64,000 bases of DNA from Arthrobacter sp. 260 (GCF_013116745.1 NZ_JABFOE010000006.1:62001-126000), one strand, 5' to 3'; positions 1 to 64,000 are shown, numbered from the stretch's first letter. Numbers and translations are program-made. Notes: generated from the sequence alone by a model not told the origin.

Positions 1-70
1 GGTGGTTGAACTAAGCGATAAAACGCATCTGCACCCCCATGATCATCCTGTTTTAACTCTCGCCGGGTAG
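1..70 (+). CDS. 3' end of a gene entering from the left (partial)
   Basis: One frame is open from the first bases of the window to a TAG at 68-70. It reads about 22 codons with a His/Pro-rich end (HLHPHDHP). The start lies outside the window, so no family can be assigned. It may also be a chance open frame. Bases 71-177 hold only a small CCCG-ATT-CGGG stem (99-109) and the palindrome GGTAGCTACC (108-117) before the next gene. Confidence 0.3.
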   Translation, partial: VVELSDKTHLHPHDHPVLTLAG

Positions 71-177
71 TGAGGATGTCCGACCGCGTACCGAGCCTCC
101 CGATTCGGGTAGCTACCACTCGTTACAACGTGGACGGAAGCTTCTAACCTGAAGACCCCCGGGAAGAACAGGACACC

Positions 178-546
178 ATGATCGACTACGCCATTGAAGC
201 GCTACCCCTCCATTCGCCGCAGGCGTTGGTCAATTTGGAGCGCGAACTCGAGAATCCCGTCGCCTGCCATGCCTTCATCCAGATCTCCATCGGCATGTGG
301 GACCAGCGGTACTACCGGCTGACCCACGCTCTCGATGATCGCGACGAAGCACAGTTGATGGACGTCATCCTCAGCATCGAGAGCTCCTGCAAGATGCTCG
401 GACTCCAGCAACTTGCCGCGTTGGCCACCCTGATGAAAACCCGACTCACGAACCACGACCTGAACGGTGTGCAGAATCTCCTTGAGCCTCTTGAGCACTG
501 CGGACAGTTGAGCATGCGGGCGCTTCGAGCTGCCTACCCGGCTTAG
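178..546 (+). CDS. Hpt-like helical protein lacking the phospho-accepting histidine
   Basis: A 122-residue, all-helical acidic protein with no signal peptide or membrane segment. Its centre (residues 64-91) has the spacing of a histidine-phosphotransfer domain: a Ser/Ser/Cys-Lys-x-Leu-Gly turn followed by an amphipathic helix. The position that should hold the phosphorylated His (ten residues before Gly75) is Leu65, and the following Lys is Glu68. The start is the ATG after AGGACACC. The Hpt relationship is an inference from pattern. If correct, it would be a non-phosphorylatable binding protein for a kinase or receiver rather than a relay component. No partner gene is adjacent. Confidence 0.55.
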   Translation: MIDYAIEALPLHSPQALVNLERELENPVACHAFIQISIGMWDQRYYRLTHALDDRDEAQLMDVILSIESSCKMLGLQQLAALATLMKTRLTNHDLNGVQNLLEPLEHCGQLSMRALRAAYPA

Positions 547-586
547 GCAGGCACCAAATAAGACTGGGCCGGACACTATCAACTGG

Positions 587-946
587 TCAGGACCCGGACC
601 CGGCCGACCCTGATCGGCCTGCGCGCCACCGCGCAACCTCGGCATCGATGTCGCGCGTCCGGGTAATCACCGGCGGGCCACCCAGCAACTGACGACGCGC
701 GTTGATCACCCTCCGATTGAACTCCTCGAGGATCTCCCGGACCCCCGCCTCTGTCCGTTCGGCCCTGAGACGACCGTCCAGCTCAGCGTCGTCCTTCCGC
801 AGAAGGAACGGCTCCGGGGCCAGACCCGTCAACCGTTCCCGAACAATCAGTTCCTTGACCCACCAGTCGGGGTCGACGCTCTGCGCGGCACGATACCCCT
901 TGGCCCGCTGCACCCGGCGGGCTGCGTCATTCATCTTGTCGTTCAT
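587..946 (-). CDS. DnaJ-homologue (DUF1992) domain protein
   Basis: A 119-residue soluble protein resembling the DUF1992 / DnaJ-subfamily-C-28-like family of actinobacteria: a WWVKELI helix near residue 28, a Gly/Pro-rich linker with PFLLRKDD, then the LEEFNRRVINARRQ helix and a final RTRDIDAEVARWR segment. The biochemical role of the family is not established. The ATG at 946 is preferred because GGGAGA precedes it at good spacing; an upstream extension of the frame would overlap the divergent dehydrogenase gene. It is convergent with the Hpt-like gene. Confidence 0.6.
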   Translation of the reverse strand: MNDKMNDAARRVQRAKGYRAAQSVDPDWWVKELIVRERLTGLAPEPFLLRKDDAELDGRLRAERTEAGVREILEEFNRRVINARRQLLGGPPVITRTRDIDAEVARWRAGRSGSAGSGS

Positions 947-1045
947 GTCCGTCTCCCGTGCGCTAACCGCCTGCACACCCAGTATCCAAAGATCGCGCAC
1001 CAGCGGCAACAGGAATACCCGGGGCCGCAGATGGTTGTACCGGGC

Positions 1046-1723
1046 ATGAGTGAACAGATAAAGACAATCGGTTTGATCGGCAGCGGCCACATAGGCTCCC
1101 AGTTGGCACGACTTGCCGTAGCGCATGGCTACGACGTCGTGGTGAGCAACTCGCGGGGGCCTCAGACCCTGCAGGACCTGGTCGCCGAACTCGAATCATC
1201 ACCTGGCACGGGCACCGCCCGCGCGGGAACCCCCGCCGAGGCAGGCGCGGCGGGCGACGTCGTCGTCGTGACTATTCCGCTGAAGAACATCGCCTCGGTA
1301 CCCGCCGAGCCGCTGGCGGGGAAGATCGTCATCGACACCAATAACTACTATCCGCAGCGTGACGGGCACATTCCGGTCCTCGACAACGAAGCGAGCACCA
1401 CCGCCGAACTGCTGCAGGACCTCCTAGCTACCTCGCAGGTAGTGAAGGCATTCAACAACATCTACTCGGCGGATCTGACCACGAAGGGCACCCCCGAGGG
1501 ATCTCCGGGGCGGCGTGCCCTGCCGATTGCCGGGGACTCTGCTGCGGCCAAGGAGACGGTTGCCTCCCTCATGTCGCAGTTCGGGTTCGACCCGGTCGAC
1601 GCCGGCGCGCTGTCCGAGGGATGGCGTTTCCAGCGGGATACACCCGCGTACGGTCCCACGTTCGACGTCGATCAGCTGCGGGATGCGCTCTCGCGGGCGA
1701 AGCGCTACGCGGAGATGGACTAG
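1046..1723 (+). CDS. NADPH-dependent F420 reductase-like oxidoreductase
   Basis: A 225-residue protein with an N-terminal Rossmann nucleotide-binding loop (GLIGSGHIGSQLA) right after the start, the pattern of the NADP/F420 oxidoreductase family. A VIDTNNYYPQRDG segment and a VVKAFNNI motif in the middle are also typical. Family members move hydride between NADP(H) and F420 or other acceptors, and many annotated members have no proven substrate. The ATG at 1046 is chosen over an in-frame ATG at 1031 because it places the Rossmann strand at the usual distance. Its stop codon overlaps that of the convergent hydrolase pseudogene. Confidence 0.75.
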   Translation: MSEQIKTIGLIGSGHIGSQLARLAVAHGYDVVVSNSRGPQTLQDLVAELESSPGTGTARAGTPAEAGAAGDVVVVTIPLKNIASVPAEPLAGKIVIDTNNYYPQRDGHIPVLDNEASTTAELLQDLLATSQVVKAFNNIYSADLTTKGTPEGSPGRRALPIAGDSAAAKETVASLMSQFGFDPVDAGALSEGWRFQRDTPAYGPTFDVDQLRDALSRAKRYAEMD

Positions 1724-2618
1724 GCGGCGCGCTGGTCGCCGAAGTAGGCCAGGGCCTGGTCGCGGACCACGTCCGGGCGGTCATCGACGATGAAGTGCGC
1801 CGCGTGATCGACCACCTCAAGGGTGACGTCGCTGGCATAGGCCTCGTAGCCGTGGACCAGTTCCGCTGACATGACCGTGTCCTTCGCGCCCAGCAGCACC
1901 CTGGTGTCAGTGGTCAACGGGGTACTGCGGTAGGTGCCCTTCAGCGCCCGGACACCCTCGGGCTGAATGAAGCGGCGGTACAGCGCCGACCCCGCGCGGG
2001 CCCGGGCCGGATCGGTAAATCGCCCGGCGAAGATGTCCAGGTCCTCGGGAGTAAACGCTCCTCCCCCGAGTACTGCAGCAGCAGGTAGCGGACAAGCGCC
2101 TGGTCCCGCTTGCCCAGCAGCTGCGGTCCGACGAACGGCAGCGGGACGACCAGGTTGTAGGGAGCGCCGCGCAGGATCGCAGCGACCAGTCGTCGGTCGA
2201 AATCGAAGAACGGTGGCGGAATACTGAGCGCCAGATGCTTGCGGACCCGGTCGGGATGCTGCAAGCACAACTGGTATGCCACCAGCGAGGACCAGTCGTG
2301 AGTCAACAACGACACCTTTTCCAGATTCAGGGCATCCAGCAGGCCAAGGAGGTCGGCGAGGAGCTGCTCCCGGTGGTAACCACTGCCCGGAGCGTCGGTC
2401 CAGCCGGCACCCCGGAGGTCGGGGGCGATTACCCGGGGGTGGTGCGCGAGGGCTGGAAGAACTTTCCGCCACTCCCACCAGTGTTGCGGGAATCCGTGCA
2501 GTAGCAGCAGTGGATCCCCGGAGCCCGCTTCGGCAACGTGCATGCGGAGCCCGGGTAGGTCGAGGAAGCGGTGTTCCACTCTATCGAGGTGGGGCATCGA
2601 CTCGTCGGTGGTCGTCAT
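1720..2618 (-). pseudogene. Alpha/beta hydrolase (epoxide hydrolase-like), frameshifted
   Basis: Two overlapping frames together make one alpha/beta hydrolase of about 298 residues. The first part (2618 to about 2065) carries the oxyanion HGFPQHWWEW motif, LRGAGWTDAP and the nucleophile region LTHDWSSLVAY. The second part (about 2075 to 1720) carries the cap-domain end and the C-terminal DHAAHFIVDDRP with the catalytic His. The break falls in a run of five G on the coding strand near 2067-2071; one extra G would restore a continuous SGGGAFTPEDL reading. This is either a true inactivating deletion or a homopolymer sequencing error. It is divergent from the TetR gene across a palindrome. Confidence 0.8.
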
Positions 2619-2637
2619 CCTACGATTTTACTACGTT

Positions 2638-2657
2638 CATAGTGCTGCGTCACTATG
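2638..2657. promoter_or_regulatory. Palindromic operator between hydrolase pseudogene and TetR gene
   Basis: Perfect inverted repeat CATAGTG-CTGCGT-CACTATG, with a partial outer match (CTA on both sides). It sits between the divergent hydrolase and TetR genes. Next to it, TATAGTAT resembles a -10 element for the TetR gene. TetR regulators commonly autoregulate from such sites; binding here is inferred. Confidence 0.6.
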
Positions 2658-2672
2658 TTTATAGTATTGGTT

Positions 2673-3212
2673 ATGGACTCTTCGAGGGTACGGGCATTGG
2701 ATGCAGCGATCGAGCTGTTGGGGACCAGCGGGCTGCGCGCGTTGACCCATGCCCGGGTCGATCAACGTGCCGGTCTGCCGAAGGGATCCAGCTCCAACTA
2801 CTTCCGCACCCGCGCCGCGCTGCTGTCTGGAGTTGCCGACCGGATTGTGGCGCGGGAGATACCGCCGGTAGCAGCAGCCGCCCCCGCCACAGCTGATGAA
2901 CTCATTGAACTGCTCGGAGGACTGGTGGAACATGTCAGCGGCCCCGACCGGACCCTGACGACCGCACGGCTGGTGCTGTTCATGGAGGCGAGCCATAACC
3001 CGGAACTGCGGGATGCCGTCTCGGCTGGCCGCGTAGCCATGGAAGGGTCGGTCCATCGCATCCTCGACGGACTGGGGGCGCTTGATCCTGTGAACGCAGC
3101 ACAATCACTGATGGCCTGTGCGGAAGGGTTGATCCTGCACCGCATCGTCCGCAATGACCAGAGCGACCCTCGTCCGGCCTTCGCCCTGGTGGTCAGGGGC
3201 GCTCTGGGATGA
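2673..3212 (+). CDS. TetR-family transcriptional regulator
   Basis: A 179-residue protein with the TetR N-terminal helix-turn-helix: ALDAAIELLGTSGLRALTHA, then RVDQRAGLPKGSSSNYF, in which the recognition helix ends in the usual NYF. The C-terminal helical domain should bind a ligand. The ATG at 2673 is preferred; an in-frame ATG at 2655 would lie inside the palindromic operator. It probably represses the divergent alpha/beta hydrolase gene and itself. The hydrolase is frameshifted, so the regulator may now have lost its main target. Confidence 0.85.
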   Translation: MDSSRVRALDAAIELLGTSGLRALTHARVDQRAGLPKGSSSNYFRTRAALLSGVADRIVAREIPPVAAAAPATADELIELLGGLVEHVSGPDRTLTTARLVLFMEASHNPELRDAVSAGRVAMEGSVHRILDGLGALDPVNAAQSLMACAEGLILHRIVRNDQSDPRPAFALVVRGALG

Positions 3213-3213
3213 G

Positions 3214-3753
3214 CTAGTGGGCGTCCAGCGGCTGCTCAGCGCCCGCTGGCACGTCCAGGTAGGTGAGTACCTGGTCCACCATGGCCTGCGGGGCGAGCGA
3301 GATGTCGATCGTCAGCCCGCGTTCCTCGTCGCCTAGGGTCTGCAGGCTCTCGTACTGCGAGGCGAGCAGTGACGGCGGCATGTACTCGTGCTCGCGGGCC
3401 GAGATTCGCGCCGCCACCAGTTCCATGGTCCCGTGCGGGTGCACCATGACGAGCTCAGGCACGTGGCCGCGCAACACGTCACGGTAGACCAGCTTCAGGG
3501 CCGAACAGGCGACGACGATGCCATCTTCGCGCCCCTGGGCCAGGACGTTGCCCACGGTATGCAGCCACGGCAACCGGTGCTCGTCAGTCAGCGGGGTGCC
3601 CGCAGCCATCAGGGTTTTGTTGCCCGCGGGGTGCAGGTCGTCGCCGTCGACAAAGCGAACACCAAGCCGGTCGGCGAGCAGGGCGCCGATGGTGCTCTTG
3701 CCAGAGCCCTGGACCCCCATCACCACGATTGTCGGGGTCTGTATACGTGTCAT
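3214..3753 (-). CDS. gntK: Gluconokinase
   Basis: A 179-residue P-loop kinase that phosphorylates gluconate to 6-phosphogluconate for the pentose phosphate pathway. The Walker A motif GVQGSGKST lies near residue 14, followed by VDGDDLHPAGNKTLMAAG and DEHRLPWL, which are hallmarks of the GntK family, and CSALKLVYRDVLRG. Length matches the family. The ATG at 3753 gives the canonical N-terminus; an in-frame ATG 39 bases upstream is possible. No gluconate permease or GntR regulator lies next to it, so it appears to stand alone. It is convergent with the TetR gene, with one base between stops. Confidence 0.92.
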   Translation of the reverse strand: MTRIQTPTIVVMGVQGSGKSTIGALLADRLGVRFVDGDDLHPAGNKTLMAAGTPLTDEHRLPWLHTVGNVLAQGREDGIVVACSALKLVYRDVLRGHVPELVMVHPHGTMELVAARISAREHEYMPPSLLASQYESLQTLGDEERGLTIDISLAPQAMVDQVLTYLDVPAGAEQPLDAH

Positions 3754-3912
3754 TCCCAGCCCCCGGTCGATCGGATTTCGTCCGTCATGCATCGACGGTA
3801 GTGACTAAAACCCTACTGCAGCAGGCGGATTATCTCTGGACGTCAGATCCACCCGGTCGCACGCAAGGTAGCCTTGACCTACTGAACAGTCGACTTATTA
3901 TCGGAGGCCAGC

Positions 3913-4152
3913 ATGGACATCTCGGACGTAGCGTGGAATGACCCAGCCCGCGAAAAGATCCTGTCGGATGCAGACAAAGCCCTTCAGGAGGCGGTCAAGG
4001 AAGCTGCTGCCAAGCACGCGGACAGTGACAGGGACCAGGTCTACAAGTTTCTGTTCGAGAAGCTGCAACCACAGTTCATCGACTTCGAACCGGGGCCGGA
4101 CCTGGGTAAGTACGCAGATGCCATCGCAAACGGTGAGCTCTCCGGCGGATAG
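3913..4152 (+). CDS. Small conserved-looking acidic protein of unknown function
   Basis: A 79-residue soluble protein rich in Asp, Glu, Lys and Ala, with a predicted helix-rich centre (DADKALQEAVKEAAAKHAD) and no signal peptide or membrane segment. I do not recognise a family. A strong GGAGG six bases before the ATG supports translation. It ends five bases before the FAH-family hydrolase start, so the two are probably co-transcribed. Confidence 0.65.
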   Translation: MDISDVAWNDPAREKILSDADKALQEAVKEAAAKHADSDRDQVYKFLFEKLQPQFIDFEPGPDLGKYADAIANGELSGG

Positions 4153-4157
4153 CTGAC

Positions 4158-5024
4158 ATGGAACTGATGCGACTGGGCGAGCCAGGCCACGAAATTCCGG
4201 TGGTGCGCCAGAACGGCATGGTGTACGACCTCCGCGCCCTCACCCGCGATATCGACGGGCCGTTCCTCAGGCAACACGGAATCGGGAGGGTCCGTGATGC
4301 GCTGGCCGCCGGCGAGCTGCCGGAGCTTCCCGACGCCGCGTCCCTCCGGGTGGGCGCACCCGTAGCGACCATCGGCGCCGTCGTCTGCGTCGGCCAGAAC
4401 TACGCGGCACATGCGGCAGAAACCGGCGACCTGCCACCGGCTGCTCCGATCATCTTCTTCAAGCACCCCAACACCGTGGTGGGACCGAACGACGACGTCG
4501 TCATCCCGCCGGGCGCCCAGAAGGTGGACTGGGAGGTGGAACTGGCCGTGGTCATTGGCCGGCGTGCCTCCTACCTGGGCAGCACCGAGGAGGCGCTGGC
4601 GTGCATCGCCGGGTTCACCATCAGCAACGATGTTTCCGAACGGGACTACCAGATCGGCCATTCGGGCGGTCAGTGGTCCAAGGGCAAGTGCGCGCCCACC
4701 TTCAACCCCATGGGACCCGCCCTCGTTCCCTTCGACGAGGTAGCCGACCCGCAGGCACTTCGGCTGTACTCGGCCGTGAACGGCGAAGCCCGGCAGGATT
4801 CCACCACCGCGGACATGGTCTTCAGCGTCGCTGAGATCATCCGCGACCTGTCCCAGTACATGGCCCTAGATCCGGGCGACGTGGTGAACACCGGCACCCC
4901 GGAGGGCGTCGCGCTCTCCGGGCGGTTCCCCTACCTGGCCGCGGGCGACGTCGTCACGATCGGCATCGAGGGCCTCGGCGAGCAGGTCCAGCGCATGGTC
5001 GCCGCCCCCAGTCACACCACATAG
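4158..5024 (+). CDS. Fumarylacetoacetate hydrolase (FAH) family protein
   Basis: A 288-residue protein of the FAH superfamily, whose members hydrolyse or decarboxylate 1,3-diketo acids in catabolism of aromatics, sugars or ureidoglycolate. The fold markers are VGQNYAAHAAE near residue 80, the metal-binding segment KVDWEVELAVVIGR, GFTISNDVSERDYQ, and the closing GDVVNTGTPEGVALS. The N-terminal 70 residues match the short domain of this subclass. The exact substrate cannot be read from sequence. It follows the small acidic gene at five bases and is probably in one transcript with it. Confidence 0.88.
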   Translation: MELMRLGEPGHEIPVVRQNGMVYDLRALTRDIDGPFLRQHGIGRVRDALAAGELPELPDAASLRVGAPVATIGAVVCVGQNYAAHAAETGDLPPAAPIIFFKHPNTVVGPNDDVVIPPGAQKVDWEVELAVVIGRRASYLGSTEEALACIAGFTISNDVSERDYQIGHSGGQWSKGKCAPTFNPMGPALVPFDEVADPQALRLYSAVNGEARQDSTTADMVFSVAEIIRDLSQYMALDPGDVVNTGTPEGVALSGRFPYLAAGDVVTIGIEGLGEQVQRMVAAPSHTT

Positions 5025-5123
5025 GCGAGCGAATTTCGCTCCCTTTTTCCCGGGTCCAGAGGGGCTTCCACGGCGTAAAATTTGGGGTACCGGAAATGGT
5101 GCTGCGAGCCAAGGAGAGCTGCG

Positions 5124-5609
5124 ATGGAACGGACCCCAGAGGATCCTCATGTAGTGGTCGGCGTCGATGGTTCGGAGCCCTCCATCCTCGCCCTGCGGCT
5201 GGCCGCGAAGCTCGCTCCCGCGCTCGGTGCCGAGGTGCACGCCGTCGCCTGCTGGGACTATCCACGGATGTACGAGGAATATCTCCTCCCCGACATGACC
5301 ATCTTCGGAAAAGGTGCACAGAAGCGCCTCGATGAGGCTGTTCAGGAGGCGTTCGGCGACGAGACGCCTCCGGGATTCACCAGCACCATCGTGCGCGGAC
5401 ATCCGCCGACCGTGCTGGTCGAGGCCGCCGCCAGGGCGCAGATGCTGGTAGTCGGCAGGCGTGGTCACGGCGGTCTCCGCGGCCTGCACCTGGGATCCGT
5501 GAGCAACGCCTGTGTCGCCCGTGCCGTCTGCCCGGTGGTGGTGGTGCACGACGACGGCAAAGCCGAACCCCACCACCGCTGGCGGGACCGCCGGGCATCG
5601 ATGGGCTGA
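5124..5609 (+). CDS. Universal stress protein (UspA-type, ATP-binding)
   Basis: A 161-residue single-domain USP. The N-terminal strand VVVGVDGSEPS carries the Asp that contacts nucleotide, and the C-terminal half has the ATP-binding pattern G-x2-G-x9-G-S (GRRGHGGLRGLHLGS) followed by VARAVCPVVVV. Members bind ATP or AMP and help survival in stationary phase, hypoxia or oxidative stress. The ATG at 5124 is chosen because AAGGAGAG precedes it. The next gene is a GAF-domain histidine kinase fusion; in actinobacteria such kinases often control USP genes, so a functional link is plausible. Confidence 0.93.
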   Translation: MERTPEDPHVVVGVDGSEPSILALRLAAKLAPALGAEVHAVACWDYPRMYEEYLLPDMTIFGKGAQKRLDEAVQEAFGDETPPGFTSTIVRGHPPTVLVEAAARAQMLVVGRRGHGGLRGLHLGSVSNACVARAVCPVVVVHDDGKAEPHHRWRDRRASMG

Positions 5610-5709
5610 CGGATAACTGTCGTGGTGTAATGCTTGGACAGATGGTGATGTCCGGGCAGGTGTCGGGCGTCACCGACCACTGATCTGCGTTTCGTCAGAG
5701 AGGACGAAA

Positions 5710-7578
5710 ATGCCTGAGTCACGGTTAGACCTGATCCCGCCGCCCCTGCAGGGTCCGCAGCGGCGCCTCGACACGGTGGCCGAACTGGCCCGTGATTTCG
5801 CTGGGCGCTTCGACCTGCAGCCGCTCCTCGAACGGATCCTGGGGCACGCCGTCACCCTGTTGGGCTGCGGCTCCGGGTCCATTTCCCTCGTCAACGAATC
5901 CCACGGCACCTATTCGAAAAAGGTGGACTTCGGGGTCGGTTGCCAGGAAGGGCAGACCTTCCCCCTGCAGGAAGGGGTCACCGGGCGGGTGGTCCGCAGC
6001 CGGTCCACGGTGATCCTGCGCAGGTACTCCGAAGTGGACGGCGGCCACATCGCCCCCGACGATCCCCGGTGGAACTGCGCGGTGATTGGCGTACCCATCC
6101 TCTGGGAGGAACGGGTGATCGGCACCTGCACCATCTTCGCCGCGGACCCGGACCGCGAATTCACCGCCGACGACGCCGGCCTGGCCGAGCTCTTCGCCAG
6201 CCAGGCGGCGATCGCGCTGACGAACTCCCAGCTGCACACCCGCGCCTCGGTGCGTGCCCGCGAAGCGGCGATCGCAGCGGAACGCGAACGGGCGGTACGC
6301 GACGTTCACGAGGCGGTTGGCCGATCCCTCGCCGCCCTGCTCCTCAGCCTGGACGACGCCGAACGAGCCGTGCGCGACGACGGCTCCGAGCCTGCCGTCG
6401 CGGTACGGCACATCGGGACGGCACGCACCATCGCCCACGACGCGTTGACCGAGACCCGGCGCACGGTCCTCGGGATGGGCCCCGCGTCGCTGGCGGGCCG
6501 TGATCTGGATACAGCGTTGGCCGCTGAACTGTCGTGGACCGAGTCCATGTCCGGGGCCCAGACGAAACTCACGGTGATGGGGAGCCCACGCCCCCTCACC
6601 CCGGAAGTCGACCACCAGGCGTTCAAGATCATCCAGGAGGCGCTCGGGAATGTTGTCGCGCACTCGCGGGCTACCGCCGTCCGGGTGGGCCTGGTCTATG
6701 AACCCGCTGCGATCGGTGTCCTGGTGGAGGACAACGGGTGCGGCTTCGACCTGGCCGCGGCGAGCGGCCAGCAGCAGAGCCTGCCATCGGGTTGCCTCGG
6801 GCTGCATGGGATGACCTCGCGGGCTGCCCATCTGGGCGGGGAACTGCAGATCGACACGATGCCCGGCTGGGGCACCACAATCCGCGCCACCCTCCCGGAC
6901 CAGCTGCCGTCCAGGAGCGGTCACCCGCCAGCGCGGTGGAAGGTGCTGATCGGCACCGACAAGCCCCTCGTCGGCGCCGGCCTGGTCCGGTTGCTGCAGC
7001 TGAGCGAACCGGCGGTACAGGTCGCCGCGGAGGTCGGTTCGGCGGCGCAGCTGGAGGATGCGCACCAGCTCCTGCACCCCGACATCCTGGTGGTCGACCT
7101 GGAGATGGTGCAGCGGGAGGCACCCGATTCGCTGCTTAACATCAGGCGCAGCGACCCCGGCGCTGCGATCGTGGTGCTTACCGATCACCCGACCGCCGCA
7201 CAGGTCCAGCTGGCCCGGGAGGCGGGGGTGCGCGGGTTCATCAGCCAAAGCGCCGACGGCGAGACCCTCGCGAGAGTGATCGTGGCCGCCGGCCAGGGTC
7301 AAGCCCTGGTGGATGGTGAGCTATTCGATGAGCTCCTGCAGTCGGCCGCCGGCCGGGACGCCGGGCCGGACACCTTCACTGCCCGCGAGCGCCAGGTGCG
7401 GACCATGGTGCTGAAGGGCATGGCCGACAAGCAGATTGCTCGCGAGCTGCTGATCTCGGTCAAGACCGTCGAGAAACACGTCGGGTCACTGCTGCGCAAG
7501 AGCGGTGCGCGCAACCGCACCATGCTGGTCAGCATGAACCTCACTGACCAGCAGGGGAGCGGTGCCCTCGTGACCTAG
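5710..7578 (+). CDS. Histidine kinase fused to its own LuxR-type response regulator
   Basis: A 622-residue cytoplasmic protein that joins a whole NarL-type two-component pathway. In order: GAF domain (about 15-175); HisKA_3 dimerisation helix with phospho-acceptor His200 (RDVHEAVGRSL); HATPase_c (about 300-397) with N-box EALGNVVAHS, DNGCGF and GLHGMTSRA; receiver (about 410-525) with Asp463 (VVDLEM) and Thr491; and a LuxR DNA-binding domain (about 555-620, TARERQV...KQIARELLISVKTVEKH). The receiver lacks the conserved Lys (Gln513 in its place) and one residue of the acidic pair, so phosphorylation may not switch it in the standard way. GAF-HisKA_3 kinases of the DevS type sense redox or gases, but no heme ligand is obvious here. 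Confidence 0.9.
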   Translation: MPESRLDLIPPPLQGPQRRLDTVAELARDFAGRFDLQPLLERILGHAVTLLGCGSGSISLVNESHGTYSKKVDFGVGCQEGQTFPLQEGVTGRVVRSRSTVILRRYSEVDGGHIAPDDPRWNCAVIGVPILWEERVIGTCTIFAADPDREFTADDAGLAELFASQAAIALTNSQLHTRASVRAREAAIAAERERAVRDVHEAVGRSLAALLLSLDDAERAVRDDGSEPAVAVRHIGTARTIAHDALTETRRTVLGMGPASLAGRDLDTALAAELSWTESMSGAQTKLTVMGSPRPLTPEVDHQAFKIIQEALGNVVAHSRATAVRVGLVYEPAAIGVLVEDNGCGFDLAAASGQQQSLPSGCLGLHGMTSRAAHLGGELQIDTMPGWGTTIRATLPDQLPSRSGHPPARWKVLIGTDKPLVGAGLVRLLQLSEPAVQVAAEVGSAAQLEDAHQLLHPDILVVDLEMVQREAPDSLLNIRRSDPGAAIVVLTDHPTAAQVQLAREAGVRGFISQSADGETLARVIVAAGQGQALVDGELFDELLQSAAGRDAGPDTFTARERQVRTMVLKGMADKQIARELLISVKTVEKHVGSLLRKSGARNRTMLVSMNLTDQQGSGALVT

Positions 7579-7606
7579 ATGCCCCAGTGCACGCGGGCGG
7601 TGCCCG

Positions 7607-8602
7607 CTAGAACACGCGTATCGCAATCTCGGCGGGGGCAGCCAGCAGGGACTCGATTTCGTCGTCGAGCCGCACCAGGGTGATCGAGGCGCCCGCCATG
7701 TCCAGGGAGGTGCAGTACTCCCCCACATAGCTGCGGGCCACTGTGATGCCCTTGGCTGCCAGTTTCTTGTGCGCCACCCCGTACAACAGGTACAGCTCAC
7801 TGATCGGGGTACCACCCAGCCCGTTCACCATCAGGGCCACCCGGTCTCCGTCCTGGTAGGGCAGGTCCTTCACCACCGGCTCAAGGATCTCGTCCACCAG
7901 CTCGTTCGCGGGCATGATCTTGGCCCGGCGCCGGCCCGGTTCGCCGTGGATGCCCACCCCCACCTCAATCTCGTCCTCGCCCAGTTCGAACAAGGGGCTC
8001 CCCTTGGCCGGAGGGGTGCAGGCGGTGAGCGCCACCCCCATGGTCCGGGTCACCGAGTTCACTTTTTCGCCGATCCGGACCACCTCATCCAGGTCCGCCC
8101 CGCGTTCAGCTGCCGCGCCGACGGCCTTGATAACGAAGAAGTTTCCGGCGACGCCGCGCCGGCCAATGGTGTAGGTGGAGTCGGTGACGGAGACGTCGTC
8201 GTCAATGAACAGGGTCTTCACGTTCAGGCCCTCGGCGGCCGCCATTTCCTGGGCCATGTCGAAGACCATCTTGTCGCCGGTGTAGTTGTTCACGAGGAGC
8301 AGCACCCCCTTGGGGGAGGCCAGCAGTTTGGTGGTCTCGTACACGTAGTCGAAGGGTGGAGCGGCGAAGACGTCGCCCGGGCAGGCTGCGTCGAGCATGC
8401 CCGGTCCCACCGCCATGACGTGCGCCGGTTCGTGGCCGGACCCGGAGCCCTGCACGATTGATACCCTGTCCTCGCTCGGGCTGTCGGCACGCTTGATCAG
8501 GTTGTACTCGGGGACATACTCGAGTGTCTCCGGGTTGGCCAGCGCCAGCCCCTCGAGCATTTCGGGGACAAACTGTTTGGGGTCGTTTACGAACTTTTTC
8601 AT
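7607..8602 (-). CDS. dhaK: Dihydroxyacetone kinase subunit DhaK
   Basis: A 331-residue DhaK domain, the half that binds dihydroxyacetone (or a related ketose) covalently as a hemiaminal. The covalent His219 lies in GVGIHGEPG. The N-terminal VSIVQGSGSGHEPAH loop and the NNYTGDKMVFDMA segment that contact substrate are intact. It needs a DhaL subunit for phosphoryl transfer, and dhaL is just upstream. No PTS-type dhaM is nearby, so the kinase is probably ATP-dependent. It is the last gene of the aldolase-HAD-dhaL-dhaK operon. Related actinobacterial kinases act on erythrulose, so the substrate is open. Confidence 0.93.
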   Translation of the reverse strand: MKKFVNDPKQFVPEMLEGLALANPETLEYVPEYNLIKRADSPSEDRVSIVQGSGSGHEPAHVMAVGPGMLDAACPGDVFAAPPFDYVYETTKLLASPKGVLLLVNNYTGDKMVFDMAQEMAAAEGLNVKTLFIDDDVSVTDSTYTIGRRGVAGNFFVIKAVGAAAERGADLDEVVRIGEKVNSVTRTMGVALTACTPPAKGSPLFELGEDEIEVGVGIHGEPGRRRAKIMPANELVDEILEPVVKDLPYQDGDRVALMVNGLGGTPISELYLLYGVAHKKLAAKGITVARSYVGEYCTSLDMAGASITLVRLDDEIESLLAAPAEIAIRVF

Positions 8603-8657
8603 CAGGTCTCCACATCGTTGTGCTGAATAAACTCGTGTTGGTCGGGTGGGCTCGGGC

Positions 8658-9290
8658 TCAGCGGACCGTCCATTCGCTGGTGAGCCGTTCGATCATGATG
8701 GCCACCGCCACCGCTCCCGCGTCGGGTGAGCCAATACTGCGCTTGCCGCTGTAACTGGCCCGCCCTCGTCTGGCCTCAAGCGAGCTGGTGGCGTCGGCAG
8801 CGGTCCGGGCAGTCTGGGAGAACACGGCAAGGCATCCGGCAGAATCGGTGCCGTTGGCGAGCTCTTGTTCCAGCGCATCGGTGGCGGGGACGACGGCGTC
8901 GAGCAGGGTCTTGTCGCCGAGCTCGGCGTTGCCGCGGGCCTTGATGCCGTCGGTCGCCGCCCGCAGCATCGCGACCACCGTGGCACCATCCACCCGGTCG
9001 GAACCTTTGGCGGCGGCGGATGCCTTCAGGAAGGCGGTGCCCCAGAGGGGTCCGGAGGTGCCGCCGATCCTGCTGGTGATGATCACTGCGACCTGTTGCA
9101 GGAAGGTGGCGGGGCTGTCCCGTTTGAGGGTGTCCCACTCGGCCAGGACCTTCTCGAATCCCCGGGCCAGCGAGTAGCCAAGGTCACCGTCGCCGACGAC
9201 GGCGTCCAGGTCGCCAAACTCCTTCTCCTTTTCCACAGCGGTCTGGGCGATGGACCGGACAACAAACTCGACGTTCTCCAGGTCGGTCAT
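8658..9290 (-). CDS. dhaL: Dihydroxyacetone kinase subunit DhaL
   Basis: A 210-residue DhaL subunit, the nucleotide-binding eight-helix barrel of dihydroxyacetone kinase. The three Mg-binding aspartates are present (Asp29, Asp34, Asp36 in DLDAVVGDGDLG), as are TSRIGGTSGPLWG and RGRASYSGKRSIGSPDAGA, which contact ATP. The start ATG overlaps the upstream HAD stop by four bases (ATGA) and has GGAGG inside the HAD gene, so translation is coupled. It pairs with DhaK encoded 55 bases downstream. Confidence 0.92.
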   Translation of the reverse strand: MTDLENVEFVVRSIAQTAVEKEKEFGDLDAVVGDGDLGYSLARGFEKVLAEWDTLKRDSPATFLQQVAVIITSRIGGTSGPLWGTAFLKASAAAKGSDRVDGATVVAMLRAATDGIKARGNAELGDKTLLDAVVPATDALEQELANGTDSAGCLAVFSQTARTAADATSSLEARRGRASYSGKRSIGSPDAGAVAVAIMIERLTSEWTVR

Positions 9291-10090
9291 GATTCCTCCG
9301 ATCGGGTGGGGGTGCTTGGCAGGTCGAGGAGCTGCTGAAAGGTTGCCAGAGTCACGGCCGCTCCCACGTCGATGCCGTGCGGGTTCTGCAGCACCTCGGC
9401 GGGTTCGTCGTCGTCGCCCGGGTCGCCGAGGGAACTGACCACCAGCGAGGCGCCGGTGAAATCCTCGTCCCGGGTGAAGCCGCTGACGGTGACCACCGTG
9501 CGCAGTCCGGCGGCGACGGCGGCGCGCAGCCCGTTGGCGCTGTCCTCCACCACAATGGCTTCCCCGGGTTCGAGGCCCAGGTCGTCGAGGACCAGCAGGT
9601 AGATGTCGGGGGCGGGCTTCTTGGCGGGCACCACGTCGCCGGCGAAGATGGTGAACGAGGCGGCCAGTCCCACCCCCACCGCATGGGTGAGGACCGCCCG
9701 CACCGCGGGTTCGGCCGACGTGGACGCGACGGCAAGGCCCCACCCGGCGAGGTGTGCTTCCTGCACCACCCGGAAGATGCCCGGCCGGGCCGGCATCACG
9801 CCGTCGTTCACCAGTTCCGTGTAGATGGCTGTCTTGCGTTTGTGCCAGGCCAGGATCGCCTCGTCCTTGGCCTCCTCGCTGGTCAATCCCAACTGCTGGC
9901 TCAGCTCGTCGGTGAGGATGCTGCGCATCCGTTCCTTGCCGCCGCCGATCAGTACCTTCTGCGCGTACTCCTCGACGGTCCACTGGACGGGCACGCCGAA
10001 CTCTTCGAAGGTTTTGTTGAAGGCGGGAAGGTGACCAAACTGTTCGGTATCGGCGAGCACGCCGTCGCAGTCGAAAATCAGCGTGGGCAT
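9287..10090 (-). CDS. HAD-superfamily phosphatase or phosphomutase (CbbY-like)
   Basis: A 267-residue haloacid dehalogenase-fold protein. Motif I DCDGVLADTE supplies Asp7 and Asp9, a helical cap follows (about 15-95), then motif II around ASTSAEP, motif III with KKPAPDIY, and motif IV VVEDSANG. The layout is that of CbbY/beta-phosphoglucomutase-like enzymes. In this operon it could dephosphorylate a sugar phosphate or relieve a toxic by-product; the substrate is not readable. It lies two bases after the aldolase gene and overlaps dhaL by four. Confidence 0.85.
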   Translation of the reverse strand: MPTLIFDCDGVLADTEQFGHLPAFNKTFEEFGVPVQWTVEEYAQKVLIGGGKERMRSILTDELSQQLGLTSEEAKDEAILAWHKRKTAIYTELVNDGVMPARPGIFRVVQEAHLAGWGLAVASTSAEPAVRAVLTHAVGVGLAASFTIFAGDVVPAKKPAPDIYLLVLDDLGLEPGEAIVVEDSANGLRAAVAAGLRTVVTVSGFTRDEDFTGASLVVSSLGDPGDDDEPAEVLQNPHGIDVGAAVTLATFQQLLDLPSTPTRSEES

Positions 10091-10092
10091 GA

Positions 10093-10956
10093 TCAGTGTC
10101 CGGCTTTTCCGGCACTGCCGAACTGTTCAGTCAATTCTTTGACCAGGGTGATGATGTCTGCCCGGGTGTGTTTGAACAGCGACGGCGGATCCCACTTCCC
10201 CGCCTCTTCGGCCTGTTTCAGGAACGCCAGCCCGGACTGCATGAAAGTCTCCTTCAGCGCCGTGGAGATGTTCACTTTGGCGCATCCCCGGGCGATGAGG
10301 TCCTGGAACTGTTCGGTACTGAGCCCGCTGCCGCCGTGGAGGGCGATGGGGATGGAGCGCGCCTCGACGATCTCGGTGACACGGTTGGCGTCCAGCACGG
10401 GCGCCGCCTTGTAGGAGCCGTGGGCGTTTCCGATCGAGGGTGCGAACACGTCAATCCCGGTGGCGTCGATGAAGGCCAACGCGGTTTCAAGGCTTTGCCG
10501 CTTGGCCACCTGGTCGGACCCGTGATCGTCCTCGACGCCGGTGATCGCCTCGATCTCGCCCTCCACCTGGGCGTCGTAGCTGCGTGCTTCCCTCACCACC
10601 TCGATGGTCTGCCTCTGGTTTTCCTCGACCGGGAGCTCGGAGGCGTCGAACAGGACCGAGTTCCATCCGGCCTTCAGGCATTCGGTCACCACCGCACGGT
10701 CCGGACAGTGGTCAAGGTGGAGGGTGACCGGCACTTCGATGCCCCGGGTCATCGACTGCCACATGTCGAAGAGCACGCGGGATCCAATGCTCCGGACCGT
10801 CTTGACCGAGGTCTGCAGGATGACCGGTGATCTGCTTTCGACGGCCCCCGCAAGGACCGCTTCCATGGTCAGGTCGTTGAAGATGTTGATGGCCGGCACA
10901 CCGTAGCGCGCGGCGAATGCTGGATCGAGAATGTCTTTCAGTGGCACAACGCCCAC
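10093..10956 (-). CDS. Class II (zinc) fructose/tagatose-bisphosphate-type aldolase
   Basis: A 287-residue class II aldolase of the FbaA/GatY/KbaY fold. Catalytic Asp82 and zinc ligand His83 sit in LHLDHCPD, with His179 (GNAHGSY) and His207 (LHGGSG). These enzymes condense or split ketose-1-phosphates and bisphosphates with dihydroxyacetone phosphate as one product. It is the first gene of a four-gene operon with a HAD phosphatase and a DHA kinase, so DHAP made by the kinase could feed the aldolase, or a ketose phosphate could be split by it. The start is a GTG with AAGGGGG upstream. The true substrate may be a pentulose or tetrulose. Confidence 0.88.
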   Translation of the reverse strand: MGVVPLKDILDPAFAARYGVPAINIFNDLTMEAVLAGAVESRSPVILQTSVKTVRSIGSRVLFDMWQSMTRGIEVPVTLHLDHCPDRAVVTECLKAGWNSVLFDASELPVEENQRQTIEVVREARSYDAQVEGEIEAITGVEDDHGSDQVAKRQSLETALAFIDATGIDVFAPSIGNAHGSYKAAPVLDANRVTEIVEARSIPIALHGGSGLSTEQFQDLIARGCAKVNISTALKETFMQSGLAFLKQAEEAGKWDPPSLFKHTRADIITLVKELTEQFGSAGKAGH

Positions 10957-11094
10957 GGCAAACCCCCTTGTTGGCTGGTCTCCACGCTAGGCGAGCGAAC
11001 CCGGGCGGGGATAGGAGGGAACACCCTCCCCCTCCTCTGGGGGTTATCACCACCAGCGGTGCTTCCCGGTGTGCGGTGGAGCTGGTTGGCTGGT

Positions 11095-12099
11095 CTAGCT
11101 GGTGAGCAACTTCGCCAGGAGGGCTGGGGCCACCGAGCCGCCGGACACTATTGCCGCAACCTTCGCGCCGCGGGGAGCGAGGTCGTGCATCCAGGCGGCG
11201 GTGGCGACGGCGCCGGACGGCTCGGCCACCAGCCGGCCCTCGACCGCGATGTGGCGGACCGCTGCGAGGATCTGCTCCTCGGAGACGGTGACGACGTCGT
11301 CGACGTAGCGCCTGATGTGTTCCCACGGATGGATACCGACAGCTGGGGTGCGCAGCCCGTCGGCGACCGTGCGGTAGGTGAGGGCGGTGTCCCAGGTGAT
11401 GCGGCGCTGCTCTCGCAGGCTTTCGGCGGCGTCGGCGGCCAGTTCCGGTTCGACGCCGATCACCTGCACCTCGGGGCGCAACGCCTTGATGGCGGTGGAG
11501 ATTCCGGAGATCAGCCCGCCGCCCGAGATGGGGACCAGGACGACGTCGACGTCGGGCAGCTGTTCGATCAGCTCCAGGCCCACGGTGCCCTGGCCTGCGA
11601 TGATCCGGAGGTCGTCGTACGGGGGGACCTCGACGTATCCGTGTTCGGCGGCGAGTTCGAAGGTGTGGCTGTCACGCTGGGATGCGGGGACCAGAACCAC
11701 CTCGGCTCCCAGTGCCCGGACAGCGGCGACCTTGGTGGGTGGGGCGGCGTCGGGCATCACGATCACCGCGTGCAGGTCGAGGCGTTTCGCGAGCCACGCG
11801 ACGGCGCGGGCGTGGTTGCCCGAGGACTGGGCGATGATGCCAAGGTCGCGGGATTCGTCGAGCACCTGCGAGATGGTGTTGTAGGCGCCGCGAAGTTTGA
11901 AAGCGCCGGTCGGTTGCAGGGATTCAGCCTTCAGGTGCAGCACATCGGTTGGCCGGTCAGGGTGGGGCAGCGCAACAATCGGGGTGCGCAACACCAGGTC
12001 CTGGATGCGGTTGGCGGCGGCGCGGATGTCGTCCAGGGTCACCAACTGGGTGTCGGTGCTGGAGGCTGGCTGATCCGTGGTGGCGTAGGAGTTGTCCAT
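11095..12099 (-). CDS. PLP-dependent threonine/serine dehydratase
   Basis: A 334-residue fold-type II PLP enzyme that deaminates threonine (or serine) to the 2-oxo acid. The Schiff-base Lys68 lies in LQPTGAFKLRGA, the asparagine loop is SSGNHARAVA, and the phosphate-binding glycine loop is ISGGGLISG. There is no C-terminal ACT domain, so this is the short, catabolic or racemase-like form rather than isoleucine-feedback-controlled IlvA. It is transcribed toward the aldolase operon in the same direction but about 140 bases away and is likely separate. Confidence 0.88.
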   Translation of the reverse strand: MDNSYATTDQPASSTDTQLVTLDDIRAAANRIQDLVLRTPIVALPHPDRPTDVLHLKAESLQPTGAFKLRGAYNTISQVLDESRDLGIIAQSSGNHARAVAWLAKRLDLHAVIVMPDAAPPTKVAAVRALGAEVVLVPASQRDSHTFELAAEHGYVEVPPYDDLRIIAGQGTVGLELIEQLPDVDVVLVPISGGGLISGISTAIKALRPEVQVIGVEPELAADAAESLREQRRITWDTALTYRTVADGLRTPAVGIHPWEHIRRYVDDVVTVSEEQILAAVRHIAVEGRLVAEPSGAVATAAWMHDLAPRGAKVAAIVSGGSVAPALLAKLLTS

Positions 12100-12211
12100 A
12101 GGTGGATCTTACGCCGTCCACCTTTCTTGGTAAGCAGGCTGCTAATTGGCGGTTAGGCTGGACGGGTTGCTCTCAGAAAAGTGGGCGACGTCACAACAAA
12201 ATGGGGGATAC

Positions 12212-12685
12212 ATGAAAAAGCGAACAGCAGGACTGTCAGTTGCGGTAGCAGTTGGGTTCACCGCGTTGTCGGCAACACCAGCTCTTGCGGTAGCTCTTCC
12301 GTTCGAAAACTGCGACGCAGCAGCCGCCGTGGGGGTTTACAACATTCCCGCCGGTACGCCTGGCTACCAGCTGAAGCTGGACGCGGATAAGGATGGCTTC
12401 GGGTGCGATGCACAGGGCAATCCTGCCTACAACGCGTCGATTGTAGATGCCCTTGTTGTGCAGAACACTCCTCCCGTCGACGAAGTGGTTGAGGCACCAG
12501 TCGTCCAGGTTCCGGCAGTCCCGGTGCCTGCTCAGGTTCAGGAGATGCCCGTGGGCGGCGCTGAGACCGGCGTTGCGCAGCAGCCCGGCACTGATGTGGG
12601 CGCTCTCGCGCTGGGCGGCGGTTTGGTCCTTACCGCAGCTCTCGGCGGGGCGTATCTGGTGCGCCGCGCGGCCATCCAGTCTTAG
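12212..12685 (+). CDS. Exported Excalibur (calcium-binding-like) surface protein
   Basis: A 157-residue secreted protein. It has a signal peptide of about 27 residues (KKRT start, hydrophobic core, cleavage near PALA), an Excalibur domain (about 32-65) with the DxDxDGxxC core (DADKDGFGCD), a Pro/Val-rich linker, and a C-terminal hydrophobic segment ending in Arg residues. The C-terminus resembles a cell-wall sorting tail but no LPxTG is visible, so it may simply be membrane anchored. Function of Excalibur proteins is not firmly known. The ATG at 12212 follows GGGGGA. A strong hairpin terminator follows the gene. Confidence 0.82.
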   Translation: MKKRTAGLSVAVAVGFTALSATPALAVALPFENCDAAAAVGVYNIPAGTPGYQLKLDADKDGFGCDAQGNPAYNASIVDALVVQNTPPVDEVVEAPVVQVPAVPVPAQVQEMPVGGAETGVAQQPGTDVGALALGGGLVLTAALGGAYLVRRAAIQS

Positions 12686-12725
12686 GGTTCGCAACTAGAT
12701 AGACAATCTCTACGGAGAGTTGTCA

Positions 12726-12770
12726 CGGTCGGTGTAGCCGCTTCGGCGTCTACACCGACCGATTTCGTTT
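12726..12770 (+). terminator. Intrinsic terminator after the Excalibur gene
   Basis: Perfect 12-bp inverted repeat CGGTCGGTGTAG / CTACACCGACCG around a 12-base loop, followed by ATTTCGTTT. It lies between two convergent genes (Excalibur protein and NarL-type regulator) and could serve both. Confidence 0.85.
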
Positions 12771-12786
12771 AACCTGCCGCCTGGTA

Positions 12787-13476
12787 TCAGACCAGCCGCT
12801 CCTCCCGGGCGATGATGGCCGCCTGGGTCCGAGACCGGCAGCCAAGCTTGGTGAGTATGCGTGACACGTGGGTCTTGGTGGTGCCCGCCGAGATGGTGAG
12901 CCGCAACGAGATATCCCGGTTGGACAGCCCCTCGGCGATCAGAGCGAGCACCTCGGTCTCGCGGTCCGTCAGCTGGTCCTCGGGTGCGCTGCTGCCCGGG
13001 ATGGACGCGGTGTCCTGGCCGGCTGCGAGTCGCGATGCATCCCGGTCCAGGGTCACGTAGGCCTCCAGCAGGCGGCGGGTCGCTTCGGGGGCGATGACGG
13101 CGTCCCCCGCGGCGACCCGCCGGACCGCGTCCAGCAGCGCTGCCGGTTCGGCGGTCTTGAGCAGGAACCCGGCGGCCCCGGCCCGGAGTGCGCCGAAGAT
13201 GTACTCGTCAATGTCGAACGTCGTCAGGATCAGCACCTGGGCCAGGCCGGCGCCAACGATGGTCCGGGTCGCCGCAATCCCGTCCATTCCGGGCATCCGC
13301 ACGTCCATCAGGACGACGTCGGGGCGCAGCGCGGTCGCGTTGGCCACTGCCGCGTTGCCGTCGGATGCTTCACCGACCACCTCGACGTCGGGCGCCGCCT
13401 CCAGGATGAACCGCATGCCGGCCCTGATCGCTGCGTGATCGTCAACGAGGAGTACCCGGATCGGTGTGCCGGTCAT
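12787..13476 (-). CDS. NarL/LuxR-family response regulator
   Basis: A 229-residue regulator with receiver (residues 5-120) and LuxR helix-turn-helix (about 165-225). The phospho-acceptor is Asp58 (VVLMDVRMPGMDG), the acidic pair is VDDH, and the switch residues are Thr near 85 and Lys107 (GFLLKTAE). DNA-binding motif: LTDRETEVLALIAEGLSNRD. It is downstream of, and overlaps by four bases, the histidine kinase gene, its cognate partner. Targets are unknown; the neighbouring GAP-type membrane protein gene, divergent from the kinase, is a candidate. Confidence 0.93.
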   Translation of the reverse strand: MTGTPIRVLLVDDHAAIRAGMRFILEAAPDVEVVGEASDGNAAVANATALRPDVVLMDVRMPGMDGIAATRTIVGAGLAQVLILTTFDIDEYIFGALRAGAAGFLLKTAEPAALLDAVRRVAAGDAVIAPEATRRLLEAYVTLDRDASRLAAGQDTASIPGSSAPEDQLTDRETEVLALIAEGLSNRDISLRLTISAGTTKTHVSRILTKLGCRSRTQAAIIAREERLV

Positions 13477-14711
13477 GGATTCACCGTCGCCGGGGAAGTG
13501 AGCAGCGGGAGGACTGCAGTTACCGTCCAGTGGTCGGCAGTCGCGACGGCTGTCAGGTGTCCCCCGATGGCGGCTGCCCGTTCCCTCATCGAGGTCAGGC
13601 CCAGGCCGAGGCCCGGCGGAGAGTCAGTCCCGGCTGCCGCCGGCAGGGTATTGCGAATGGTAATGCTCGCGTTAGCCGGGTCGCGGTCCTTGATGACCTG
13701 CACGCTGACCTCAGCGTAGGGGGCGTGCTTGGCCGCGTTGGTGAGCGCTTCCTGCACGATCCGATACCCGGCCAGCTCGGAGGCCGCGCTGACGCTCCCC
13801 TCCGGAAGCTGGGCCAACTGGTTGTCGACCGTCACGGTCAGGCCGTTGGCACGGGCCTGGTCCACAAGGGGCTGAAGGTGGGTCAGCCGCGGGAAGGCGG
13901 CGTCGTCGTCGGGCGTTGGCGTGGCTTCCGCACCGGGTTCGACGTCGGGGGTACGGAGCAGGGCGATCATGGTGCGCATGTCCTCCATCGATTCGAGGGC
14001 CGACCGGCGCACCTGGGCCAGCGCGGCCCGATCCTTGGCCTCGGCGGGCGGGGTGGCCAGCGCTCCACCCGAGTGCAGGGCGATCGCAGAGAGGTGGGAG
14101 GCGACGACGTCGTGCAGGTCCCGGGCGAGCGAGTCGCGTTCCTGCCGGACGGCCTGCTGCCGGCTGGCGAGCGAGAGACGCTCGACGGCGTCGGCCCGGG
14201 CGGCAGCGACCTCGGCGAGCTCGGTCTTGCGCCGCACGTCCATGGCCCACCAGAGCGGGGCGTTGAAGAGAAGACCCTGCTGCATACCAATCAGCACGGT
14301 CAGGCGGAGGTCGGCGGTATCGGCGAGCACATAAATCATTGGTGCAGCGACGAGGCCGCCGGAGATGATCCACAACGCCCTACGCACCCGCGGGGAGCTA
14401 ATCAGCGCCGCTGTATAGAGCAGATCGAAGAACGGGAGGAAGGTGGCGATGCTGCTGCCAAGAAGGGAATCACCCGCGAGCGCCACGAAGCCGATCAGCA
14501 GGGTGGTCACCGGCGCGCGCCGTTTGAAGACGAGTGCCACACAGGACACGGTGAGCGGTATCGCGAACCACCACCGTTCGTCGTCGGTCAGTTGCACCAG
14601 TCCCATCTGGGAGCCCCACACCCCGGTGAGCCCCAACCCGATCAGCAGCAGACCGCAGACCAGGGTGATGGCTGCGGTGCGTGCGTCCCGGCGCAGATTG
14701 GTGTTGTCCAC
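13473..14711 (-). CDS. Membrane histidine kinase of the NarL type
   Basis: A 412-residue kinase. The N-terminal 155 residues hold about five hydrophobic segments without a large extracellular loop, so it probably senses something in the membrane. Then come HisKA_3 with His200 (RDLHDVVASHLS) and HATPase_c with EALTNAAKHAP and GLGLTSMRERAAAIGGHL. It lies directly upstream of its response regulator with an ATGA overlap. Such intramembrane-sensing pairs often respond to cell-envelope stress; that is inference. The divergent gene encodes a GAP-family membrane protein. Confidence 0.92.
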   Translation of the reverse strand: MDNTNLRRDARTAAITLVCGLLLIGLGLTGVWGSQMGLVQLTDDERWWFAIPLTVSCVALVFKRRAPVTTLLIGFVALAGDSLLGSSIATFLPFFDLLYTAALISSPRVRRALWIISGGLVAAPMIYVLADTADLRLTVLIGMQQGLLFNAPLWWAMDVRRKTELAEVAAARADAVERLSLASRQQAVRQERDSLARDLHDVVASHLSAIALHSGGALATPPAEAKDRAALAQVRRSALESMEDMRTMIALLRTPDVEPGAEATPTPDDDAAFPRLTHLQPLVDQARANGLTVTVDNQLAQLPEGSVSAASELAGYRIVQEALTNAAKHAPYAEVSVQVIKDRDPANASITIRNTLPAAAGTDSPPGLGLGLTSMRERAAAIGGHLTAVATADHWTVTAVLPLLTSPATVNP

Positions 14712-14763
14712 CAGTTCATTGCATCACAGCTGTGCCGGGCTGGGGTCGGCCGAAAGTTGTACT

Positions 14764-14819
14764 GGTACGGCGGAGATCAGCCTTATCGCAGACGCAGCTT
14801 GGCGGTCCGCCGCCGTACC
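14764..14819. promoter_or_regulatory. Long-spaced inverted repeat before the GAP gene
   Basis: GGTACGGCGG (14764-14773) and CCGCCGTACC (14810-14819) are perfect 10-bp arms with 36 bases between. They fill the divergent interval between the kinase gene and the GAP gene and end nine bases before the GAP start. The pair could be two half-operators or a leader hairpin that hides the ribosome-binding region. Confidence 0.5.
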
Positions 14820-14828
14820 GTCGCTGGC

Positions 14829-15557
14829 ATGACACTTGCACTTGCTGGAGCGCTCGCCGCGCTCGCCCTGATCGATTCCACGAGTTTCGGCACCCTGATG
14901 ATTCCGCTGTGGTTGATGTTGGCGCCCGGGCGGATGCGGGTGGGCCGGATCCTGCTGTTCCTGGTGACGGTGGCGACCTTCTACTTCGGGGTGGGGTTGG
15001 CGATCCTGTTTGGCGCGGAGGCTGCGATTGAGCGATTGGGCGGCCTGTTCAGTTCCCGGATCATGCTGACGGCGCTGTTTGTGGCGGGGATTGCCCTCGT
15101 CATCTGGAGTTTCCAGCTGGAGGCTAAAGCCAAGCGGGAGAAGAAAGAGGGGGCGCCGCCGTCGTCGCGCATCCTGCGCTGGCGTGACCGCGCGGTCGGG
15201 TCTCCGTCCTCCGATGCCGGAAGTGGGTCGGGCGGGGTAGCGCTCATGGGGTTGGCGTTGGGCGCCGGGACGGTCGAGGTGGCCACGATGCTTCCGTATC
15301 TGGGGGCGATTGGGCTGCTGACCACGTCGGACGTCGGCTGGCCGCTATCCGGCGGGGTCCTGGCGGCATACTGCCTGGTGATGATTCTTCCGGCGCTGGT
15401 GTTCCTGCTGCTGCGCCTGGTGGCGGCGCGCTGGGTTGATCCGGTGTTGCTGAAACTCGACGGGTGGCTGACCCGCAACTCGACCAACACCCTGTCCTGG
15501 GTGGTGGGGATCCTCGGCGTCCTGCTGGTGGTCAGCACGGCCGGTGAGGTGCTCTAG
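14829..15557 (+). CDS. GAP/Sap-family integral membrane protein
   Basis: A 242-residue protein with about six membrane segments, of the Sap/GAP (peptidoglycolipid addressing protein) family found in mycobacteria and relatives. There is a helical hairpin start (ALAALALIDSTSFGTL), a charged cytoplasmic loop at about 97-135, and further helices including GTVEVATMLPYLGAIG. In mycobacteria the family helps transport sulfolipid or glycopeptidolipid, but the role elsewhere is not known. The ATG at 14829 is the first that precedes the first hydrophobic segment. It is divergent from a membrane kinase that may control it. Confidence 0.8.
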   Translation: MTLALAGALAALALIDSTSFGTLMIPLWLMLAPGRMRVGRILLFLVTVATFYFGVGLAILFGAEAAIERLGGLFSSRIMLTALFVAGIALVIWSFQLEAKAKREKKEGAPPSSRILRWRDRAVGSPSSDAGSGSGGVALMGLALGAGTVEVATMLPYLGAIGLLTTSDVGWPLSGGVLAAYCLVMILPALVFLLLRLVAARWVDPVLLKLDGWLTRNSTNTLSWVVGILGVLLVVSTAGEVL

Positions 15558-15609
15558 TTCAGCGCTGATGCCGTTGTTCCGGTTCGCGGCAACTGGCAGT
15601 ATGTGGCGG

Positions 15610-16083
15610 ATGGACGAGAACGAGGTTATTGAGTTCGTTTCCGGGTTGCCCGGTGTCGTGTCACTCACCGCGAGCGCTGCTGATGGTTCACCCGAGAGCG
15701 CGTGGGGAGATACCTTCTTCTTTTACGATCCCGACGGCGACATCCCCGACACTCACCGGTTCCCTTTCGCGACAATTGTCGGCTCGAACTACAAGGGCTT
15801 CGACGAGGCGTCCGATCTTGACCGGCCGGGAATCTTCAGGGTGAATGTCGCAGTCGGTCGGTCATCCTTTGAATCGCTTTTCGGGCGGTCGCCGAAGGAC
15901 GCTGCCGAGCACCTTTCGGAGTACGACGTCGCCGCGTCGGATGTCCTGTTTCCGCACCCAAACTATGCGTCGCAGGCCTGGGTATCGGTGATCAACCCCG
16001 CGGAGCGGACCACGGCTGAGCTGAGGTCGCTGTTGGAACTGGCCCACGATCTGGCGCGGAAGCGACACGACCGGCGCGGTTAG
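15610..16083 (+). CDS. DUF6194-family protein
   Basis: A 157-residue soluble protein resembling DUF6194: N-terminal GLPGVVSLTAS, a GDTFFFYDPDGD strand, FATIVGSNYKGFDE, and LFPHPNYASQAWVSVINP near the end, a layout like MmcQ/YjbR-type proteins. Its function is not known. ATG codons at 15601 and 15610 are both possible. It follows the GAP gene by about 50 bases and ends before a strong terminator. Confidence 0.7.
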   Translation: MDENEVIEFVSGLPGVVSLTASAADGSPESAWGDTFFFYDPDGDIPDTHRFPFATIVGSNYKGFDEASDLDRPGIFRVNVAVGRSSFESLFGRSPKDAAEHLSEYDVAASDVLFPHPNYASQAWVSVINPAERTTAELRSLLELAHDLARKRHDRRG

Positions 16084-16089
16084 GGAGGC

Positions 16090-16132
16090 GCTCGCTCATG
16101 GGCCGGATGTCCTTTCCACCCCATGAGCGAGC
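16090..16132. terminator. Bidirectional hairpin between convergent genes
   Basis: Perfect 13-bp arms GCTCGCTCATGGG / CCCATGAGCGAGC with a 17-base loop. It lies between the DUF6194 gene and the convergent N-demethylase gene. There is no long T tract on either side, but position and stem length fit a terminator. Confidence 0.7.
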
Positions 16133-16152
16133 CCCCACCTCTTTCGCGTAGC

Positions 16153-17247
16153 TCAGCTACCGCCGGGCTGGATTCCGTCCTGAATCCAGGGGTAGCCGGT
16201 CGCGAGGGGCGCACCGTCGTCGTGATGTGAGAGCCATTCGACGGCCGCCCCGTGGTAACGGTGGAAGCCCTTGTAGTCGGCGAGTTCGAGGTCCAGGGAC
16301 GAGAGGGCCCGGTGGACCCGCTTTGCCCAGTCTGGGGCGTGTTCCACCAGCTCGGCCAGGCTGACAAGGTACGTGCGAACCGGGAACACTATGGCATTGG
16401 ACCGGGGCAGACGATGCAGGGGCTGCAGTTCGATTCGGAGGTAAACCAGTTCTCCTGCATTTTCTGCAGTGACTTTCGCCCGATCCGGCGCCCAATCAGG
16501 GAGGGTTTCCACCGAGGTCTCAAGGCGCGGATTCACGGTGAGCGACCAGTTGACCCGCCGGACTGGGTGGCCGGGCTTCATCCGAAGCAGGAACTTGAGC
16601 GCTCGGTCGAGAATGCCCAGTTTCTCGACCTTTGGCACTGGACCGTGGAACTCGGCGAAACTCATTCCCATATTGAACTGGAGGGAGTAGTCGGCGCGCT
16701 GGGTTGTCATACCTGCGCCGATGACAAGAGTGTTGTCCCGCTCCTCAAGGACGACGAACTCACCTTGGGCCTGCCGCGTCGCGTACTCCATCGGATCCAT
16801 TGGCAAGGTTTCGGGATCACCGAATGTGAAGGAGTCATCGATGCCCAGCAGCCGGTTCTCCCAGCGCCACTCGTTTCCGTTCTTGGTCAGAGTGAAGTGC
16901 TCCGGAAAATCCCTGTTGTAGGACTCGAAGATGAGCTCCAGGAGGTCCCACTGCGCCTCCAACATGTGCGGCAACGCAATGTAGTGGACGCCTGGCATCT
17001 CTTCGAGCATCTGCGCGCGATGGGCACACTCGGACACATAGTGTTCATCGATGTCGAAGCCGGCCACGAGGGCGCCGGTGCCGGCAGGAACATGGGGTTC
17101 AAGATTCATCGAGTACATGTACTCGTCGTCGGGAAACGGGAACGGAAGCCGACGGACTCCCGCACGGGAGTTGGCGAATCGATACTGCCCCTCCGGTGTG
17201 TAGGTTTCGTCGGTAGTAAAGGTGGTCGACTCAGGTATCGCTGTCAT
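16153..17247 (-). CDS. Heme-dependent oxidative N-demethylase-like protein (DUF3445)
   Basis: A 364-residue protein of the HODM/DUF3445 family, the heme component of dimethylamine monooxygenases. Recognisable parts: FPDDEYMYSMNLEP near the N-terminus, NEWRWENRLL and GDPETLP in the centre, and a C-terminal LHRLPRSNAIVFPVRTYLVSL segment. Family members bind heme and remove a methyl group from secondary amines using O2 and electrons from a ferredoxin-type reductase. Such a reductase is encoded immediately upstream, together with a DmmA-like subunit and a permease. The ATG at 17247 follows AAGGAGAGC. It is last in the operon. The natural substrate here may be dimethylamine or another N-methylated amine. 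Confidence 0.85.
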   Translation of the reverse strand: MTAIPESTTFTTDETYTPEGQYRFANSRAGVRRLPFPFPDDEYMYSMNLEPHVPAGTGALVAGFDIDEHYVSECAHRAQMLEEMPGVHYIALPHMLEAQWDLLELIFESYNRDFPEHFTLTKNGNEWRWENRLLGIDDSFTFGDPETLPMDPMEYATRQAQGEFVVLEERDNTLVIGAGMTTQRADYSLQFNMGMSFAEFHGPVPKVEKLGILDRALKFLLRMKPGHPVRRVNWSLTVNPRLETSVETLPDWAPDRAKVTAENAGELVYLRIELQPLHRLPRSNAIVFPVRTYLVSLAELVEHAPDWAKRVHRALSSLDLELADYKGFHRYHGAAVEWLSHHDDGAPLATGYPWIQDGIQPGGS

Positions 17248-17258
17248 GGGAGCTCTCC

Positions 17259-18230
17259 TTAAGCGTTGATGACAAGTTTTGTGCACGTGGCGCGCGAGAC
17301 GCAGGGCATGATGAGCGTGTTGGAGCACCGCTCCGGTTCAGACAACCAGTCGTCCCGGTGATCGATGGTGCCCTCGAGTTCAAGAACCTCGGTCTCGCAC
17401 TCACCGCATGCGCCACCTCTACAGAGGTAGGGCAGTTTATGGCCGGCCTCCTCGACCGCCTCCAGCAGCGATTGCTCCGGAGCCACCTCGATTACTGCTC
17501 CAGATCGGGCCAGGGTGACACTAAATGCGCTACCGGTTGACCCGAGGTCCTCAAACCGTTCGTAGTGAATATGCGACTCGGTCCATCCGAGGGCCTGGGC
17601 GGCGTCGATGACATCGTCCACCATCCGTGCTGGTCCGCACACGTAGGTGTGGGTACCAAGCGGCCGACCGGCGAGGATGTCCGCCGAGTTCAGCCTGGAG
17701 CCCTCTCCTGCGCCGTAGAGGGTCACTCGATCCCCATAGAGTTCCTTGAGTTCGCGGCCGAGGGCGGCATGTGCTGAACCACGAACCGCGAGATGTAGCT
17801 CGAAAGAGCCTCCCTTGACGCTGAGCTCCTCCAGTTGCGAGTAGATCGGGGTAACACCGACGCCGCCCGCAATGAACAGATGATGGCGAGCATGTTTCGA
17901 TACCGGGAAAAGGTTCGCTGGCGTTGTGACGGAGAGGACATCGCCCTCGCGGACGTTCCGGTGCATGGCGATTGAGCCGCGCTTCCCTTCGTCAATGCGA
18001 CGGACGGCGATCTGGTATTTGCTCGTGTCGTAGGGCGAACTCATGAGCGAATAGGCGTTGCGCCGTGTCTCCCCCTCGAACGGAATGAGCACCCGAACAT
18101 GGCTCCCTCCGGAGAAGGGTGGAAGCCATGTTCCGTCCTCGGCGGAGAAGGTATACCGATTGATTTCCGGGGTGACCGCTTCGATCCGGTCGACCTTCAG
18201 CCGCAGGGCTCCGTTGTGCGCTTCACTCAT
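17259..18230 (-). CDS. Phthalate-dioxygenase-reductase-type oxidoreductase with 2Fe-2S domain
   Basis: A 323-residue PDR/VanB-type electron-transfer protein. FMN/FAD-binding barrel (about 8-105) with RNAYSLMSSP, NAD-binding domain (about 110-225) with FIAGGVGVTPI and VCGPARMVDDV, and a plant-type 2Fe-2S domain (about 235-323) with Cys270, Cys275, Cys278 and Cys310. It moves electrons from NAD(P)H to the heme demethylase whose gene starts 11 bases downstream. Its own start overlaps the DmmA-like stop by four bases. In dimethylamine monooxygenases this corresponds to the reductase subunit. Confidence 0.9.
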   Translation of the reverse strand: MSEAHNGALRLKVDRIEAVTPEINRYTFSAEDGTWLPPFSGGSHVRVLIPFEGETRRNAYSLMSSPYDTSKYQIAVRRIDEGKRGSIAMHRNVREGDVLSVTTPANLFPVSKHARHHLFIAGGVGVTPIYSQLEELSVKGGSFELHLAVRGSAHAALGRELKELYGDRVTLYGAGEGSRLNSADILAGRPLGTHTYVCGPARMVDDVIDAAQALGWTESHIHYERFEDLGSTGSAFSVTLARSGAVIEVAPEQSLLEAVEEAGHKLPYLCRGGACGECETEVLELEGTIDHRDDWLSEPERCSNTLIMPCVSRATCTKLVINA

Positions 18231-18832
18231 GTATCCAACTCCTCGTCGTCCGGTAGTTCTCCAGGTACTTCTCCGTCAGCTTTCACTCCCTGGAACGCGG
18301 CGAGCCTTCCGGAGTAGTGATCGCGGACCACCAGGTTTCGTTCACACCCGGGGCACCGAAACACCCGACGGGTCACATTCTCGGAATAGTGGCTGCAGTG
18401 AGCGCACCACACACGTCGGACGAAGGAACCAGCGTGCTCTCGCAGGACCTCGTCCCTATTCATCCCATAAGCAGTGGCAACCTGCATCGAGGTGCCGATA
18501 AAGCCCTCAGACCCAGAAAGGTACAAACGGGTGCCCATCTTGGCTCCGGCGAGGAATGAATCAAGGCCGCTGACTGCATCGCCGTTGCTCTCAAAGACGA
18601 GGAGGTCGCCGACGCCGAATCCTTGTAGTTCTGCCAGATAGTTTCGGCCCGTGAACGACTCAGACGAGTAGAGGACGCTGGTCGCTGCCAGCTGTTCCGG
18701 ATTCATCTCTCCGAGCAGACGGATCAGCGGCTCTCCGCCGCTACCCTGCCCAGCAGCCACATGGGTCAAGCCCTTCGCCATGGGGATAAGCCTGTCGTAC
18801 ACGGGACGGCTTTTGATGCCAGTGATGAGCAT
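18227..18832 (-). CDS. DmmA-like subunit of dimethylamine monooxygenase
   Basis: A 201-residue protein with an N-terminal Rossmann-like part (SVLYSSESFTG, FLAGAKMGTRLYLSGSEGFIG) and a C-terminal zinc-ribbon pair, Cys143/Cys146 and Cys160/Cys163 (CAHC, CPGC), as in the DmmA family. DmmA is required for dimethylamine monooxygenase activity, though its precise job is unclear; the FldA-like half may help pass electrons. It lies eight bases after the permease gene and overlaps the reductase gene, so all four are translated from one transcript. Confidence 0.75.
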   Translation of the reverse strand: MLITGIKSRPVYDRLIPMAKGLTHVAAGQGSGGEPLIRLLGEMNPEQLAATSVLYSSESFTGRNYLAELQGFGVGDLLVFESNGDAVSGLDSFLAGAKMGTRLYLSGSEGFIGTSMQVATAYGMNRDEVLREHAGSFVRRVWCAHCSHYSENVTRRVFRCPGCERNLVVRDHYSGRLAAFQGVKADGEVPGELPDDEELDT

Positions 18833-18840
18833 GAGCGTGG

Positions 18841-20397
18841 TTACCTCTCGTCCTTCGCTGCCGCTGCCGCCGTCGGGGTGTCTGAGCCGTTGCTGGACGT
18901 CGTCGCCGTCGTCGGAACGGCGTCAGCCGCTGGAGCATCTCCCAGGAGGTAAGGCTTCTTCCAGGCCATGTAGAGCAGACCGATGACGACGACGGTGACC
19001 GCTGAGATCAGGACGACGTAGTTGGCGAACCACCCGTCTTCAGGGGTCCTGGGCCAGGCCATGTTGACCATGCCCAGCACGCCCCAGACGAGGGCAGCGA
19101 TGTTCACCGGGATGCCCCAGGCACCGAGTTGGAAGGCACCGTTGGGCTTCCACCCGAGAAGGCGGGCCCGCAGGGATGCCAGGACAACCATCTGGAATCC
19201 CATGTACATGCCCATGGCGGCGAAGGAGATGATGACTGTCAATGCGTCGCTGGACACTTTCGATCCAATGACAATGAGCGCTGGCACCAGTCCCGCGAGA
19301 AGCAGTGCGTAGGGAGGTACGTGGCGCGATTCGCTGAAGGTGCGCAGGAGCTTGCTGCCCGGGAGGATACCGTCACGCGCCATTGAGTAGGCAAGACGGG
19401 AGGTAGCCGCCTGAAGGCTCACCACGCAGGAGAGGAAGGAGACGAGGACGATGACCAGGACTGCCTTGAAGCCCACCGGCCCGAACGCTGACAGGAGAAT
19501 GTTCCCAACGGGGTCAGCGTCTTCGCCAGAGATCACAGCGGCGAAATCGGGAACAGCGAGAATCAGGGACAGGCACACGAACATAGCGGCAAACCCACCG
19601 ATGTAAATGGTCATCCGCATGGCTTTGGGGATGGTCCGTCCGGGGTTCGGGACCTCTTCCGCCACATCACCGCACGCTTCGAAACCGTAGTACTGGAAGA
19701 TGCCGATCAGCCCGGCGGCTGCGAAGGCCACGAAATAGCCGCTGCCTTCCCCCGCACCGAACGACTGAAACAGAACGCTGAGGTCGTGCTGGCGGGCGGT
19801 CACGAACAGCCAGGTCCCCACCGCGAGTGCTCCGCCGAGTTCAGCCAGGAGGCCAACCATTGCCACGGTGTTCAGCACCTTGGTTCCGCCAAGATTCAGG
19901 ATCGTTGCCAGCGCAATGACCACCAGACCGGCGATGATCACTGAATTCGTGCTGTTCTCCATTCCGACAAGAGTGCTCAGGAATGGCCCTGCTCCGTAAG
20001 CGACGCTGGCGATGGTGGTCAACAGGGCAACGAGGTAGACCCAGCCATTCATCCATCCCCATTTGCGGCCCCACAGCCGGCGTGACCAGGGATAGACTCC
20101 GCCAGCCACCGGGTATGCCGCCACTACCTCACCAAAGACGGTTGCAACAAAGAACTGACCGAAACCGACGATGACGAGGGACCAGAACATGGGTGGTCCG
20201 GCGACGCTCAGGGAGACCGCGAACAACGAGTAAATGGCCACCACCGGGGAGAGGTAGGTGAATCCCAGGGAGACGTTTCCCCAGAAGGTCATCTCCCGTT
20301 TGAACTGCTTCTCGTACGAGTAACCCAGGCTAGCGAGGTGTTGGGCGTCTGCGTCGCCGTCCAGCTCGTTCACAGGCTCCGTGATGTCTCCGCGCAT
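18841..20397 (-). CDS. APC-superfamily amino acid/amine permease
   Basis: A 518-residue carrier with about 12 membrane segments and the APC signature: FTYLSPVVAIYSLF and PVAGGVYPWSRRLWG in the first helices, then GFEACGDVAEEVPNPGRTIPKAM before TM8. That family includes choline, GABA and amine permeases. The C-terminal 40 residues are Ala/Thr/Ser-rich and disordered. It opens the N-demethylase operon, so it likely imports the methylated amine or amino acid that is demethylated. AAGGAGT stands before the ATG, and a promoter and leader hairpin are visible upstream. Confidence 0.85.
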   Translation of the reverse strand: MRGDITEPVNELDGDADAQHLASLGYSYEKQFKREMTFWGNVSLGFTYLSPVVAIYSLFAVSLSVAGPPMFWSLVIVGFGQFFVATVFGEVVAAYPVAGGVYPWSRRLWGRKWGWMNGWVYLVALLTTIASVAYGAGPFLSTLVGMENSTNSVIIAGLVVIALATILNLGGTKVLNTVAMVGLLAELGGALAVGTWLFVTARQHDLSVLFQSFGAGEGSGYFVAFAAAGLIGIFQYYGFEACGDVAEEVPNPGRTIPKAMRMTIYIGGFAAMFVCLSLILAVPDFAAVISGEDADPVGNILLSAFGPVGFKAVLVIVLVSFLSCVVSLQAATSRLAYSMARDGILPGSKLLRTFSESRHVPPYALLLAGLVPALIVIGSKVSSDALTVIISFAAMGMYMGFQMVVLASLRARLLGWKPNGAFQLGAWGIPVNIAALVWGVLGMVNMAWPRTPEDGWFANYVVLISAVTVVVIGLLYMAWKKPYLLGDAPAADAVPTTATTSSNGSDTPTAAAAAKDER

Positions 20398-20413
20398 GGA
20401 ACTCCTTCCGGTC

Positions 20414-20479
20414 GGCCCCGATTACTTGTGAGCGGGGCCACATGCGAAAAACCCTACTTCCAAAGGTTTAAATCTGCAA
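20414..20479 (-). promoter_or_regulatory. Promoter and leader hairpin of the amine operon
   Basis: Read on the minus strand, TTGCAG (20479-20474), a 17-base spacer and TAGGGT (20456-20451) make a good -35/-10 pair for the permease. Downstream, GGCCCCG / CGGGGCC (7-bp arms, 20414-20439, 12-base loop) would form a hairpin six bases before the ribosome-binding site. It may be an operator or an attenuating leader. The palindrome GACCGGTC lies farther upstream at 20567-20574. Confidence 0.5.
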
Positions 20480-20651
20480 CACGGCTCAAAAGAGTCGCTA
20501 ATCCCTTAATTTAGGCCAATTTTGGTCGTCATGCTGACCCTTAACCTACGATTTCATTGCTTTAATGACCGGTCGACACTAGGCTCAACGGAGCGGTAGC
20601 CAGGTCAAGCAGCGGATTGGCTTTCGTTAAACCGTCCGAGAGGTAGGTTTC

Positions 20652-20672
20652 GGCCCGGGTTAGAATCGGGCC
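20652..20672 (+). promoter_or_regulatory. Inverted repeat over the -10 of the GntR gene
   Basis: GGCCCG-N9-CGGGCC, with TAGAAT (20661-20666) in its centre as a likely -10 for the GntR gene. The ATG is only about 15 bases from the expected transcript start, giving a very short leader with no clear ribosome-binding site. A regulator bound here would block the promoter, so autoregulation is likely. The arms resemble the GGCCCCG/CGGGGCC pair on the permease side. Confidence 0.45.
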
Positions 20673-20687
20673 TAGTCCCTACACTGC

Positions 20688-21461
20688 ATGGAGTCATTTT
20701 TGGCATCTACTACCGCGTTCCAAGCCCAGGTTTACCGGTCGTTGCCCGAAACCGAGCGCTCCGAGGCAATCGTCAATCGAATCTCAAAGGCCATCGCCTT
20801 GGGGCTATTGAAGGTTGGGGAACGACTCCCGCCAGAGTCAGCCCTTTCGGAAATGTTCGGTGTCGCGCCGTCGACCCTGCGGGAAGCGCTCTCAGACCTC
20901 CGCGATCAGGGTATCGTCACCACGCGGCGCGGACGTAGCGGCGGAACGTTCATCGTCAAACAGCCCTTCACATCGGCTGATGCCATCAGAAAGTGGTTCG
21001 AAGAAACATCGATTGCTGAAATCCGAGATGTCGGTGATGAGCACGCGGCGATAGCCGCCGCCACGGTGCGATTGGCATGCGAGCGTGCCGAGTCCCATGA
21101 AATCAGCCGGCTTCTCGAACATGCACGCACCCTGGTGATGTCTGACAAGCCTGAACTCCGTGCACGCGCCGACAGCAGGTTTCACATTGAGTTGGCGGTT
21201 CTGGCGCAATCTCCGAGACTGATGAACGCCGAAATCCGTCTGCAGGCGGAAACGGTTCAGGCACTGTGGACACCAGTATCTTTGACCCGCGACGCGGAAC
21301 GAGTTGCAACCGAGCACCTCGCGCTGGCTCGCGCCATCGCTGATGACTCACCCGAGGAAGCCCAACGCCTGGTGTTGGATCACATTCGGCAGGACATTCA
21401 CCATCTTGTGGATGCCAAACTGTCCCTCGGATATCCGACTATGCAGCAGGAGCGTCAGTGA
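20688..21461 (+). CDS. GntR/FadR-family regulator (FCD domain)
   Basis: A 257-residue regulator. The N-terminal winged helix (about 24-92) reads VNRISKAIALGLLKVGERLPP and ALSEMFGVAPSTLREALSDL; the C-terminal FCD helical domain (about 110-240) has the metal-binding Asp/His pattern including SRFHIELAVLAQ and a DHIRQDIHHL end. FCD regulators bind small carboxylates or amines. It is divergent from the permease/N-demethylase operon, its probable target, and overlaps the following Cache gene by four bases. Confidence 0.88.
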   Translation: MESFLASTTAFQAQVYRSLPETERSEAIVNRISKAIALGLLKVGERLPPESALSEMFGVAPSTLREALSDLRDQGIVTTRRGRSGGTFIVKQPFTSADAIRKWFEETSIAEIRDVGDEHAAIAAATVRLACERAESHEISRLLEHARTLVMSDKPELRARADSRFHIELAVLAQSPRLMNAEIRLQAETVQALWTPVSLTRDAERVATEHLALARAIADDSPEEAQRLVLDHIRQDIHHLVDAKLSLGYPTMQQERQ

Positions 21462-22153
21462 GCACCAACAGCCTCGCAACGAAGGCCGCCGACGAAATCG
21501 CTGCATGGATGAACGCACTCGGCCGCGATGTCGACGAGTTCGCAGCACAGACGGCCGAGTTGTGGTCAGACCGTCCGAGCCCCCTCAGCCTTGAGCCAGG
21601 CGATCTACCAAAACTGGAAAACCTGGCCAAAGGATTCCTTGAAACGCATAGTTTTGTCGTCGGCGCCGGGGTCATCTTTTCCCGGGAAGCCATCAAGAGT
21701 AACGACGGCGGTCTGGAGTGGTGGATCAAACGCCACGAGAGCGTCGAGAAGCTCGAATTCGATCTGACGCCAGGCGGCGAACGCTTCTACGACTACCAAA
21801 ACATGCCCTTCTTCGCTGCTGCCGACCGCACTGGGGAACAGACTGCATGGGGACCCTATGTCGATTACCTCGGACTCGACGAGTACATCCTCACCCACTC
21901 CGCCCCCATCAAGGTTGAAGGAAAGTTTGCAGGAGTGGCTGGCTGCGATATCCGGATAAGGAAGCTGGAGGAAATATTCATGCCCGTTCTTCGCGCAATT
22001 CCAGGCGACGCCGCACTCCTCAATGGAAGTGGCCGTGTGGTCGTCGGGAACTCCGGTGCTTATTTAGTGGGTGAGCGCATCCGTTCCACCCCCAGCGACA
22101 AGTCGGTGCTCCCTATCGATGTGCCCCATCTGGGATTCTCGCTTCTGAGCTGA
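21458..22153 (+). CDS. Stand-alone cytosolic Cache-domain protein
   Basis: A 231-residue protein with a Cache-type sensor core: two similar PAS-like halves, with FVVGAGVIFSREA, WWIKRHESVEKL, and the ligand-pocket stretch AWGPYVDYLGLDEYI-LTHSAPI followed by GVAGCDIRIRKLEE. There is no signal peptide, membrane segment or output domain, which is unusual because Cache domains are normally extracellular parts of receptors. It overlaps the GntR gene (ATGA), so the two proteins are made together. It probably binds the amine substrate or a product and acts with the regulator; this is inference. Confidence 0.75.
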   Translation: MSTNSLATKAADEIAAWMNALGRDVDEFAAQTAELWSDRPSPLSLEPGDLPKLENLAKGFLETHSFVVGAGVIFSREAIKSNDGGLEWWIKRHESVEKLEFDLTPGGERFYDYQNMPFFAAADRTGEQTAWGPYVDYLGLDEYILTHSAPIKVEGKFAGVAGCDIRIRKLEEIFMPVLRAIPGDAALLNGSGRVVVGNSGAYLVGERIRSTPSDKSVLPIDVPHLGFSLLS

Positions 22154-22189
22154 CACCCTCAATGGCGATTGAAAGCGCTGCGGCGGAAA

Positions 22190-22211
22190 GGCTCCATGCT
22201 TCAATGGAGCC
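22190..22211. terminator. Hairpin after the Cache gene
   Basis: Perfect 8-bp arms GGCTCCAT / ATGGAGCC with a six-base loop, 37 bases after the Cache stop. There is no T tract on the plus strand, so it is a possible terminator or an mRNA-end stabiliser. Confidence 0.45.
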
Positions 22212-22238
22212 ATGCGTAGGGATAGGAATCCTCCGAGA

Positions 22239-22433
22239 ATGAACAAGCGGGCCGCCCGTGGGCTCGGGTTCAGTGCGATCCTTCTGATGCTGGTCTTCGC
22301 CGCCTATGCAGTTTTCCAAGTCGCCACCGGGGCTGAGGCGTGGTCGATTGCGCTGACAGCCGTCTTCGCCCTCGCGTACGCTGGCTCGTTCCTCTCGCTG
22401 CGAAGGAACCATCTCCTCCCGCCCCGGCAGTAG
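22239..22433 (+). CDS. Small two-helix membrane protein
   Basis: A 64-residue protein: short basic start (NKRAARG), two hydrophobic segments (about 9-27 and 34-52), and a basic tail. No family recognised. The start is uncertain: an in-frame ATG at 22212 touches the preceding hairpin. It may be a real small membrane protein, but coding support is only moderate. Confidence 0.45.
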   Translation: MNKRAARGLGFSAILLMLVFAAYAVFQVATGAEAWSIALTAVFALAYAGSFLSLRRNHLLPPRQ

Positions 22434-22475
22434 GCAGCCATACCCCTAGCCGTCGAATCCAAACCGGAGTAGACA

Positions 22476-23768
22476 GTGCCTATGAGTAAATCACTGGGGG
22501 TCGCTGCACGGTTGGCCGAGGCATTGGCCATTGTCCTGGGTACCGAGGAAATCCCGCTCCGGCTCAAGGCCTGGGATGGGTCGGAGGCCGGGCCGGCCGG
22601 AGCGCCGGTGATCGAATTCCGATCACGGCGGGCACTGCGGCGGATGCTCTGGTCCCCCGGCATGCTCGGTCTGAGCCGGGCGTATGTGGCGGGTGACATT
22701 GACGCCCCCGGCGACCTCTACGAAAGCTTCACCGCCCTCAGCGCCGTCGGGAAGTTCGCGGACCTCGAACCCTTCAGCCCCCTCACGCTCCGCGAACGCA
22801 GGAAGCTGCTGGGCACAGCGATCCGGTTGGGTGCCATCGGCCGCAACCCCACTCCCCCTCCTGAGGAAATCACCATCGACAAGGTCGGCCGGAAGCACTC
22901 CAAGAAGCGTGACGCCGTCGCGATTTCCCATCATTACGACGTCGGCAACGACTTTTATGCGCTAGTCCTCGGTCCGTCGATGGTCTACTCGTGCGCGGTG
23001 TGGGACTCCCCCGACACCGGACTCGATGCAGCGCAGACGGCCAAGATCGACCTGGTCTGCCGCAAGCTCGGGCTGCAGCCGGGAATGCGGGTGCTGGATG
23101 TGGGCTGCGGGTGGGGCAGCTTCGCCCTCCACGCGGCGAAACGGTACGCGGCCGACGTCGTCGGCGTCACCCTCTCCACCGAGCAGGCCGAGCGTGCCCG
23201 CAAACGGGTGGCCGAGGCAGGGCTGACCGGCCAGGTGGAAATCCGGGTCCAGGATTACCGCGACGTCGACGACGGCCCGTTCGACGCGATCAGCTCCATC
23301 GGCATGTCCGAGCACGTGGGGCGCGAACAGATCGGCGGTTACGCGAGTCATCTTTATGACCTGCTCCGCCCTGGCGGCCGGCTGCTGAACCATGCCATCT
23401 CATGGAACGCCGGGGACACGATGCGCCCCGACCCCGACTCGTTCATCCCGCGCTATGTCTTTCCCGACGGCGAGATGCTCAGCCTGACCGTGATGCTCGG
23501 TGCCCTCGAGTCGGCGAAGTTTGAGGTGCTCGACGTCGAAGCGCTGCGTCGACACTACGCCCTCACCCTCCGCGCCTGGGTGCAGAACCTTGAGGACCAT
23601 TGGGAGGAGGCTGTCAGGCTGACCACTGAGGGTCGGGCACGGGTGTGGCGGCTGTATATGGCCACGAGCGCGCTCGGGTTCGAGAACGGGCTGACCGGCG
23701 TGAACCAGGTGCTGGTGCAACGTCCCAGTGGAGACGAACCTCCGCTGCGACGGGCAGAGTGGCTGTAG
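22476..23768 (+). CDS. Cyclopropane-fatty-acyl-phospholipid synthase-like methyltransferase
   Basis: A 430-residue SAM-dependent methyltransferase of the CFA synthase/mycolic acid cyclopropane family, acting on unsaturated acyl chains in membrane phospholipids. Lipid-binding N-terminal part (about 1-130), then HHYDVGNDFYALVLGPSMVYSC, SAM motif VLDVGCGWGSFALHAA (about 207-222), SIGMSEHVG and a C-terminal FPDGEMLSL region. Length fits the family. The start is GTG at 22476, or ATG two codons later. The following amidohydrolase gene is read in the same direction. Confidence 0.9.
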   Translation: MPMSKSLGVAARLAEALAIVLGTEEIPLRLKAWDGSEAGPAGAPVIEFRSRRALRRMLWSPGMLGLSRAYVAGDIDAPGDLYESFTALSAVGKFADLEPFSPLTLRERRKLLGTAIRLGAIGRNPTPPPEEITIDKVGRKHSKKRDAVAISHHYDVGNDFYALVLGPSMVYSCAVWDSPDTGLDAAQTAKIDLVCRKLGLQPGMRVLDVGCGWGSFALHAAKRYAADVVGVTLSTEQAERARKRVAEAGLTGQVEIRVQDYRDVDDGPFDAISSIGMSEHVGREQIGGYASHLYDLLRPGGRLLNHAISWNAGDTMRPDPDSFIPRYVFPDGEMLSLTVMLGALESAKFEVLDVEALRRHYALTLRAWVQNLEDHWEEAVRLTTEGRARVWRLYMATSALGFENGLTGVNQVLVQRPSGDEPPLRRAEWL

Positions 23769-23824
23769 GCTGACCGCTAAACGCCTGCAGCGCCTGGCTG
23801 CGGTCAAACCCGTGAAAGGCACCC

Positions 23825-25069
23825 ATGACGCAAGCGACTGTCCTCAAGAACGGCCACGTGTTCGACGGCGAACGCTTCCTCTCTGGTCCCACCGACGTCG
23901 TCTTTCGGGACGGTGAGATCGACGCGGTAGGACGCGACGCCGGATTGGCCGAGGAGTACGCGGAGGCCACCGTGGTCGATTGTGCCGGACGCACTGTGTT
24001 GCCGGGCATCATCGACCTGCACGTTCATGTGATGACCTCGACCCCCGGTTCCATCCAGTCGATGGTGGAACCCTATTCGCTGCAGTTCTACGAATCCGTC
24101 AAGAACCTCGAGGCAACGCTGCGGGCCGGTGTCACGACGGCGCGCGACGCTGGTGGCGCCGACCTGGGTGCCAAGACGGCTATCGAATCGGGGCTCATCA
24201 AGGGTCCGCGGCTCCGGTTGGCGGTCAGCATCATGTCGCAGACCGGCGGACACGGCGACATGTGGCACCCTTCAGGTCTTGAGTCCCCCGACTTTGGTCC
24301 CCATCCCGGCCGCCCGAGCGGTATTGCCGACGGCGTCGAGGAAGTCCGGAAGGTGACCCGCACCCTGCTGCGGGCGGGTGCCGATCAGATCAAGATCTGT
24401 TCGACCGGCGGCGTCCTCTCGCCAACCACCGATCCGCGACACTCCCAGTTCACTCCTGCCGAGATCGCCGTGATCGTCGAAGAGGCCGGGATGCAGGGCA
24501 AGTACGTGATGGCTCATGCGCAGGGAACGGCCGGGATCATCAACGCCTTGCAGGCGGGAGTCCGGACGATCGAGCACGGCATCTACCTCACCGACGAGGC
24601 GATCCAGCTGTTCCTCGATTCCGAGGCCTACCTGGTGCCGACTCTTTCTGCTCCCCTGGCGGTGATCCGCAAGGGTGAGTCCGGAGCTAGCGGTCTTTCC
24701 CAGCAGGTCATTGATAAGGCGCAGCGGGTTGCGGAGGACCACCGTCAGTCAGTTGCCCGGGCCATTGCGGCTGGCGTGAAGATCGGGATGGGCACAGATG
24801 CCGGTGTCGGTGCCCACGGCGACAACCTGGAGGAGCTTTCCCTGATGGCCGACGCCGGCATGAACCTTGAGCAGGTGTTGGCCGCTTCCACCTCGGTACC
24901 CGGGGAACTCATCACGCCGGTGGGCGCAGTGGGCCGGTTGGCCGAGAAGCACCTGGCCGACGTCGTCGTGCTTAATGGCCTGCTGGAATCGGCTGAGCAA
25001 CTGGCTGGGTTGAGGGGCATGATCGGGCAGGTTTATCAGGGCGGCGTGCTGCAGTTCCCGGAGGGGTAG
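23825..25069 (+). CDS. Metal-dependent amidohydrolase (imidazolonepropionase/prolidase-like)
   Basis: A 414-residue amidohydrolase-superfamily enzyme with the binuclear metal site laid out in order: HVH in DLHVHVM, Lys in QIKICSTGG, His in MAHAQG, His in IEHGIYL, and Asp in GMGTDAG. An HxH-GG stretch (TGGHGDMWHPSG) is typical of the Sgx9260/prolidase-like subgroup, which cleaves N-acyl or X-Pro dipeptide bonds. The end of the protein returns to the small beta-sandwich (ADVVVLNG). Substrate not readable. Confidence 0.88.
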   Translation: MTQATVLKNGHVFDGERFLSGPTDVVFRDGEIDAVGRDAGLAEEYAEATVVDCAGRTVLPGIIDLHVHVMTSTPGSIQSMVEPYSLQFYESVKNLEATLRAGVTTARDAGGADLGAKTAIESGLIKGPRLRLAVSIMSQTGGHGDMWHPSGLESPDFGPHPGRPSGIADGVEEVRKVTRTLLRAGADQIKICSTGGVLSPTTDPRHSQFTPAEIAVIVEEAGMQGKYVMAHAQGTAGIINALQAGVRTIEHGIYLTDEAIQLFLDSEAYLVPTLSAPLAVIRKGESGASGLSQQVIDKAQRVAEDHRQSVARAIAAGVKIGMGTDAGVGAHGDNLEELSLMADAGMNLEQVLAASTSVPGELITPVGAVGRLAEKHLADVVVLNGLLESAEQLAGLRGMIGQVYQGGVLQFPEG

Positions 25070-25094
25070 CGGTTACGTGGCGCTGAGGGGGTAG

Positions 25095-25107
25095 CCCGCT
25101 TTGCGGG
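25095..25107. terminator. Weak hairpin between convergent genes
   Basis: CCCGC-TTT-GCGGG, a short stem between the amidohydrolase and the convergent alpha/beta hydrolase. The T run after it is poor, so termination activity is uncertain. Confidence 0.35.
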
Positions 25108-25111
25108 TCCT

Positions 25112-25843
25112 TCAGGTCCTGCTGAGGTGATCGGTGAGGAAGCGCGCTGAATCCGTGTGTTCGGTCAGAGGGACCTCGGCGTGATCGCCCTGGTTAGCGT
25201 GCAGACTCTTCTCTTTCGAGCCGAAGGCGTCGAAGAGATCCAGTGCTGATTCTCGGGGCACAAATCGGTCATCCCACTGCAGCAGGAACCTCACGGGTGA
25301 GACCACACGTGGGGCAGGATCGGCCAACCCCTCGATACCCACTAACCCCAGCACTGCGGTGCAAACACGCTGGTCGCTTGCGAGCAGCGCGACTCCTGTG
25401 GCCGCACCGAGTGAGACACCCCAGTAGCCAACCTGCCCGACGCCGATTCCGTCGGCTGTGAGCTCGTCCAGCAACGCCCGCCACTCGCCCGCCGCGTCGC
25501 CTGCGCCGCTGTTGTCTGCAGCGATGAGATCTGTAACTGGCTCACCAGCGGTCAATCGTCGCCGCAGTTCAGTCGATCGTGCACGCTGTGTTTCCGACGG
25601 TTCCCGGTCCCCATGCCCCGGCGCATCAATCGAGATGCTGGCGAACCCGTGGGCGGCGAGGAGCCCGACGCGACCCTCGATGGCGGGCGCCGCCTTCTGC
25701 TGACCACCTCCGTGTGCGAGGAGAACTACTGGCCCGCCGGGTGCGGCTTCAGCGGGGCACCAGATCAGTCCGGGCACCTCGCCAAGCTGAAACCCCTGGG
25801 ATGTGTAGTTGTCGCCGTTGGCGGGCGAAGCAAAATACTCCAT
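25112..25843 (-). CDS. Alpha/beta hydrolase (dienelactone hydrolase-like)
   Basis: A 243-residue cytoplasmic hydrolase. The oxyanion strand is VVLLAHGGGQQ, the nucleophile is Ser in GVSLG (about residue 142), the acid is probably Asp in QWDDRFV and the base His in GDHAEVP. IDAPGHGDRE follows the second strand. It resembles peptidase-S9/dienelactone-hydrolase-like proteins acting on esters or small peptides. It is transcribed alone between two convergent/divergent neighbours. Confidence 0.85.
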   Translation of the reverse strand: MEYFASPANGDNYTSQGFQLGEVPGLIWCPAEAAPGGPVVLLAHGGGQQKAAPAIEGRVGLLAAHGFASISIDAPGHGDREPSETQRARSTELRRRLTAGEPVTDLIAADNSGAGDAAGEWRALLDELTADGIGVGQVGYWGVSLGAATGVALLASDQRVCTAVLGLVGIEGLADPAPRVVSPVRFLLQWDDRFVPRESALDLFDAFGSKEKSLHANQGDHAEVPLTEHTDSARFLTDHLSRT

Positions 25844-25963
25844 CTTGGTCCTTTCGCGTTGCCTGCCTGTGGGTCGTTTTCACCTCATCTTCATCCTCGG
25901 CTGGCACGCTGACAAGGGAATCGAGTGGGGGTTTGCGGCTTCGGATGAGCAGCTTCAAGATTG

Positions 25964-25979
25964 TCGAATATTTGTTCGA
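25964..25979. promoter_or_regulatory. LexA (SOS)-like box before the DUF222/HNH gene
   Basis: TCGAAT-ATTT-GTTCGA matches the actinobacterial LexA consensus TCGAAC-N4-GTTCGA with one substitution. It lies 64 bases before the ATG. TTGTTC within it could act as a -35, with TAGCCT 17 bases later, so LexA would cover the promoter. Confidence 0.6.
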
Positions 25980-26043
25980 GAGATTTTGTCCACATAGCCT
26001 GTAAATCCGCAGAAATGTCGGTGGGGTTTGGGACAATAGAGGT

Positions 26044-27666
26044 ATGGAAGGCAGTACAGCTCCATCACCGCAGCGGAAGGGAATCCCCTCCCGGGTGACC
26101 GCCCCGCGGGGCGGTTCTGCTCATGCTGGTAGCAACTTTGTCCTCGGGGGCACGAGCGCGGTGGCGGTAGCTTTGTCATCGTTGAAGCCAGCCGGTAATG
26201 CGGCGGGGCTGATAGACCAGCTGCGAGAGTTGGAGGATCTGAAGTCCGCGATCGCGGGCGTCCAGGCCCGGATTACAGTGGCTGTCGATGTGGCCGAACG
26301 GCAGGCGCAGGCCGACGCCGGGGTTCCCGCTGGGGAGCAGGGCAAGGGTGTGGGGGCGCAGATCGCGTTAGCGAGGCGTGAGTCCCCGTCCCGCGGCAGC
26401 CGCCTCCTCGGATTAGCCCGGGCCTTAGTCACGGAAATGCCCCACACGTTGGCGGCCCTCCATCAAGGCCAGTTGAATGAGTGGCGGGCGACCCTGTTGG
26501 TGAAGGAAACCGCGTGCCTGTCCGCTGAGGACCGGGCAGCGGTCGATGAGGAACTCGCCCCGGATACGGGGACGTTCGACGGGTGCGGGGATCGGGCGAT
26601 TGTCGCGTCGGTGAAAGCAGCCTCCTATCGGAGGGATCCCCGGTCGGTGGTGAATCGGGCCGCCCGTGCGGTGACGGAACGGTGCGTGAGTATCCGTCCC
26701 GCACCGGACACCATGGCCTACCTCACCGCCCTGCTCCCCGTGAAAGAAGCCGTTGGCACCTACGCTGCCCTGTCCCGTCACGCGGACACCACTCGGGCCG
26801 CCGGAGACCCGAGGTCTCGGGGTCAGGTCATGGCTGACACCCTCGTCGAACGTGTCACCGGGGTCCCCGGCGGTGTCAGCCGGGTCGAATTGCAGGTCAT
26901 CATGACCGACCGCGCCCTCTTTGAAGGCGACAGCGAACCAGCCCGGATCCCCGGCTACGGCATCATCGGCTCCCACTGGGCACGCACTCTCCTCCAAACA
27001 GCGAAAACCACCAACGGAACAACAAGCTTGAGCCCCACCACAACCGCCCCGGTCACCAATCCAGCAACCGGCCAAGTATCCGACCCCTGGGCTAATCATC
27101 TCGATCCGGTTGGCTCAACCGCTCGCTCCACTGGACCTGCTGGATCGGGCGGGACGACCGTCGTCGATCCGGCCGGGAACACAGGTACCGCTACGACCCC
27201 CGGAGGCCATGCCTTCGACGTGTGGTTGCGTCGGCTCTACACCGCGCCGTCGACCGGGGAGCTGGTGGCGATGGATTCCACCGCACGGCTCTTCACGAAA
27301 GCCCAACGACGGTTCATCACCGCCCGCGACGACACCTGCCGGACTCCGTACTGTGACGCCCCGATCCGCCACTTCGACCACATCGTCCCCTGGCACCGCG
27401 GCGGACCCACCACCATCACCAACGGGGCAGGGCTCTGCGAAGCCTGTAATCACACCAAAGAACACCCCGGCTGGACAGCCCAAACAATCCCCGGACCACG
27501 GCACAGGCTCAAAGTCACCACGCCCACCGGCCACACCTACCACTCCACAGCACCACCCCTACCCGGCACCGGAGCCGTCACACGGGCCAGCGTCGGTGCA
27601 GGCACCGGAGCGACAATCGAGCGGGCACAGGTCAGAGCCTTGAAGCAGGTCAGATCGCGACCCTAA
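26044..27666 (+). CDS. DUF222 / HNH endonuclease (13E12 repeat family)
   Basis: A 540-residue protein with the DUF222 helical region (about 50-310: [40 protein letters not shown]) and a C-terminal HNH nuclease domain (about 432-475) holding CRTPYC, the catalytic [13 protein letters not shown], and CEACNHTKE, which give the zinc pairs and the His-Asn-His core. A low-complexity Thr/Gly-rich linker (about 320-395) is typical and varies in length between strains. This family is repeated in actinobacterial genomes; its DNA target is unknown. A LexA-like box upstream suggests DNA-damage control. Confidence 0.88.
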
Positions 27667-27672
27667 ACACGC

Positions 27673-27720
27673 AGGCACGACAATCACCAGGCAGGACAAT
27701 CACCCAGCACGACCATCACC
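27673..27720. repeat. Three imperfect 16-bp tandem repeats
   Basis: Three consecutive 16-base units beginning AGGCACGACAATCACC, then AGGCAGGACAATCACC and CAGCACGACCATCACC. They fall between the HNH gene stop and the end of the glycosyltransferase gene. No dyad symmetry; a short minisatellite. Confidence 0.7.
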
Positions 27721-27763
27721 GTTCGCGCGACCCGAATCACTCCGACCCGAAAAGCCCCCACTC

Positions 27764-29077
27764 TCACCGGAAACTCCCCGGACCATAAAGACTCTCCACC
27801 AGGTCCGCCAGCCCATCCACACCTGGCGACTCCCGGATCGAGGCTCCGATCCGTTGACTCGCCTCCCGATAAGACGGAGTGCCAAGCACTTCGCGGACTG
27901 CCTTGGCGACAGCATCTGGTTTCGCCCGCTTGGTGCGGAGGTTGATGCCAGCACCCGACCAGGCAACACGAGCAGAGACCTCGGTCTTATCCTCGGTTTC
28001 ACCGGCCACCACCAAAGGGACGCCGTGCCGTAGGGCAAAATGAACCCCGCCGTAGCCACCATTGGTGACGAGCACATCGGTTTTCGGCAGCAGCTCGTCA
28101 TAGGGCAGATAGGAGGAGACACGAACGTTGGAAGGCAACGGCCCTTCGAGCGCCTCCACCGGACGCCCTCCGGTACTGACGACCACCATGACGTCGTCGT
28201 GCGCCAATCCTTCAATAGCCGGACGGACCAGTTCATCGAAATCCTGGTTGGCCACGGTCCCCTGGGTGACGTGGATGACTGGCCTGTCGCCGTCGAGCTC
28301 GTCCCACCACTCGGGCAGGAAAACCGCGCCCGCATCACCGGCCCGCAGTCCACCCTGGGACACCGGACCCACGAAGTGCACCGTATCGGGTAGGTCCGGG
28401 CGCGGGTACTCGAACTCGGGGACGGTGAACTGGACCAGGTGATCGGCGGCCCGCGGCCAGTCCATGAAGAAGGTGGGAAGGGTGGCACCGGTAGTGGCAC
28501 GGGCGACGTCGTCGGCGTACTTCTGCACGGGAGCGAACACCACCCGTTCACTCACGAACTGCAAGACGCGGTTGCGGATCCGGCCAACGGGCCCAGGCAT
28601 CGGCCGGATACCCAGCCCAAACGGTGCTGTGTCCTTGCTCGCCAGGCTGAGTGGCAGAATCCCGCAGTTGATGACGACTGGGCGGCCCGGCTGATCCCCG
28701 GCGAGTAGCAGCGATGCGCCCATGAACAGGGGTTCGGCGAGGACCACGTCCACGGGGCGTGCAGCAATGACCTGCTGGACCGCCTCGTACTGGGCCTTCC
28801 CGGGGCGCATGAAGACCTCCCGCAGGTCATACCTGATGCCCTTCGGCCCCTTCAGACCTACACGGCCGGGAAACGACTCATCGATCTTGGTGTCATCAAA
28901 ATCTGCCTCCACCGGTAACGGAACGAAACTGGCTCCGGCCCCGACCACCCGGTCCTCGAAGCGTCGCCCGGTGAGGAATCTGACGTCATGCCCGCGATCT
29001 ACCAGACCCTGCGCGACGGCGACCATCGGGTTGATATGGCCGATAACCGGCGTTGAACAAACAAGCACCGCTGCCAT
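27764..29077 (-). CDS. GT1-family glycosyltransferase (MGT-like)
   Basis: A 437-residue GT-B glycosyltransferase that moves a sugar from a UDP- or dTDP-sugar to a small hydrophobic acceptor. The N-terminal acceptor domain starts CSTPVIGHINPMVAVAQGL. The C-terminal donor-binding signature includes VIHVTQGTVAN, SSYLPYDELLPKTDVLVT and NGGYGGVHFALRHGVPLVV. The ATG at 29077 follows GAGGGG. It follows an MFS exporter gene in the same direction, a pairing typical of antibiotic inactivation and efflux or glycolipid export. Confidence 0.87.
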   Translation of the reverse strand: MAAVLVCSTPVIGHINPMVAVAQGLVDRGHDVRFLTGRRFEDRVVGAGASFVPLPVEADFDDTKIDESFPGRVGLKGPKGIRYDLREVFMRPGKAQYEAVQQVIAARPVDVVLAEPLFMGASLLLAGDQPGRPVVINCGILPLSLASKDTAPFGLGIRPMPGPVGRIRNRVLQFVSERVVFAPVQKYADDVARATTGATLPTFFMDWPRAADHLVQFTVPEFEYPRPDLPDTVHFVGPVSQGGLRAGDAGAVFLPEWWDELDGDRPVIHVTQGTVANQDFDELVRPAIEGLAHDDVMVVVSTGGRPVEALEGPLPSNVRVSSYLPYDELLPKTDVLVTNGGYGGVHFALRHGVPLVVAGETEDKTEVSARVAWSGAGINLRTKRAKPDAVAKAVREVLGTPSYREASQRIGASIRESPGVDGLADLVESLYGPGSFR

Positions 29078-29138
29078 GGGCACCCCTCGGTGAGTGAGTG
29101 CGACAAGTGTCCCACCACGCCCGTCAGCACTCAAGACT

Positions 29139-30449
29139 TCACACGGCGGTAGTCTCCCGGGCCCCCGACCGGGTGGCGCCCGGTCGTGCAATCACCGATC
29201 CCGCCACAACAACCAACACCAGCACCCCCGCTGCCCAGGCCAGCCCGGCATACCCGATCAGCACCAGGGCAACCCCGGAGGAAGCTCCGCCGACCGCCCC
29301 GGCCAGATTCATAATGAGGTCGGTACGGCCCTGAATCTTCGGCCGCGCCGCCCCGGTCACCAGATCTGCCACCAGCGCGGATCCCGCAACAGTCGCCGCA
29401 CTCCACCCCAATCCGAGGAACACGAGCCCCACCGTCACCAGGACCGGATCGTCCTCGCCCAACGCCACAATCGGCAGCGACACAGCAAACAGGCCCTGGC
29501 CGATCAGGATGGTGGTCACACGGCCCACCTTGTCGCTCAACCAGCCGAACAGCGGCGACAACGCGAACATCCCCGCGATATGCAGGCTAATGGTCAGCCC
29601 AATAATCGTCAGCGTGACGCCATGGTTGATCAGGTGGACGGGCGTCATCGACATCACCGACACCATTACCGCATGGCTGATAGCGATGGATCCGATCGCG
29701 AAGACCAGCGGACCCCGTCCGCGGATCGCCCCGGGGCCAGTCTCCTCAGCGCTCTTTGCCGAAGTGGATTTGCTCAACAGATACGGATCAGGACGCAGCG
29801 CCACCAGGTACACCGCCGCGGCCGCCAATTGGGCGGTGACCGCAATCAGGAACGACCCGGTGAGATCAGGCATCCGCAACGTCGACGCGATCGTCTCCCC
29901 CGGGCCAATGAGGTTGGGACCGAGCACGGCGCCAACTGTCGTAAACCACACCACCAGGGAAAGATCCCGACCCCGATGCTGCGGACTCGCGAGGTCGGTG
30001 GCGGCGAACCGGGACTGCAGGTTCACTGCGGCACCCACACCCAACAAGGCAAAGGAGAGCATCAGCAGCGGAAAGGAACTGAGCGCGGCGGCCGTAATGG
30101 CCACCACCGACCCTGATGCAGCCAGCAGAGCCCCGGTGGTCAGCGCCCGACGGCGGCCCAGCCGTTGCGCCAGCCGGGCCAGCGGGATGGCACTCGCCGC
30201 GGCGCCGAGCGTGCTCAGGGTGCTTGCCGTCCCGGACAGCGCGTCCGACCCCGAGATGTTGGCCGCCATCACCGCCCCAATCGACAGGGTGCAGCCAATA
30301 CCGATCCCGCCCAGCACCTGCCCGACGATCAGTACCGCGACGGTCCGCCGTTGGACAGCGACGACGTCGACCTCCGTGCTCGCAACGGACACGGCGTCGG
30401 GCACATCGTCGGCGTCGGGCGGTCGATTCTGAGGCTGACTGCTGGTCAT
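29139..30449 (-). CDS. Major facilitator superfamily transporter
   Basis: A 436-residue MFS carrier with 12 predicted helices and a conserved loop 2-3 (LARLAQRLGRRRALTTG). The central loop near residue 230 is charged. The end, after the last helix, is short and basic. Family resemblance is to drug/H+ exporters, and the glycosyltransferase gene 61 bases downstream supports an export or detoxification role. The ATG at 30449 is chosen by hydrophobic profile; the frame continues upstream without a good start. Confidence 0.83.
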   Translation of the reverse strand: MTSSQPQNRPPDADDVPDAVSVASTEVDVVAVQRRTVAVLIVGQVLGGIGIGCTLSIGAVMAANISGSDALSGTASTLSTLGAAASAIPLARLAQRLGRRRALTTGALLAASGSVVAITAAALSSFPLLMLSFALLGVGAAVNLQSRFAATDLASPQHRGRDLSLVVWFTTVGAVLGPNLIGPGETIASTLRMPDLTGSFLIAVTAQLAAAAVYLVALRPDPYLLSKSTSAKSAEETGPGAIRGRGPLVFAIGSIAISHAVMVSVMSMTPVHLINHGVTLTIIGLTISLHIAGMFALSPLFGWLSDKVGRVTTILIGQGLFAVSLPIVALGEDDPVLVTVGLVFLGLGWSAATVAGSALVADLVTGAARPKIQGRTDLIMNLAGAVGGASSGVALVLIGYAGLAWAAGVLVLVVVAGSVIARPGATRSGARETTAV

Positions 30450-30497
30450 GGGAAGAGCGTAGTCCCAACCACGCATGTGACGACGCAAAACCAACCT

Positions 30498-30512
30498 GTT
30501 GCGCGATGCAAC
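30498..30512. promoter_or_regulatory. Small inverted repeat between divergent MFS genes
   Basis: GTTGC-GCGAT-GCAAC in the 75-base interval between two divergent MFS genes. It overlaps a TTGCGC that could serve as -35 for the plus-strand gene. No regulator gene is adjacent. Confidence 0.35.
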
Positions 30513-30524
30513 TAGGCTGAAGGC

Positions 30525-31730
30525 GTGACAGCCGCTGAGGTAACGCAAAAACCTGCACGACGCCGGCCCGGCCGCCTGGCGACAGCCATGGCCGCGCTCA
30601 CCACCGTCGTGGGAGTGCTCCCGGTCTTTCTGATCGGCGGACTCGCCGTCCAACTGGAAACAGATCTGAACCTGACGCCGTCGTCGTTGGGCATCGTGGT
30701 AGCCGTCTTCTGGGGCGTCTCAGCCCTGCTGTCTGCATCCGCTGGCGTCGCCGCCACCGCCCTGGGACTCCGGCGTGGCATGCCGCTCGGCGTTTGCCTG
30801 GGCCTGATCGCCCTCGCAGGGATCGCGTTCCTCACACCCGACTGGCCGTGGCTCATCCTGTGGCTCACCTTCGCCGGCGCTGCCAACGCACTCTGCCAGC
30901 CGCTCTCCAACGGCCTGATCGTGGAACAGGTGGGCACCCGAAACCGGGCCTTCGCCTTCGGTCTCAAGCAGGCAGCCATCCCCGCCGCCACCCTGGCAGC
31001 CGGGCTCTCGGTCCCGCTGGTGGCGCTGACCATCGGCTGGCAATGGACCTTCACCATCGCCGCAGGCCTGGCCCTCCTGTTCATCCCGGTGCTGCTGCGG
31101 TCGATACCCCGGCGCACAGCGAGCGCCACAGCCGTCAGCAAACCCACCAGCACTCCCCTTCCCCGCGAACTGCGGCCGTTCCTTCTGATGACAGCCATCG
31201 CCAGCGGACTGGGATCCGCGCAAGCCAACGTGGTCGGCTCGTTTACCGTGTCCTCGGCAGTCGGCGCCGGGTTCGACGCCGCCACCGCGGGCCTGCTCCT
31301 CGGCGCCGCCAGCGTCGCGGGCATCCTGGCGCGGCCGCTCGTCGGCATCGCCGCCGACCGCGGCATCGGCGGCTCCATGGCCACGGTCGCCATCATGATG
31401 GGCACCGGCTGCGTGGGGCTCATCGGTATGGCGTCCGGAAACCCGATCGCGTACGGCATCGGCTGCATCATCGCCTTCGGCCTCGGCTGGGGATGGAACG
31501 GCCTGGCCCACTTCGTCGTGTCCCGTACCTCCCACCCCCACACCACCCGCGCCACCGGCATCACCCAGATCGGCACCTACCTCGGCGCCACCCTGGGCCC
31601 GCTCGTCTTCGGGTTCATCTTCACCCACTTTCCCGACGGCGTCGGCTGGGCCCTCGCCGCGGTGGTCGCCGCCGCCGGAGCAGCAACGGCGCTGGTCGCC
31701 TTCCGGCTCGAGAAGAGGCTCCGGGACTAG
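30525..31730 (+). CDS. Major facilitator superfamily transporter (CynX/NimT-like)
   Basis: A 401-residue MFS protein with 12 predicted helices, a short basic cytoplasmic start and GTG initiation. Helix-2/3 loop GLRRGMPLG and the SRTSHPHTTRATGITQIGTYLG region before TM11 resemble the cyanate/nitroimidazole transporter subgroup. Substrate not readable. Divergent from the first MFS gene. Confidence 0.8.
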   Translation: MTAAEVTQKPARRRPGRLATAMAALTTVVGVLPVFLIGGLAVQLETDLNLTPSSLGIVVAVFWGVSALLSASAGVAATALGLRRGMPLGVCLGLIALAGIAFLTPDWPWLILWLTFAGAANALCQPLSNGLIVEQVGTRNRAFAFGLKQAAIPAATLAAGLSVPLVALTIGWQWTFTIAAGLALLFIPVLLRSIPRRTASATAVSKPTSTPLPRELRPFLLMTAIASGLGSAQANVVGSFTVSSAVGAGFDAATAGLLLGAASVAGILARPLVGIAADRGIGGSMATVAIMMGTGCVGLIGMASGNPIAYGIGCIIAFGLGWGWNGLAHFVVSRTSHPHTTRATGITQIGTYLGATLGPLVFGFIFTHFPDGVGWALAAVVAAAGAATALVAFRLEKRLRD

Positions 31731-31867
31731 GGCAAAGGCTCGACCCCTACCGAAGGATCCGGCGCCGCTCAGGAGGCTGCAGCCGGTCGGGCGGAGGACT
31801 ACACTGTGGCCCTATTCGGTGCAGCGCAGCGCCTGGTGTTGCACCCAATCCCAGGGGTGGAGTGCCC

Positions 31868-32398
31868 ATGAATGACCTGCTCGCGTGGCTTGCCACCTAC
31901 TCACCGCCAGTCGTCGCGCTCATCGCTGTCGGCGCCGTCGTGGTGTTCCTGGTGAAGCTGATTGTGGAAAAGACGATTGCGCGAACGTTCGACGAGAAGA
32001 CCAAACGCTTCGAAACACTTCTCCAGCGCCGCTCGGCCTTTGAGGAAATGATCCTCATCGAGCGTTTCGAAGTGATGTCCTCCCTCGATGCGCGGCTCCA
32101 GCGGATCATGACGAACCTCAACCGAATCCGATCGGGCCATCCCGTCCCAGATGGCTTCCTGACCAAGGGTGAACTCGTCCCACTGACCGAGGTCTTTGAG
32201 GACATCGAGATCGGACGGCTGAAGCTCGGCGAGGACCTCTGGAATCGGATGGAGTCACTCGCCCAGGCCGCCCTCACCGCCTCGAACGCGGCAGACGAGA
32301 ATGAGTGGAAACACGCCGCAGAAGAGTGGGTCCAATTGCGGAAGCAGCTCAGGGAGCAAGTCGAGGCCGACTTCGGCCTGACCTCCATCAAGTGGTAG
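31868..32398 (+). CDS. Membrane-anchored helical protein of unknown function
   Basis: A 176-residue protein: one N-terminal membrane segment (about 12-32, VVALIAVGAVVVFLVKLIV) followed by about 140 residues of charged helices (EKTIARTFDEKTKRFETLLQRR onward), probably a coiled coil on the cytoplasmic side. I do not recognise a family. GGGGTGGAG precedes the ATG. It stands alone between an MFS gene and the pxp locus. Confidence 0.65.
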   Translation: MNDLLAWLATYSPPVVALIAVGAVVVFLVKLIVEKTIARTFDEKTKRFETLLQRRSAFEEMILIERFEVMSSLDARLQRIMTNLNRIRSGHPVPDGFLTKGELVPLTEVFEDIEIGRLKLGEDLWNRMESLAQAALTASNAADENEWKHAAEEWVQLRKQLREQVEADFGLTSIKW

Positions 32399-32455
32399 CT
32401 CATCCCTAGCAGCGGACCTGCAGTCCCGACTGTGCCATGACTCCAGTCAACCCAA

Positions 32456-32492
32456 ATTGTTGAACAATCCTGACTTTTCGTGCATCCTTGAG
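32456..32492 (+). promoter_or_regulatory. pxpA promoter with ATTGTT-N-AACAAT operator
   Basis: Perfect palindrome ATTGTTGAACAAT at 32456-32468. TTGAAC inside it (32460-32465) is a plausible -35, and CATCCT 17 bases later a weak -10, so a bound repressor would cover the -35. The same palindrome occurs twice before the Nramp gene at the other end of the locus. Confidence 0.7.
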
Positions 32493-32520
32493 GGACACCC
32501 GAAAGAGACGAGGATCACAA

Positions 32521-33279
32521 ATGGTTTCGATCGACCTCAACAGCGACGTCGGTGAATCGTTCGGCAACTGGACGATGGGCGACGACGCCGCCATCTTCCG
32601 CTCCGTCTCCAGCGCGAATGTGGCGTGCGGCTTCCACGCCGGCGATCCCTCCACCATCGCCCAGACCTGCCGCGACGCCGTCGCCGCGAACGTCACCATC
32701 GGCGCCCACGTGGGGTACCGCGACCTGGCCGGATTCGGCCGGCGCTTCCTCGACTGCTCCCCCACCGAACTGGCCGACGACGTCCTGTACCAAATCGGCG
32801 CCCTCGACTCCCTCTCCCGCGCGGCCGGCGGCACCATCAAGTACGTGAAACCGCACGGCGCGCTCTACAACACGATCGTCACCCACGAGGTCCAGGCGCA
32901 GGCAGTGGTAGACGCCGTCAAGGCGTTCGGCGGCGACCTGCCCCTCCTGCTCCTCCCCGGCTCCGTCGCATTGAAAGCCGCCGAAAAGGCGGGCCTCCGC
33001 GGCGTCGCCGAGGCCTTCGCCGACCGCGCCTACAACCCCGACGGCACCCTGGTCTCCCGCCGCGAACCCGGCGCCGTCCTGCACGACGAGGACGATGTAG
33101 CCGCCAACATGGTCCGCCTCGCCACCGACGGCGTCATCATCGCCCGCGACGGCTCCACCCTGAAGACCACCGCGGAAAGCATCTGCCTCCACGGCGACAC
33201 CACCGGCGCGGTCTCGATGTCCGCCGCCGTCCGCCGAGACCTGGAGGCAGCCGGCGTCAGCATCCGGAGCTTCGTATGA
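32521..33279 (+). CDS. pxpA: 5-oxoprolinase subunit A
   Basis: A 252-residue LamB/YcsF-family protein, subunit A of the ATP-dependent 5-oxoprolinase that opens pyroglutamate to glutamate. Key stretches: [12 protein letters not shown] at the start, [49 protein letters not shown] and ESICLHGD. It is first in the operon pxpA - pxpBC - biotin carboxylase - GntR; ATGA overlap with the next gene. The order resembles the Bacillus ycsF/kip locus. Confidence 0.95.
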
Positions 33280-34952
33280 GCCAGCCTGAAATCCGCTGGG
33301 CCGGGCCACGCGCGCTCCTAATCCAACTCGACTCGCTGGAGTCCGTCCTCGCCGTCCACGCTCGCCTGCAGGAGCAGCCACTCCGCGGCCAGGTCGACGT
33401 CCTCGCCGCCGCCCAGACCGTCCTCGCGGTGTTCGACGCCGGCACCACCGCCCGCGCAGCCCGCACAGCCCTCGCCCACCTCGACACCGCCCCCGCCACT
33501 GACACCGCTGCCACCGGCGACCCGGTCCGGATTGAGGTGGTGTACGACGGCGACGACCTCGCCGAGGTGGGCCGCCTTACCGGCCTCGACCCCGACGGCG
33601 TCGTTGCCGCCCACACCGGCCAGCTCTGGACGGCCGCATTTGGCGGCTTCGCCCCGGGCTTCGCCTACCTGGTCGGCGAAAACGAGACCCTCACCGTCCC
33701 TCGCCGCACCTCACCGCGCACCGCCGTCCCCGCCGGAGCGGTCGCCCTCGCCGGCAACTTCTCCGCCGTCTACCCGCGGCGCTCCCCCGGCGGCTGGCAA
33801 CTCATCGGCCACACAGCGTCCCGACTATGGGACCTCGACCGGGACCAGCCCGCCCTCCTGCGCCCCGGCACCGCCGTGCAGTACGTTGCCGTCCGGGAAA
33901 CCCTCACGCTCACTGACCCAACGCCCGACGACGGCACCCACTCCATCACGACGCCTCCGTCCACAGGCCATTCCCTCGAGGTCATCGCCCCCGGGCCGCA
34001 GTCCCTCATCCAGGACCTGGGCCGCCCAGGACTCGGCGACGTCGGCGTCTCCAAAGCCGGAGCCGCCGACACCGCGAGCGCCCGCCAGGCCAACCGGCTG
34101 GTGGGCAACGCTCCCGGCGACGCGGTGATTGAAACCATCCTTGGCGGCCTCACCGTCCGGGCACACGGCGAACTCACCCTCGCGCTGACCGGTGCCATCA
34201 CCCCCGCCGAGATCACCCCAGCCGAGATCCGCGGAGTAGGGACCAGTACCCGGACCGCCCCGATGGGTTCCCCGTTCGCCCTGCACGACGGCGAAACCCT
34301 CCAGCTCGACGTGCCCGACGCCGGACTGCGCACCTATGTTGCCATCCGCGGCGGCATCGACGTGCCCCAGGTGCTGGGCAGCCGCTCCACCGACGTGATG
34401 TCGGGCATTGGACCGGCCCCGCTCACGGCGGCAACAGTACTGCCAATCGGCCCGATCGATCAGGGCCGAACGGTCGGCGCCGCGGAACCGTCCACCCTCC
34501 CCGACGCCATCCGGCTGGGGTCGAAGGAGCCAGTGCTGCTTCGCATCACCAGCGGCCCCCGCCACGACTGGTTTACCCCGGCCTCCCAGGAATCCCTCAC
34601 CACGCAGACCTGGACCGTGACGGGCGAGTCGAACCGGATCGGCGTCCGCCTCGCGGTCGGTGCCACCCCCGACAATGAGGCTCCCGGCCAGCCACTGGAA
34701 CGGGTCGTCACCGACGAGCTCCCCAGCGAGGGCGTGGTCGCCGGATCACTCCAGGTGCCGCCGTCGGGCCTGCCCGTCCTGTTCCTCGCTGACCATCCGG
34801 TGACCGGCGGGTACCCGGTGATTGGCGTCGTCGTGCCCGAGGACCTACCGATCGCCGCCCAAGTGGCGCCGGGGACCACACTCCAGTTCCAGACCGTGGA
34901 TCCCGAGACCCTGCAGCCCACTCCGCACCCGATCACCACCCACAGCTCGTGA
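33276..34952 (+). CDS. 5-oxoprolinase subunits B and C, fused
   Basis: A 558-residue protein that fuses PxpB (KipI-like, about 1-215) to PxpC (KipA-like, about 235-558). The B part holds [12 protein letters not shown] and [20 protein letters not shown]; the C part holds [35 protein letters not shown] and [17 protein letters not shown]. In many bacteria B and C are separate genes; the fusion fixes their 1:1 ratio. Together with PxpA they hydrolyse 5-oxoproline with ATP. Start overlaps the pxpA stop, and its own stop abuts the biotin carboxylase gene. Confidence 0.93.
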
Positions 34953-34963
34953 AAGTAGCACCC

Positions 34964-36718
34964 ATGAAAAAGGTCCTGATCGCCAACCGCGGGGAGATCG
35001 CCGTCCGCATCGCCCGTGCCTGCACCGACGCGGAACTCACCTCGGTGGCCGTGTACTCCGAGCCCGACGCCCATGCCCTCCACGTCCGCCTCAGCGACGA
35101 GGCCTACGCACTCGGCGGATCGGCCAGTGCCGACACGTACCTGAACATGGACAAGCTGCTCGCCATCGCCAAGACGGCGGGAGCCGACGCCGTCCACCCC
35201 GGCTACGGGTTCCTCTCCGAAAACGCCGACTTCGCCGAGGCCGTGCAGAACGCCGGCCTCATCTGGATCGGACCCTCCCCGGCGGCGATCCGCAGCCTCG
35301 GCAACAAGGTCACCGCCCGCGAGATCGCCGTCAAGGTGGGCGCCCCACTGGTCCCGGGCTCCGACGGACCGGTCGCCAACGCCGAGGAAGTCCGCGCGTT
35401 CGCCGAGGAGTTCGGCGTCCCCGTCGCCATCAAGGCGGCCTACGGGGGCGGTGGGCGCGGCATGCGGATCGCGCACCGGATGGAAGACATCGACGATGCG
35501 TTCGACTCAGCGGTCCGCGAAGCCACCGTCGCGTTCGGCCGGGGCGAGTGCTTCGCTGAACGGTTCCTTGACAAGCCGCGCCACGTCGAGGCACAGGTGC
35601 TCGCCGATACGCACGGCAACGTCGTCGTCGTCGGCACCCGCGACTGCTCGCTGCAGCGCCGCAACCAGAAGCTCGTCGAGGAGGCGCCCGCACCGTTCCT
35701 GACCGACGACCAGCGCACCCGCATCCACGAATCCGCCCGCGCCATCTGCCGCGAGGCCGGGTACACCAGCGCCGGCACCGTCGAATACCTGGTGGCGCCC
35801 GACGGCGTGATCTCCTTCCTGGAGGTCAACACCCGTCTGCAGGTGGAGCACCCGGTGACGGAGGCGACGTCGGGCATCGACCTGGTGCGCGAACAGTTCC
35901 GGATCGCCGCGGGCCTGCCCGTCAGCATCACCGAGGACCCCGCGCCGCGGGGTCACGCCATCGAGTTCCGGCTCAACGCCGAGGACGCCGGCCGCGGGTT
36001 CCTGCCCTCCCCCGGCCCGGTCGACGTGTTCGAGGCCCCCACCGGCCCCGGTATCCGCGTCGACACCGGGGTGCGGTCCGGCTCCAGCGTCCCCGCCGAG
36101 TACGACTCCCTGATGGCGAAGCTCATCGTCCACGGCGAGGACCGGCCGCAGGCGCTGCGCCGGGCCCGCGCTGCCCTCGACGAGCTGCGGATCGAGGGCC
36201 TCCCCACCGTGCTGCCGTTCCACCGCGCGGTCGTGAGGGACGCCGACTTCACCAACCCGGACCGGCTCGGCGTGTACACCACGTGGATCGAGAACGCGTT
36301 CGCCGAACGGCTCGACGCCGCCCTGTCCAGCGGAACCTCAAGCCCCCTCGCTCGCCGGGAAACCCTCACGGTCGAGATCGACGGCAAGGCGGTCCAGCTG
36401 GGACTGCCCGCCGAAATCTTTGCCGCGCTGATGAGCGGCGGTGGGACTGGCAGCGCCGTCGTCGGGCAGGCTGCGGAAAACCCGGGGAAGAACGACGGCC
36501 AGGTCACCGCCTCGATGGGCGGCACCCTGGTGAAGTGGCTGGCCGACGACGGCGCCGAGGTCACCGTGGGGCAGCCGGTCGCGGTGGTGGAGGCGATGAA
36601 GATGGAAACCGAAGTGCTCTCGACAGCTGCCGGAACGTTCCAGCGGGGCGGGCAGGAGCCGGGTGCCGCCGTCGCGCGCGGCGAGGTGCTGGGCCAAGTG
36701 CAGGACGCGGTCGACTAA
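34964..36718 (+). CDS. Biotin carboxylase with C-terminal biotinyl domain
   Basis: A 584-residue protein joining biotin carboxylase (about 1-445) and a biotinyl carrier domain (about 510-584). ATP-grasp features: [16 protein letters not shown], the glycine loop [11 protein letters not shown], and [15 protein letters not shown]. The biotin site is EAMKMETE with Lys546. Such genes commonly accompany pxp loci, where carboxylation of an unidentified substrate is suspected; no carboxyltransferase subunit is nearby. An upstream GTG at 34949 overlapping the previous stop is an alternative start. Confidence 0.9.
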
Positions 36719-36751
36719 CATCTGTTGGTGACGAGGGTTGGGGGATTGGCA

Positions 36752-37441
36752 ATGGCGATAGAGGCAGCGACGGAGCTGGAGAGTGCGACGGCGGGTGCCG
36801 AGCACGCGCACACGGCGGCGTGGATCGCCACGGTGTTGCGGAGCAGGATTGCGGCCGGTGAGCTGACGCCTGGGTCCAAGTTGTCGGAGCAGTCGCTGTC
36901 GACGGCGCTCGGCGTTTCCCGGAATACCCTGCGGGAGGCCTTCTCCACCCTGGCGGGTGAGTCGGTGGTGACGAAGATCCCGAACCGCGGCGTGTTTGTG
37001 GCGTCCCCGGGGGCCGAGGAGGTGCGCGAGATCTACCGTGTGCGCCGGATGATCGAACCCGCTGCAGCGTTGTGGGGTGAGGTGACCCCCGAAGTGCTCG
37101 AGAACATGGAGGCCATTGTGCAGCGGGCGCAGGCAGCGCGCGACGTCGGTTCCGTCCCCGACATGGCCGATGCCAACCAGGCCCTCCACAGCGCGGTGGT
37201 GGGCCTGGCCGGCAGCGAATCCCTGCGTGCGCTGATGGACCGGGTGCTGGCGGAGATGCGGCTGGTGTTCCACGCGATGGCCTCGGCCCCGGACTTCCAC
37301 AGCCACTACGTGGACCGCAACGTGCTGCTCGTGGAGCGGCTCCGGGCCGGGAAGCGCGAGGAGGCCGCCGCCGGGCTGCGTGACTACCTGGACTCGGCCG
37401 AGGCCGAACTCCTGGGTCACCTCGCCAGCGAGGCCTCCTAA
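36752..37441 (+). CDS. GntR-family (FCD) regulator of the pxp locus
   Basis: A 229-residue FadR-type regulator: winged helix (about 20-85, with ALGVSRNTLREAFSTLAGESVV) and FCD ligand domain (about 95-225). The ATG at 36752 is preferred over TTG/GTG codons upstream. It is in line with the pxp operon and convergent with the YcsI-like gene. The palindrome ATTGTT-N-AACAAT before pxpA and, twice, before the Nramp gene has the form of a GntR operator and is probably its site. Confidence 0.85.
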   Translation: MAIEAATELESATAGAEHAHTAAWIATVLRSRIAAGELTPGSKLSEQSLSTALGVSRNTLREAFSTLAGESVVTKIPNRGVFVASPGAEEVREIYRVRRMIEPAAALWGEVTPEVLENMEAIVQRAQAARDVGSVPDMADANQALHSAVVGLAGSESLRALMDRVLAEMRLVFHAMASAPDFHSHYVDRNVLLVERLRAGKREEAAAGLRDYLDSAEAELLGHLASEAS

Positions 37442-37464
37442 CGCCGCTCGATGAGGGCCCCGGC

Positions 37465-38250
37465 TCAGGGGACCAGGTAGTCGCTGTCCCGGGCGTCGGT
37501 GATGAGCATGTGGCCCGGCGCGTGGCCGATTGCCAGCGGAGGCCGTGACTGCATCACCGCCGCCTGCGGGGTGACCCCGCAGGCCCAGAACACCGGCAGA
37601 TGACCGTCAGGGATCCGCACCGCATCGCCGAAGTCCGGCGAATTGATGTCGATGCCCAGCTCCTCAGGATTTCCCACGTGCACGGGAGCGCCGTGGACTG
37701 CGGGATAGCGGGAGGTAATGCGGACGGCGTCGGCCACCTGGGCCGCCGGCACCGGCCGCATCGAGACGACCAGCGGACCGGACATGGCTCCGGCCGGAGC
37801 GGCGTCGCGGTTCGTCCGGTACATCGGCACGTTCACGCCCTGGTCGATGTGAGCGATCCTGACGCCGCCGTCCTGCAGGGCCGACTCGAACGTGAACGAG
37901 CAGCCGAAGAGGAAGGTGACCAGGTCATCGCGCCAGTGGGCGGTGATGTCGGTGGGCTCGTCCACTTTCACGCCGTCGTGATAGACGGTGTATTTGGGGA
38001 CGTCGGTCCTGATGTCCCCGCCGGCCAGCAGCGGTCCGGTAGTTTCGCCCGCCTCCAGCACCCCGAGGATGGGGCACGGCTTGGGGTTGCGCTGGGCGAA
38101 AAGCAGTAGGTCAAAGGCCTGTTCCCGCGGGATCGAGAGCACGTTCACCTGCGCGTAGCCGCGGGACCAGCCCGACGTCGGCGTCACCAGTCCGGCGCGG
38201 AAGGCGGCGCGGGCGTCGGCGGGCAGGATGGTGGCAGGGTTGGCCGGCAT
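37465..38250 (-). CDS. YcsI/DUF1445-family putative hydro-lyase
   Basis: A 261-residue protein of the DUF1445 family (Bacillus YcsI-like; mammalian relatives include D-glutamate cyclase). Motifs: [58 protein letters not shown], and [13 protein letters not shown] near the C-terminus. D-glutamate cyclase makes 5-oxo-D-proline from D-glutamate, which fits a pyroglutamate locus. The ATG at 38250 is chosen; 17 bases separate it from the Nramp gene, so they are co-transcribed. Confidence 0.87.
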
Positions 38251-38267
38251 GCCGCTCAGCCCGTTAC

Positions 38268-39485
38268 TCAGCCCCACAGCTGTGCCAGCCCGGTGATGGA
38301 GGTGTAGCCGAGGAACAGGGTGAGGAACCAGGTGAGGACGCCGACGATCAGCAGCCACTTCGGGTAGACGTAGCCGTGCAGCAGGTCCCGGCGGCGCCAA
38401 GCCACCCAGAGGAGGACACCGAAGCCAACCGGGAGGATCAGACCGTTGAACGCGCCAGCGAAGATCAGCAGTTCCTGGGGCGCCTGTCCCAGGAAGACGT
38501 AGGCAATGGCACAGCCAGCGATGAACGCGACGGTGATCAGGTTCCGCTTGCGCTGGGGCGTCTTCGAGGTGGTGATGAAGGAGACCGAGGTGAACGCGGC
38601 ACCGATGACGGAGGTGATCGCGGCGGCCCAGAGGACCACGCCGAACATCCGCATGCCGATGTCGCCAGCCGCGACTCCGAAGGCTTCAGCGGCCAGGTTG
38701 TCGCTGGTCAGCACGGCACCGCCAGCGACGACGCCGAAGATGGCCAGGAACAGCAGCACCCGCATCACGCCGGTGACGATGATGCCCAGCACTGAGCTGC
38801 GGGTGATCTCGCCAACGTTGTCGGGACCGGTGACGCCCGAGTCGAGCATCCGGTGGGCGCCGGCGTAGGTGATGTAGCCGCCCACGGTGCCACCGACGAG
38901 GGTGGTGATGATGAGGAAGTCGATCTGCTCGGGCAGGATCGCGTTCTTGAGCGCTTCACCGACCGGGGGCGCCGCAACGATGGCCACGTAGATCATTAGG
39001 AGGATCATGATGGCACCGAGCAGCACCACGATGCGGTCCAGGGCCATCCCGGCCTTCTTGCTGACGAAGATCAGAATGGCGATGACCGCCGAGATGGCGC
39101 CGCCGATCTTCGGATCGACGCCGAGCATCGCGTTGGCGCCGAGCCCGGTACCGGCGATGTTGCCGATGTTGAAGACCACACCGCCGATGAAGACCAGGCC
39201 GGCCAGGAACCAGCCCACCCCGGGAAGGACTTTATTACCGAGTTCGTGGGCGCGGAGCCCCGAGACGCCGATGACGCGCCAGACATTCATCTGGACGGCG
39301 ATGTCGATGAGGATCGACGCCAGGATCGCGAACGCGAACGCGGCGCCGATCTGCACCGTGAAGACTGTCGTCTGGGTGATGAAGCCCGGACCAATGGCGC
39401 TGGTCGCCATGAGGAACATGGCTCCCAGCAGCGCGGTTCGCCGAGCCGAGGAGCTCAACTTCGGTTTGTTCTGGGTATCTGCCAT
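38268..39485 (-). CDS. Nramp-family transporter of the pxp locus (YcsG-like)
   Basis: A 405-residue transporter with 11 predicted helices of the Nramp fold. First helix region [16 protein letters not shown] replaces the DPGN metal motif of true Mn/Fe transporters, as in YcsG-type proteins near 5-oxoprolinase, so the substrate is probably not a metal ion but pyroglutamate or a related compound (inference from neighbourhood). The ATG at 39485 has GGACGG upstream; 39497 is an alternative. Promoter and two operators lie directly upstream. Confidence 0.87.
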
Positions 39486-39539
39486 GGGCCCGTCCATTAC
39501 CTAAGGTGACTGGAGTCACATTTTGTATTGGAGACGACC

Positions 39540-39585
39540 CTACAGGTTGTTGAACAATCTGCGCAAGGTATTGTTCAACAATTTA
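39540..39585 (-). promoter_or_regulatory. Nramp promoter with two ATTGTT-N-AACAAT operators
   Basis: Two palindromes, TTGTTGAACAAT (39547-39558) and ATTGTTCAACAAT (39570-39582), centres 24 bp apart. On the minus strand TTGCGC (39567-39562) and TAGGGT (18 bases on) form a -35/-10 pair: one operator lies in the spacer, the other upstream of -35. A further small dyad GTGAC-TGGA-GTCAC is at 39506-39519 in the leader. Confidence 0.7.
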
Positions 39586-39590
39586 AATGG

Positions 39591-40016
39591 TTACTCCGCT
39601 GGCGCGAAGAGCTCAAGGGCAACACCGTCTGGATCCCTGAACTCCAGGATGTAGCCGGCACCAATGTCCTTCACCCCGCCGTGCTCAATTCCCAGACCAT
39701 CCAGCAGCGTTGCCGAAGCATCCAGGTCACTACGAGCGGCGACGGCGAAGCTGACGTGGTCGAGCCCCACCCGGTCTTCGTCGAAGCGGTCTCCCGATGG
39801 GGCAACCGGTCGAAGACCCAGCAACCCTCCCCCGAAGCTGTAGATCACGCCGCCGAAGAGGAATCCCAGCTGATCCTTTGTCTCCTGATCAGCATCCTCG
39901 GGTGGCGCCTCAAACGCTATATCGAATCCAAACACCGCGTCGTAGAAGGCACGGGATCGGCGGATATCGGTGACGGTCAAACGGACGTGGGCGAAGTCTG
40001 TGACAGCAATGGGCAT
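39591..40016 (-). CDS. VOC (glyoxalase/bleomycin resistance) family protein
   Basis: A 141-residue protein with two beta-alpha-beta-beta-beta units: FAHVRLTVTDIRRSRAFYDAVFGF at the start, shortened in the middle, and GLDHVSFAV, ending YILEFRDPDGVALELF with the metal-binding Glu of the family. Function could be lyase, dioxygenase or drug binding. Start ATG 40016 preferred; a TTG four codons upstream is possible. It is followed by the Nramp operators. Confidence 0.85.
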   Translation of the reverse strand: MPIAVTDFAHVRLTVTDIRRSRAFYDAVFGFDIAFEAPPEDADQETKDQLGFLFGGVIYSFGGGLLGLRPVAPSGDRFDEDRVGLDHVSFAVAARSDLDASATLLDGLGIEHGGVKDIGAGYILEFRDPDGVALELFAPAE

Positions 40017-40085
40017 GTGTGGTTCCAATCAAAAGGGCAACCGCATGGTTGCCGCGGGGGTTAAGGGTTTGAGGATGGCCAGGAT

Positions 40086-40130
40086 CCCCCCTGCGAAGAG
40101 GAAGGGTCCTCATCCTCCTCGCAGCGGGGG
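40086..40130 (-). terminator. Hairpin after the alpha/beta hydrolase gene
   Basis: Long imperfect stem: CCCCCCTGCGA with AGAGGA pairs with TCCTCC and TCGCAGCGGGGG. It lies eight bases after the hydrolase stop on the minus strand and before the VOC gene. There is no T tract, but the stem is very stable. Confidence 0.55.
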
Positions 40131-40138
40131 AGCTTGAC

Positions 40139-40975
40139 CTACTTGTTCAGAAAGGTGAGCAGCGCCTGGTTGAACTCGTCGGCATGGCTGACATTGCAGC
40201 CGTGCGGGGCACCCTGAATCACGTGCAGCTCGCTGCCAGGCAACGCCGCGTGGGTGCGTGCCCCGGAGCCTTCGAGGGGGACGACGGCGTCGCCGTCGCC
40301 ATGCAGGACGAGAGCTGGAACCGCGACGTTGGGCAGGTCGTCACGGAAGTCGGTGGTCCCGAAGGCTTCCATGCACGCCAGGGCGGCCTTCTTGTCCGCC
40401 TGACGGCAGAGGGCGAGGGCTTCCTGGCGCTGCGCTTCAGTCACCTTCAGCTCCCCGTCCACCGAGAAGAAGTCGCGGGTGAATCCGTCGTAGAAGGACT
40501 CCTCGTCCTGGGTCAGCCCCGCGGTCATCTCAGCCGCCGCATCCTTTGTGAGCGGACCGTCAGGGTTGTCCTCGCCCTGCATCAGGTAGGGAGGCACTGC
40601 CGCCGCGAAGACCACGCTGCGCACCCGATCGGTTCCGTACTTGGTGAAGTACCGGGCAACCTCGCCGCCACCCATGGAGAATCCGACCAGCGTCGCATCG
40701 GTGAGATCAAGAGCTTCGATGAGGGCGCGCAGGTCCTCGGTCAGGGTGTCATAGGTGTAGCCGGAATTCGGCTTGTCACTGCGGCCGAATCCCCGCCGGT
40801 CGTAGGTGATGACCCGGTAGCCAGCATCCTGCAGCGCGGGCACCTGGCTACTGAAGGCTTCCCCGGACAGGGGCCAGCCATGGATCAGGACCGCTGGCCG
40901 GCCAGTGCCGCCAGTGTCGTCGACGTGCAGGTTCGTGTCTTTGAAAAGACCGTGGTGAGCAGTAACTTCAGTCAT
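40139..40975 (-). CDS. Alpha/beta hydrolase of the non-heme haloperoxidase type
   Basis: A 278-residue alpha/beta hydrolase. Oxyanion motif LIHGWPLSG, then YDRRGFGRSDKP, nucleophile Ser in GFSMGGGE (near residue 98), Asp in LHGDGDAVVP and His in GAPHGCNVSHADEF. This is the pattern of bacterial non-heme chloroperoxidases/esterases; many act as perhydrolases or lactonases. GGAGG precedes the ATG at 40975. Confidence 0.9.
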   Translation of the reverse strand: MTEVTAHHGLFKDTNLHVDDTGGTGRPAVLIHGWPLSGEAFSSQVPALQDAGYRVITYDRRGFGRSDKPNSGYTYDTLTEDLRALIEALDLTDATLVGFSMGGGEVARYFTKYGTDRVRSVVFAAAVPPYLMQGEDNPDGPLTKDAAAEMTAGLTQDEESFYDGFTRDFFSVDGELKVTEAQRQEALALCRQADKKAALACMEAFGTTDFRDDLPNVAVPALVLHGDGDAVVPLEGSGARTHAALPGSELHVIQGAPHGCNVSHADEFNQALLTFLNK

Positions 40976-41083
40976 CAAGAGCCTCCGAAATTGAAATGGG
41001 GTCGGCGTACTGGGCCGACCGTATTCACTTCGTCAGCAGGCTGTCATTTGGATGGGTGACTGGTCGAACTTTTCTACCGAGCG

Positions 41084-41542
41084 TCAGCCAGCGCCGACCT
41101 GCAGCTGTGTCATGAGGTCGAGGGTGTCGCCGTTGAGCCAGTACTCGACAATCTGGTTGTTGACGATTCGCAGGATGTCAGTGCCGTGGAATGACACTTC
41201 GGTTCCCACCGGCGCCCCTGCACCGGGAAGGCCACCGCTGTAGTGACCGACCGCGACCCAGCGAATCACTACATGGTCGCCGTCCACGATCGGACCGACC
41301 TCGATGGTGAAGGCGAGGTCTGACACGAGCGATCTCATCTGGGTGACAAGACCCTGCATTCCGGTGACTCCCCCAACGGCGCTGCCGTCGCCGCCGTCGA
41401 ACATCGCGGCGTGCACACGGTTCTCGGGGGAAATGATGTCCTCGGCGATCGCGTAGTCGCCGTTCCACAGGGCGACCCACTTGGTGATGAGCTCGGTCGC
41501 TGTCTCTCGGGCGGCGGGGGTGGTCACAGTTGTGTTCTCCAT
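41084..41542 (-). CDS. SnoaL/NTF2-like protein
   Basis: A 152-residue protein with the cone-shaped NTF2-like fold: helix ATELITKWVALWNGDY, ISPENRVHAAM, then strands with VVIRWVAVGHYSG and HGTDILRIVNNQIVEYW. This is the layout of SnoaL-type polyketide cyclases and ketosteroid isomerase-like proteins, most of unknown substrate. The ATG at 41542 is selected because GGAGAAG lies upstream. It precedes the haloperoxidase gene by about 110 bases in the same direction. Confidence 0.82.
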   Translation of the reverse strand: MENTTVTTPAARETATELITKWVALWNGDYAIAEDIISPENRVHAAMFDGGDGSAVGGVTGMQGLVTQMRSLVSDLAFTIEVGPIVDGDHVVIRWVAVGHYSGGLPGAGAPVGTEVSFHGTDILRIVNNQIVEYWLNGDTLDLMTQLQVGAG

Positions 41543-41676
41543 GAGCTTCTCCATTGGGTAGAGGCGGTCAAAGCCGGCCCCTGGAACGAGCACTCTGGGA
41601 GAAGGGCCGTGTACCGCCCACTATGCACTGGTGGGTGGTGCACGTAAATAACCACCTGGATGAATTAACCAGGAAT

Positions 41677-42936
41677 TCAAACTAGCTGGCGCGCCGGGAC
41701 CCCGGCGAGCTCCCGCTTCGGCAGCATCAGGTTGAACGTGGTCCGCTCCTCGGCCCCGAGAACCAGGTGTCCGCCGATCGCCTCGGCGAGCTCCGAGGCC
41801 ACGGCCAGGCCGATGCCCTCCCCCGGCCCCTGCGACACCCGGCGCGTGAAGATGTTGGTGTGCATCGGGCGGGCGCCGTCGTCGCTCACGGTCAGGCGGA
41901 GGTGGGTGCCGGCGTCCGCGGGCACCACCCGGATGGTGCCGGCGCCGTGGGCAATGGAATTCTCGATCAGGACGTCCAGGATCTGGTGCACCGGGCCCGG
42001 GTTGATGACCGCTGCCAGCGAGGCGCCGTGCGTGAAGATGTCCCGACCGTCAGCTGTGATCTGGCGCTCCCACCGGGCGGCGGCCCGGGTGGCAATCAGG
42101 CCCAGGTCTACCTCGCGCGCATCGCTGAGCCGCTGCCCGCGGGCCAGCTCCAGCAGCTCGCTCACCGCCGTGGAGAGCCGATCAATCTCCTTCAGCGAGT
42201 GCGTCAACTGCTCGGTGACGGCGGGCGGCGTCTCCTTCCACAGGGTCAGGTCTTCCAGTTCCAGGCGCAGGGCGGTGATGGGTGTGCGAAGTTGGTGCGA
42301 GGCGTTCGCGGCAAACTCGCGCTCCCGTTGCACCAGATCGGAGAGCGCAGCGGAGCTGGAATGCAACGCAACACTGATCTCCTGGGCCTCGGGCACCGAG
42401 TAGTGCTTTTCTTCCAGGTCGAACTTGCCGTTGCCCAGTTGCCCCGCCGTGTCAGCCAGTTCCTGGAACGGACGCGACAGCAACCGCGCCAGGGTGAACC
42501 CAGCGAGCGCAGAAAACAGCACCAGCCCGAGGCCGATAATCACCACGGGCATTACCGCATCCGCGACGCTGGCAGCCACCGTCAGACCAGACCGCTCCAG
42601 CGTGACGATCGAACCGTCGTCGAGCTCACGGGTCACGCTGATGTCATCGGGGTGGCCAGTCAGCAACGGACCAGCGGACGCGAGGACGACGTCGTCCGCG
42701 TCCCGCACCTCGATCCGCTCCCCCGCCTGCACCAGCTCGCCAAGGTACTCCTCGGTGATGTGGCCGTTCATCGCAGCATCGGGCAGCAACACGGCCAAGA
42801 GATCCGCTGAGCGTTCGATCTTGCGCAGTTCAGAGAAAAAGGCCTGATCCGCCACAATGTAGGCGCGCGGGACCCCATACAGTGCGACGACGACGACGGC
42901 GAGCCCCACGAAGGCGGCAATGAGGCGCTCCCGCAT
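41677..42936 (-). CDS. HAMP-type sensor histidine kinase
   Basis: A 419-residue kinase with two membrane segments (about 5-25 and 125-150) enclosing a 95-residue extracellular sensor, a HAMP linker, HisKA with His214 (NASHQLRTPITALRLELE), and HATPase_c with EGIGLAVASELAEAIGG. The N box is degenerate (LIENSIAHG). The start overlaps the OmpR-type regulator stop by one base (TAATG). It ends an operon that begins with the Ig-repeat surface protein. Confidence 0.9.
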   Translation of the reverse strand: MRERLIAAFVGLAVVVVALYGVPRAYIVADQAFFSELRKIERSADLLAVLLPDAAMNGHITEEYLGELVQAGERIEVRDADDVVLASAGPLLTGHPDDISVTRELDDGSIVTLERSGLTVAASVADAVMPVVIIGLGLVLFSALAGFTLARLLSRPFQELADTAGQLGNGKFDLEEKHYSVPEAQEISVALHSSSAALSDLVQREREFAANASHQLRTPITALRLELEDLTLWKETPPAVTEQLTHSLKEIDRLSTAVSELLELARGQRLSDAREVDLGLIATRAAARWERQITADGRDIFTHGASLAAVINPGPVHQILDVLIENSIAHGAGTIRVVPADAGTHLRLTVSDDGARPMHTNIFTRRVSQGPGEGIGLAVASELAEAIGGHLVLGAEERTTFNLMLPKRELAGVPARQLV

Positions 42937-43637
42937 TAATTCACCCTCTCCAGCCGGAACCCGACCCCTCGGACGGTGACCACCTGGACGTCGCCTCCGG
43001 AATCGTCGAGTTTCTGCCGCAGACGGCCGATGGTTACGTCGAGGGTCTTGGTGGAGCCGAACCAGTTCTGGTCCCAGACCTGGTCCATCAGCTGTTCACG
43101 CGTGATGACGGCGCCCCTTGAGCTATCGAGGGTCGCCAGGACGTCGAATTCCTTGACGGTGAGCGGCATTTCCTTGCCGCTGGAGAACGCCCGGCGCGCC
43201 TGGAGGTCGACCAGGAAGGCCGGGGCGGCGTCGTCGTCGGGAGCTGGCGACGGCGTGGGCCGGTTCGCGGGCGCGGCGCGCCGGAGCAGGGCGCGGGTGC
43301 GGGCAAGTAGTTCAGCGAGGCCGAAGGGTTTCGCCATGTAGTCGTCGGCGCCGACGTCGAGGCCCACTACCCGGTCGATCTCGCCGCCGCGGGCGGTCAG
43401 GATGAGAATCCCGTTGGCGTAGCCGTCCTCGCGGACCTTGCGGCAGACCTCAAGCCCGTCGATGTCGGGCAGGCCCAGATCCAGCACAATGAGATCGAAC
43501 TGATCCTCGGTGGCCCTGCGGATGCCTTCCAGACCTTCGGTCACCCGGGTGACAGCGTAGCCCTCCCGTTCAAACGTGCGGAGCAGTGGAAGTGCTATCC
43601 CGTCGTCGTCCTCGACCAGCAAAATATTGTTCCCCAT
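42936..43637 (-). CDS. OmpR-family response regulator
   Basis: A 233-residue regulator: receiver (about 3-118) with Asp53 (IVLDLGLPDIDG), Thr81 and Lys103 (YMAKPFG), and a winged-helix DNA-binding domain (about 135-232, ending TVRGVGFRLE). The ATG at 43637 is one base past the stop of the membrane-protein gene. TATAGT ends six bases before it, so a leaderless transcript could also start here. It is the likely reader of the 11-bp-spaced CAAC repeats found upstream of the Ig gene and of the TasA-like gene. Confidence 0.92.
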   Translation of the reverse strand: MGNNILLVEDDDGIALPLLRTFEREGYAVTRVTEGLEGIRRATEDQFDLIVLDLGLPDIDGLEVCRKVREDGYANGILILTARGGEIDRVVGLDVGADDYMAKPFGLAELLARTRALLRRAAPANRPTPSPAPDDDAAPAFLVDLQARRAFSSGKEMPLTVKEFDVLATLDSSRGAVITREQLMDQVWDQNWFGSTKTLDVTIGRLRQKLDDSGGDVQVVTVRGVGFRLERVN

Positions 43638-43638
43638 G

Positions 43639-44040
43639 TCAACTACTATACAAATCGGTTGGCGGCTGGGAATCCCCACCTGAGAACAGGTGGGGCAGCA
43701 ACAGGCCGAGCAGCAGCACGGCGAGCGCGAGCGACACGATGCTGAGGATCGCGTTCAACCCCGACCACGGCTGAAACTGGCTCCCCGGCAAGCCAACGGT
43801 GAGCGAGAGAATATGCCCGGCGATGGTCGACACGGCGACGATCGCCAGCCCAAACCGGGACTCGAAGCAGTTGTCGCGCAACAACTTGGCGCTTCCCAGC
43901 ACACAGAAGAGGGCGGCCAGAAACAGCAGCACCGACAGGTACGGGGCGTCCCCCAGGTACAGGACACCGGCGATCGCCTGCGCTGTCCCCAAGAGCAGGG
44001 CTATCGCCGTGACCACAGGTGCCCGGAAGATGACCAACAC
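43639..44040 (-). CDS. Four-helix membrane protein in the surface operon
   Basis: A 133-residue protein with four hydrophobic helices (about 5-25, 33-53, 64-84, 95-118), short loops and a disordered tail. No family recognised. Its start overlaps the Ig gene stop by one base and it abuts the OmpR regulator gene, so it belongs to the operon and may assist export or sensing. Confidence 0.7.
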   Translation of the reverse strand: MLVIFRAPVVTAIALLLGTAQAIAGVLYLGDAPYLSVLLFLAALFCVLGSAKLLRDNCFESRFGLAIVAVSTIAGHILSLTVGLPGSQFQPWSGLNAILSIVSLALAVLLLGLLLPHLFSGGDSQPPTDLYSS

Positions 44041-45830
44041 TAGAAGTCCCTGTCCAGGGAGCCGGACTCGGTGATTGGCGCGTTGGATGCCCGGGCACCG
44101 CTGAGGTCCGTGACCAGGCCGCTCGGGGTCCAGACCATGGAAGCCGTGGTGCTGACCGTCCGGACGCGGTTGCTGCTGCTGGCCGCCGGGCCGAGGGCGA
44201 CCGTCACCACCGTGACGGGCACGCCGTTGATGGTTGCCGTGCTCGCGGTCATGGTGGCCGCGAAGGATGCGGTGTTGTTGCTCCGAACGTAGTTCTGCCG
44301 CAGGTTCACCGAACCCAGGTTGACCACCGCACCGTTACGCAATACGTCGACGGTGTCGCCGTTACTTCCAAGGCCCAGCAGGTTACCGTCCCGTGCCCGG
44401 AGGGTGACTCCCAGGGCTGACCCGTTCCACCCCGAAACGATTGACCCGAGGTTGACCCGGTCGTTGTAAATGAAGGTCATCGTGTCGCCAGCTTCGATGC
44501 GGCCGGGGGTGCTGCCCCCATTGGCCGACTGGATGTCCAGGCCGCGCAGCGGGGTGTTGTCCACACGGCGGGCGGTCACCGTCGCCGAGATGCTCTCCCT
44601 TGCTGCCTTATCGACCATGACGGCCCGGAAGTCGTAGAGACCGTCGGCCACGGCGGCACTGTTCCAGGTGCAGGTGAACGGCGAGGCGTTCAATGTGCAC
44701 ACGGTGGTCCAGGCGGTGGTTCCTGCGGGAGCAACCTGGATCCGCACCGACGCGACTCCGGCGCTGGAGGCCGCGTTGGCGGTGAGCGGCACCGAGCCGC
44801 TGATCACTGCCGCCGGGTCCTCCAGCGAGACCGAGGCGACAACATTGTTGATCACCCGGTTGGCAATCGTGGCCGACGTCCTGGTGTTGCCGGCGTTGTC
44901 CGTGGCGATGGCCCGGAAGCTGTAGGTGCCGTCAGCTATTTTGGTGGAGTCGTACCGGCAGGAGAACGGCTCCTCGGCAACGGTGCACAGCGTGATCCAG
45001 GTGGAGCTGCCGTTGGCGGCGTGCTGAAGCGTGACTTCCTCAACACCTGAGTGGGCGTCAGTGGCGGTGGCGGTGAAGGTGCGGACGCCGCTCAGCGGGG
45101 AGCCGGGGTCGGTCATTGTCACGGTGGGAGCGAGGTTGTCGACTACTACCCCTTCGATGATGGCCGAGGTTGTGGTGGTGCCGTTGGCGGTGGCCACGGC
45201 GCGCAGGTCGTAGAAGTCGTTGGCGAAGCCGGTGGTGTTCCAGGTGCAGGAGGCTGCGGAGCAGAGGGTCTTCCAGCTTCCCGAGTCCGCCACCGCGTAT
45301 TCGATGCGCACGGCGTAGCTGGTGGAGCCGGCGTTGCCGAGGGTGACGGTCAGCGGGACCGAGCCGCGGACTGCTTCCCCTGGATCGGAGAGGCTCACCG
45401 TGATGGCGTTGGCGATCGTGGTGGTGGCGACGGCTGACGTCGTCGTGTAGTCCGCCTTATCGGTGGCGATCGCACGGAGGCTGTAGGAGCCGTCCGGACG
45501 CGGCGTGGTGTCCCACGCGCACGAGTACGGTGCGGTGCTGGCGGTGCAGATGTTGGTCCAGGTGCTGGTGCTCGGGGCGAGGTACTGGATGGCGACGGTG
45601 GCGATGCCGGTTTCGGCGTCGGCCGCGGTGGCGGTGACGGTCGCCGTTCCCCTGAGGGGTGAGCCCGGGTTGGTGAGGGTGACCGTGGGCGGGGTCCAGT
45701 CGACGGCGGCGCTGACGGTTCCGGTGTTGGTGGTTTTCGAGGTAAACGCGGCGGTGGAAAACGTGGGAGTGTCGACGGCGATGAGCGCGACGATGAGCGC
45801 CAGCAGGGCGATCAACGTGCGTACTTTCAT
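44040..45830 (-). CDS. Secreted Ig-repeat protein with SipW/TasA-type signal region
   Basis: A 596-residue exported protein. The N-terminal hydrophobic segment (5-22) is followed by TAAFTSKTTNTG, the motif seen right after the signal of SipW-processed TasA-like proteins. Four Ig-like repeats (about 47-430) start with variants of PTVTLTNPGSPLRG and carry one conserved cysteine pair each, ending with YDFRAV-type strands. A beta-rich C-terminal region (about 430-596) has DTMTFIYNDRVNLGSI and no anchor. It may be the adhesin or tip of a fibre built by the TasA-like protein. First gene of the operon with the membrane protein, OmpR regulator and kinase. Confidence 0.82.
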   Translation of the reverse strand: MKVRTLIALLALIVALIAVDTPTFSTAAFTSKTTNTGTVSAAVDWTPPTVTLTNPGSPLRGTATVTATAADAETGIATVAIQYLAPSTSTWTNICTASTAPYSCAWDTTPRPDGSYSLRAIATDKADYTTTSAVATTTIANAITVSLSDPGEAVRGSVPLTVTLGNAGSTSYAVRIEYAVADSGSWKTLCSAASCTWNTTGFANDFYDLRAVATANGTTTTSAIIEGVVVDNLAPTVTMTDPGSPLSGVRTFTATATDAHSGVEEVTLQHAANGSSTWITLCTVAEEPFSCRYDSTKIADGTYSFRAIATDNAGNTRTSATIANRVINNVVASVSLEDPAAVISGSVPLTANAASSAGVASVRIQVAPAGTTAWTTVCTLNASPFTCTWNSAAVADGLYDFRAVMVDKAARESISATVTARRVDNTPLRGLDIQSANGGSTPGRIEAGDTMTFIYNDRVNLGSIVSGWNGSALGVTLRARDGNLLGLGSNGDTVDVLRNGAVVNLGSVNLRQNYVRSNNTASFAATMTASTATINGVPVTVVTVALGPAASSSNRVRTVSTTASMVWTPSGLVTDLSGARASNAPITESGSLDRDF

Positions 45831-45882
45831 GGCCAGCTTCCGGTAGGGGTTTGCCTTCCCCTCAACTGTAGAAAGCCGCCGT

Positions 45883-45900
45883 CAACAGGGATGCAACAGG
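45883..45900. promoter_or_regulatory. Direct repeat CAACAGG-N4-CAACAGG before the Ig operon
   Basis: Two exact 7-base copies start 11 bp apart, typical spacing for OmpR-family regulators. More AAC-containing copies (45863, 45927) lie nearby. The OmpR regulator is encoded in the operon downstream. Confidence 0.5.
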
Positions 45901-45966
45901 CGGTGGTGACATTTCCACAATTGGGTAACAGAGCGCGCTGGCTTGCCGGCTAGTGCCAGTTAAGTG

Positions 45967-46004
45967 AAAGAGTGCCCTCCCCGAACGGTGGGAGGGCACT
46001 CTTT
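45967..46004 (-). terminator. Intrinsic terminator after the signal peptidase gene
   Basis: Perfect 15-bp arms AAAGAGTGCCCTCCC / GGGAGGGCACTCTTT with an eight-base loop, 15 bases after the signal peptidase stop. It separates the TasA-like/peptidase unit from the Ig operon. Confidence 0.88.
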
Positions 46005-46018
46005 GATCTGGGGCGGCG

Positions 46019-46597
46019 CTAGCCTGCGACCGGCACGGGCCCGGGCTGGGCCGTTGCGTTCCGGGGTTCGCTGAGCACCCGGGTCACTTCGACCACGCTC
46101 ATCAGGGCGATCAGAGCGGCTGGGACGCCGATGATCAGCATCCGCAGGTCCTTGTCCGCCAGGGCAATGAATGCCCAGCCCACGTGGGGCACGGCCACGT
46201 CGACGCGGGCCTGGGTGGGAGCCGTGAGTTGGAAGGTCCAGGAATCTGCGGCGGAGTTCGCGTCGCCGTGCGTGCGGAACACCGGACCGGTCGCCGATGC
46301 GGTGATGGATTCGATGCGGTGGGTGACCAGCTCGCTGATGCCGGAGTCCGCGGGCGGCATGTAGGTGATGATGTCGCCGACCGCCAGATCGTCCACTGGC
46401 ACCACCTGCGCCAGGACCACCGCGCCGCGTTCGAAGGTTCCGGACATGGAGCCCCCGGTGATGACATACCGTTCCAGGCCCAGCAGTCCCGGCAGCAGCA
46501 CGACGCCGGCGAGAAGGAAGGTGGCGATAGCGGCGAGAGTTGTCGCTATCGCCCCTGCCTTGCGGAGCGGGCTGCGGCGTCGTGCTGCTGAGCTCAT
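46019..46597 (-). CDS. SipW-type (S26B) signal peptidase I
   Basis: A 192-residue signal peptidase with the Ser-His dyad of the archaeal/endoplasmic-reticulum type: Ser50 in GGSMSGTF and His93 in LVTHRI. There is an N-terminal membrane helix (about 15-38) and a C-terminal one (about 152-170). In Bacillus, SipW cleaves TasA and TapA, biofilm fibre proteins. The gene follows a TasA-like gene across a stable hairpin, so that protein and the Ig-repeat protein are probable substrates. Confidence 0.88.
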   Translation of the reverse strand: MSSAARRRSPLRKAGAIATTLAAIATFLLAGVVLLPGLLGLERYVITGGSMSGTFERGAVVLAQVVPVDDLAVGDIITYMPPADSGISELVTHRIESITASATGPVFRTHGDANSAADSWTFQLTAPTQARVDVAVPHVGWAFIALADKDLRMLIIGVPAALIALMSVVEVTRVLSEPRNATAQPGPVPVAG

Positions 46598-46638
46598 GGG
46601 GTGTCTTTCGGGCTGGTTGGTTGTCAGGGGGGCTGGTG

Positions 46639-46674
46639 GGGTGCGGTGACGGTCAGGTGCTCGTCACCGCACCC
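46639..46674 (-). promoter_or_regulatory. Hairpin between TasA-like and signal peptidase genes
   Basis: Perfect 12-bp arms GGGTGCGGTGAC / GTCACCGCACCC with a 12-base loop, just after the TasA-like stop and without a T tract. It probably lowers read-through or protects the upstream mRNA, so that much fibre protein and little peptidase is made. Confidence 0.6.
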
Positions 46675-46687
46675 GGTTTAGGGGGTG

Positions 46688-47266
46688 TTACTGGTTGGTG
46701 GCGGCGGCCGTGGTCTGGATTGCGTCCCAGGTGTAGGTAGCGGTGGCGGTCTTGCCCTGCTCCTCGTTGCCTGCCGACTGCGCCAGGTTGGTGCTGAAGG
46801 TGAAGGTGCGGGCCTCGCCCGGCGCGAAGGTGCCCAGGTTGGCTGAGCCGAGCTCACCGAAGGTGCCGGAGTAGATGGGGGCAGTGGCGCCCTGCTGGGT
46901 GACGACGAGTTTCAGGTTGGACTTGGTGCTGAACCCGTTGGTTGCTGCTTCCCTCAGGGAGAAGGTGGAGGCCAGGGAGCCGCTGTTGGTGATGGTGACG
47001 GTGCCGTTGAGGGTGTCGCCGGGCTTGACGTTGCTCAGGTTGAAGATGGCGGCGTTGGCCTTGGAGTTGCTCTGCGTCATGGTGCCGGAGGTGTAGGCGT
47101 TGGAAGTGTTGACGCTGGTGGAGACAAAGTCTGCACCCGAGCCGGCGACCAGGGCGGTGGCGGCGAACAGCGCAGCGATCGGAAGCAGCAGGCGCCGGCT
47201 GCGGGAGAAGGTCTTCTTCTCTTCGCTAGGACGGGTAACGGGCTGGGCTTCGGCGGTGGCGTTCAT
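46688..47266 (-). CDS. TasA/camelysin-like fibre protein with alternate signal peptide
   Basis: A 192-residue exported protein. A long charged start (MNATAEAQPVTRPSEEKK) precedes the hydrophobic segment (27-42) and a VAGSGADFVSTSVN site, then a beta-sandwich with ANAAIFNLSNVKPGDTLNGT and TFAPGEARTFTFS. This is the pattern of TasA/CalY family and of actinobacterial 'alternate-type signal peptide' proteins, which form surface fibres. AGGAGCACCC precedes the ATG. First of a two-gene unit with the S26B peptidase. Confidence 0.82.
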   Translation of the reverse strand: MNATAEAQPVTRPSEEKKTFSRSRRLLLPIAALFAATALVAGSGADFVSTSVNTSNAYTSGTMTQSNSKANAAIFNLSNVKPGDTLNGTVTITNSGSLASTFSLREAATNGFSTKSNLKLVVTQQGATAPIYSGTFGELGSANLGTFAPGEARTFTFSTNLAQSAGNEEQGKTATATYTWDAIQTTAAATNQ

Positions 47267-47328
47267 GGGTGCTCCTGAGACTGAGTAACGCTGCGGTTTC
47301 TTATGTCCACAACGTTATTCAGCCGCCT

Positions 47329-47417
47329 GGAACAGGCTGGCAACGGGAACTGCTCAGAAGCTCCACGGGTAGGGAACAGTCGAAGCCATCGAACGCCGAA
47401 GGCAACAGAGTGGCAAC
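47329..47417. promoter_or_regulatory. 11-bp-spaced AAC direct repeats before the TasA-like gene
   Basis: Two direct-repeat pairs: GGAACAGGCTGGCAAC (AAC at 47331 and 47342) and GGCAACAGAGTGGCAAC (AAC at 47404 and 47415), each spaced 11 bp; another AAC at 47375 is 33 bp from the first pair. They match the repeat before the Ig operon and suggest common control by the OmpR regulator. Confidence 0.5.
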
Positions 47418-47479
47418 TTAGTCGGTTGGTGGAGACTGGATGTTCAAGGCCGCCAGCACCGCTGCCGCGTCCACCGGCT
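47418..47479 (-). pseudogene. Remnant of a pucR 3' end
   Basis: On the minus strand the 20 codons after the nuclease gene stop read PVDAAAVLAALNIQSP plus PTD and a TAA. The intact pucR gene 1.9 kb away ends PVDAAAVLAVLNIQSP plus FGDAE. At DNA level about 44 of 51 bases agree. The remnant begins exactly at the stop of the nuclease gene, which marks a junction. It is either the original pucR tail displaced by an insertion, or what is left of a second pucR copy. Confidence 0.75.
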
Positions 47480-48560
47480 AGCTGACAAGCCGCTGCAGCG
47501 CCTTCACGACACTGCCGATTCCAGCCTCTGACAGGTCGCCCAACGGGACGTTTGGCCGCCGTGCGCAGTTCGATGTTCTCAGGAGATCGGCGACGCCGCT
47601 GACTTCCGGGATCAGCGCGAGTTCATCGAGAAGGGCTTCAAATCGGGAGCTGGCCTCCTCATCCTGAGCCAAGATGGGTGGTGCCTTTGTAAAACTAAAC
47701 TCCACAGATGAGGAGCGACCTCGGTAGTGGTAGAGGTAAACCGTTCCAAGTTCTCCAAGTTCCCCACGTATTATCCGCAACCCGCTGGCTGGCACCTCTG
47801 ACTTCACTCCGATCGGGGATCCGACGAATGGAATGTCCACATCCGCTGCTGAACGGACCAGAAGATCAAACCTGCCCAAGTTCTCCCTGTCGTTTACCTT
47901 GATCCAACTGCGTTGTTGTTCAAGGGTCCACGTGACGGTGGATCGTTCTGCGGCAGATACCTTTGCCTCGGCTAGTTCAAGACCGTAGGTACGCGGTATC
48001 AGGATTTCGACCCCTGATCCGTGGTGTCGAACGTACTCGACGGCGATAACCGAAGTACTTGGACCGGACATCGCGTTGAGATACTCCACCATCCGCTTTA
48101 GCCCGGGGTTGATCGCGTCCACTGCCAGCACAACGCTAAACCGGCCGGACTGGAGATTCTTCTCGACGGCATCTCTTAGGCCCGTCCAGATCGGACTGAT
48201 GCTGGCTTCGAGGGACGTCCCCATGCGGGACTTCCACCGACTCTCGAACTCGTCGATCGGCATGTTGAAGAATCCAGATGCATAGTCGAATAGCTGTCCG
48301 ACGATCTCCCTGCGGATCTGGGGGTTGGATGCCAGCTTGCATTCAACGAGCGTCAACGAGCCATCCGGACTGACCACGACGACATCTGCTGGGCCGGCAC
48401 CGGACTGGAATTCGGTGCAGGCAACTGCGCCGGCCTCGACGCCGGGAATGAGCTGTGGGTGATCCGCGAGGATCTGCTGCAACTCCGCCTCGCGGCCGAA
48501 TCCATGTTCTATTGGCTCGACCCAGCGGCCCCCTGTCGCACGAACCAGGATTTCGCTCAT
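47478..48560 (-). CDS. PD-(D/E)XK nuclease-like protein (DUF91/NucS-like N-terminus)
   Basis: A 360-residue soluble protein. Residues 20-95 have the PD-(D/E)XK nuclease order: Glu26 (GREAELQQIL), Asp59 (GPADVVVVS), then Glu73-x-Lys75 (LVECKL) and a helix with Gln89. The remaining 260 residues are of unknown fold and contain YGLELAEAKVSAAERSTVTW. Similar proteins occur in defence or repair neighbourhoods. Its start follows GGAG, and it is downstream of the HhH gene by 83 bases. Base composition is lower in G+C than the neighbours. Confidence 0.65.
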   Translation of the reverse strand: MSEILVRATGGRWVEPIEHGFGREAELQQILADHPQLIPGVEAGAVACTEFQSGAGPADVVVVSPDGSLTLVECKLASNPQIRREIVGQLFDYASGFFNMPIDEFESRWKSRMGTSLEASISPIWTGLRDAVEKNLQSGRFSVVLAVDAINPGLKRMVEYLNAMSGPSTSVIAVEYVRHHGSGVEILIPRTYGLELAEAKVSAAERSTVTWTLEQQRSWIKVNDRENLGRFDLLVRSAADVDIPFVGSPIGVKSEVPASGLRIIRGELGELGTVYLYHYRGRSSSVEFSFTKAPPILAQDEEASSRFEALLDELALIPEVSGVADLLRTSNCARRPNVPLGDLSEAGIGSVVKALQRLVS

Positions 48561-48643
48561 TTGGGCTCCAATCTCGTCAACACTGACGAATGAACTAGCA
48601 AATACCGTACTGAGAAAATCGATCAGTGGGGTTTCGCAGGAAA

Positions 48644-49303
48644 TTAGATAATTTCTATTGCATCCGCTGCGCGAGATCGCTCATGGGCCCAAAGTGCGTG
48701 GTCAAGGGTGGTCGCACTGACATTGAGTTCTTCCGAGGCCCCCAGTACCAATCCTCGCGCCTCGACCGAGGACAGTTTCCTACCGACTGCCCTGCTTGCT
48801 GCGGCGACAATCCATTTATCTGCCTTCACCCCTGGCTTTCCCAAGAGCATTCCGAAATACTCCCAAGTCACCCACCCGAGTCCATGCACTGAGGTATATG
48901 CCTTCTTCTGTTTAGGATCGAGCGGGTCCACGTCTGATGCATCCGTCACTCCCGCTTCGACAAGATTGCCCGCAGCTTCAACAATGGCCGAGGCCTTCGT
49001 CCGGCCACTCGTGACTTGATTGTTCAGAACCCTCGACATTAGTTCGTGATCCATCCCGGAGAGGCGAGTCAGATCATCGGTGTGGTCTCCTCCAATGTGG
49101 CTCCTATAGCGGTTCACCGCACCCCTCACACCGTTTTCCGGGGAACCATAGGAAGCGCGAATAGAGAGGACCGCATCTATCAGAGCCGCTTCAATTTCCC
49201 CCGGATATCCACCCGGCCAAGGCTTCCAGTTTTCTCTTGGCAACTCCTTCCTAATCATCTCAAGAAGGAGTTCAACCTCATTTGTGTTCTGAGTGATATT
49301 CAT
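48644..49303 (-). CDS. HhH-GPD DNA glycosylase-like protein
   Basis: A 219-residue helical protein. Residues 138-170 match the helix-hairpin-helix/GPD pattern of DNA glycosylases: HGLGWVTWEYFGMLLG, then the Asp position, Asp162 (VKADKWI). The hairpin lacks the catalytic Lys of bifunctional endonuclease III. No Fe-S cluster cysteines are present. It could excise modified bases or simply bind DNA. The ATG at 49303 is the most likely start but has a weak ribosome-binding site. It lies upstream of the nuclease-like gene in the same direction, in an A+T-richer module. Confidence 0.6.
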   Translation of the reverse strand: MNITQNTNEVELLLEMIRKELPRENWKPWPGGYPGEIEAALIDAVLSIRASYGSPENGVRGAVNRYRSHIGGDHTDDLTRLSGMDHELMSRVLNNQVTSGRTKASAIVEAAGNLVEAGVTDASDVDPLDPKQKKAYTSVHGLGWVTWEYFGMLLGKPGVKADKWIVAAASRAVGRKLSSVEARGLVLGASEELNVSATTLDHALWAHERSRAADAIEII

Positions 49304-49365
49304 CCGGTCATGATATGACGGGTCTCTGACAATTTGGGGCCCGGCCTCCAAACTTAGAGGGTATT

Positions 49366-50598
49366 TTATTCAGCATCCCCGAACGGAGACTGAATGTTCA
49401 GCACCGCAAGCACCGCTGCGGCGTCGACCGGCCGGTTCGGACTGAACCCGGTGAGCTGCTCAAACCGCGCCAGCCGGTTCAGCACCGTATTGCGGTGGCA
49501 GAAGAGCTCCTTGGCCGTATCGGACACTGAGCCGGACGCGAAATAGGACTGCAGCGTCTCGATTAGTCGCTCCCGCTCATGGCTAGATATAGCCGACAGC
49601 GGACCCAACACCGTATCCGCCAGAACCGGACCAAACTCCCCCAGCTGGGCTGCCGCCACATGGCCCCACGTTTCCCTGACGGTCCGCCTGCCCGAGGACT
49701 CCTGAGTAACCGCGGGCACAGCCTGCAGAGCGATCCGCAGCATCAGGGGCACCTCGGCCAGCGATCGGGCTGGCGGCGCGAGGAAGCAGTCCAGCTGGTC
49801 CAGCCACGGCCGGGTCCCTGTGGGTTCCTTTCCCGCCCGCGCTGGCAGGTCTTCCAGGATAAGAATGAGCGCTCCGTCGCGCTCGTGAAGGAATTGCCCG
49901 ACGCCGGCCGCCGCGGCCCGCTCCCGGAATGCCTTCTGCGCGTGGCTGGCGGCGACCGCCACGATGAACCGACTCTCGGCGTCGACCCCAAGCGCCCGCG
50001 CGGCCTGACCCAGCAGCTGGGGGTCCTTCCCATCCGAGGTGAGCAACCTCGACAGCAGGAACGCTCGCTGCTGCTCCTTCGCCTGCGCCATACTGGCCAG
50101 CTCGTCCAGGTAACCGGCGTGCACCCGAATGGTGTGGAACTCCACCGCTTCCCACACCCGCACCGCGTCCTGGGTGAAATCCGGCAACGACGCTGCAGGG
50201 ACCTTTTCCAGCATCGCCACCCACAGGAGGCGAAAATCCATCCGGACCGCCTTCAACAGCGACTCGAGCGGAACGCCCTGCTGCGCACGACGGTGACCCA
50301 GTGCCTCGGAAATGCCAGCTAGACGGTCCGGTAGCGGCAACTCCCCCACCAGCCGCAGCAACAGCTCCAGGGACGCCACAGCTGTTTCGCGCAGATCCTT
50401 GTCATCGACGGTGGATCCGGCATACCCCTCGATCTGCTGCACATCGAGCAGGAACTGGTCGGTAATGCTGTCGATATCGGCCATGCAATCGGCGACGACG
50501 TCGGACACGACCGAACGAACGGGTTCGTTTCTGGGCGTATAGGGCTCTCCGTTGGGCATCTGCCCAGTGTAGCCTTCCGCCCGATGGTGTTCACCCAT
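49366..50598 (-). CDS. PucR-family transcriptional regulator
   Basis: A 410-residue regulator of the PucR/CdaR type: an N-terminal RsbRD-like helical region (about 40-165, MADIDSITDQFLLDV), a central GGDEF-like fold (about 190-300), and the C-terminal PucR helix-turn-helix (about 350-385, SVSDTAKELFCHRNTVLNRL). PucR proteins govern purine and other nitrogen catabolism genes. It is divergent from the amidohydrolase operon it probably controls. Start at 50598 or 50559 cannot be decided. The 3' end is duplicated at 47418-47479. Confidence 0.88.
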   Translation of the reverse strand: MGEHHRAEGYTGQMPNGEPYTPRNEPVRSVVSDVVADCMADIDSITDQFLLDVQQIEGYAGSTVDDKDLRETAVASLELLLRLVGELPLPDRLAGISEALGHRRAQQGVPLESLLKAVRMDFRLLWVAMLEKVPAASLPDFTQDAVRVWEAVEFHTIRVHAGYLDELASMAQAKEQQRAFLLSRLLTSDGKDPQLLGQAARALGVDAESRFIVAVAASHAQKAFRERAAAAGVGQFLHERDGALILILEDLPARAGKEPTGTRPWLDQLDCFLAPPARSLAEVPLMLRIALQAVPAVTQESSGRRTVRETWGHVAAAQLGEFGPVLADTVLGPLSAISSHERERLIETLQSYFASGSVSDTAKELFCHRNTVLNRLARFEQLTGFSPNRPVDAAAVLAVLNIQSPFGDAE

Positions 50599-50679
50599 TG
50601 TTTATCGAAGTGATCCAGACCACCATTAAAGGTGCCGCCGTTGTCAGCCGGCACCCACCCCCAAACCCCTTGGATGTTC

Positions 50680-52374
50680 ATGCTCGATTTGAAGCTCGTC
50701 AACGCCAGCCTGTTCACACTGGCCGAAGCTGCCCCTACGGCCACCGCGATGGGCGTGCTCAATGGCCGCATCGTCGGCTTCGACGAAGACATCACAGCAC
50801 TCCCCGCCCGCCGGACGCTCGACTGCGCTGGCGCCGTCGTCGTCCCCGGGTTTGGCGATTCACACAACCACATGGCGTGGTTTGGGCAATCGCTCACCGA
50901 ACTGGACCTCAGCGGCTGCACGACCCTCGACGAGCTCTACGCCGCGGTCACCGAGTTCGCTGAAGGGCTCGACGACGACGCCTGGGTAGTCGGCTCCGGC
51001 TACGACGACACCGTGCTCGGCGCCCACCCGCACCGGAACGACCTCGACGCCGCTGCCCCCGGCCGCGCTGTGTGGCTCAAACACCGGTCCGGCCACATGT
51101 GCGTGGTGAACACATTGGTGCTGGATCGCGCCGGGGTCCTCGACCGCTCGGTGTCCACTCCCGAGGGCGGCACCGTGGTCGTCGGTGACTCCGGCCCCAC
51201 CGGCCTCCTGGAGGAGCAGGCCCAGAAACTGGTAACCGCCCTGGTGGTCCCCTACCCCATCGTCGACCTGGCCGACGCGATCGGCGCGGCGAACGCCATC
51301 TACGCATCCGAGGGTCTCACTCACGTCATCGAGGCGGGCATCGGATCCGGCTGGATCGGCCGCAGCCCGGTGGAACTTGCCGCCTATACCGAAGCCCGCC
51401 GCCGCGGCACCCTCACCACCCGGGTGCAGCTGATGTCCGCGAGCGACGCCCTCCACCCGCTGGAGTCCGCCGACGACGACGGCATCAACTTCGGTTTGGA
51501 CCTAGGCATCACCACCGGCTTCGGCGACGACCATCTCCGGCTGGGCGCAATGAAAATCTTCGTCGACGGATCCCTCATTGGCAGGACGGCGGCCGTCACC
51601 GAGGCGTTCTGCGACCACAACCATTCCACCGGCAGCTTCCAGCTCTCCATCGACGAGCTGACCCAGCGCATCATCAACGCCCACGTCTCCGGCTGGACCG
51701 TGGCCGCGCACGCGATCGGGGATGCCGCCGTCGACGTCGCCCTCGACGCCTTCGAGGTGGCTCAGAACGAACGCCCGCGTAAAGACGTCCGGCACCGGAT
51801 TGAGCACGCCGGGATCGTCCGGCCGGACCAGCTGGCCCGGTTCGCGACCCTGAACGTCACCCCCGTCCCGCAGCCGCACTTCCTCTACGAGGTGGGAGAC
51901 ACGATGGCTGCGGCCGTCGGCGTCGACCGTGAACCGTGGGTCTACCGGCACCGCTCCTTTCTGGACCAGGGCGTGCGCGTGCCCGGTAGCTCGGACCGAC
52001 CGGTGGCGTCCGGCGCCCCGCTGCTCGGCATGCAGTCGATGGTGCTGCGGCAGACCTCCGGCGGAAAGGTGCTTGGTCCCGAGGAACGGGTCGACGCCGA
52101 TACCGCACTCCGCGCCTACACCGTTGACACCGCGTGGATGGCCGGCGACGAAGCCCACCGCGGCACTCTGGAAACCGGGAAGCTTGCCGACTTCGTGATG
52201 CTCTCCGCCCATCCCGCCGACGTCGCCCCCGAGCAGATCGGCGCCATCACCGTGCTGGCCACGGTGATCGACGGCGTCGGCGTCTTCGGCCAGGACTACC
52301 TCGACACCCTTGAGACTTCACCAACCGTCCATTCGCAAGAGCACGTTCCCACCACGCAGAAGCAGGAAGTTTGA
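50680..52374 (+). CDS. YtcJ-like amidohydrolase
   Basis: A 564-residue amidohydrolase of the YtcJ/N-substituted formamide deformylase group. The metal residues are HNH in GFGDSHNHMAW, Lys in GAMKIFVDGS, His in VAAHAIGD, His in RIEHAGIV, and Asp in GSSDRPV. Known members deformylate N-substituted formamides or act on related amides. In this PucR locus it probably starts catabolism of an amide or ureide. In-frame ATGs at 50674 and 50680 are both possible. It is followed by a transporter three bases after its stop. Confidence 0.87.
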   Translation: MLDLKLVNASLFTLAEAAPTATAMGVLNGRIVGFDEDITALPARRTLDCAGAVVVPGFGDSHNHMAWFGQSLTELDLSGCTTLDELYAAVTEFAEGLDDDAWVVGSGYDDTVLGAHPHRNDLDAAAPGRAVWLKHRSGHMCVVNTLVLDRAGVLDRSVSTPEGGTVVVGDSGPTGLLEEQAQKLVTALVVPYPIVDLADAIGAANAIYASEGLTHVIEAGIGSGWIGRSPVELAAYTEARRRGTLTTRVQLMSASDALHPLESADDDGINFGLDLGITTGFGDDHLRLGAMKIFVDGSLIGRTAAVTEAFCDHNHSTGSFQLSIDELTQRIINAHVSGWTVAAHAIGDAAVDVALDAFEVAQNERPRKDVRHRIEHAGIVRPDQLARFATLNVTPVPQPHFLYEVGDTMAAAVGVDREPWVYRHRSFLDQGVRVPGSSDRPVASGAPLLGMQSMVLRQTSGGKVLGPEERVDADTALRAYTVDTAWMAGDEAHRGTLETGKLADFVMLSAHPADVAPEQIGAITVLATVIDGVGVFGQDYLDTLETSPTVHSQEHVPTTQKQEV

Positions 52375-52376
52375 GC

Positions 52377-53702
52377 ATGCAACCACATGAGGCAACCCAG
52401 GAAGAGAAGCCGGACATTCCGGTAGTCAGCGGCAAGGACGCGGGCAAGATTGCCCGCGCCGCCTTCGTTGGTACCGCACTGGAATGGTACGACTACTTCC
52501 TGTTCGGCACCGCGGCAGCGATCGTGTTCAACCGGCTGTTCTTCACCGAGCTCGATGCAACGGCGGCGACCCTCGCGGCGTTCGCAACCTTCGGCGTCGG
52601 CTTCGCCGCCCGTCCGATCGGTGCGGTGCTCTTCGGGTACATCGGCGACCGGGTGGGCCGCAGACCGGCCCTCTTGATCACCATCGTGATGATCGGTGTG
52701 GCCACCGGCCTGATCGGGTTCCTGCCGGACTTCGGCAGCATCGGCCTCGCGGCACCCATCATGCTGGCGGTCCTGCGGCTGATGCAGGGCCTCGCCGTCG
52801 GTGGCGAGTGGGGCGGTGCCATGACGATCGCCGTCGAGCACGCCCCAATCGAGAAGCGCGGTCGGTACGCGGCGCTGGTGCAGGTCGGTTCGCCGGTGGG
52901 CACGCTGATGTCGTCGGGCGCGTTTGCCCTGGTGCTGCTGCTGCCCTCCGAGGCGTTCGACGCCTGGGGCTGGCGCCTGCCGTTCCTGGCCGCGTTCCCG
53001 CTGCTGCTCATCGCCCTGTACATCAGGTTGCAGGTCGAGGAATCCCCGATCTTCCGTGAACTGGTCAAGCTCGAAGAGCGCGCCAAGATCCCCGCCGTCG
53101 ACGTGTTCAAGCAGGCCTGGGGCCGGCTGCTCGTCGCTATCGCCGCTGCGTTCCTGGGCGTCGGCGGGTTCTACGTGATGACCACCTTTGTGATCAGCTA
53201 CGGCACCACCACCCTGGGCATGGACCGCCAGCTGATGGTGAACGCCACCCTGGTGGCCGCCGTCGTGCAGATCGGCGTCGTCCTGCTGGTTGGCCGGATC
53301 AGCGAGAAGGTTGGACCGGGTCGGATGACCTTCTTCGGCGGATTGGCGACGGCGGCGGGCGCGTTTCCGCTGTTCTGGATGATCGATACCCGCAACCCTG
53401 CGGCGATCATCCTTGCCGTGACCATCGGTATTGCCCTGGTCTCCCTGGCGTACGCCGTCACCGGCGCGCTGCTCACCGAGCTGTTCCCACCGCACCTGCG
53501 GTACAGCGGCGTGGCCCTGGGCTACAACCTGGCCGGCGCTTTGAGCGGGTTCCTGCCGCTGATCGCTGTGGCGCTGCTGGGTGCCACTGGCGGCGGCTCG
53601 TGGACCGCGTCACTGCTGCTGATCGTGGTGTCGCTGATTACGGCGGCCGGCGGGTTCTTCGGTGAGAAGCTCCGTGTCAAAGACAAAGCGATTGTGCAGT
53701 AG
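52377..53702 (+). CDS. MFS metabolite:H+ symporter (MHS family)
   Basis: A 441-residue carrier with 12 helices. Signatures of the MHS/ShiA-ProP group: FVGTALEWYDYFLFG, ARPIGAVLFGYIGDRVGRRP and LMQGLAVGGEWGGA. These take up organic acids, shikimate, betaine or amino-acid derivatives with protons. AGGAAG lies before the ATG at 52377; a TTG at 52371 overlaps the previous stop. It likely imports the substrate of the amidohydrolases around it. Confidence 0.9.
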   Translation: MQPHEATQEEKPDIPVVSGKDAGKIARAAFVGTALEWYDYFLFGTAAAIVFNRLFFTELDATAATLAAFATFGVGFAARPIGAVLFGYIGDRVGRRPALLITIVMIGVATGLIGFLPDFGSIGLAAPIMLAVLRLMQGLAVGGEWGGAMTIAVEHAPIEKRGRYAALVQVGSPVGTLMSSGAFALVLLLPSEAFDAWGWRLPFLAAFPLLLIALYIRLQVEESPIFRELVKLEERAKIPAVDVFKQAWGRLLVAIAAAFLGVGGFYVMTTFVISYGTTTLGMDRQLMVNATLVAAVVQIGVVLLVGRISEKVGPGRMTFFGGLATAAGAFPLFWMIDTRNPAAIILAVTIGIALVSLAYAVTGALLTELFPPHLRYSGVALGYNLAGALSGFLPLIAVALLGATGGGSWTASLLLIVVSLITAAGGFFGEKLRVKDKAIVQ

Positions 53703-53704
53703 TC

Positions 53705-54973
53705 ATGTTGCCTCCAGACATCACGAAACGGATTACCGACGCCGTCGACGCCGCCTTCGACCGTCAGCTCGAGTTCACCGCCGAGCTGGTGCGGCACCCA
53801 TCGCTCCGGGCCGAGGAAGCCGGCGCGCAGGACCTGATGTTCGCGCAGATGGAAGCCCGCGGGCTCGCTATGGACCGCTGGCAGCTGGACGAAGAAACCC
53901 TGTCCTCGCACATCGGCTACGGGCCGACGACCGTCGCGTTCGAGGACCTTACCAACGTGGTCGGCACGTACACGCCTGCGGCGCCGGCCATAGGTCGGTC
54001 GCTGATCCTCAACGGGCACATCGATGTCGTCCCCTCCGGGCCGGAAGACACCTGGTCGCGGAGTCCGTGGGACGCCGAGATCAAGGACGGCTGGATGTAC
54101 GGACGGGGGTCCGGCGATATGAAGGCCGGGCTGGCCGCTAACCTGTTCGCATTCGATGCCCTGCGGGCGGCCGGGCTGGCTCCGGCGGCGGTTATCCACA
54201 TGCAGTCGGTGGTGGAGGAAGAGTGCACGGGCAACGGATCGCTGGCTGCCCTGCAGCGCGGGTACACGGCGGAGGCCGTGGTCATCCCGGAGCCGGAAGA
54301 GAACATGCTGGTGCGAGCCAACGTGGGAGTGATCTGGTTCAAGGTGCGGGTCTCCGGGAAGCCTACCCATGTGCGGGAGATGGCGACCGGGTTCAACGCG
54401 ATCGACGCCGCGTACACGGTGATGGGCGATCTGCGGGAGCTGCAGGACAAGTGGAATGCCGACAAAGGCAGTCATAGGTACTTCGAGGACCTGGATCATC
54501 CGATCAACTTCAACATCGGGATGATCTCGGGCGGTGACTGGCCGTCGAGCGTGCCGTCGTGGTGCGAGTTCGATGTGCGGGCGGCGCTGTATCCGGGGGT
54601 AACGGCTGCCGATGCGTGGTCGCAGATCGAGGCTTGCCTGCGGGACTCGACATCCGGTGCTGAGGTGTCGGCGGTTCGGAGCGGCTTCTTCTCGGAAGGC
54701 TACGTGCTGGAGGAAGGGTCCGACGCCGAGGGGGTCCTGGCGGCGTCGCATCAGGAGGTGTTCGGGTCGGCCCTGGAGTCGTTCACGACGCCGGGCTACC
54801 TGGATGGCCGGGTGTTCACCCTGTACGGCGGAATTCCCGCGCTGGTCTACGGGCCGGTATCGGAGGCGATCCACGGGTTCGACGAGCGCGTGCACGTCGA
54901 GTCGGTCCGGAAGGTCACGAAGACGATCGCCTTGTTCATCGCAGAGTGGTGCGGAGTGACTGAGACCCAATAG
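53705..54973 (+). CDS. M20-family metallopeptidase (ArgE/DapE-like)
   Basis: A 422-residue zinc hydrolase with the M20 layout: LILNGHIDVVPSG (first metal His, Asp), GRGSGDMKAGL (bridging Asp), VVEEECTGNGS (catalytic Glu pair), VIPEPEE and a C-terminal His in EAIHGFDERV. A dimerisation lid interrupts the catalytic domain (about 205-320). It removes acyl or amino acid groups. Starts two bases after the transporter stop, so the three genes form one operon ended by a strong terminator. Confidence 0.9.
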   Translation: MLPPDITKRITDAVDAAFDRQLEFTAELVRHPSLRAEEAGAQDLMFAQMEARGLAMDRWQLDEETLSSHIGYGPTTVAFEDLTNVVGTYTPAAPAIGRSLILNGHIDVVPSGPEDTWSRSPWDAEIKDGWMYGRGSGDMKAGLAANLFAFDALRAAGLAPAAVIHMQSVVEEECTGNGSLAALQRGYTAEAVVIPEPEENMLVRANVGVIWFKVRVSGKPTHVREMATGFNAIDAAYTVMGDLRELQDKWNADKGSHRYFEDLDHPINFNIGMISGGDWPSSVPSWCEFDVRAALYPGVTAADAWSQIEACLRDSTSGAEVSAVRSGFFSEGYVLEEGSDAEGVLAASHQEVFGSALESFTTPGYLDGRVFTLYGGIPALVYGPVSEAIHGFDERVHVESVRKVTKTIALFIAEWCGVTETQ

Positions 54974-54983
54974 GGCTTTGAGT

Positions 54984-55023
54984 ACAAAGAAGGGGACGTC
55001 CAGCCGGACGTCCTTTTCTTTGT
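54984..55023. terminator. Strong bidirectional terminator
   Basis: GGACGTCC-AGCC-GGACGTCC core extended by AAAGAA/TTCTTT to about 18 paired bases, with a T run (TTTTCTTTG) on the plus strand and the equivalent on the minus. It serves the convergent M20 and carbamoylase genes. Confidence 0.9.
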
Positions 55024-55032
55024 GTCTGTGTA

Positions 55033-56316
55033 CTACTGCGGGTCGAGTTCGCCCTCGCACAAGCTCCGCACGACGTCGGTCAGGACGTGAAGGCCGGTGA
55101 CGATGTCCTGGTCGGTGGTGTACTCGTGTTCGTTGTGGGAGATGCCTTCGACCGAGGGGACGAAGAGCATGACGGTCGGAACGATGTCCTTCATGTTGGT
55201 GGAATCGTGGCCGGCCAGGGTCTTCACCCGCGCATGACTGACGCCGCGGTTAGCTGTAATCTTCTCCGCGAGGGCGACCCCCTCCTCTTGGTAGGGCGTG
55301 ACCGGCCAGCAGTGGGAGCCGACCTTCTCGATCTTGGCCTGAGCGGAACGTTCGATCTCCTCGATGCGTTCGTGCAGCATTCGGTCTGCTTCCTGGAGCA
55401 GAGCTTCATCGGCTGAACGCAGATCCAACAAGAGGTTGACGCGGGAGGGAACGACGACGGGCGAGTTGGGGTAAACGTTCAGCTGACCCACTGAAGTGTG
55501 GACGGCCCCGTCGGGGAAGTGGTCGGCGATCTCCCGTGCAGCGACGACGAGCAAAGAAGCGCCGAGGAGGGCGTCATGACGGTCAGCGATGACCGTGGAG
55601 CCTGTGTGTGCCTGCTCTCCGTGGACAACGAATTCGTATTTGTTGGCGGCCCAGTTGGAGTCGACGACGCCGATAGCGATGCCGTCACGTTCCATGCTGC
55701 GGCCCTGCTCGATGTGGATCTCTGCGCAGTAAGCTGCCTGCGGACCGGTGCCTTCGCCGAGTGCGTTGGTCGATATTAGTGCCTCCCGGACGGTGATACC
55801 ACCGGGGTCGGTGCTATCCAGTGCAACGTCGGGGGTCATTTTGCCGGTGTAGACGGAACTTCCCATCATCGACGGTTTGAATCGGGATCCTTCTTCGTTG
55901 AACCAGTTCACGACTGCGAGGTTGTAGCGGGGGGTGACGCCGCTGGCTTGCCATTCGGCTGCGAGGCGGAACGCGGCGTGTGCTGCGGCGAGGACGCCAT
56001 AGGCTCCGTCGTAGCGCCCGGCCGTAGGCTGGGAATCGAGGTGAGAACCGACGACGACGTAGGGCTTGCCAGCTTCGAGTTCCAGCAGGCCAAACTGATT
56101 GCCGATCTGATCGAAGCTGACTGTGAATCCGTCCTTCGTCAAAAGCTGAGTGAACCAGGCACGCTGTTCCCCATCTGCTGTCGATCCGGCCTGCCGATCG
56201 ACTCCTCCACCGTCGGTGGCTCCAAAAGTGCTCAGCGTGGCGAAGTCCTTAAGGAACGAGGCGTCTGCCCCATCGAACCGGGAGGGGTCGGTTTCGGGTA
56301 CGGCACCATTGCGCAT
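55033..56316 (-). CDS. Hydantoinase/carbamoylase-family amidase (M20)
   Basis: A 427-residue metal-dependent amidase of the N-carbamoyl-L-amino-acid hydrolase/allantoate amidohydrolase family. Metal-site stretches: VVGSHLDSQPTAGRYDGAYG, VNWFNEEGSRFKP, EIHIEQGRSMERDG, and LAGHDSTNMKDIV; the dimer interface has GEQAHTGSTVI. It releases ammonia or carbamate from carbamoyl or ureido acids. It is convergent with the PucR-linked operon but fits the same nitrogen-scavenging theme. AAAGGAT lies upstream of the ATG. Confidence 0.9.
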   Translation of the reverse strand: MRNGAVPETDPSRFDGADASFLKDFATLSTFGATDGGGVDRQAGSTADGEQRAWFTQLLTKDGFTVSFDQIGNQFGLLELEAGKPYVVVGSHLDSQPTAGRYDGAYGVLAAAHAAFRLAAEWQASGVTPRYNLAVVNWFNEEGSRFKPSMMGSSVYTGKMTPDVALDSTDPGGITVREALISTNALGEGTGPQAAYCAEIHIEQGRSMERDGIAIGVVDSNWAANKYEFVVHGEQAHTGSTVIADRHDALLGASLLVVAAREIADHFPDGAVHTSVGQLNVYPNSPVVVPSRVNLLLDLRSADEALLQEADRMLHERIEEIERSAQAKIEKVGSHCWPVTPYQEEGVALAEKITANRGVSHARVKTLAGHDSTNMKDIVPTVMLFVPSVEGISHNEHEYTTDQDIVTGLHVLTDVVRSLCEGELDPQ

Positions 56317-56696
56317 CTAGCAGATCCTTTAACTGATTGGTAATTTCTCCAATCATCGCAGCGGCCCGTGCCATCAGCATTAGCCCGAAACAACTGGTTC
56401 CCTGTCGCTCGTTGTGCCCCTGCACACTTTCTGAGTGATCCACCTGTGCCCGATCCGATTCCCCAATTGTGGAATTGCTAGACCAGCGGCCAACCATGCT
56501 TTCAATAACGCCATAGAATCCGTTCAGTAGCGGTCAGCGATGAGGCTGTTGATCATCGCGCGCTGGATGTCGACCCAAAGACGCAGACACGCCCCCTGCA
56601 TAGGGCGGTCTAGTTTTCCGGCCCCCACCAACAATGTTCTAGGTGCACCCATGACGTATTATGCACAAGCATCTTCGCCCGATAAGATCGACCATC
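56317..56696. other. Intergenic region, carbamoylase to methyltransferase
   Basis: No convincing gene. The dyad GATTGG-N8-CCAATC (56335-56354) lies 18 bases upstream of the carbamoylase start and could be its operator. TAAGAT at 56683-56688 is a possible -10 for the methyltransferase gene, leaving almost no leader. The right half becomes A+T-richer, marking the left edge of the acquired region. Confidence 0.5.
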
Positions 56697-57791
56697 ATGA
56701 ACAGAGACGAGATCCGTGTGCTCGATCTGTTCGCCGGTGCTGGCGGGCTGACGGCCGGGTTTCACGCAGCCTCTCGAAAATTTAGAACCGTTGCAGCCGT
56801 GGAGATGGACCCAGCCGCTGCCGCAACCTATGAGGCCTCCTTCGGGCGCGGGATCATGCACACCGGCACGATACAAGGGTGGCTGGCCTCGGCCGCTATG
56901 CCAGACGGAATCGACATCCTTGTGGGAGGGCCGCCCTGTCAAGGTTTCTCGACGCTTGGAAAACAGCAGATCCAAGACGAACGGAATTCGTTGTGGAAAC
57001 AGTACGCCAGGACTTTACTCAAGGTTCGGCCGAAGTTCTTTGTGGTGGAGAATGTCGCTGCATTTGAAAAATCTCCTCAATTTGGACACTTCAAACTGTC
57101 CACGACGCCCCGGGGCATACTCAGAGAGTACGCATTCGAACACCGCGTTCTAAATTCAGCGGACTTCGGAGCCCCTCAAACACGCAAACGGACAGTCGTG
57201 ATCGGACACCACCGTGATCTTGAATTCCCCGGGTTCCCAGAGCCTACACACGCACGCGCAGGGGATTCAGGACTGAATCCTTGGGAGACCGTTGCGAACG
57301 TATTCTCGGGAGTTCCCATAAACCCCGATATGGACCATCTCCTGTCCGAGCGCATGCGCGAAAGGCAGGGCCAGCCTTACGCTGGCCCTTTCTCGCCTCG
57401 TGAACTTCACTGGAGTCGCAGTTATCGAGAGATTTCTCTCAGCCGATTCGCCGCGATCCCCGCAGGTGGAAACCGCTTTAATCTGCCGGACAACCTTAAG
57501 GCTGAGTGTTGGCGTAGACACACATCTGGGTCTGGGGATGTCATGGGCAGGCTGCATGCCGATCGTCCATCAGTCACCGTCCGCACGGAGTTCTTCAAAC
57601 CAGAGAAGGGCCGATACCTGCACCCCAGTGCGGATCGTGCGATCACCCACTACGAGGCTGCACTGCTCCAGGGCTTTCCCGAAAGCCATCGCTTCCTTGG
57701 CTCGAGAACATCCATAGCGCGTCAGATTGGAAACGCCGTGCCAATCCCACTAGGCAAAGCGATCGCTCAACAACTGGCGAGCAAAATGTGA
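56697..57791 (+). CDS. C5-cytosine DNA methyltransferase
   Basis: A 364-residue Dcm-type enzyme that methylates cytosine at C5. Motif I DLFAGAGGLTAGF (10-22), motif IV GGPPCQGFS with catalytic Cys81, motif VI ENV (118-120), motif VIII QTRKR (161-165), and motifs IX/X with QIGNAVPIPLGKAIA near 342-356. The target-recognition region between VIII and IX is about 125 residues; its sequence specificity cannot be read. The start ATG at 56697 has a short leader. No restriction endonuclease gene is adjacent; the convergent partner is the kinase-ATPase gene. It may protect host DNA from that system or be a solitary enzyme. Confidence 0.93.
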   Translation: MNRDEIRVLDLFAGAGGLTAGFHAASRKFRTVAAVEMDPAAAATYEASFGRGIMHTGTIQGWLASAAMPDGIDILVGGPPCQGFSTLGKQQIQDERNSLWKQYARTLLKVRPKFFVVENVAAFEKSPQFGHFKLSTTPRGILREYAFEHRVLNSADFGAPQTRKRTVVIGHHRDLEFPGFPEPTHARAGDSGLNPWETVANVFSGVPINPDMDHLLSERMRERQGQPYAGPFSPRELHWSRSYREISLSRFAAIPAGGNRFNLPDNLKAECWRRHTSGSGDVMGRLHADRPSVTVRTEFFKPEKGRYLHPSADRAITHYEAALLQGFPESHRFLGSRTSIARQIGNAVPIPLGKAIAQQLASKM

Positions 57792-57816
57792 ACTGTAAAC
57801 CATAGGGACGAAGAAC

Positions 57817-57832
57817 ATGGACTAGTGTCCAT
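57817..57832. other. 16-base palindrome between convergent genes
   Basis: ATGGAC-TAGT-GTCCAT touches the stop codon of the large kinase-ATPase gene. It lacks a T tract; possible weak terminator for the convergent pair. Confidence 0.4.
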
Positions 57833-60800
57833 TACGCATTCCGCTCGATAAGAAATACCCGAGTGCGTCCGTGACCCTGAGTGAAACGAGCCGTATCGAA
57901 TTGGTTCGGTCGCACATACCATACTTGGGAGAACTTCAGAGCACTGCTGGCAGCCGCCAACGCGACCGCATGAAGTTTCGATCCCGTTAAACCAACTTCA
58001 TAGTTAAAATTCTCCAGTGCATAAAACTCTTCATACGTTTCGCGAGCTGTGACCAACACATCTTCAGGGTTATTGCTGGATACTTCTCGGGCTCGAGAAG
58101 AATGGAAATCTTTAGCAGCGACTCGTGCCGCGAGGCGGGCCAGATCATCTCTCGGGGTCTTTCCAGAAGGGATCATAATTTCCACATGGTCATAGTCCCT
58201 CTCTTCTAATAGTGAGAACAACCGTTCATGTTTCGCGGAGCTTGAAGCAAGCAGTACTCTTCTACGCCCATCATCAACTTCTCCATCGTGTAACGGCACG
58301 AAGTGATACGGCCTAAGCTCGCCAGTCAGTATGTCATGACATGCTTCAAGCTTCGCGTAATCATCATCGAGCGTCGAATCCAATCTAGCAGCCACATCCT
58401 CGTTTAGAGGGTAATAGCGTTCGGCCTCCGTGTAAACGACAAGGACTCGCCCGTCCCGCCTAAGCAGTTGCCGCAATGCATCGTATAGAAAAGTCTTCGA
58501 CAGACCAGTGACATCGACTAGCGCTATGCCGTCATGGACTGATGGTGTGAGTTCAAATCGGCGGTCGCTCGCGATAGGTCTGACAGTACAACCACTTTCG
58601 TCCAACAAAGCCCTGGTTTCTGATCCAAAGCCATCAAGCGGATAGGTGACAGTGATCGCGATATCCGGGGTGAAGGCGTTTAGTAGCCGCTGCGTAGACA
58701 CAAAAGTTCGCTCCTCGAACCCCTGTGCTGTTACGAGGGTGTGCGGTTTAAGCTCCGCAATCTGATCGAGATCCAGTTCTAGGATCGAGGGGAAAGGAAT
58801 CGGCGCACGGAATGAAGCCTCGACAATGGATTCGGTATCAGACTCTGGAGACTCAGTTGGATCTTCGATGATGGTGTCGAACAGCATGGGATCCAAAAAG
58901 GACTCCGCAGTCGAGGCAGAAGAGAGATTCGAGAGCATCGGTGAAAGTACATATTCATCGTCTTCTTGAACAGTCTCACTTTTCGACGCAAGGTTGCGCT
59001 TTAAAAGGTTGCTTGATTCCCTTGGATTATCCAACCAATCGATAAGACTCTGCCCCGACAGTTCGAAACGATCGCGCTGTGAAAGCCCGATTGCATTTGA
59101 GAGGCCCAACAATTTTCGGAAGGTGAGTGTGTATTGAGCGACTGGGTCGGAATCCCTGGTTTTAGTTCGAGGCGTATCCGGGCCACCGGTAAGTACAAAA
59201 ACACCAGCGTCCATTAATTCTCGCAATTGTTGTAGCTGACGATCGGTATCGCCAGCGGTTACCCGAACGTAGACGCTTGCATAATCACGCAAGCGGGAAG
59301 GATTACGACGCGCTGACTGTATCAGAAGGTCGTGGGATGCCTTCGCGAAACCATCAGCGAAAAGCTTTAGTCGACCTGCACGTCGACTGAGCTGGTAAAG
59401 TCTTCGCGAGCAGAATTCTTGGAAAGCACTCGATTGGAATTTTGCCGCAACCGGCACTGCTTCGACTCTCCCTGCCTTGGAAAGAATCAATTCGTAGATC
59501 GAGATCACGTCGCCAATATCCCCGACGCATACGGCTGCGAGCGCACTCATCCCGAAATAGACATTCTTACGGTCCGGCGAGGAATTAGAGCTCGAAGCGA
59601 TCCCCCGGGCGATATCTACCAAAGGCTGGTCACCCATAACCTCGCTTGGCGACCAATGAGGGTGGGACCCCGTGAGGTTCGCGCGCTGTTGAAGTACTTT
59701 AGCAACGAAGTCGCGCCCTGCACGACCCTGTGAATCGCGTAGTTTCGCGTAAATTGCGGAGGCCAAGTCGAAATTATCGTAATCCCGTCCGCTTCTTGCG
59801 GTTTCAATAAGCCCGGGCGATTTCAGCACCAGCTCGAGCGTCTGTGCTTCCGTGGTGATCTTGAAGGCACAATTCTCATTTACGAACATGAGGCTCGACA
59901 GAAGCCGTCGGATTGACTCTTCGTTCAGGTGACGTGTCGATACATCGTCGAGAAGGAAAAGCACCCGGGCTCCATCCCATACCTCCGCGCACTCTGTAAC
60001 CGCCGCAGCGAGGCTGGGCATCGCAATCGCAGGGTGAGCGGTGAGTTGATATGCTTCCTCACCACTTTCGAGCGAGCGAAGCATCTCGTGAATTTTCCGT
60101 TCGAGAACATGGATGTTGTCTCCAGCATCAACCCCTGAACTCGTTACAAGCGAGGAGATAAGGGAGGCAATTGGTCGGGGGGCCACAGGACTTACTGCAC
60201 CACGGCCTCCTACTTCTGCCAAATGGCGTAAAGCTTGAAGTGCCTCTCTCGCATAGCAAAGGAACAGGCGTGTGTTCGGCTCGTGGAGTGGGCCGTCAGG
60301 CTTTCCTAAGCCATCCAGCAAGCGATTGCACGAGACATACAAGCCGATGTAGCCGTCTGCGCGCAGCGCGTGAAGCACAACCTCGCCCTGCTTCAGTTCA
60401 TCGATATCGCCCCCAGCCATGCTTGCACGCGCGTGAAACTGTAGCGCGCGAAGCAACATGGTCTTGCCGCAGCCTCGCATTCCCGTAATCACTAGGGGGC
60501 CCGATGATTCAATACGACTCTGCCATTCACCATCTGGGTCGACCAGAAGTCGAGGAACGAACCATGGCCGCATAGTCTGTGCGTTGAAGGAATCACCGAA
60601 TCGTGTGAGCCCGTCGCTAGGCTTCCTCCAGGGCGAGGACGCCGTGATAAACGCCAATCTGATGCTGGAAATCAAATCCGGATAATTCGGATTACGCTGA
60701 GTAATGTTGTCCGGCTTGAGCAAGTTGGCGATGTCGTTGAGCGCCAAGGCGAGCCTGAATTCAAGATCAGGCGACGCCATAGGATCAGGCATCACCTGCA

Positions 60801-61518
60801 AGGCAAGACGCATCAGGTGTTCGGTCACCTGGTGACTGTCCGCTTTCTGCGAATTCTCATCACTGCGGCTGGAGTCCAGCACAGAGCCCAAGTCGACTGC
60901 CACTGCCCGCGTGAACGGATCAATGGCGTCTCCCCTCTCGCGCTCAGGCGGCAGGCTTTCAACCAGAATATTGCCGCTGTGCAGGTCATTATGAAACACC
61001 TGCTTATTCTCAAGTTCCTGGAGCAGTCTCAGTAGGTCAACGGCTATCTGGGCAGTACGAGTGGCAGAGAGTGAATCCGCATGCTCGAGGACAGACCTTA
61101 GGGATTGCCCATCAACGTAGTCAAGCACTGCGACATGACAGGGCAACGTCTCAGATTCACCCTGGAAAAGCACGTCGGCGTCGAACGCATCGCGAATATC
61201 TACCAAATGCTGGGTGCCGTCAGCGACTTCCATATGCTGGCGACACTCTTCGACGAAGTCCTTGCCTCGCAGTTCATAGATCGATCGCGGTATAACCTTC
61301 AGACACACCTTCTGGCCGAGTACGCCCTGTCTCGCAACGTATGTCGAGCTATAGTAGCCTCGGTCAATTGACTGGACGATTTCGAAGTTTGACAGACCTG
61401 AAATAGGGGGGTTCGAGAGAGGATACCCCATAGTTCTACGGCAATCATCGCAGGGGTCTTCGAGCGACAAGTCGTGGTAGCCCAGCTTTGGGTGCCAAAA
61501 GCAAGTTAGATTGGTCAT
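57832..61518 (-). CDS. Ser/Thr kinase - P-loop ATPase - Rossmann-like sensor fusion (putative defence protein)
   Basis: A 1,228-residue soluble protein. Order: Cys/His-rich segment with Cys6/His9 and Cys23/Cys26; protein kinase domain (about 45-290) with glycine loop RGYYSSTYV, Lys74, catalytic loop HNDLHSGN (Asp178, Asn183) and DLG (Asp209) in place of DFG; P-loop ATPase (about 320-600) with Walker A GMRGCGKT (346-353) and Walker B VLFLLDDVS (Asp524/Asp525), STAND- or ORC-like; a helical region (about 600-840); an acidic linker (about 850-905); a C-terminal domain (about 925-1228) starting LVTAQGFEERTF and holding LTGSK (1177-1181), like the TGxK turn of CARF-type nucleotide sensors. The kinase residues look active. 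Start overlaps the phosphorylase-like gene by four bases. Defence role is inferred; I know of no named family with this layout. Confidence 0.8.
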   Translation of the reverse strand: MTNLTCFWHPKLGYHDLSLEDPCDDCRRTMGYPLSNPPISGLSNFEIVQSIDRGYYSSTYVARQGVLGQKVCLKVIPRSIYELRGKDFVEECRQHMEVADGTQHLVDIRDAFDADVLFQGESETLPCHVAVLDYVDGQSLRSVLEHADSLSATRTAQIAVDLLRLLQELENKQVFHNDLHSGNILVESLPPERERGDAIDPFTRAVAVDLGSVLDSSRSDENSQKADSHQVTEHLMRLALQVMPDPMASPDLEFRLALALNDIANLLKPDNITQRNPNYPDLISSIRLAFITASSPWRKPSDGLTRFGDSFNAQTMRPWFVPRLLVDPDGEWQSRIESSGPLVITGMRGCGKTMLLRALQFHARASMAGGDIDELKQGEVVLHALRADGYIGLYVSCNRLLDGLGKPDGPLHEPNTRLFLCYAREALQALRHLAEVGGRGAVSPVAPRPIASLISSLVTSSGVDAGDNIHVLERKIHEMLRSLESGEEAYQLTAHPAIAMPSLAAAVTECAEVWDGARVLFLLDDVSTRHLNEESIRRLLSSLMFVNENCAFKITTEAQTLELVLKSPGLIETARSGRDYDNFDLASAIYAKLRDSQGRAGRDFVAKVLQQRANLTGSHPHWSPSEVMGDQPLVDIARGIASSSNSSPDRKNVYFGMSALAAVCVGDIGDVISIYELILSKAGRVEAVPVAAKFQSSAFQEFCSRRLYQLSRRAGRLKLFADGFAKASHDLLIQSARRNPSRLRDYASVYVRVTAGDTDRQLQQLRELMDAGVFVLTGGPDTPRTKTRDSDPVAQYTLTFRKLLGLSNAIGLSQRDRFELSGQSLIDWLDNPRESSNLLKRNLASKSETVQEDDEYVLSPMLSNLSSASTAESFLDPMLFDTIIEDPTESPESDTESIVEASFRAPIPFPSILELDLDQIAELKPHTLVTAQGFEERTFVSTQRLLNAFTPDIAITVTYPLDGFGSETRALLDESGCTVRPIASDRRFELTPSVHDGIALVDVTGLSKTFLYDALRQLLRRDGRVLVVYTEAERYYPLNEDVAARLDSTLDDDYAKLEACHDILTGELRPYHFVPLHDGEVDDGRRRVLLASSSAKHERLFSLLEERDYDHVEIMIPSGKTPRDDLARLAARVAAKDFHSSRAREVSSNNPEDVLVTARETYEEFYALENFNYEVGLTGSKLHAVALAAASSALKFSQVWYVRPNQFDTARFTQGHGRTRVFLIERNA

Positions 61519-62726
61519 GGCCTCACAACCTCCAATATTTGGTTAGGCACCGCTGACGGTACCGCACCAACAGTAAACGCTTTAGATTCAAATTCGCCGA
61601 CTACATGATCATTATCGTTTGACCGGATCTCTAAAATAGCCTCACCTCGTCTAACTCGAAGCCCGGGTGGGCAAAGGAGGCGGACGCCAACCTGGTCCGG
61701 GTACCGGGCGACATGGCCGTCCGATCTTGTCGCCGCAGTAGCATTTCGTTCAATGACAATCCGCCTTATACTTGACAAATCGTAGGTAACGAAGCCCTCA
61801 GATTTTGAATAGATTTTCCTTCTCTTTTCTTCGGCTACCGACTCTACTCGTCGTTGAAGGTTCCCGATAGAAGAGCCCTGAGCGTGAAGAAGGCCTTCCG
61901 TAGACGCGAGCATTCCACTCCCTCCATTCTTCCGCGAGACCAACTTCACAGAAGGGGCCTGTGCCGTCACAATGGAGGCGATTTCCTCGCACATCTCAGC
62001 ATGGGTTTTCAGCCATGGGTCCCGCACCTCCCCGGTCACTACCATCCAGTAAGCCGTCAAAGCCTCCCCTCTCCCTATATAAGGCTGGTACGGTACAGTC
62101 GCGTCTGTTATCACCACTACTGGGCTTAGCCCAAGCTCCAGCGCGACACCGCAGTAGATTTCTGAGTTTTCACGAGCCTGACCTAGTTGGCTCCCAAAAT
62201 TCCCAAATCGCGCTATTCGTGCTTCAAGACCAGCCAATCGCACGCCTGCGGCCACTTTCTTCGCTAGCAGGCTTGCAATTGCGAGGGCAGGGACCGCTTG
62301 CGTTCCACTCTGCTGACGTAACCGGAACAATGCAGCATCCGCGGGGGCCCATGTCTCATCAGCGACAACATGTGCGTAATGGGCTTGCTTGAGCGTTCTC
62401 TCGAATTCGCGTTTAGATAGGCTGGTCTTGTAATTCGGGACGGTGCCGAGAACGTCGATCCCACCGGCCGGTCGACCAACAACCCCTATTTTCGGCACGT
62501 CGAGACCCGCGTCAATAAGGTGTAACGGGCAGAGAAGTGTTGCAAGTGAGCTCGGTCCGCCAGTTGACGCGACGTCCGCACAGTTCGCGCCTTTAGTCCT
62601 GCAGTGTCCGGATTTGGCGAGGAGGAATGCCAATTCAGCGATCAGCGACACGTTCGTCCCCTCGCTCAGTATCCTGGTATAGAGGTCAAAAACCGGGGCT
62701 GATACCACGGCACTACTTATCGTCAT
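61515..62726 (-). CDS. Thymidine-phosphorylase-like protein with altered phosphate site
   Basis: A 403-residue protein of the pyrimidine nucleoside/AMP phosphorylase family (GT3 fold), with a C-terminal PYNP_C-like domain (about 330-400). Conserved: DVASTGGPSSLAT (51-63), WAPADAALFRLR (126-137), and the base-binding trio Arg137, Ser152, Lys156 at the spacing of Escherichia TP Arg171/Ser186/Lys190. Changed: the DKHSTGG phosphate-site Lys and catalytic His are Val52 and Ala53, and the GRGLGHTGGT loop is shortened to GRPAGGIDV. It may bind a nucleoside without ordinary phosphorolysis or use another acceptor. First gene of the operon with the kinase-ATPase. Confidence 0.82.
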   Translation of the reverse strand: MTISSAVVSAPVFDLYTRILSEGTNVSLIAELAFLLAKSGHCRTKGANCADVASTGGPSSLATLLCPLHLIDAGLDVPKIGVVGRPAGGIDVLGTVPNYKTSLSKREFERTLKQAHYAHVVADETWAPADAALFRLRQQSGTQAVPALAIASLLAKKVAAGVRLAGLEARIARFGNFGSQLGQARENSEIYCGVALELGLSPVVVITDATVPYQPYIGRGEALTAYWMVVTGEVRDPWLKTHAEMCEEIASIVTAQAPSVKLVSRKNGGSGMLASTEGLLHAQGSSIGNLQRRVESVAEEKRRKIYSKSEGFVTYDLSSIRRIVIERNATAATRSDGHVARYPDQVGVRLLCPPGLRVRRGEAILEIRSNDNDHVVGEFESKAFTVGAVPSAVPNQILEVVRP

Positions 62727-62740
62727 GAGCTGATCTCATC

Positions 62741-62810
62741 AGAATATCCAAGAAATAGCCATGCCAACCTGGTCTGCTGAAATCTGACATGCGCATGGAT
62801 CGCTCAGCAG
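62741..62810 (-). promoter_or_regulatory. Promoter and nested dyad upstream of the phosphorylase-like gene
   Basis: On the minus strand TTGGCA (62767-62762) and TATTCT (62746-62741), spacer 15, are a plausible promoter with a short leader. Just upstream, CTGCTGA (62774-62780) and TCAGCAG (62804-62810) flank the palindrome CATGCGCATG (62788-62797) almost symmetrically. This would suit a dimeric regulator. Confidence 0.45.
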
Positions 62811-63209
62811 GACTAAAATCATTATCCAATCCCATATGACCCGATCTACACCTAATTTGCAGTTAGGAGAGGCTGGGGAGTCGCCCCGCCCTAATCGCTG
62901 GGATTTAGTACATGGAAAGTCACAGCGACGTCTCGCCGGTTCCACTTCTGAACAACTTGAGTAGCGCAGGCTCAAGAAGTCAGCCCGTGTGCTCTAGACG
63001 GTCAATAGAAAGAGCACCGAGCGACTGTCATTGCACATCTCGGGAGCAGATAAACCAGCTCACTCGATCTGGAAGGGGATCTATACGCTGCAGGGCATCC
63101 AGTCGATCGCTACATGCGCGAGATTGAACTCCTGCGGCGCGGCGCTACCTTAGAGACCGTGATGGTGATCTGATGGGCGGCCCGGTGGAAGAGTCACTCA
63201 CCCGCAGGC
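62811..63209. other. Non-coding or eroded region right of the defence-like operon
   Basis: No supported gene. One plus-strand frame ends in about 30 ordered-looking codons (from 63080, with RYMREIELLRRG, stop near 63173) but is closed upstream by a TAA at 63053 and has no start or ribosome-binding site. It may be the eroded tail of a lost gene. Confidence 0.4.
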
Positions 63210-63663
63210 CTAGTTGGTGCGGCGCGCTTCGGATTTGCATAGAAACCGACGATCCCGCCAGGCGCCGGCGGACCACAAGGCCCACACCACCAGGACCGGC
63301 TGAAAGAAGAGTCTGGTGAGACGCGATGCGTCAGTATCCAAGCCGAATGCGTCGACGCCGTCGACGTACTGGGCAATGTTGCCCAGGAAGACGGCCACGA
63401 AAAGCGCCGCGACGATCCACCCAATGGGGACCCGCCAGCGTGGGAGGAAAACGAGCGCAGCGCTCAGGACTACTTCGGTGATGCCTTACGTGACAACCAC
63501 AAAAGTCTGTGTCGAGCGGCATCCACGCGGGAACCTGGGCCGCGAACTTGACGCGAGCAAATGACACGTAAGCCGTCGCAGCGAAGAGCAGGAAGACGGC
63601 CAGCACAATGCGAGCGATGGTCCGGGGCGGGGACAGCGTGGGAAGGTCAAGATTTTCTACCAC
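63210..63663 (-). pseudogene. DoxX-like membrane protein, frameshifted and with a stop
   Basis: Two frames join into a small membrane protein with about four helices: RTIARIVLAVFLLFAATAYVS and the KFAAQVPAWMPLDTDF loop in the first, GITEVVLSAALVFLPRWRVP and FLGNIAQYVDGVDAFGLDTD in the second. The layout resembles DoxX-family proteins. The frame changes near 63517 and an in-frame TAA follows four codons later, so the gene is dead unless both are sequence errors. The start is probably GTG near 63663. Confidence 0.65.
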
Positions 63664-63861
63664 CCGAGGAAGCCTAGAACCGGCGTCTGACGACCGGGGG
63701 CCCCCGGGCGCCGCGATACCCATGCAAGTTACGGGGCGCCGGGGAGCGACTCGTAGACGATGAGGCCTTTGCCCTAGTCGATCGGGCAACTTCAAGTAGT
63801 AGGTAAGTATTTCTCGTACCATTTATGCGCTCAGCACACCGGCCATAGCGTCGCGCTCGGC

Positions 63862-64000
63862 CTATGTAACCCACTGACCGTGGATGGATTTGTCCGAGAT
63901 CTGACGCAAACATAGGGGCGGCAGTAAGGAGGTGTTCGGCGGCAACCAGGCGGCGTAGCCATCACCCTTTTGGCCGTTGATCAGGCCGTCTGCGGCGTAC
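63862..64000 (-). CDS. C-terminal fragment of a gene entering from the right (partial)
   Basis: An open minus-strand frame from the window edge to a TAG at 63862-63864, about 45 codons. The first half (YAADGLINGQKGDGYAAWLP) looks like genuine protein with a repeated Tyr-Ala-Ala pattern; the second half does not, so it may be truncated. No family assigned. Bases 63664-63861 show no gene. Confidence 0.3.
   Translation of the reverse strand, partial: YAADGLINGQKGDGYAAWLPPNTSLLPPLCLRQISDKSIHGQWVT

Follow-up and report, generated by a model that had tools for sequence, protein, structure and literature searches.

A C5 DNA methyltransferase, a thymidine-phosphorylase-like protein and a CARF-kinase-ATPase protein as a putative defence module of Arthrobacter sp. 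260

Related systems and the locus in Arthrobacter sp. 260

The CARF_STK_AAA proteins (CARF6, PDLC01925 in PADLOC) are an already known family, because their architecture was described in 2014 as a Zn ribbon, a kinase, an AAA ATPase with an arginine in the P-loop and a CARF domain; the Zn ribbon was named as such, and kinase-mediated signalling was suggested (Makarova et al., PMC4012209). In the accessible part of that paper the family is treated as a single protein with kinase-mediated signalling only, the word "phosphorylase" is absent and the partners reported below are not mentioned. In that part of the source, neither partners nor a pathway are given for the family listed since 2014; the module presented here supplies a conserved set of partners.

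A C5 DNA methyltransferase is shared with Mza, which further comprises MutL-like, Z1, DUF4420 and AIPR proteins, and in several relatives of the locus Mza-type genes are continuous with its three genes. However, no PF10593 (Z1) gene is present in the host genome, and to our knowledge neither a thymidine-phosphorylase-like (TP-like) protein nor a CARF-kinase is a described part of Mza. The CARF fold also occurs in effectors of type III CRISPR systems (Can1, Can2, Csm6, Cam1, Cad1), of which Can1 with its two CARF units is the best match. In contrast to these, the unit has no Cas10 partner, and its output consists of a kinase, an ATPase and a separate TP-like protein instead of a nuclease, a pore or a deaminase. 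The methylation-linked or anti-phage Ser/Thr kinases of MADS and PD-T4-6 are similar in the kinase domain only (1e-7 to 1e-13), whereas the remaining domains and the partners differ (MAD6, 29 bits in comparison to a cut-off of 460). With PrrC, which guards EcoprrI, the unit may share the principle of an arrest factor that lies latent and is linked to R-M; the proteins are different, because a CARF-kinase occurs here with a TP-like partner.

A preliminary description made from the sequence had called the unit unrecognised. This stands for the three-gene system with its partner set, which is apparently undescribed: no report of a TP-like defence gene or of a CARF-kinase-methylase system was found in the literature, an earlier mention in the 2020 CARF classification being possible. 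It does not stand for the largest protein, which shares the Zn ribbon, the kinase, the AAA ATPase with P-loop arginine and the CARF region with the known family and matched the PADLOC model PDLC01925 over its full length of 1228 residues, from residue 1 to residue 1226 (E=0, 1603 bits).

The window, i.e. the whole stretch of 64,000 nucleotides that was analysed (GCF_013116745.1 NZ_JABFOE010000006.1:62001-126000), contains the following features.

56661..57791, plus strand: C5-cytosine DNA methyltransferase, 376 aa (364 aa with the start at 56697; PF00145, 5e-58)
57832..61518, minus strand: CARF_STK_AAA protein, 1228 aa (PDLC01925; present in 49 further carrier genomes)
61441..61503, minus strand: Zn ribbon of the CARF_STK_AAA protein (C6, H9, C23, C26)
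60622..61395, minus strand: Ser/Thr protein kinase domain, residues ~42-299 (PF00069, 1.7e-8)
59260..60594, minus strand: ORC-CDC6-like AAA ATPase, residues 309-753 (PF24389, 9.7e-23)
57832..58755, minus strand: C-terminal CARF sensor region, residues ~922-1228, according to the model with two Rossmann-like units (motifs GFE, D1002, R1099, GLTGxK)
61515..62726, minus strand: TP-like protein, 403 aa (NCBIfam match, AlphaFold2 model, Foldseek)
56331..64000, no strand: foreign island, running on past the window end through BREX (blastn of congener flanks)

All three ORFs are intact. The end of the TP-like gene and the start of the CARF_STK_AAA gene share an ATGA overlap of 4 nt (61515-61518), and the methyltransferase gene converges on the latter across a gap of 40 bp (57792-57831); ORFs, strands and distances agree with the preliminary description, and so does the higher A+T content of the unit (GC 52-56% in comparison to ~65% in the left part of the window). 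Synteny with three congeners breaks at 56316-56330, between a metabolic gene (55033-56316) and the methyltransferase gene, as determined by blastn of the congener flanks. The decayed genes noticed earlier to the right of the unit are limited to ~2.7 kb holding only small or decayed ORFs, and a complete BREX locus follows, starting ~1.4 kb past the window end (window-equivalent 65398 to 78369; L131:15398-19990, L132:47-8369). All six BREX genes, BrxL, PglZ, PglX, BrxC, BrxB and BrxA, gave high scores and lie on the strand of the TP-like and CARF_STK_AAA genes. Since they continue to the right of the unit, past the decayed stretch, the three genes are one end of a defence island. Neither an Rfam match nor a tRNA was detected near the unit, and scans for promoters and terminators around it gave no signal above chance. 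Between 56.3 and 65.4 kb no restriction endonuclease cognate to the methyltransferase was recognised; endonuclease families are very diverse, and one may lie elsewhere.

Two further ORFs were observed outside the unit. A 147-aa ORF without an assigned family lies between the TP-like gene and BrxL (L131:14057-14500), and just past BREX a protein with S-layer homology, GmrSD C-terminal and Excalibur domains is encoded (L132:10519-12057).

Domains and active-site residues

In the CARF_STK_AAA protein, Pfam profiles recognised a protein kinase (residues 46-187) and an ORC-CDC6-like ATPase (residues 309-753). The kinase residues K74, E91, D178 (the catalytic Asp), N183 and D209 are invariant in 27 homologues, regardless of the presence of a TP-like gene. 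The same applies to Walker A (GMRGCGKT, with the Lys K352 and an arginine in the P-loop), to Walker B (LLDD; D524, D525) and to the CARF motif residues D1002, R1099 and K1181, and the C-C/H-C-C pattern of the Zn ribbon is kept in nearly all of these homologues. Judged by its residues, the Ser/Thr kinase is of the active type, and the invariance of D178 and K352 agrees with the earlier claim of an apparently active kinase combined with a P-loop ATPase.

A sequence search with the C-terminal region against PDB chains yielded nothing convincing, and therefore a comparison of folds was needed. The C-terminal 334 residues (895-1228) were modelled with AlphaFold2 from an alignment of 25 homologues (pLDDT 90). 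Among solved structures compared by VIA-align, Can1 reached a Z-score of 14.3 over 237 residues, followed by Can2 (11.9), Csm6 (11.7), Cam1 (11.6) and then Cad1; generic Rossmann proteins reached 6-7. The Foldseek rows with the best E-values, generic proteins that superposed with poor rmsd, were set aside, and the CARF rows showed probabilities near 1.0. According to the model, the C-terminus is a CARF sensor region; the Rossmann-like C-terminus proposed before is correct with regard to its two Rossmann-like units and has to be specified as CARF. Two CARF-like units within one chain are suggested because the Can1 alignment covers both halves of the model. The accessible part of the 2014 paper (PMC4012209) lists a wHTH beside CARF for this family; compared in this respect, the model of residues 895-1228 shows two alpha/beta units.

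The TP-like protein gave its best NCBIfam match with an E-value of 1.6e-21 and 76.5 bits, far below the curated cut-off of 269, and its AlphaFold2 model (pLDDT 92) matches human TP and bacterial PyNP over the complete fold (Foldseek E 7e-22, TM ~0.75), so that the preliminary assignment is borne out by sequence and fold. With the thymidine and pyrimidine nucleoside phosphorylases (1brw, 1azy, 2j0f) it further shares invariant R137, S152 and K156, which align with R168, S183 and K187 of 1brw, taken here to be the base-binding triad, as well as the Ser and Thr of the STGG loop (S83 and T92 of 1brw, S54 and T63 of the TP-like protein). In contrast to these enzymes, K81 and H82 of 1brw, presumably the phosphate Lys and the catalytic His, are replaced by I/V/L/F and A/P, respectively, in every aligned member. 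The sites of S110 and T120 (1brw numbering) are also altered, and the family possesses a new invariant GRPAG loop and the new invariant residues R85 and D91. As far as can be judged from these residues, the pyrimidine pocket is likely kept, and a DeoA-type phosphorolysis of thymidine is unlikely because the catalytic His and the phosphate Lys are lost. The earlier suggestion of a TP-like, nucleotide-acting partner is retained, with the restriction that it is unlikely to work as an ordinary phosphorylase.

Among 396 actinobacterial genomes, the TP-like family occurs only in that of the window (449 bits; next best 133) and only beside the CARF_STK_AAA gene; the host additionally possesses an ordinary housekeeping thymidine phosphorylase (G000:C22). 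Thirteen viral contigs matched a TP motif. Matching phage proteins were only 24-33% identical to the TP-like protein, which is the level of ordinary phosphorylases.

Distribution, partners and neighbours

Carriers were sought in 84,980 species genomes by the Walker A motif MRGCGKTM, and all carrier counts are conditional on this one exact motif. The search yielded 59 loci, from which 49 genomes were confirmed, resulting in 50 carriers together with the window genome. Contexts of 20 kb were analysed for 50 loci, with a Loktanella plasmid replacing one carrier on a very short contig, and neighbours were identified by a simple ORF search, with profile scans for a selection of the genes. The carriers belong, among others, to the Actinomycetota, Pseudomonadota, Bacteroidota, Acidobacteriota, Thermodesulfobacteriota, Myxococcota, Bacillota and Planctomycetota and to the archaea. 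Conservation at one site in all relatives or a match to a housekeeping operon, named in the preliminary description as arguments against its proposal, was not found: the CARF_STK_AAA protein occurs only in the window's genome among the 396 actinobacterial genomes, and the 34 congeners searched lack the unit and gave kinase-domain matches only. Relatives of the protein were not found in viral contigs and phage records, and the Loktanella record is the only plasmid record with the gene. In Bathycorpusculum (L127) and Ramlibacter (L129) the CARF_STK_AAA gene is broken or split.

The TP-like gene is present in 34 of the 50 loci and in all 34 lies directly upstream of the CARF_STK_AAA gene on the same strand (28 overlapping); it is absent from 16 loci, most of which show no obvious replacement beside the CARF_STK_AAA gene. 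Pairwise identities of the CARF_STK_AAA protein correlate with those of the TP-like protein (r=0.83) and of the methyltransferase (r=0.62), and 0 of 2000 permutations gave a value as high in either comparison. For the same pair of loci, the TP-like protein is usually less conserved than the CARF_STK_AAA protein (58% vs 80%; 74% vs 90%).

The methyltransferase has intact motifs (PCQGFS, ENV, QTRKR, GNAVP) and matched DruM2 / MTase_II of PADLOC (1e-92) as well as PF00145 and TIGR00675 above their cut-offs. The model suggested in the preliminary description gives it no role. It is no bystander, however: a C5 methyltransferase is the most constant partner of the CARF_STK_AAA gene. Of the 50 genomes, 37 have one within 5 kb of this gene, and the number rises to 39 at 10 kb and to 43 at 20 kb, whereas ~0.6 of 50 genomes would be expected within 10 kb, given how many C5 methylases a genome contains. 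Several carriers without it are represented by short contigs or contig ends. In one locus (L106) the enzyme is exchanged: the CARF_STK_AAA protein is 78% and the methyltransferase 30% identical to their kin, and a C5 methyltransferase still lies beside the CARF_STK_AAA gene. Cellulomonas pakistanensis shows two C5 methylase matches in one frame of 814 codons, convergent with the CARF_STK_AAA gene and with DUF4420 and Z1 genes beyond (L083:11516-13717).

The neighbours of this core vary. BREX lies beside the unit in the window locus and in L089, DISARM DrmA/DrmE-like genes were detected in L086 and L112, and Mza-type MutL, Z1, DUF4420 or AIPR genes in about 10 loci, several of them in one run with the three genes. 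An NaeI R-M system adjoins the CARF_STK_AAA gene in L021 and L122, and Vsr genes are present in 16 loci. Other neighbours are HATPase-type restriction genes, a type IV enzyme (L120), a Gabija-like helicase (L128) and phage-type integrases. A core that stays constant while the defence genes around it change is the pattern expected of a mobile defence module, in agreement with the defence association suggested before. In the TP-less Rhodobacterales L021 and L122, a small protein with a C-terminal membrane segment is encoded between the CARF_STK_AAA gene and the NaeI-type R-M genes (L021:15623-16117, L122:8332-8883).

In two Pedobacter loci (L094:12272-13519, L096:6728-7984), a putAbiC-family protein with predicted N-terminal membrane helices fills the TP slot with an equal 4-nt overlap, and the CARF_STK_AAA proteins of these loci are nested among TP-bearing relatives. 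The TP-like protein is probably an exchangeable effector, because this AbiC-like membrane protein takes its slot. Since the other TP-less loci show no evident replacement, the kinase may also act alone, or the TP-like protein may be an accessory signal enzyme.

With regard to the source of the CARF ligand, neither a SMODS CD-NTase match nor a Cas10 match above the cut-off was obtained in the host genome (G000). Among the carriers, eight possess SMODS matches above the cut-off and two (G479, G484) strong Cas10 matches; only these two were counted as real Cas10, because GGDEF-type proteins apparently also match the Cas10 palm profile. The ligand must usually come from a source other than Cas10 or a SMODS CD-NTase, since strong matches occur in a minority of the carriers only. 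In Algoriphagus, a CD-NTase (SMODS) gene lies ~4.5 kb from the CARF_STK_AAA gene (G468:C3:1176491-1176961).

Proposed function and alternatives

A defence function of the unit is very probable. We propose a C5-methylation-linked abortive defence module, in which the CARF-kinase switches on a nucleoside-acting effector (rough probability of the full chain 0.6). Such a module would combine a C5 DNA methyltransferase with a switch, formed by the CARF-kinase-ATPase protein, and with an effector that can be exchanged and is here the TP-like protein; it would move horizontally and plug into larger defence loci. Starting from the observed gene coupling, co-divergence, intact motifs, folds and defence context, we infer the rest of the chain as follows. 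Infection, or the failure or action of an accompanying methylation-dependent restriction, would produce a nucleotide-type ligand, to which the C-terminal CARF region would bind. Remodelling or oligomerisation of the protein by its AAA ATPase would follow, and the Ser/Thr kinase would be turned on. The kinase might activate its co-translated partner (the TP-like protein or, in other loci, the AbiC-like membrane protein), and this partner would bring phage growth to an end; probably it would act on pyrimidine nucleosides or nucleotides, sequester them, or halt the cell. Self DNA would be marked by the methylase, keeping the trigger off in uninfected cells. The relay of sensor, ATPase and kinase proposed in the preliminary description would fit the CARF, AAA and kinase domains.

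The position of the unit next to BREX, DISARM, Mza and NaeI R-M points to an accessory that DNA-modification defences share and that would serve as their backup. Several points become testable: the ligand read by CARF in cells without Cas10 or CD-NTase, the relay of a CARF signal by a kinase, and the role of the TP-like protein after the loss of phosphate chemistry.

The strongest alternatives, both of which overlap with the proposed module, are a guard of an R-M system and a TP-like protein that makes the signal. In the first case, the CARF-kinase would keep watch over a companion system (C5 R-M, Mza, DISARM or BREX), comparable to PrrC and EcoprrI, and arrest the cell upon inhibition of that system or upon DNA cutting by it, and the methyltransferase, as the companion's modification enzyme, may belong to companion R-M systems and not to the module. 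The adjoining NaeI genes, the Vsr genes and the uninterrupted run of methyltransferase, TP-like, CARF_STK_AAA, MutL-like, Z1, DUF4420 and AIPR genes in three Bacteroidota loci (L090, L093, L115) argue for such a guard. However, the window and further loci, for example L095 and L098, contain the three genes without a recognised C5-dependent nuclease adjacent, the host genome has no Z1 gene and BREX has its own methylase PglX; a guard function is possible, with a probability clearly below even.

It can only tentatively be considered that the unit is a self-contained immune system, in which C5 methylation is the self mark, the ATPase-CARF-kinase protein reads a ligand made by neither Cas10 nor a CD-NTase, and the remodelled TP fold makes or answers the signal. 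If true, this would be a new nucleoside-based immune pathway.

In the second alternative, the TP-like protein would split off or transfer the base or sugar of a pyrimidine nucleotide and thereby generate the CARF ligand, and the kinase would be the toxic output. Base-releasing enzymes have been proposed as makers of second messengers in other conflict systems (PMC7159879), which counts in favour of such a role. The invariant R137/S152/K156 together with the changed phosphorolysis residues fit a new reaction, the ligands bound by CARF domains are nucleotides, and neither cyclase family searched (SMODS, Cas10) regularly accompanies the module. Against it, 16 loci keep the CARF_STK_AAA gene without a TP-like gene, and the AbiC-like protein in the same slot of L094 and L096 looks like an effector; this role of the TP-like protein is unlikely.

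It is rather doubtful that the TP-like protein is a catalytically dead sensor, which would bind a nucleoside, restrain the kinase and release it when infection shifts the pool of pyrimidines, among them 5-methylpyrimidines that stem from the breakdown of methylated host DNA. The loss of the phosphorylase catalytic residues with the pyrimidine pocket kept would be compatible with this, and so would the constant C5 methylase and the gene overlap, which suggests translational coupling. On the other hand, the new invariant residues R85 and D91 suggest a reshaped and not a dead active site, and the TP-less loci have intact kinase motifs.

A metabolic or regulatory operon is highly improbable: the TP family normally functions in nucleoside salvage, and a regulatory role is possible for kinases and CARF proteins, but the host has a separate housekeeping TP, and the unit is spread sparsely and patchily over phyla in a defence-island context.

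A Cys-rich family was additionally observed beside the TP-like or the CARF_STK_AAA gene in three loci (L103:4823-6484, L104:8239-9900, L109:7272-8549), with a C-terminal CHAT domain in L103 and a GGDEF-like sequence in L109.
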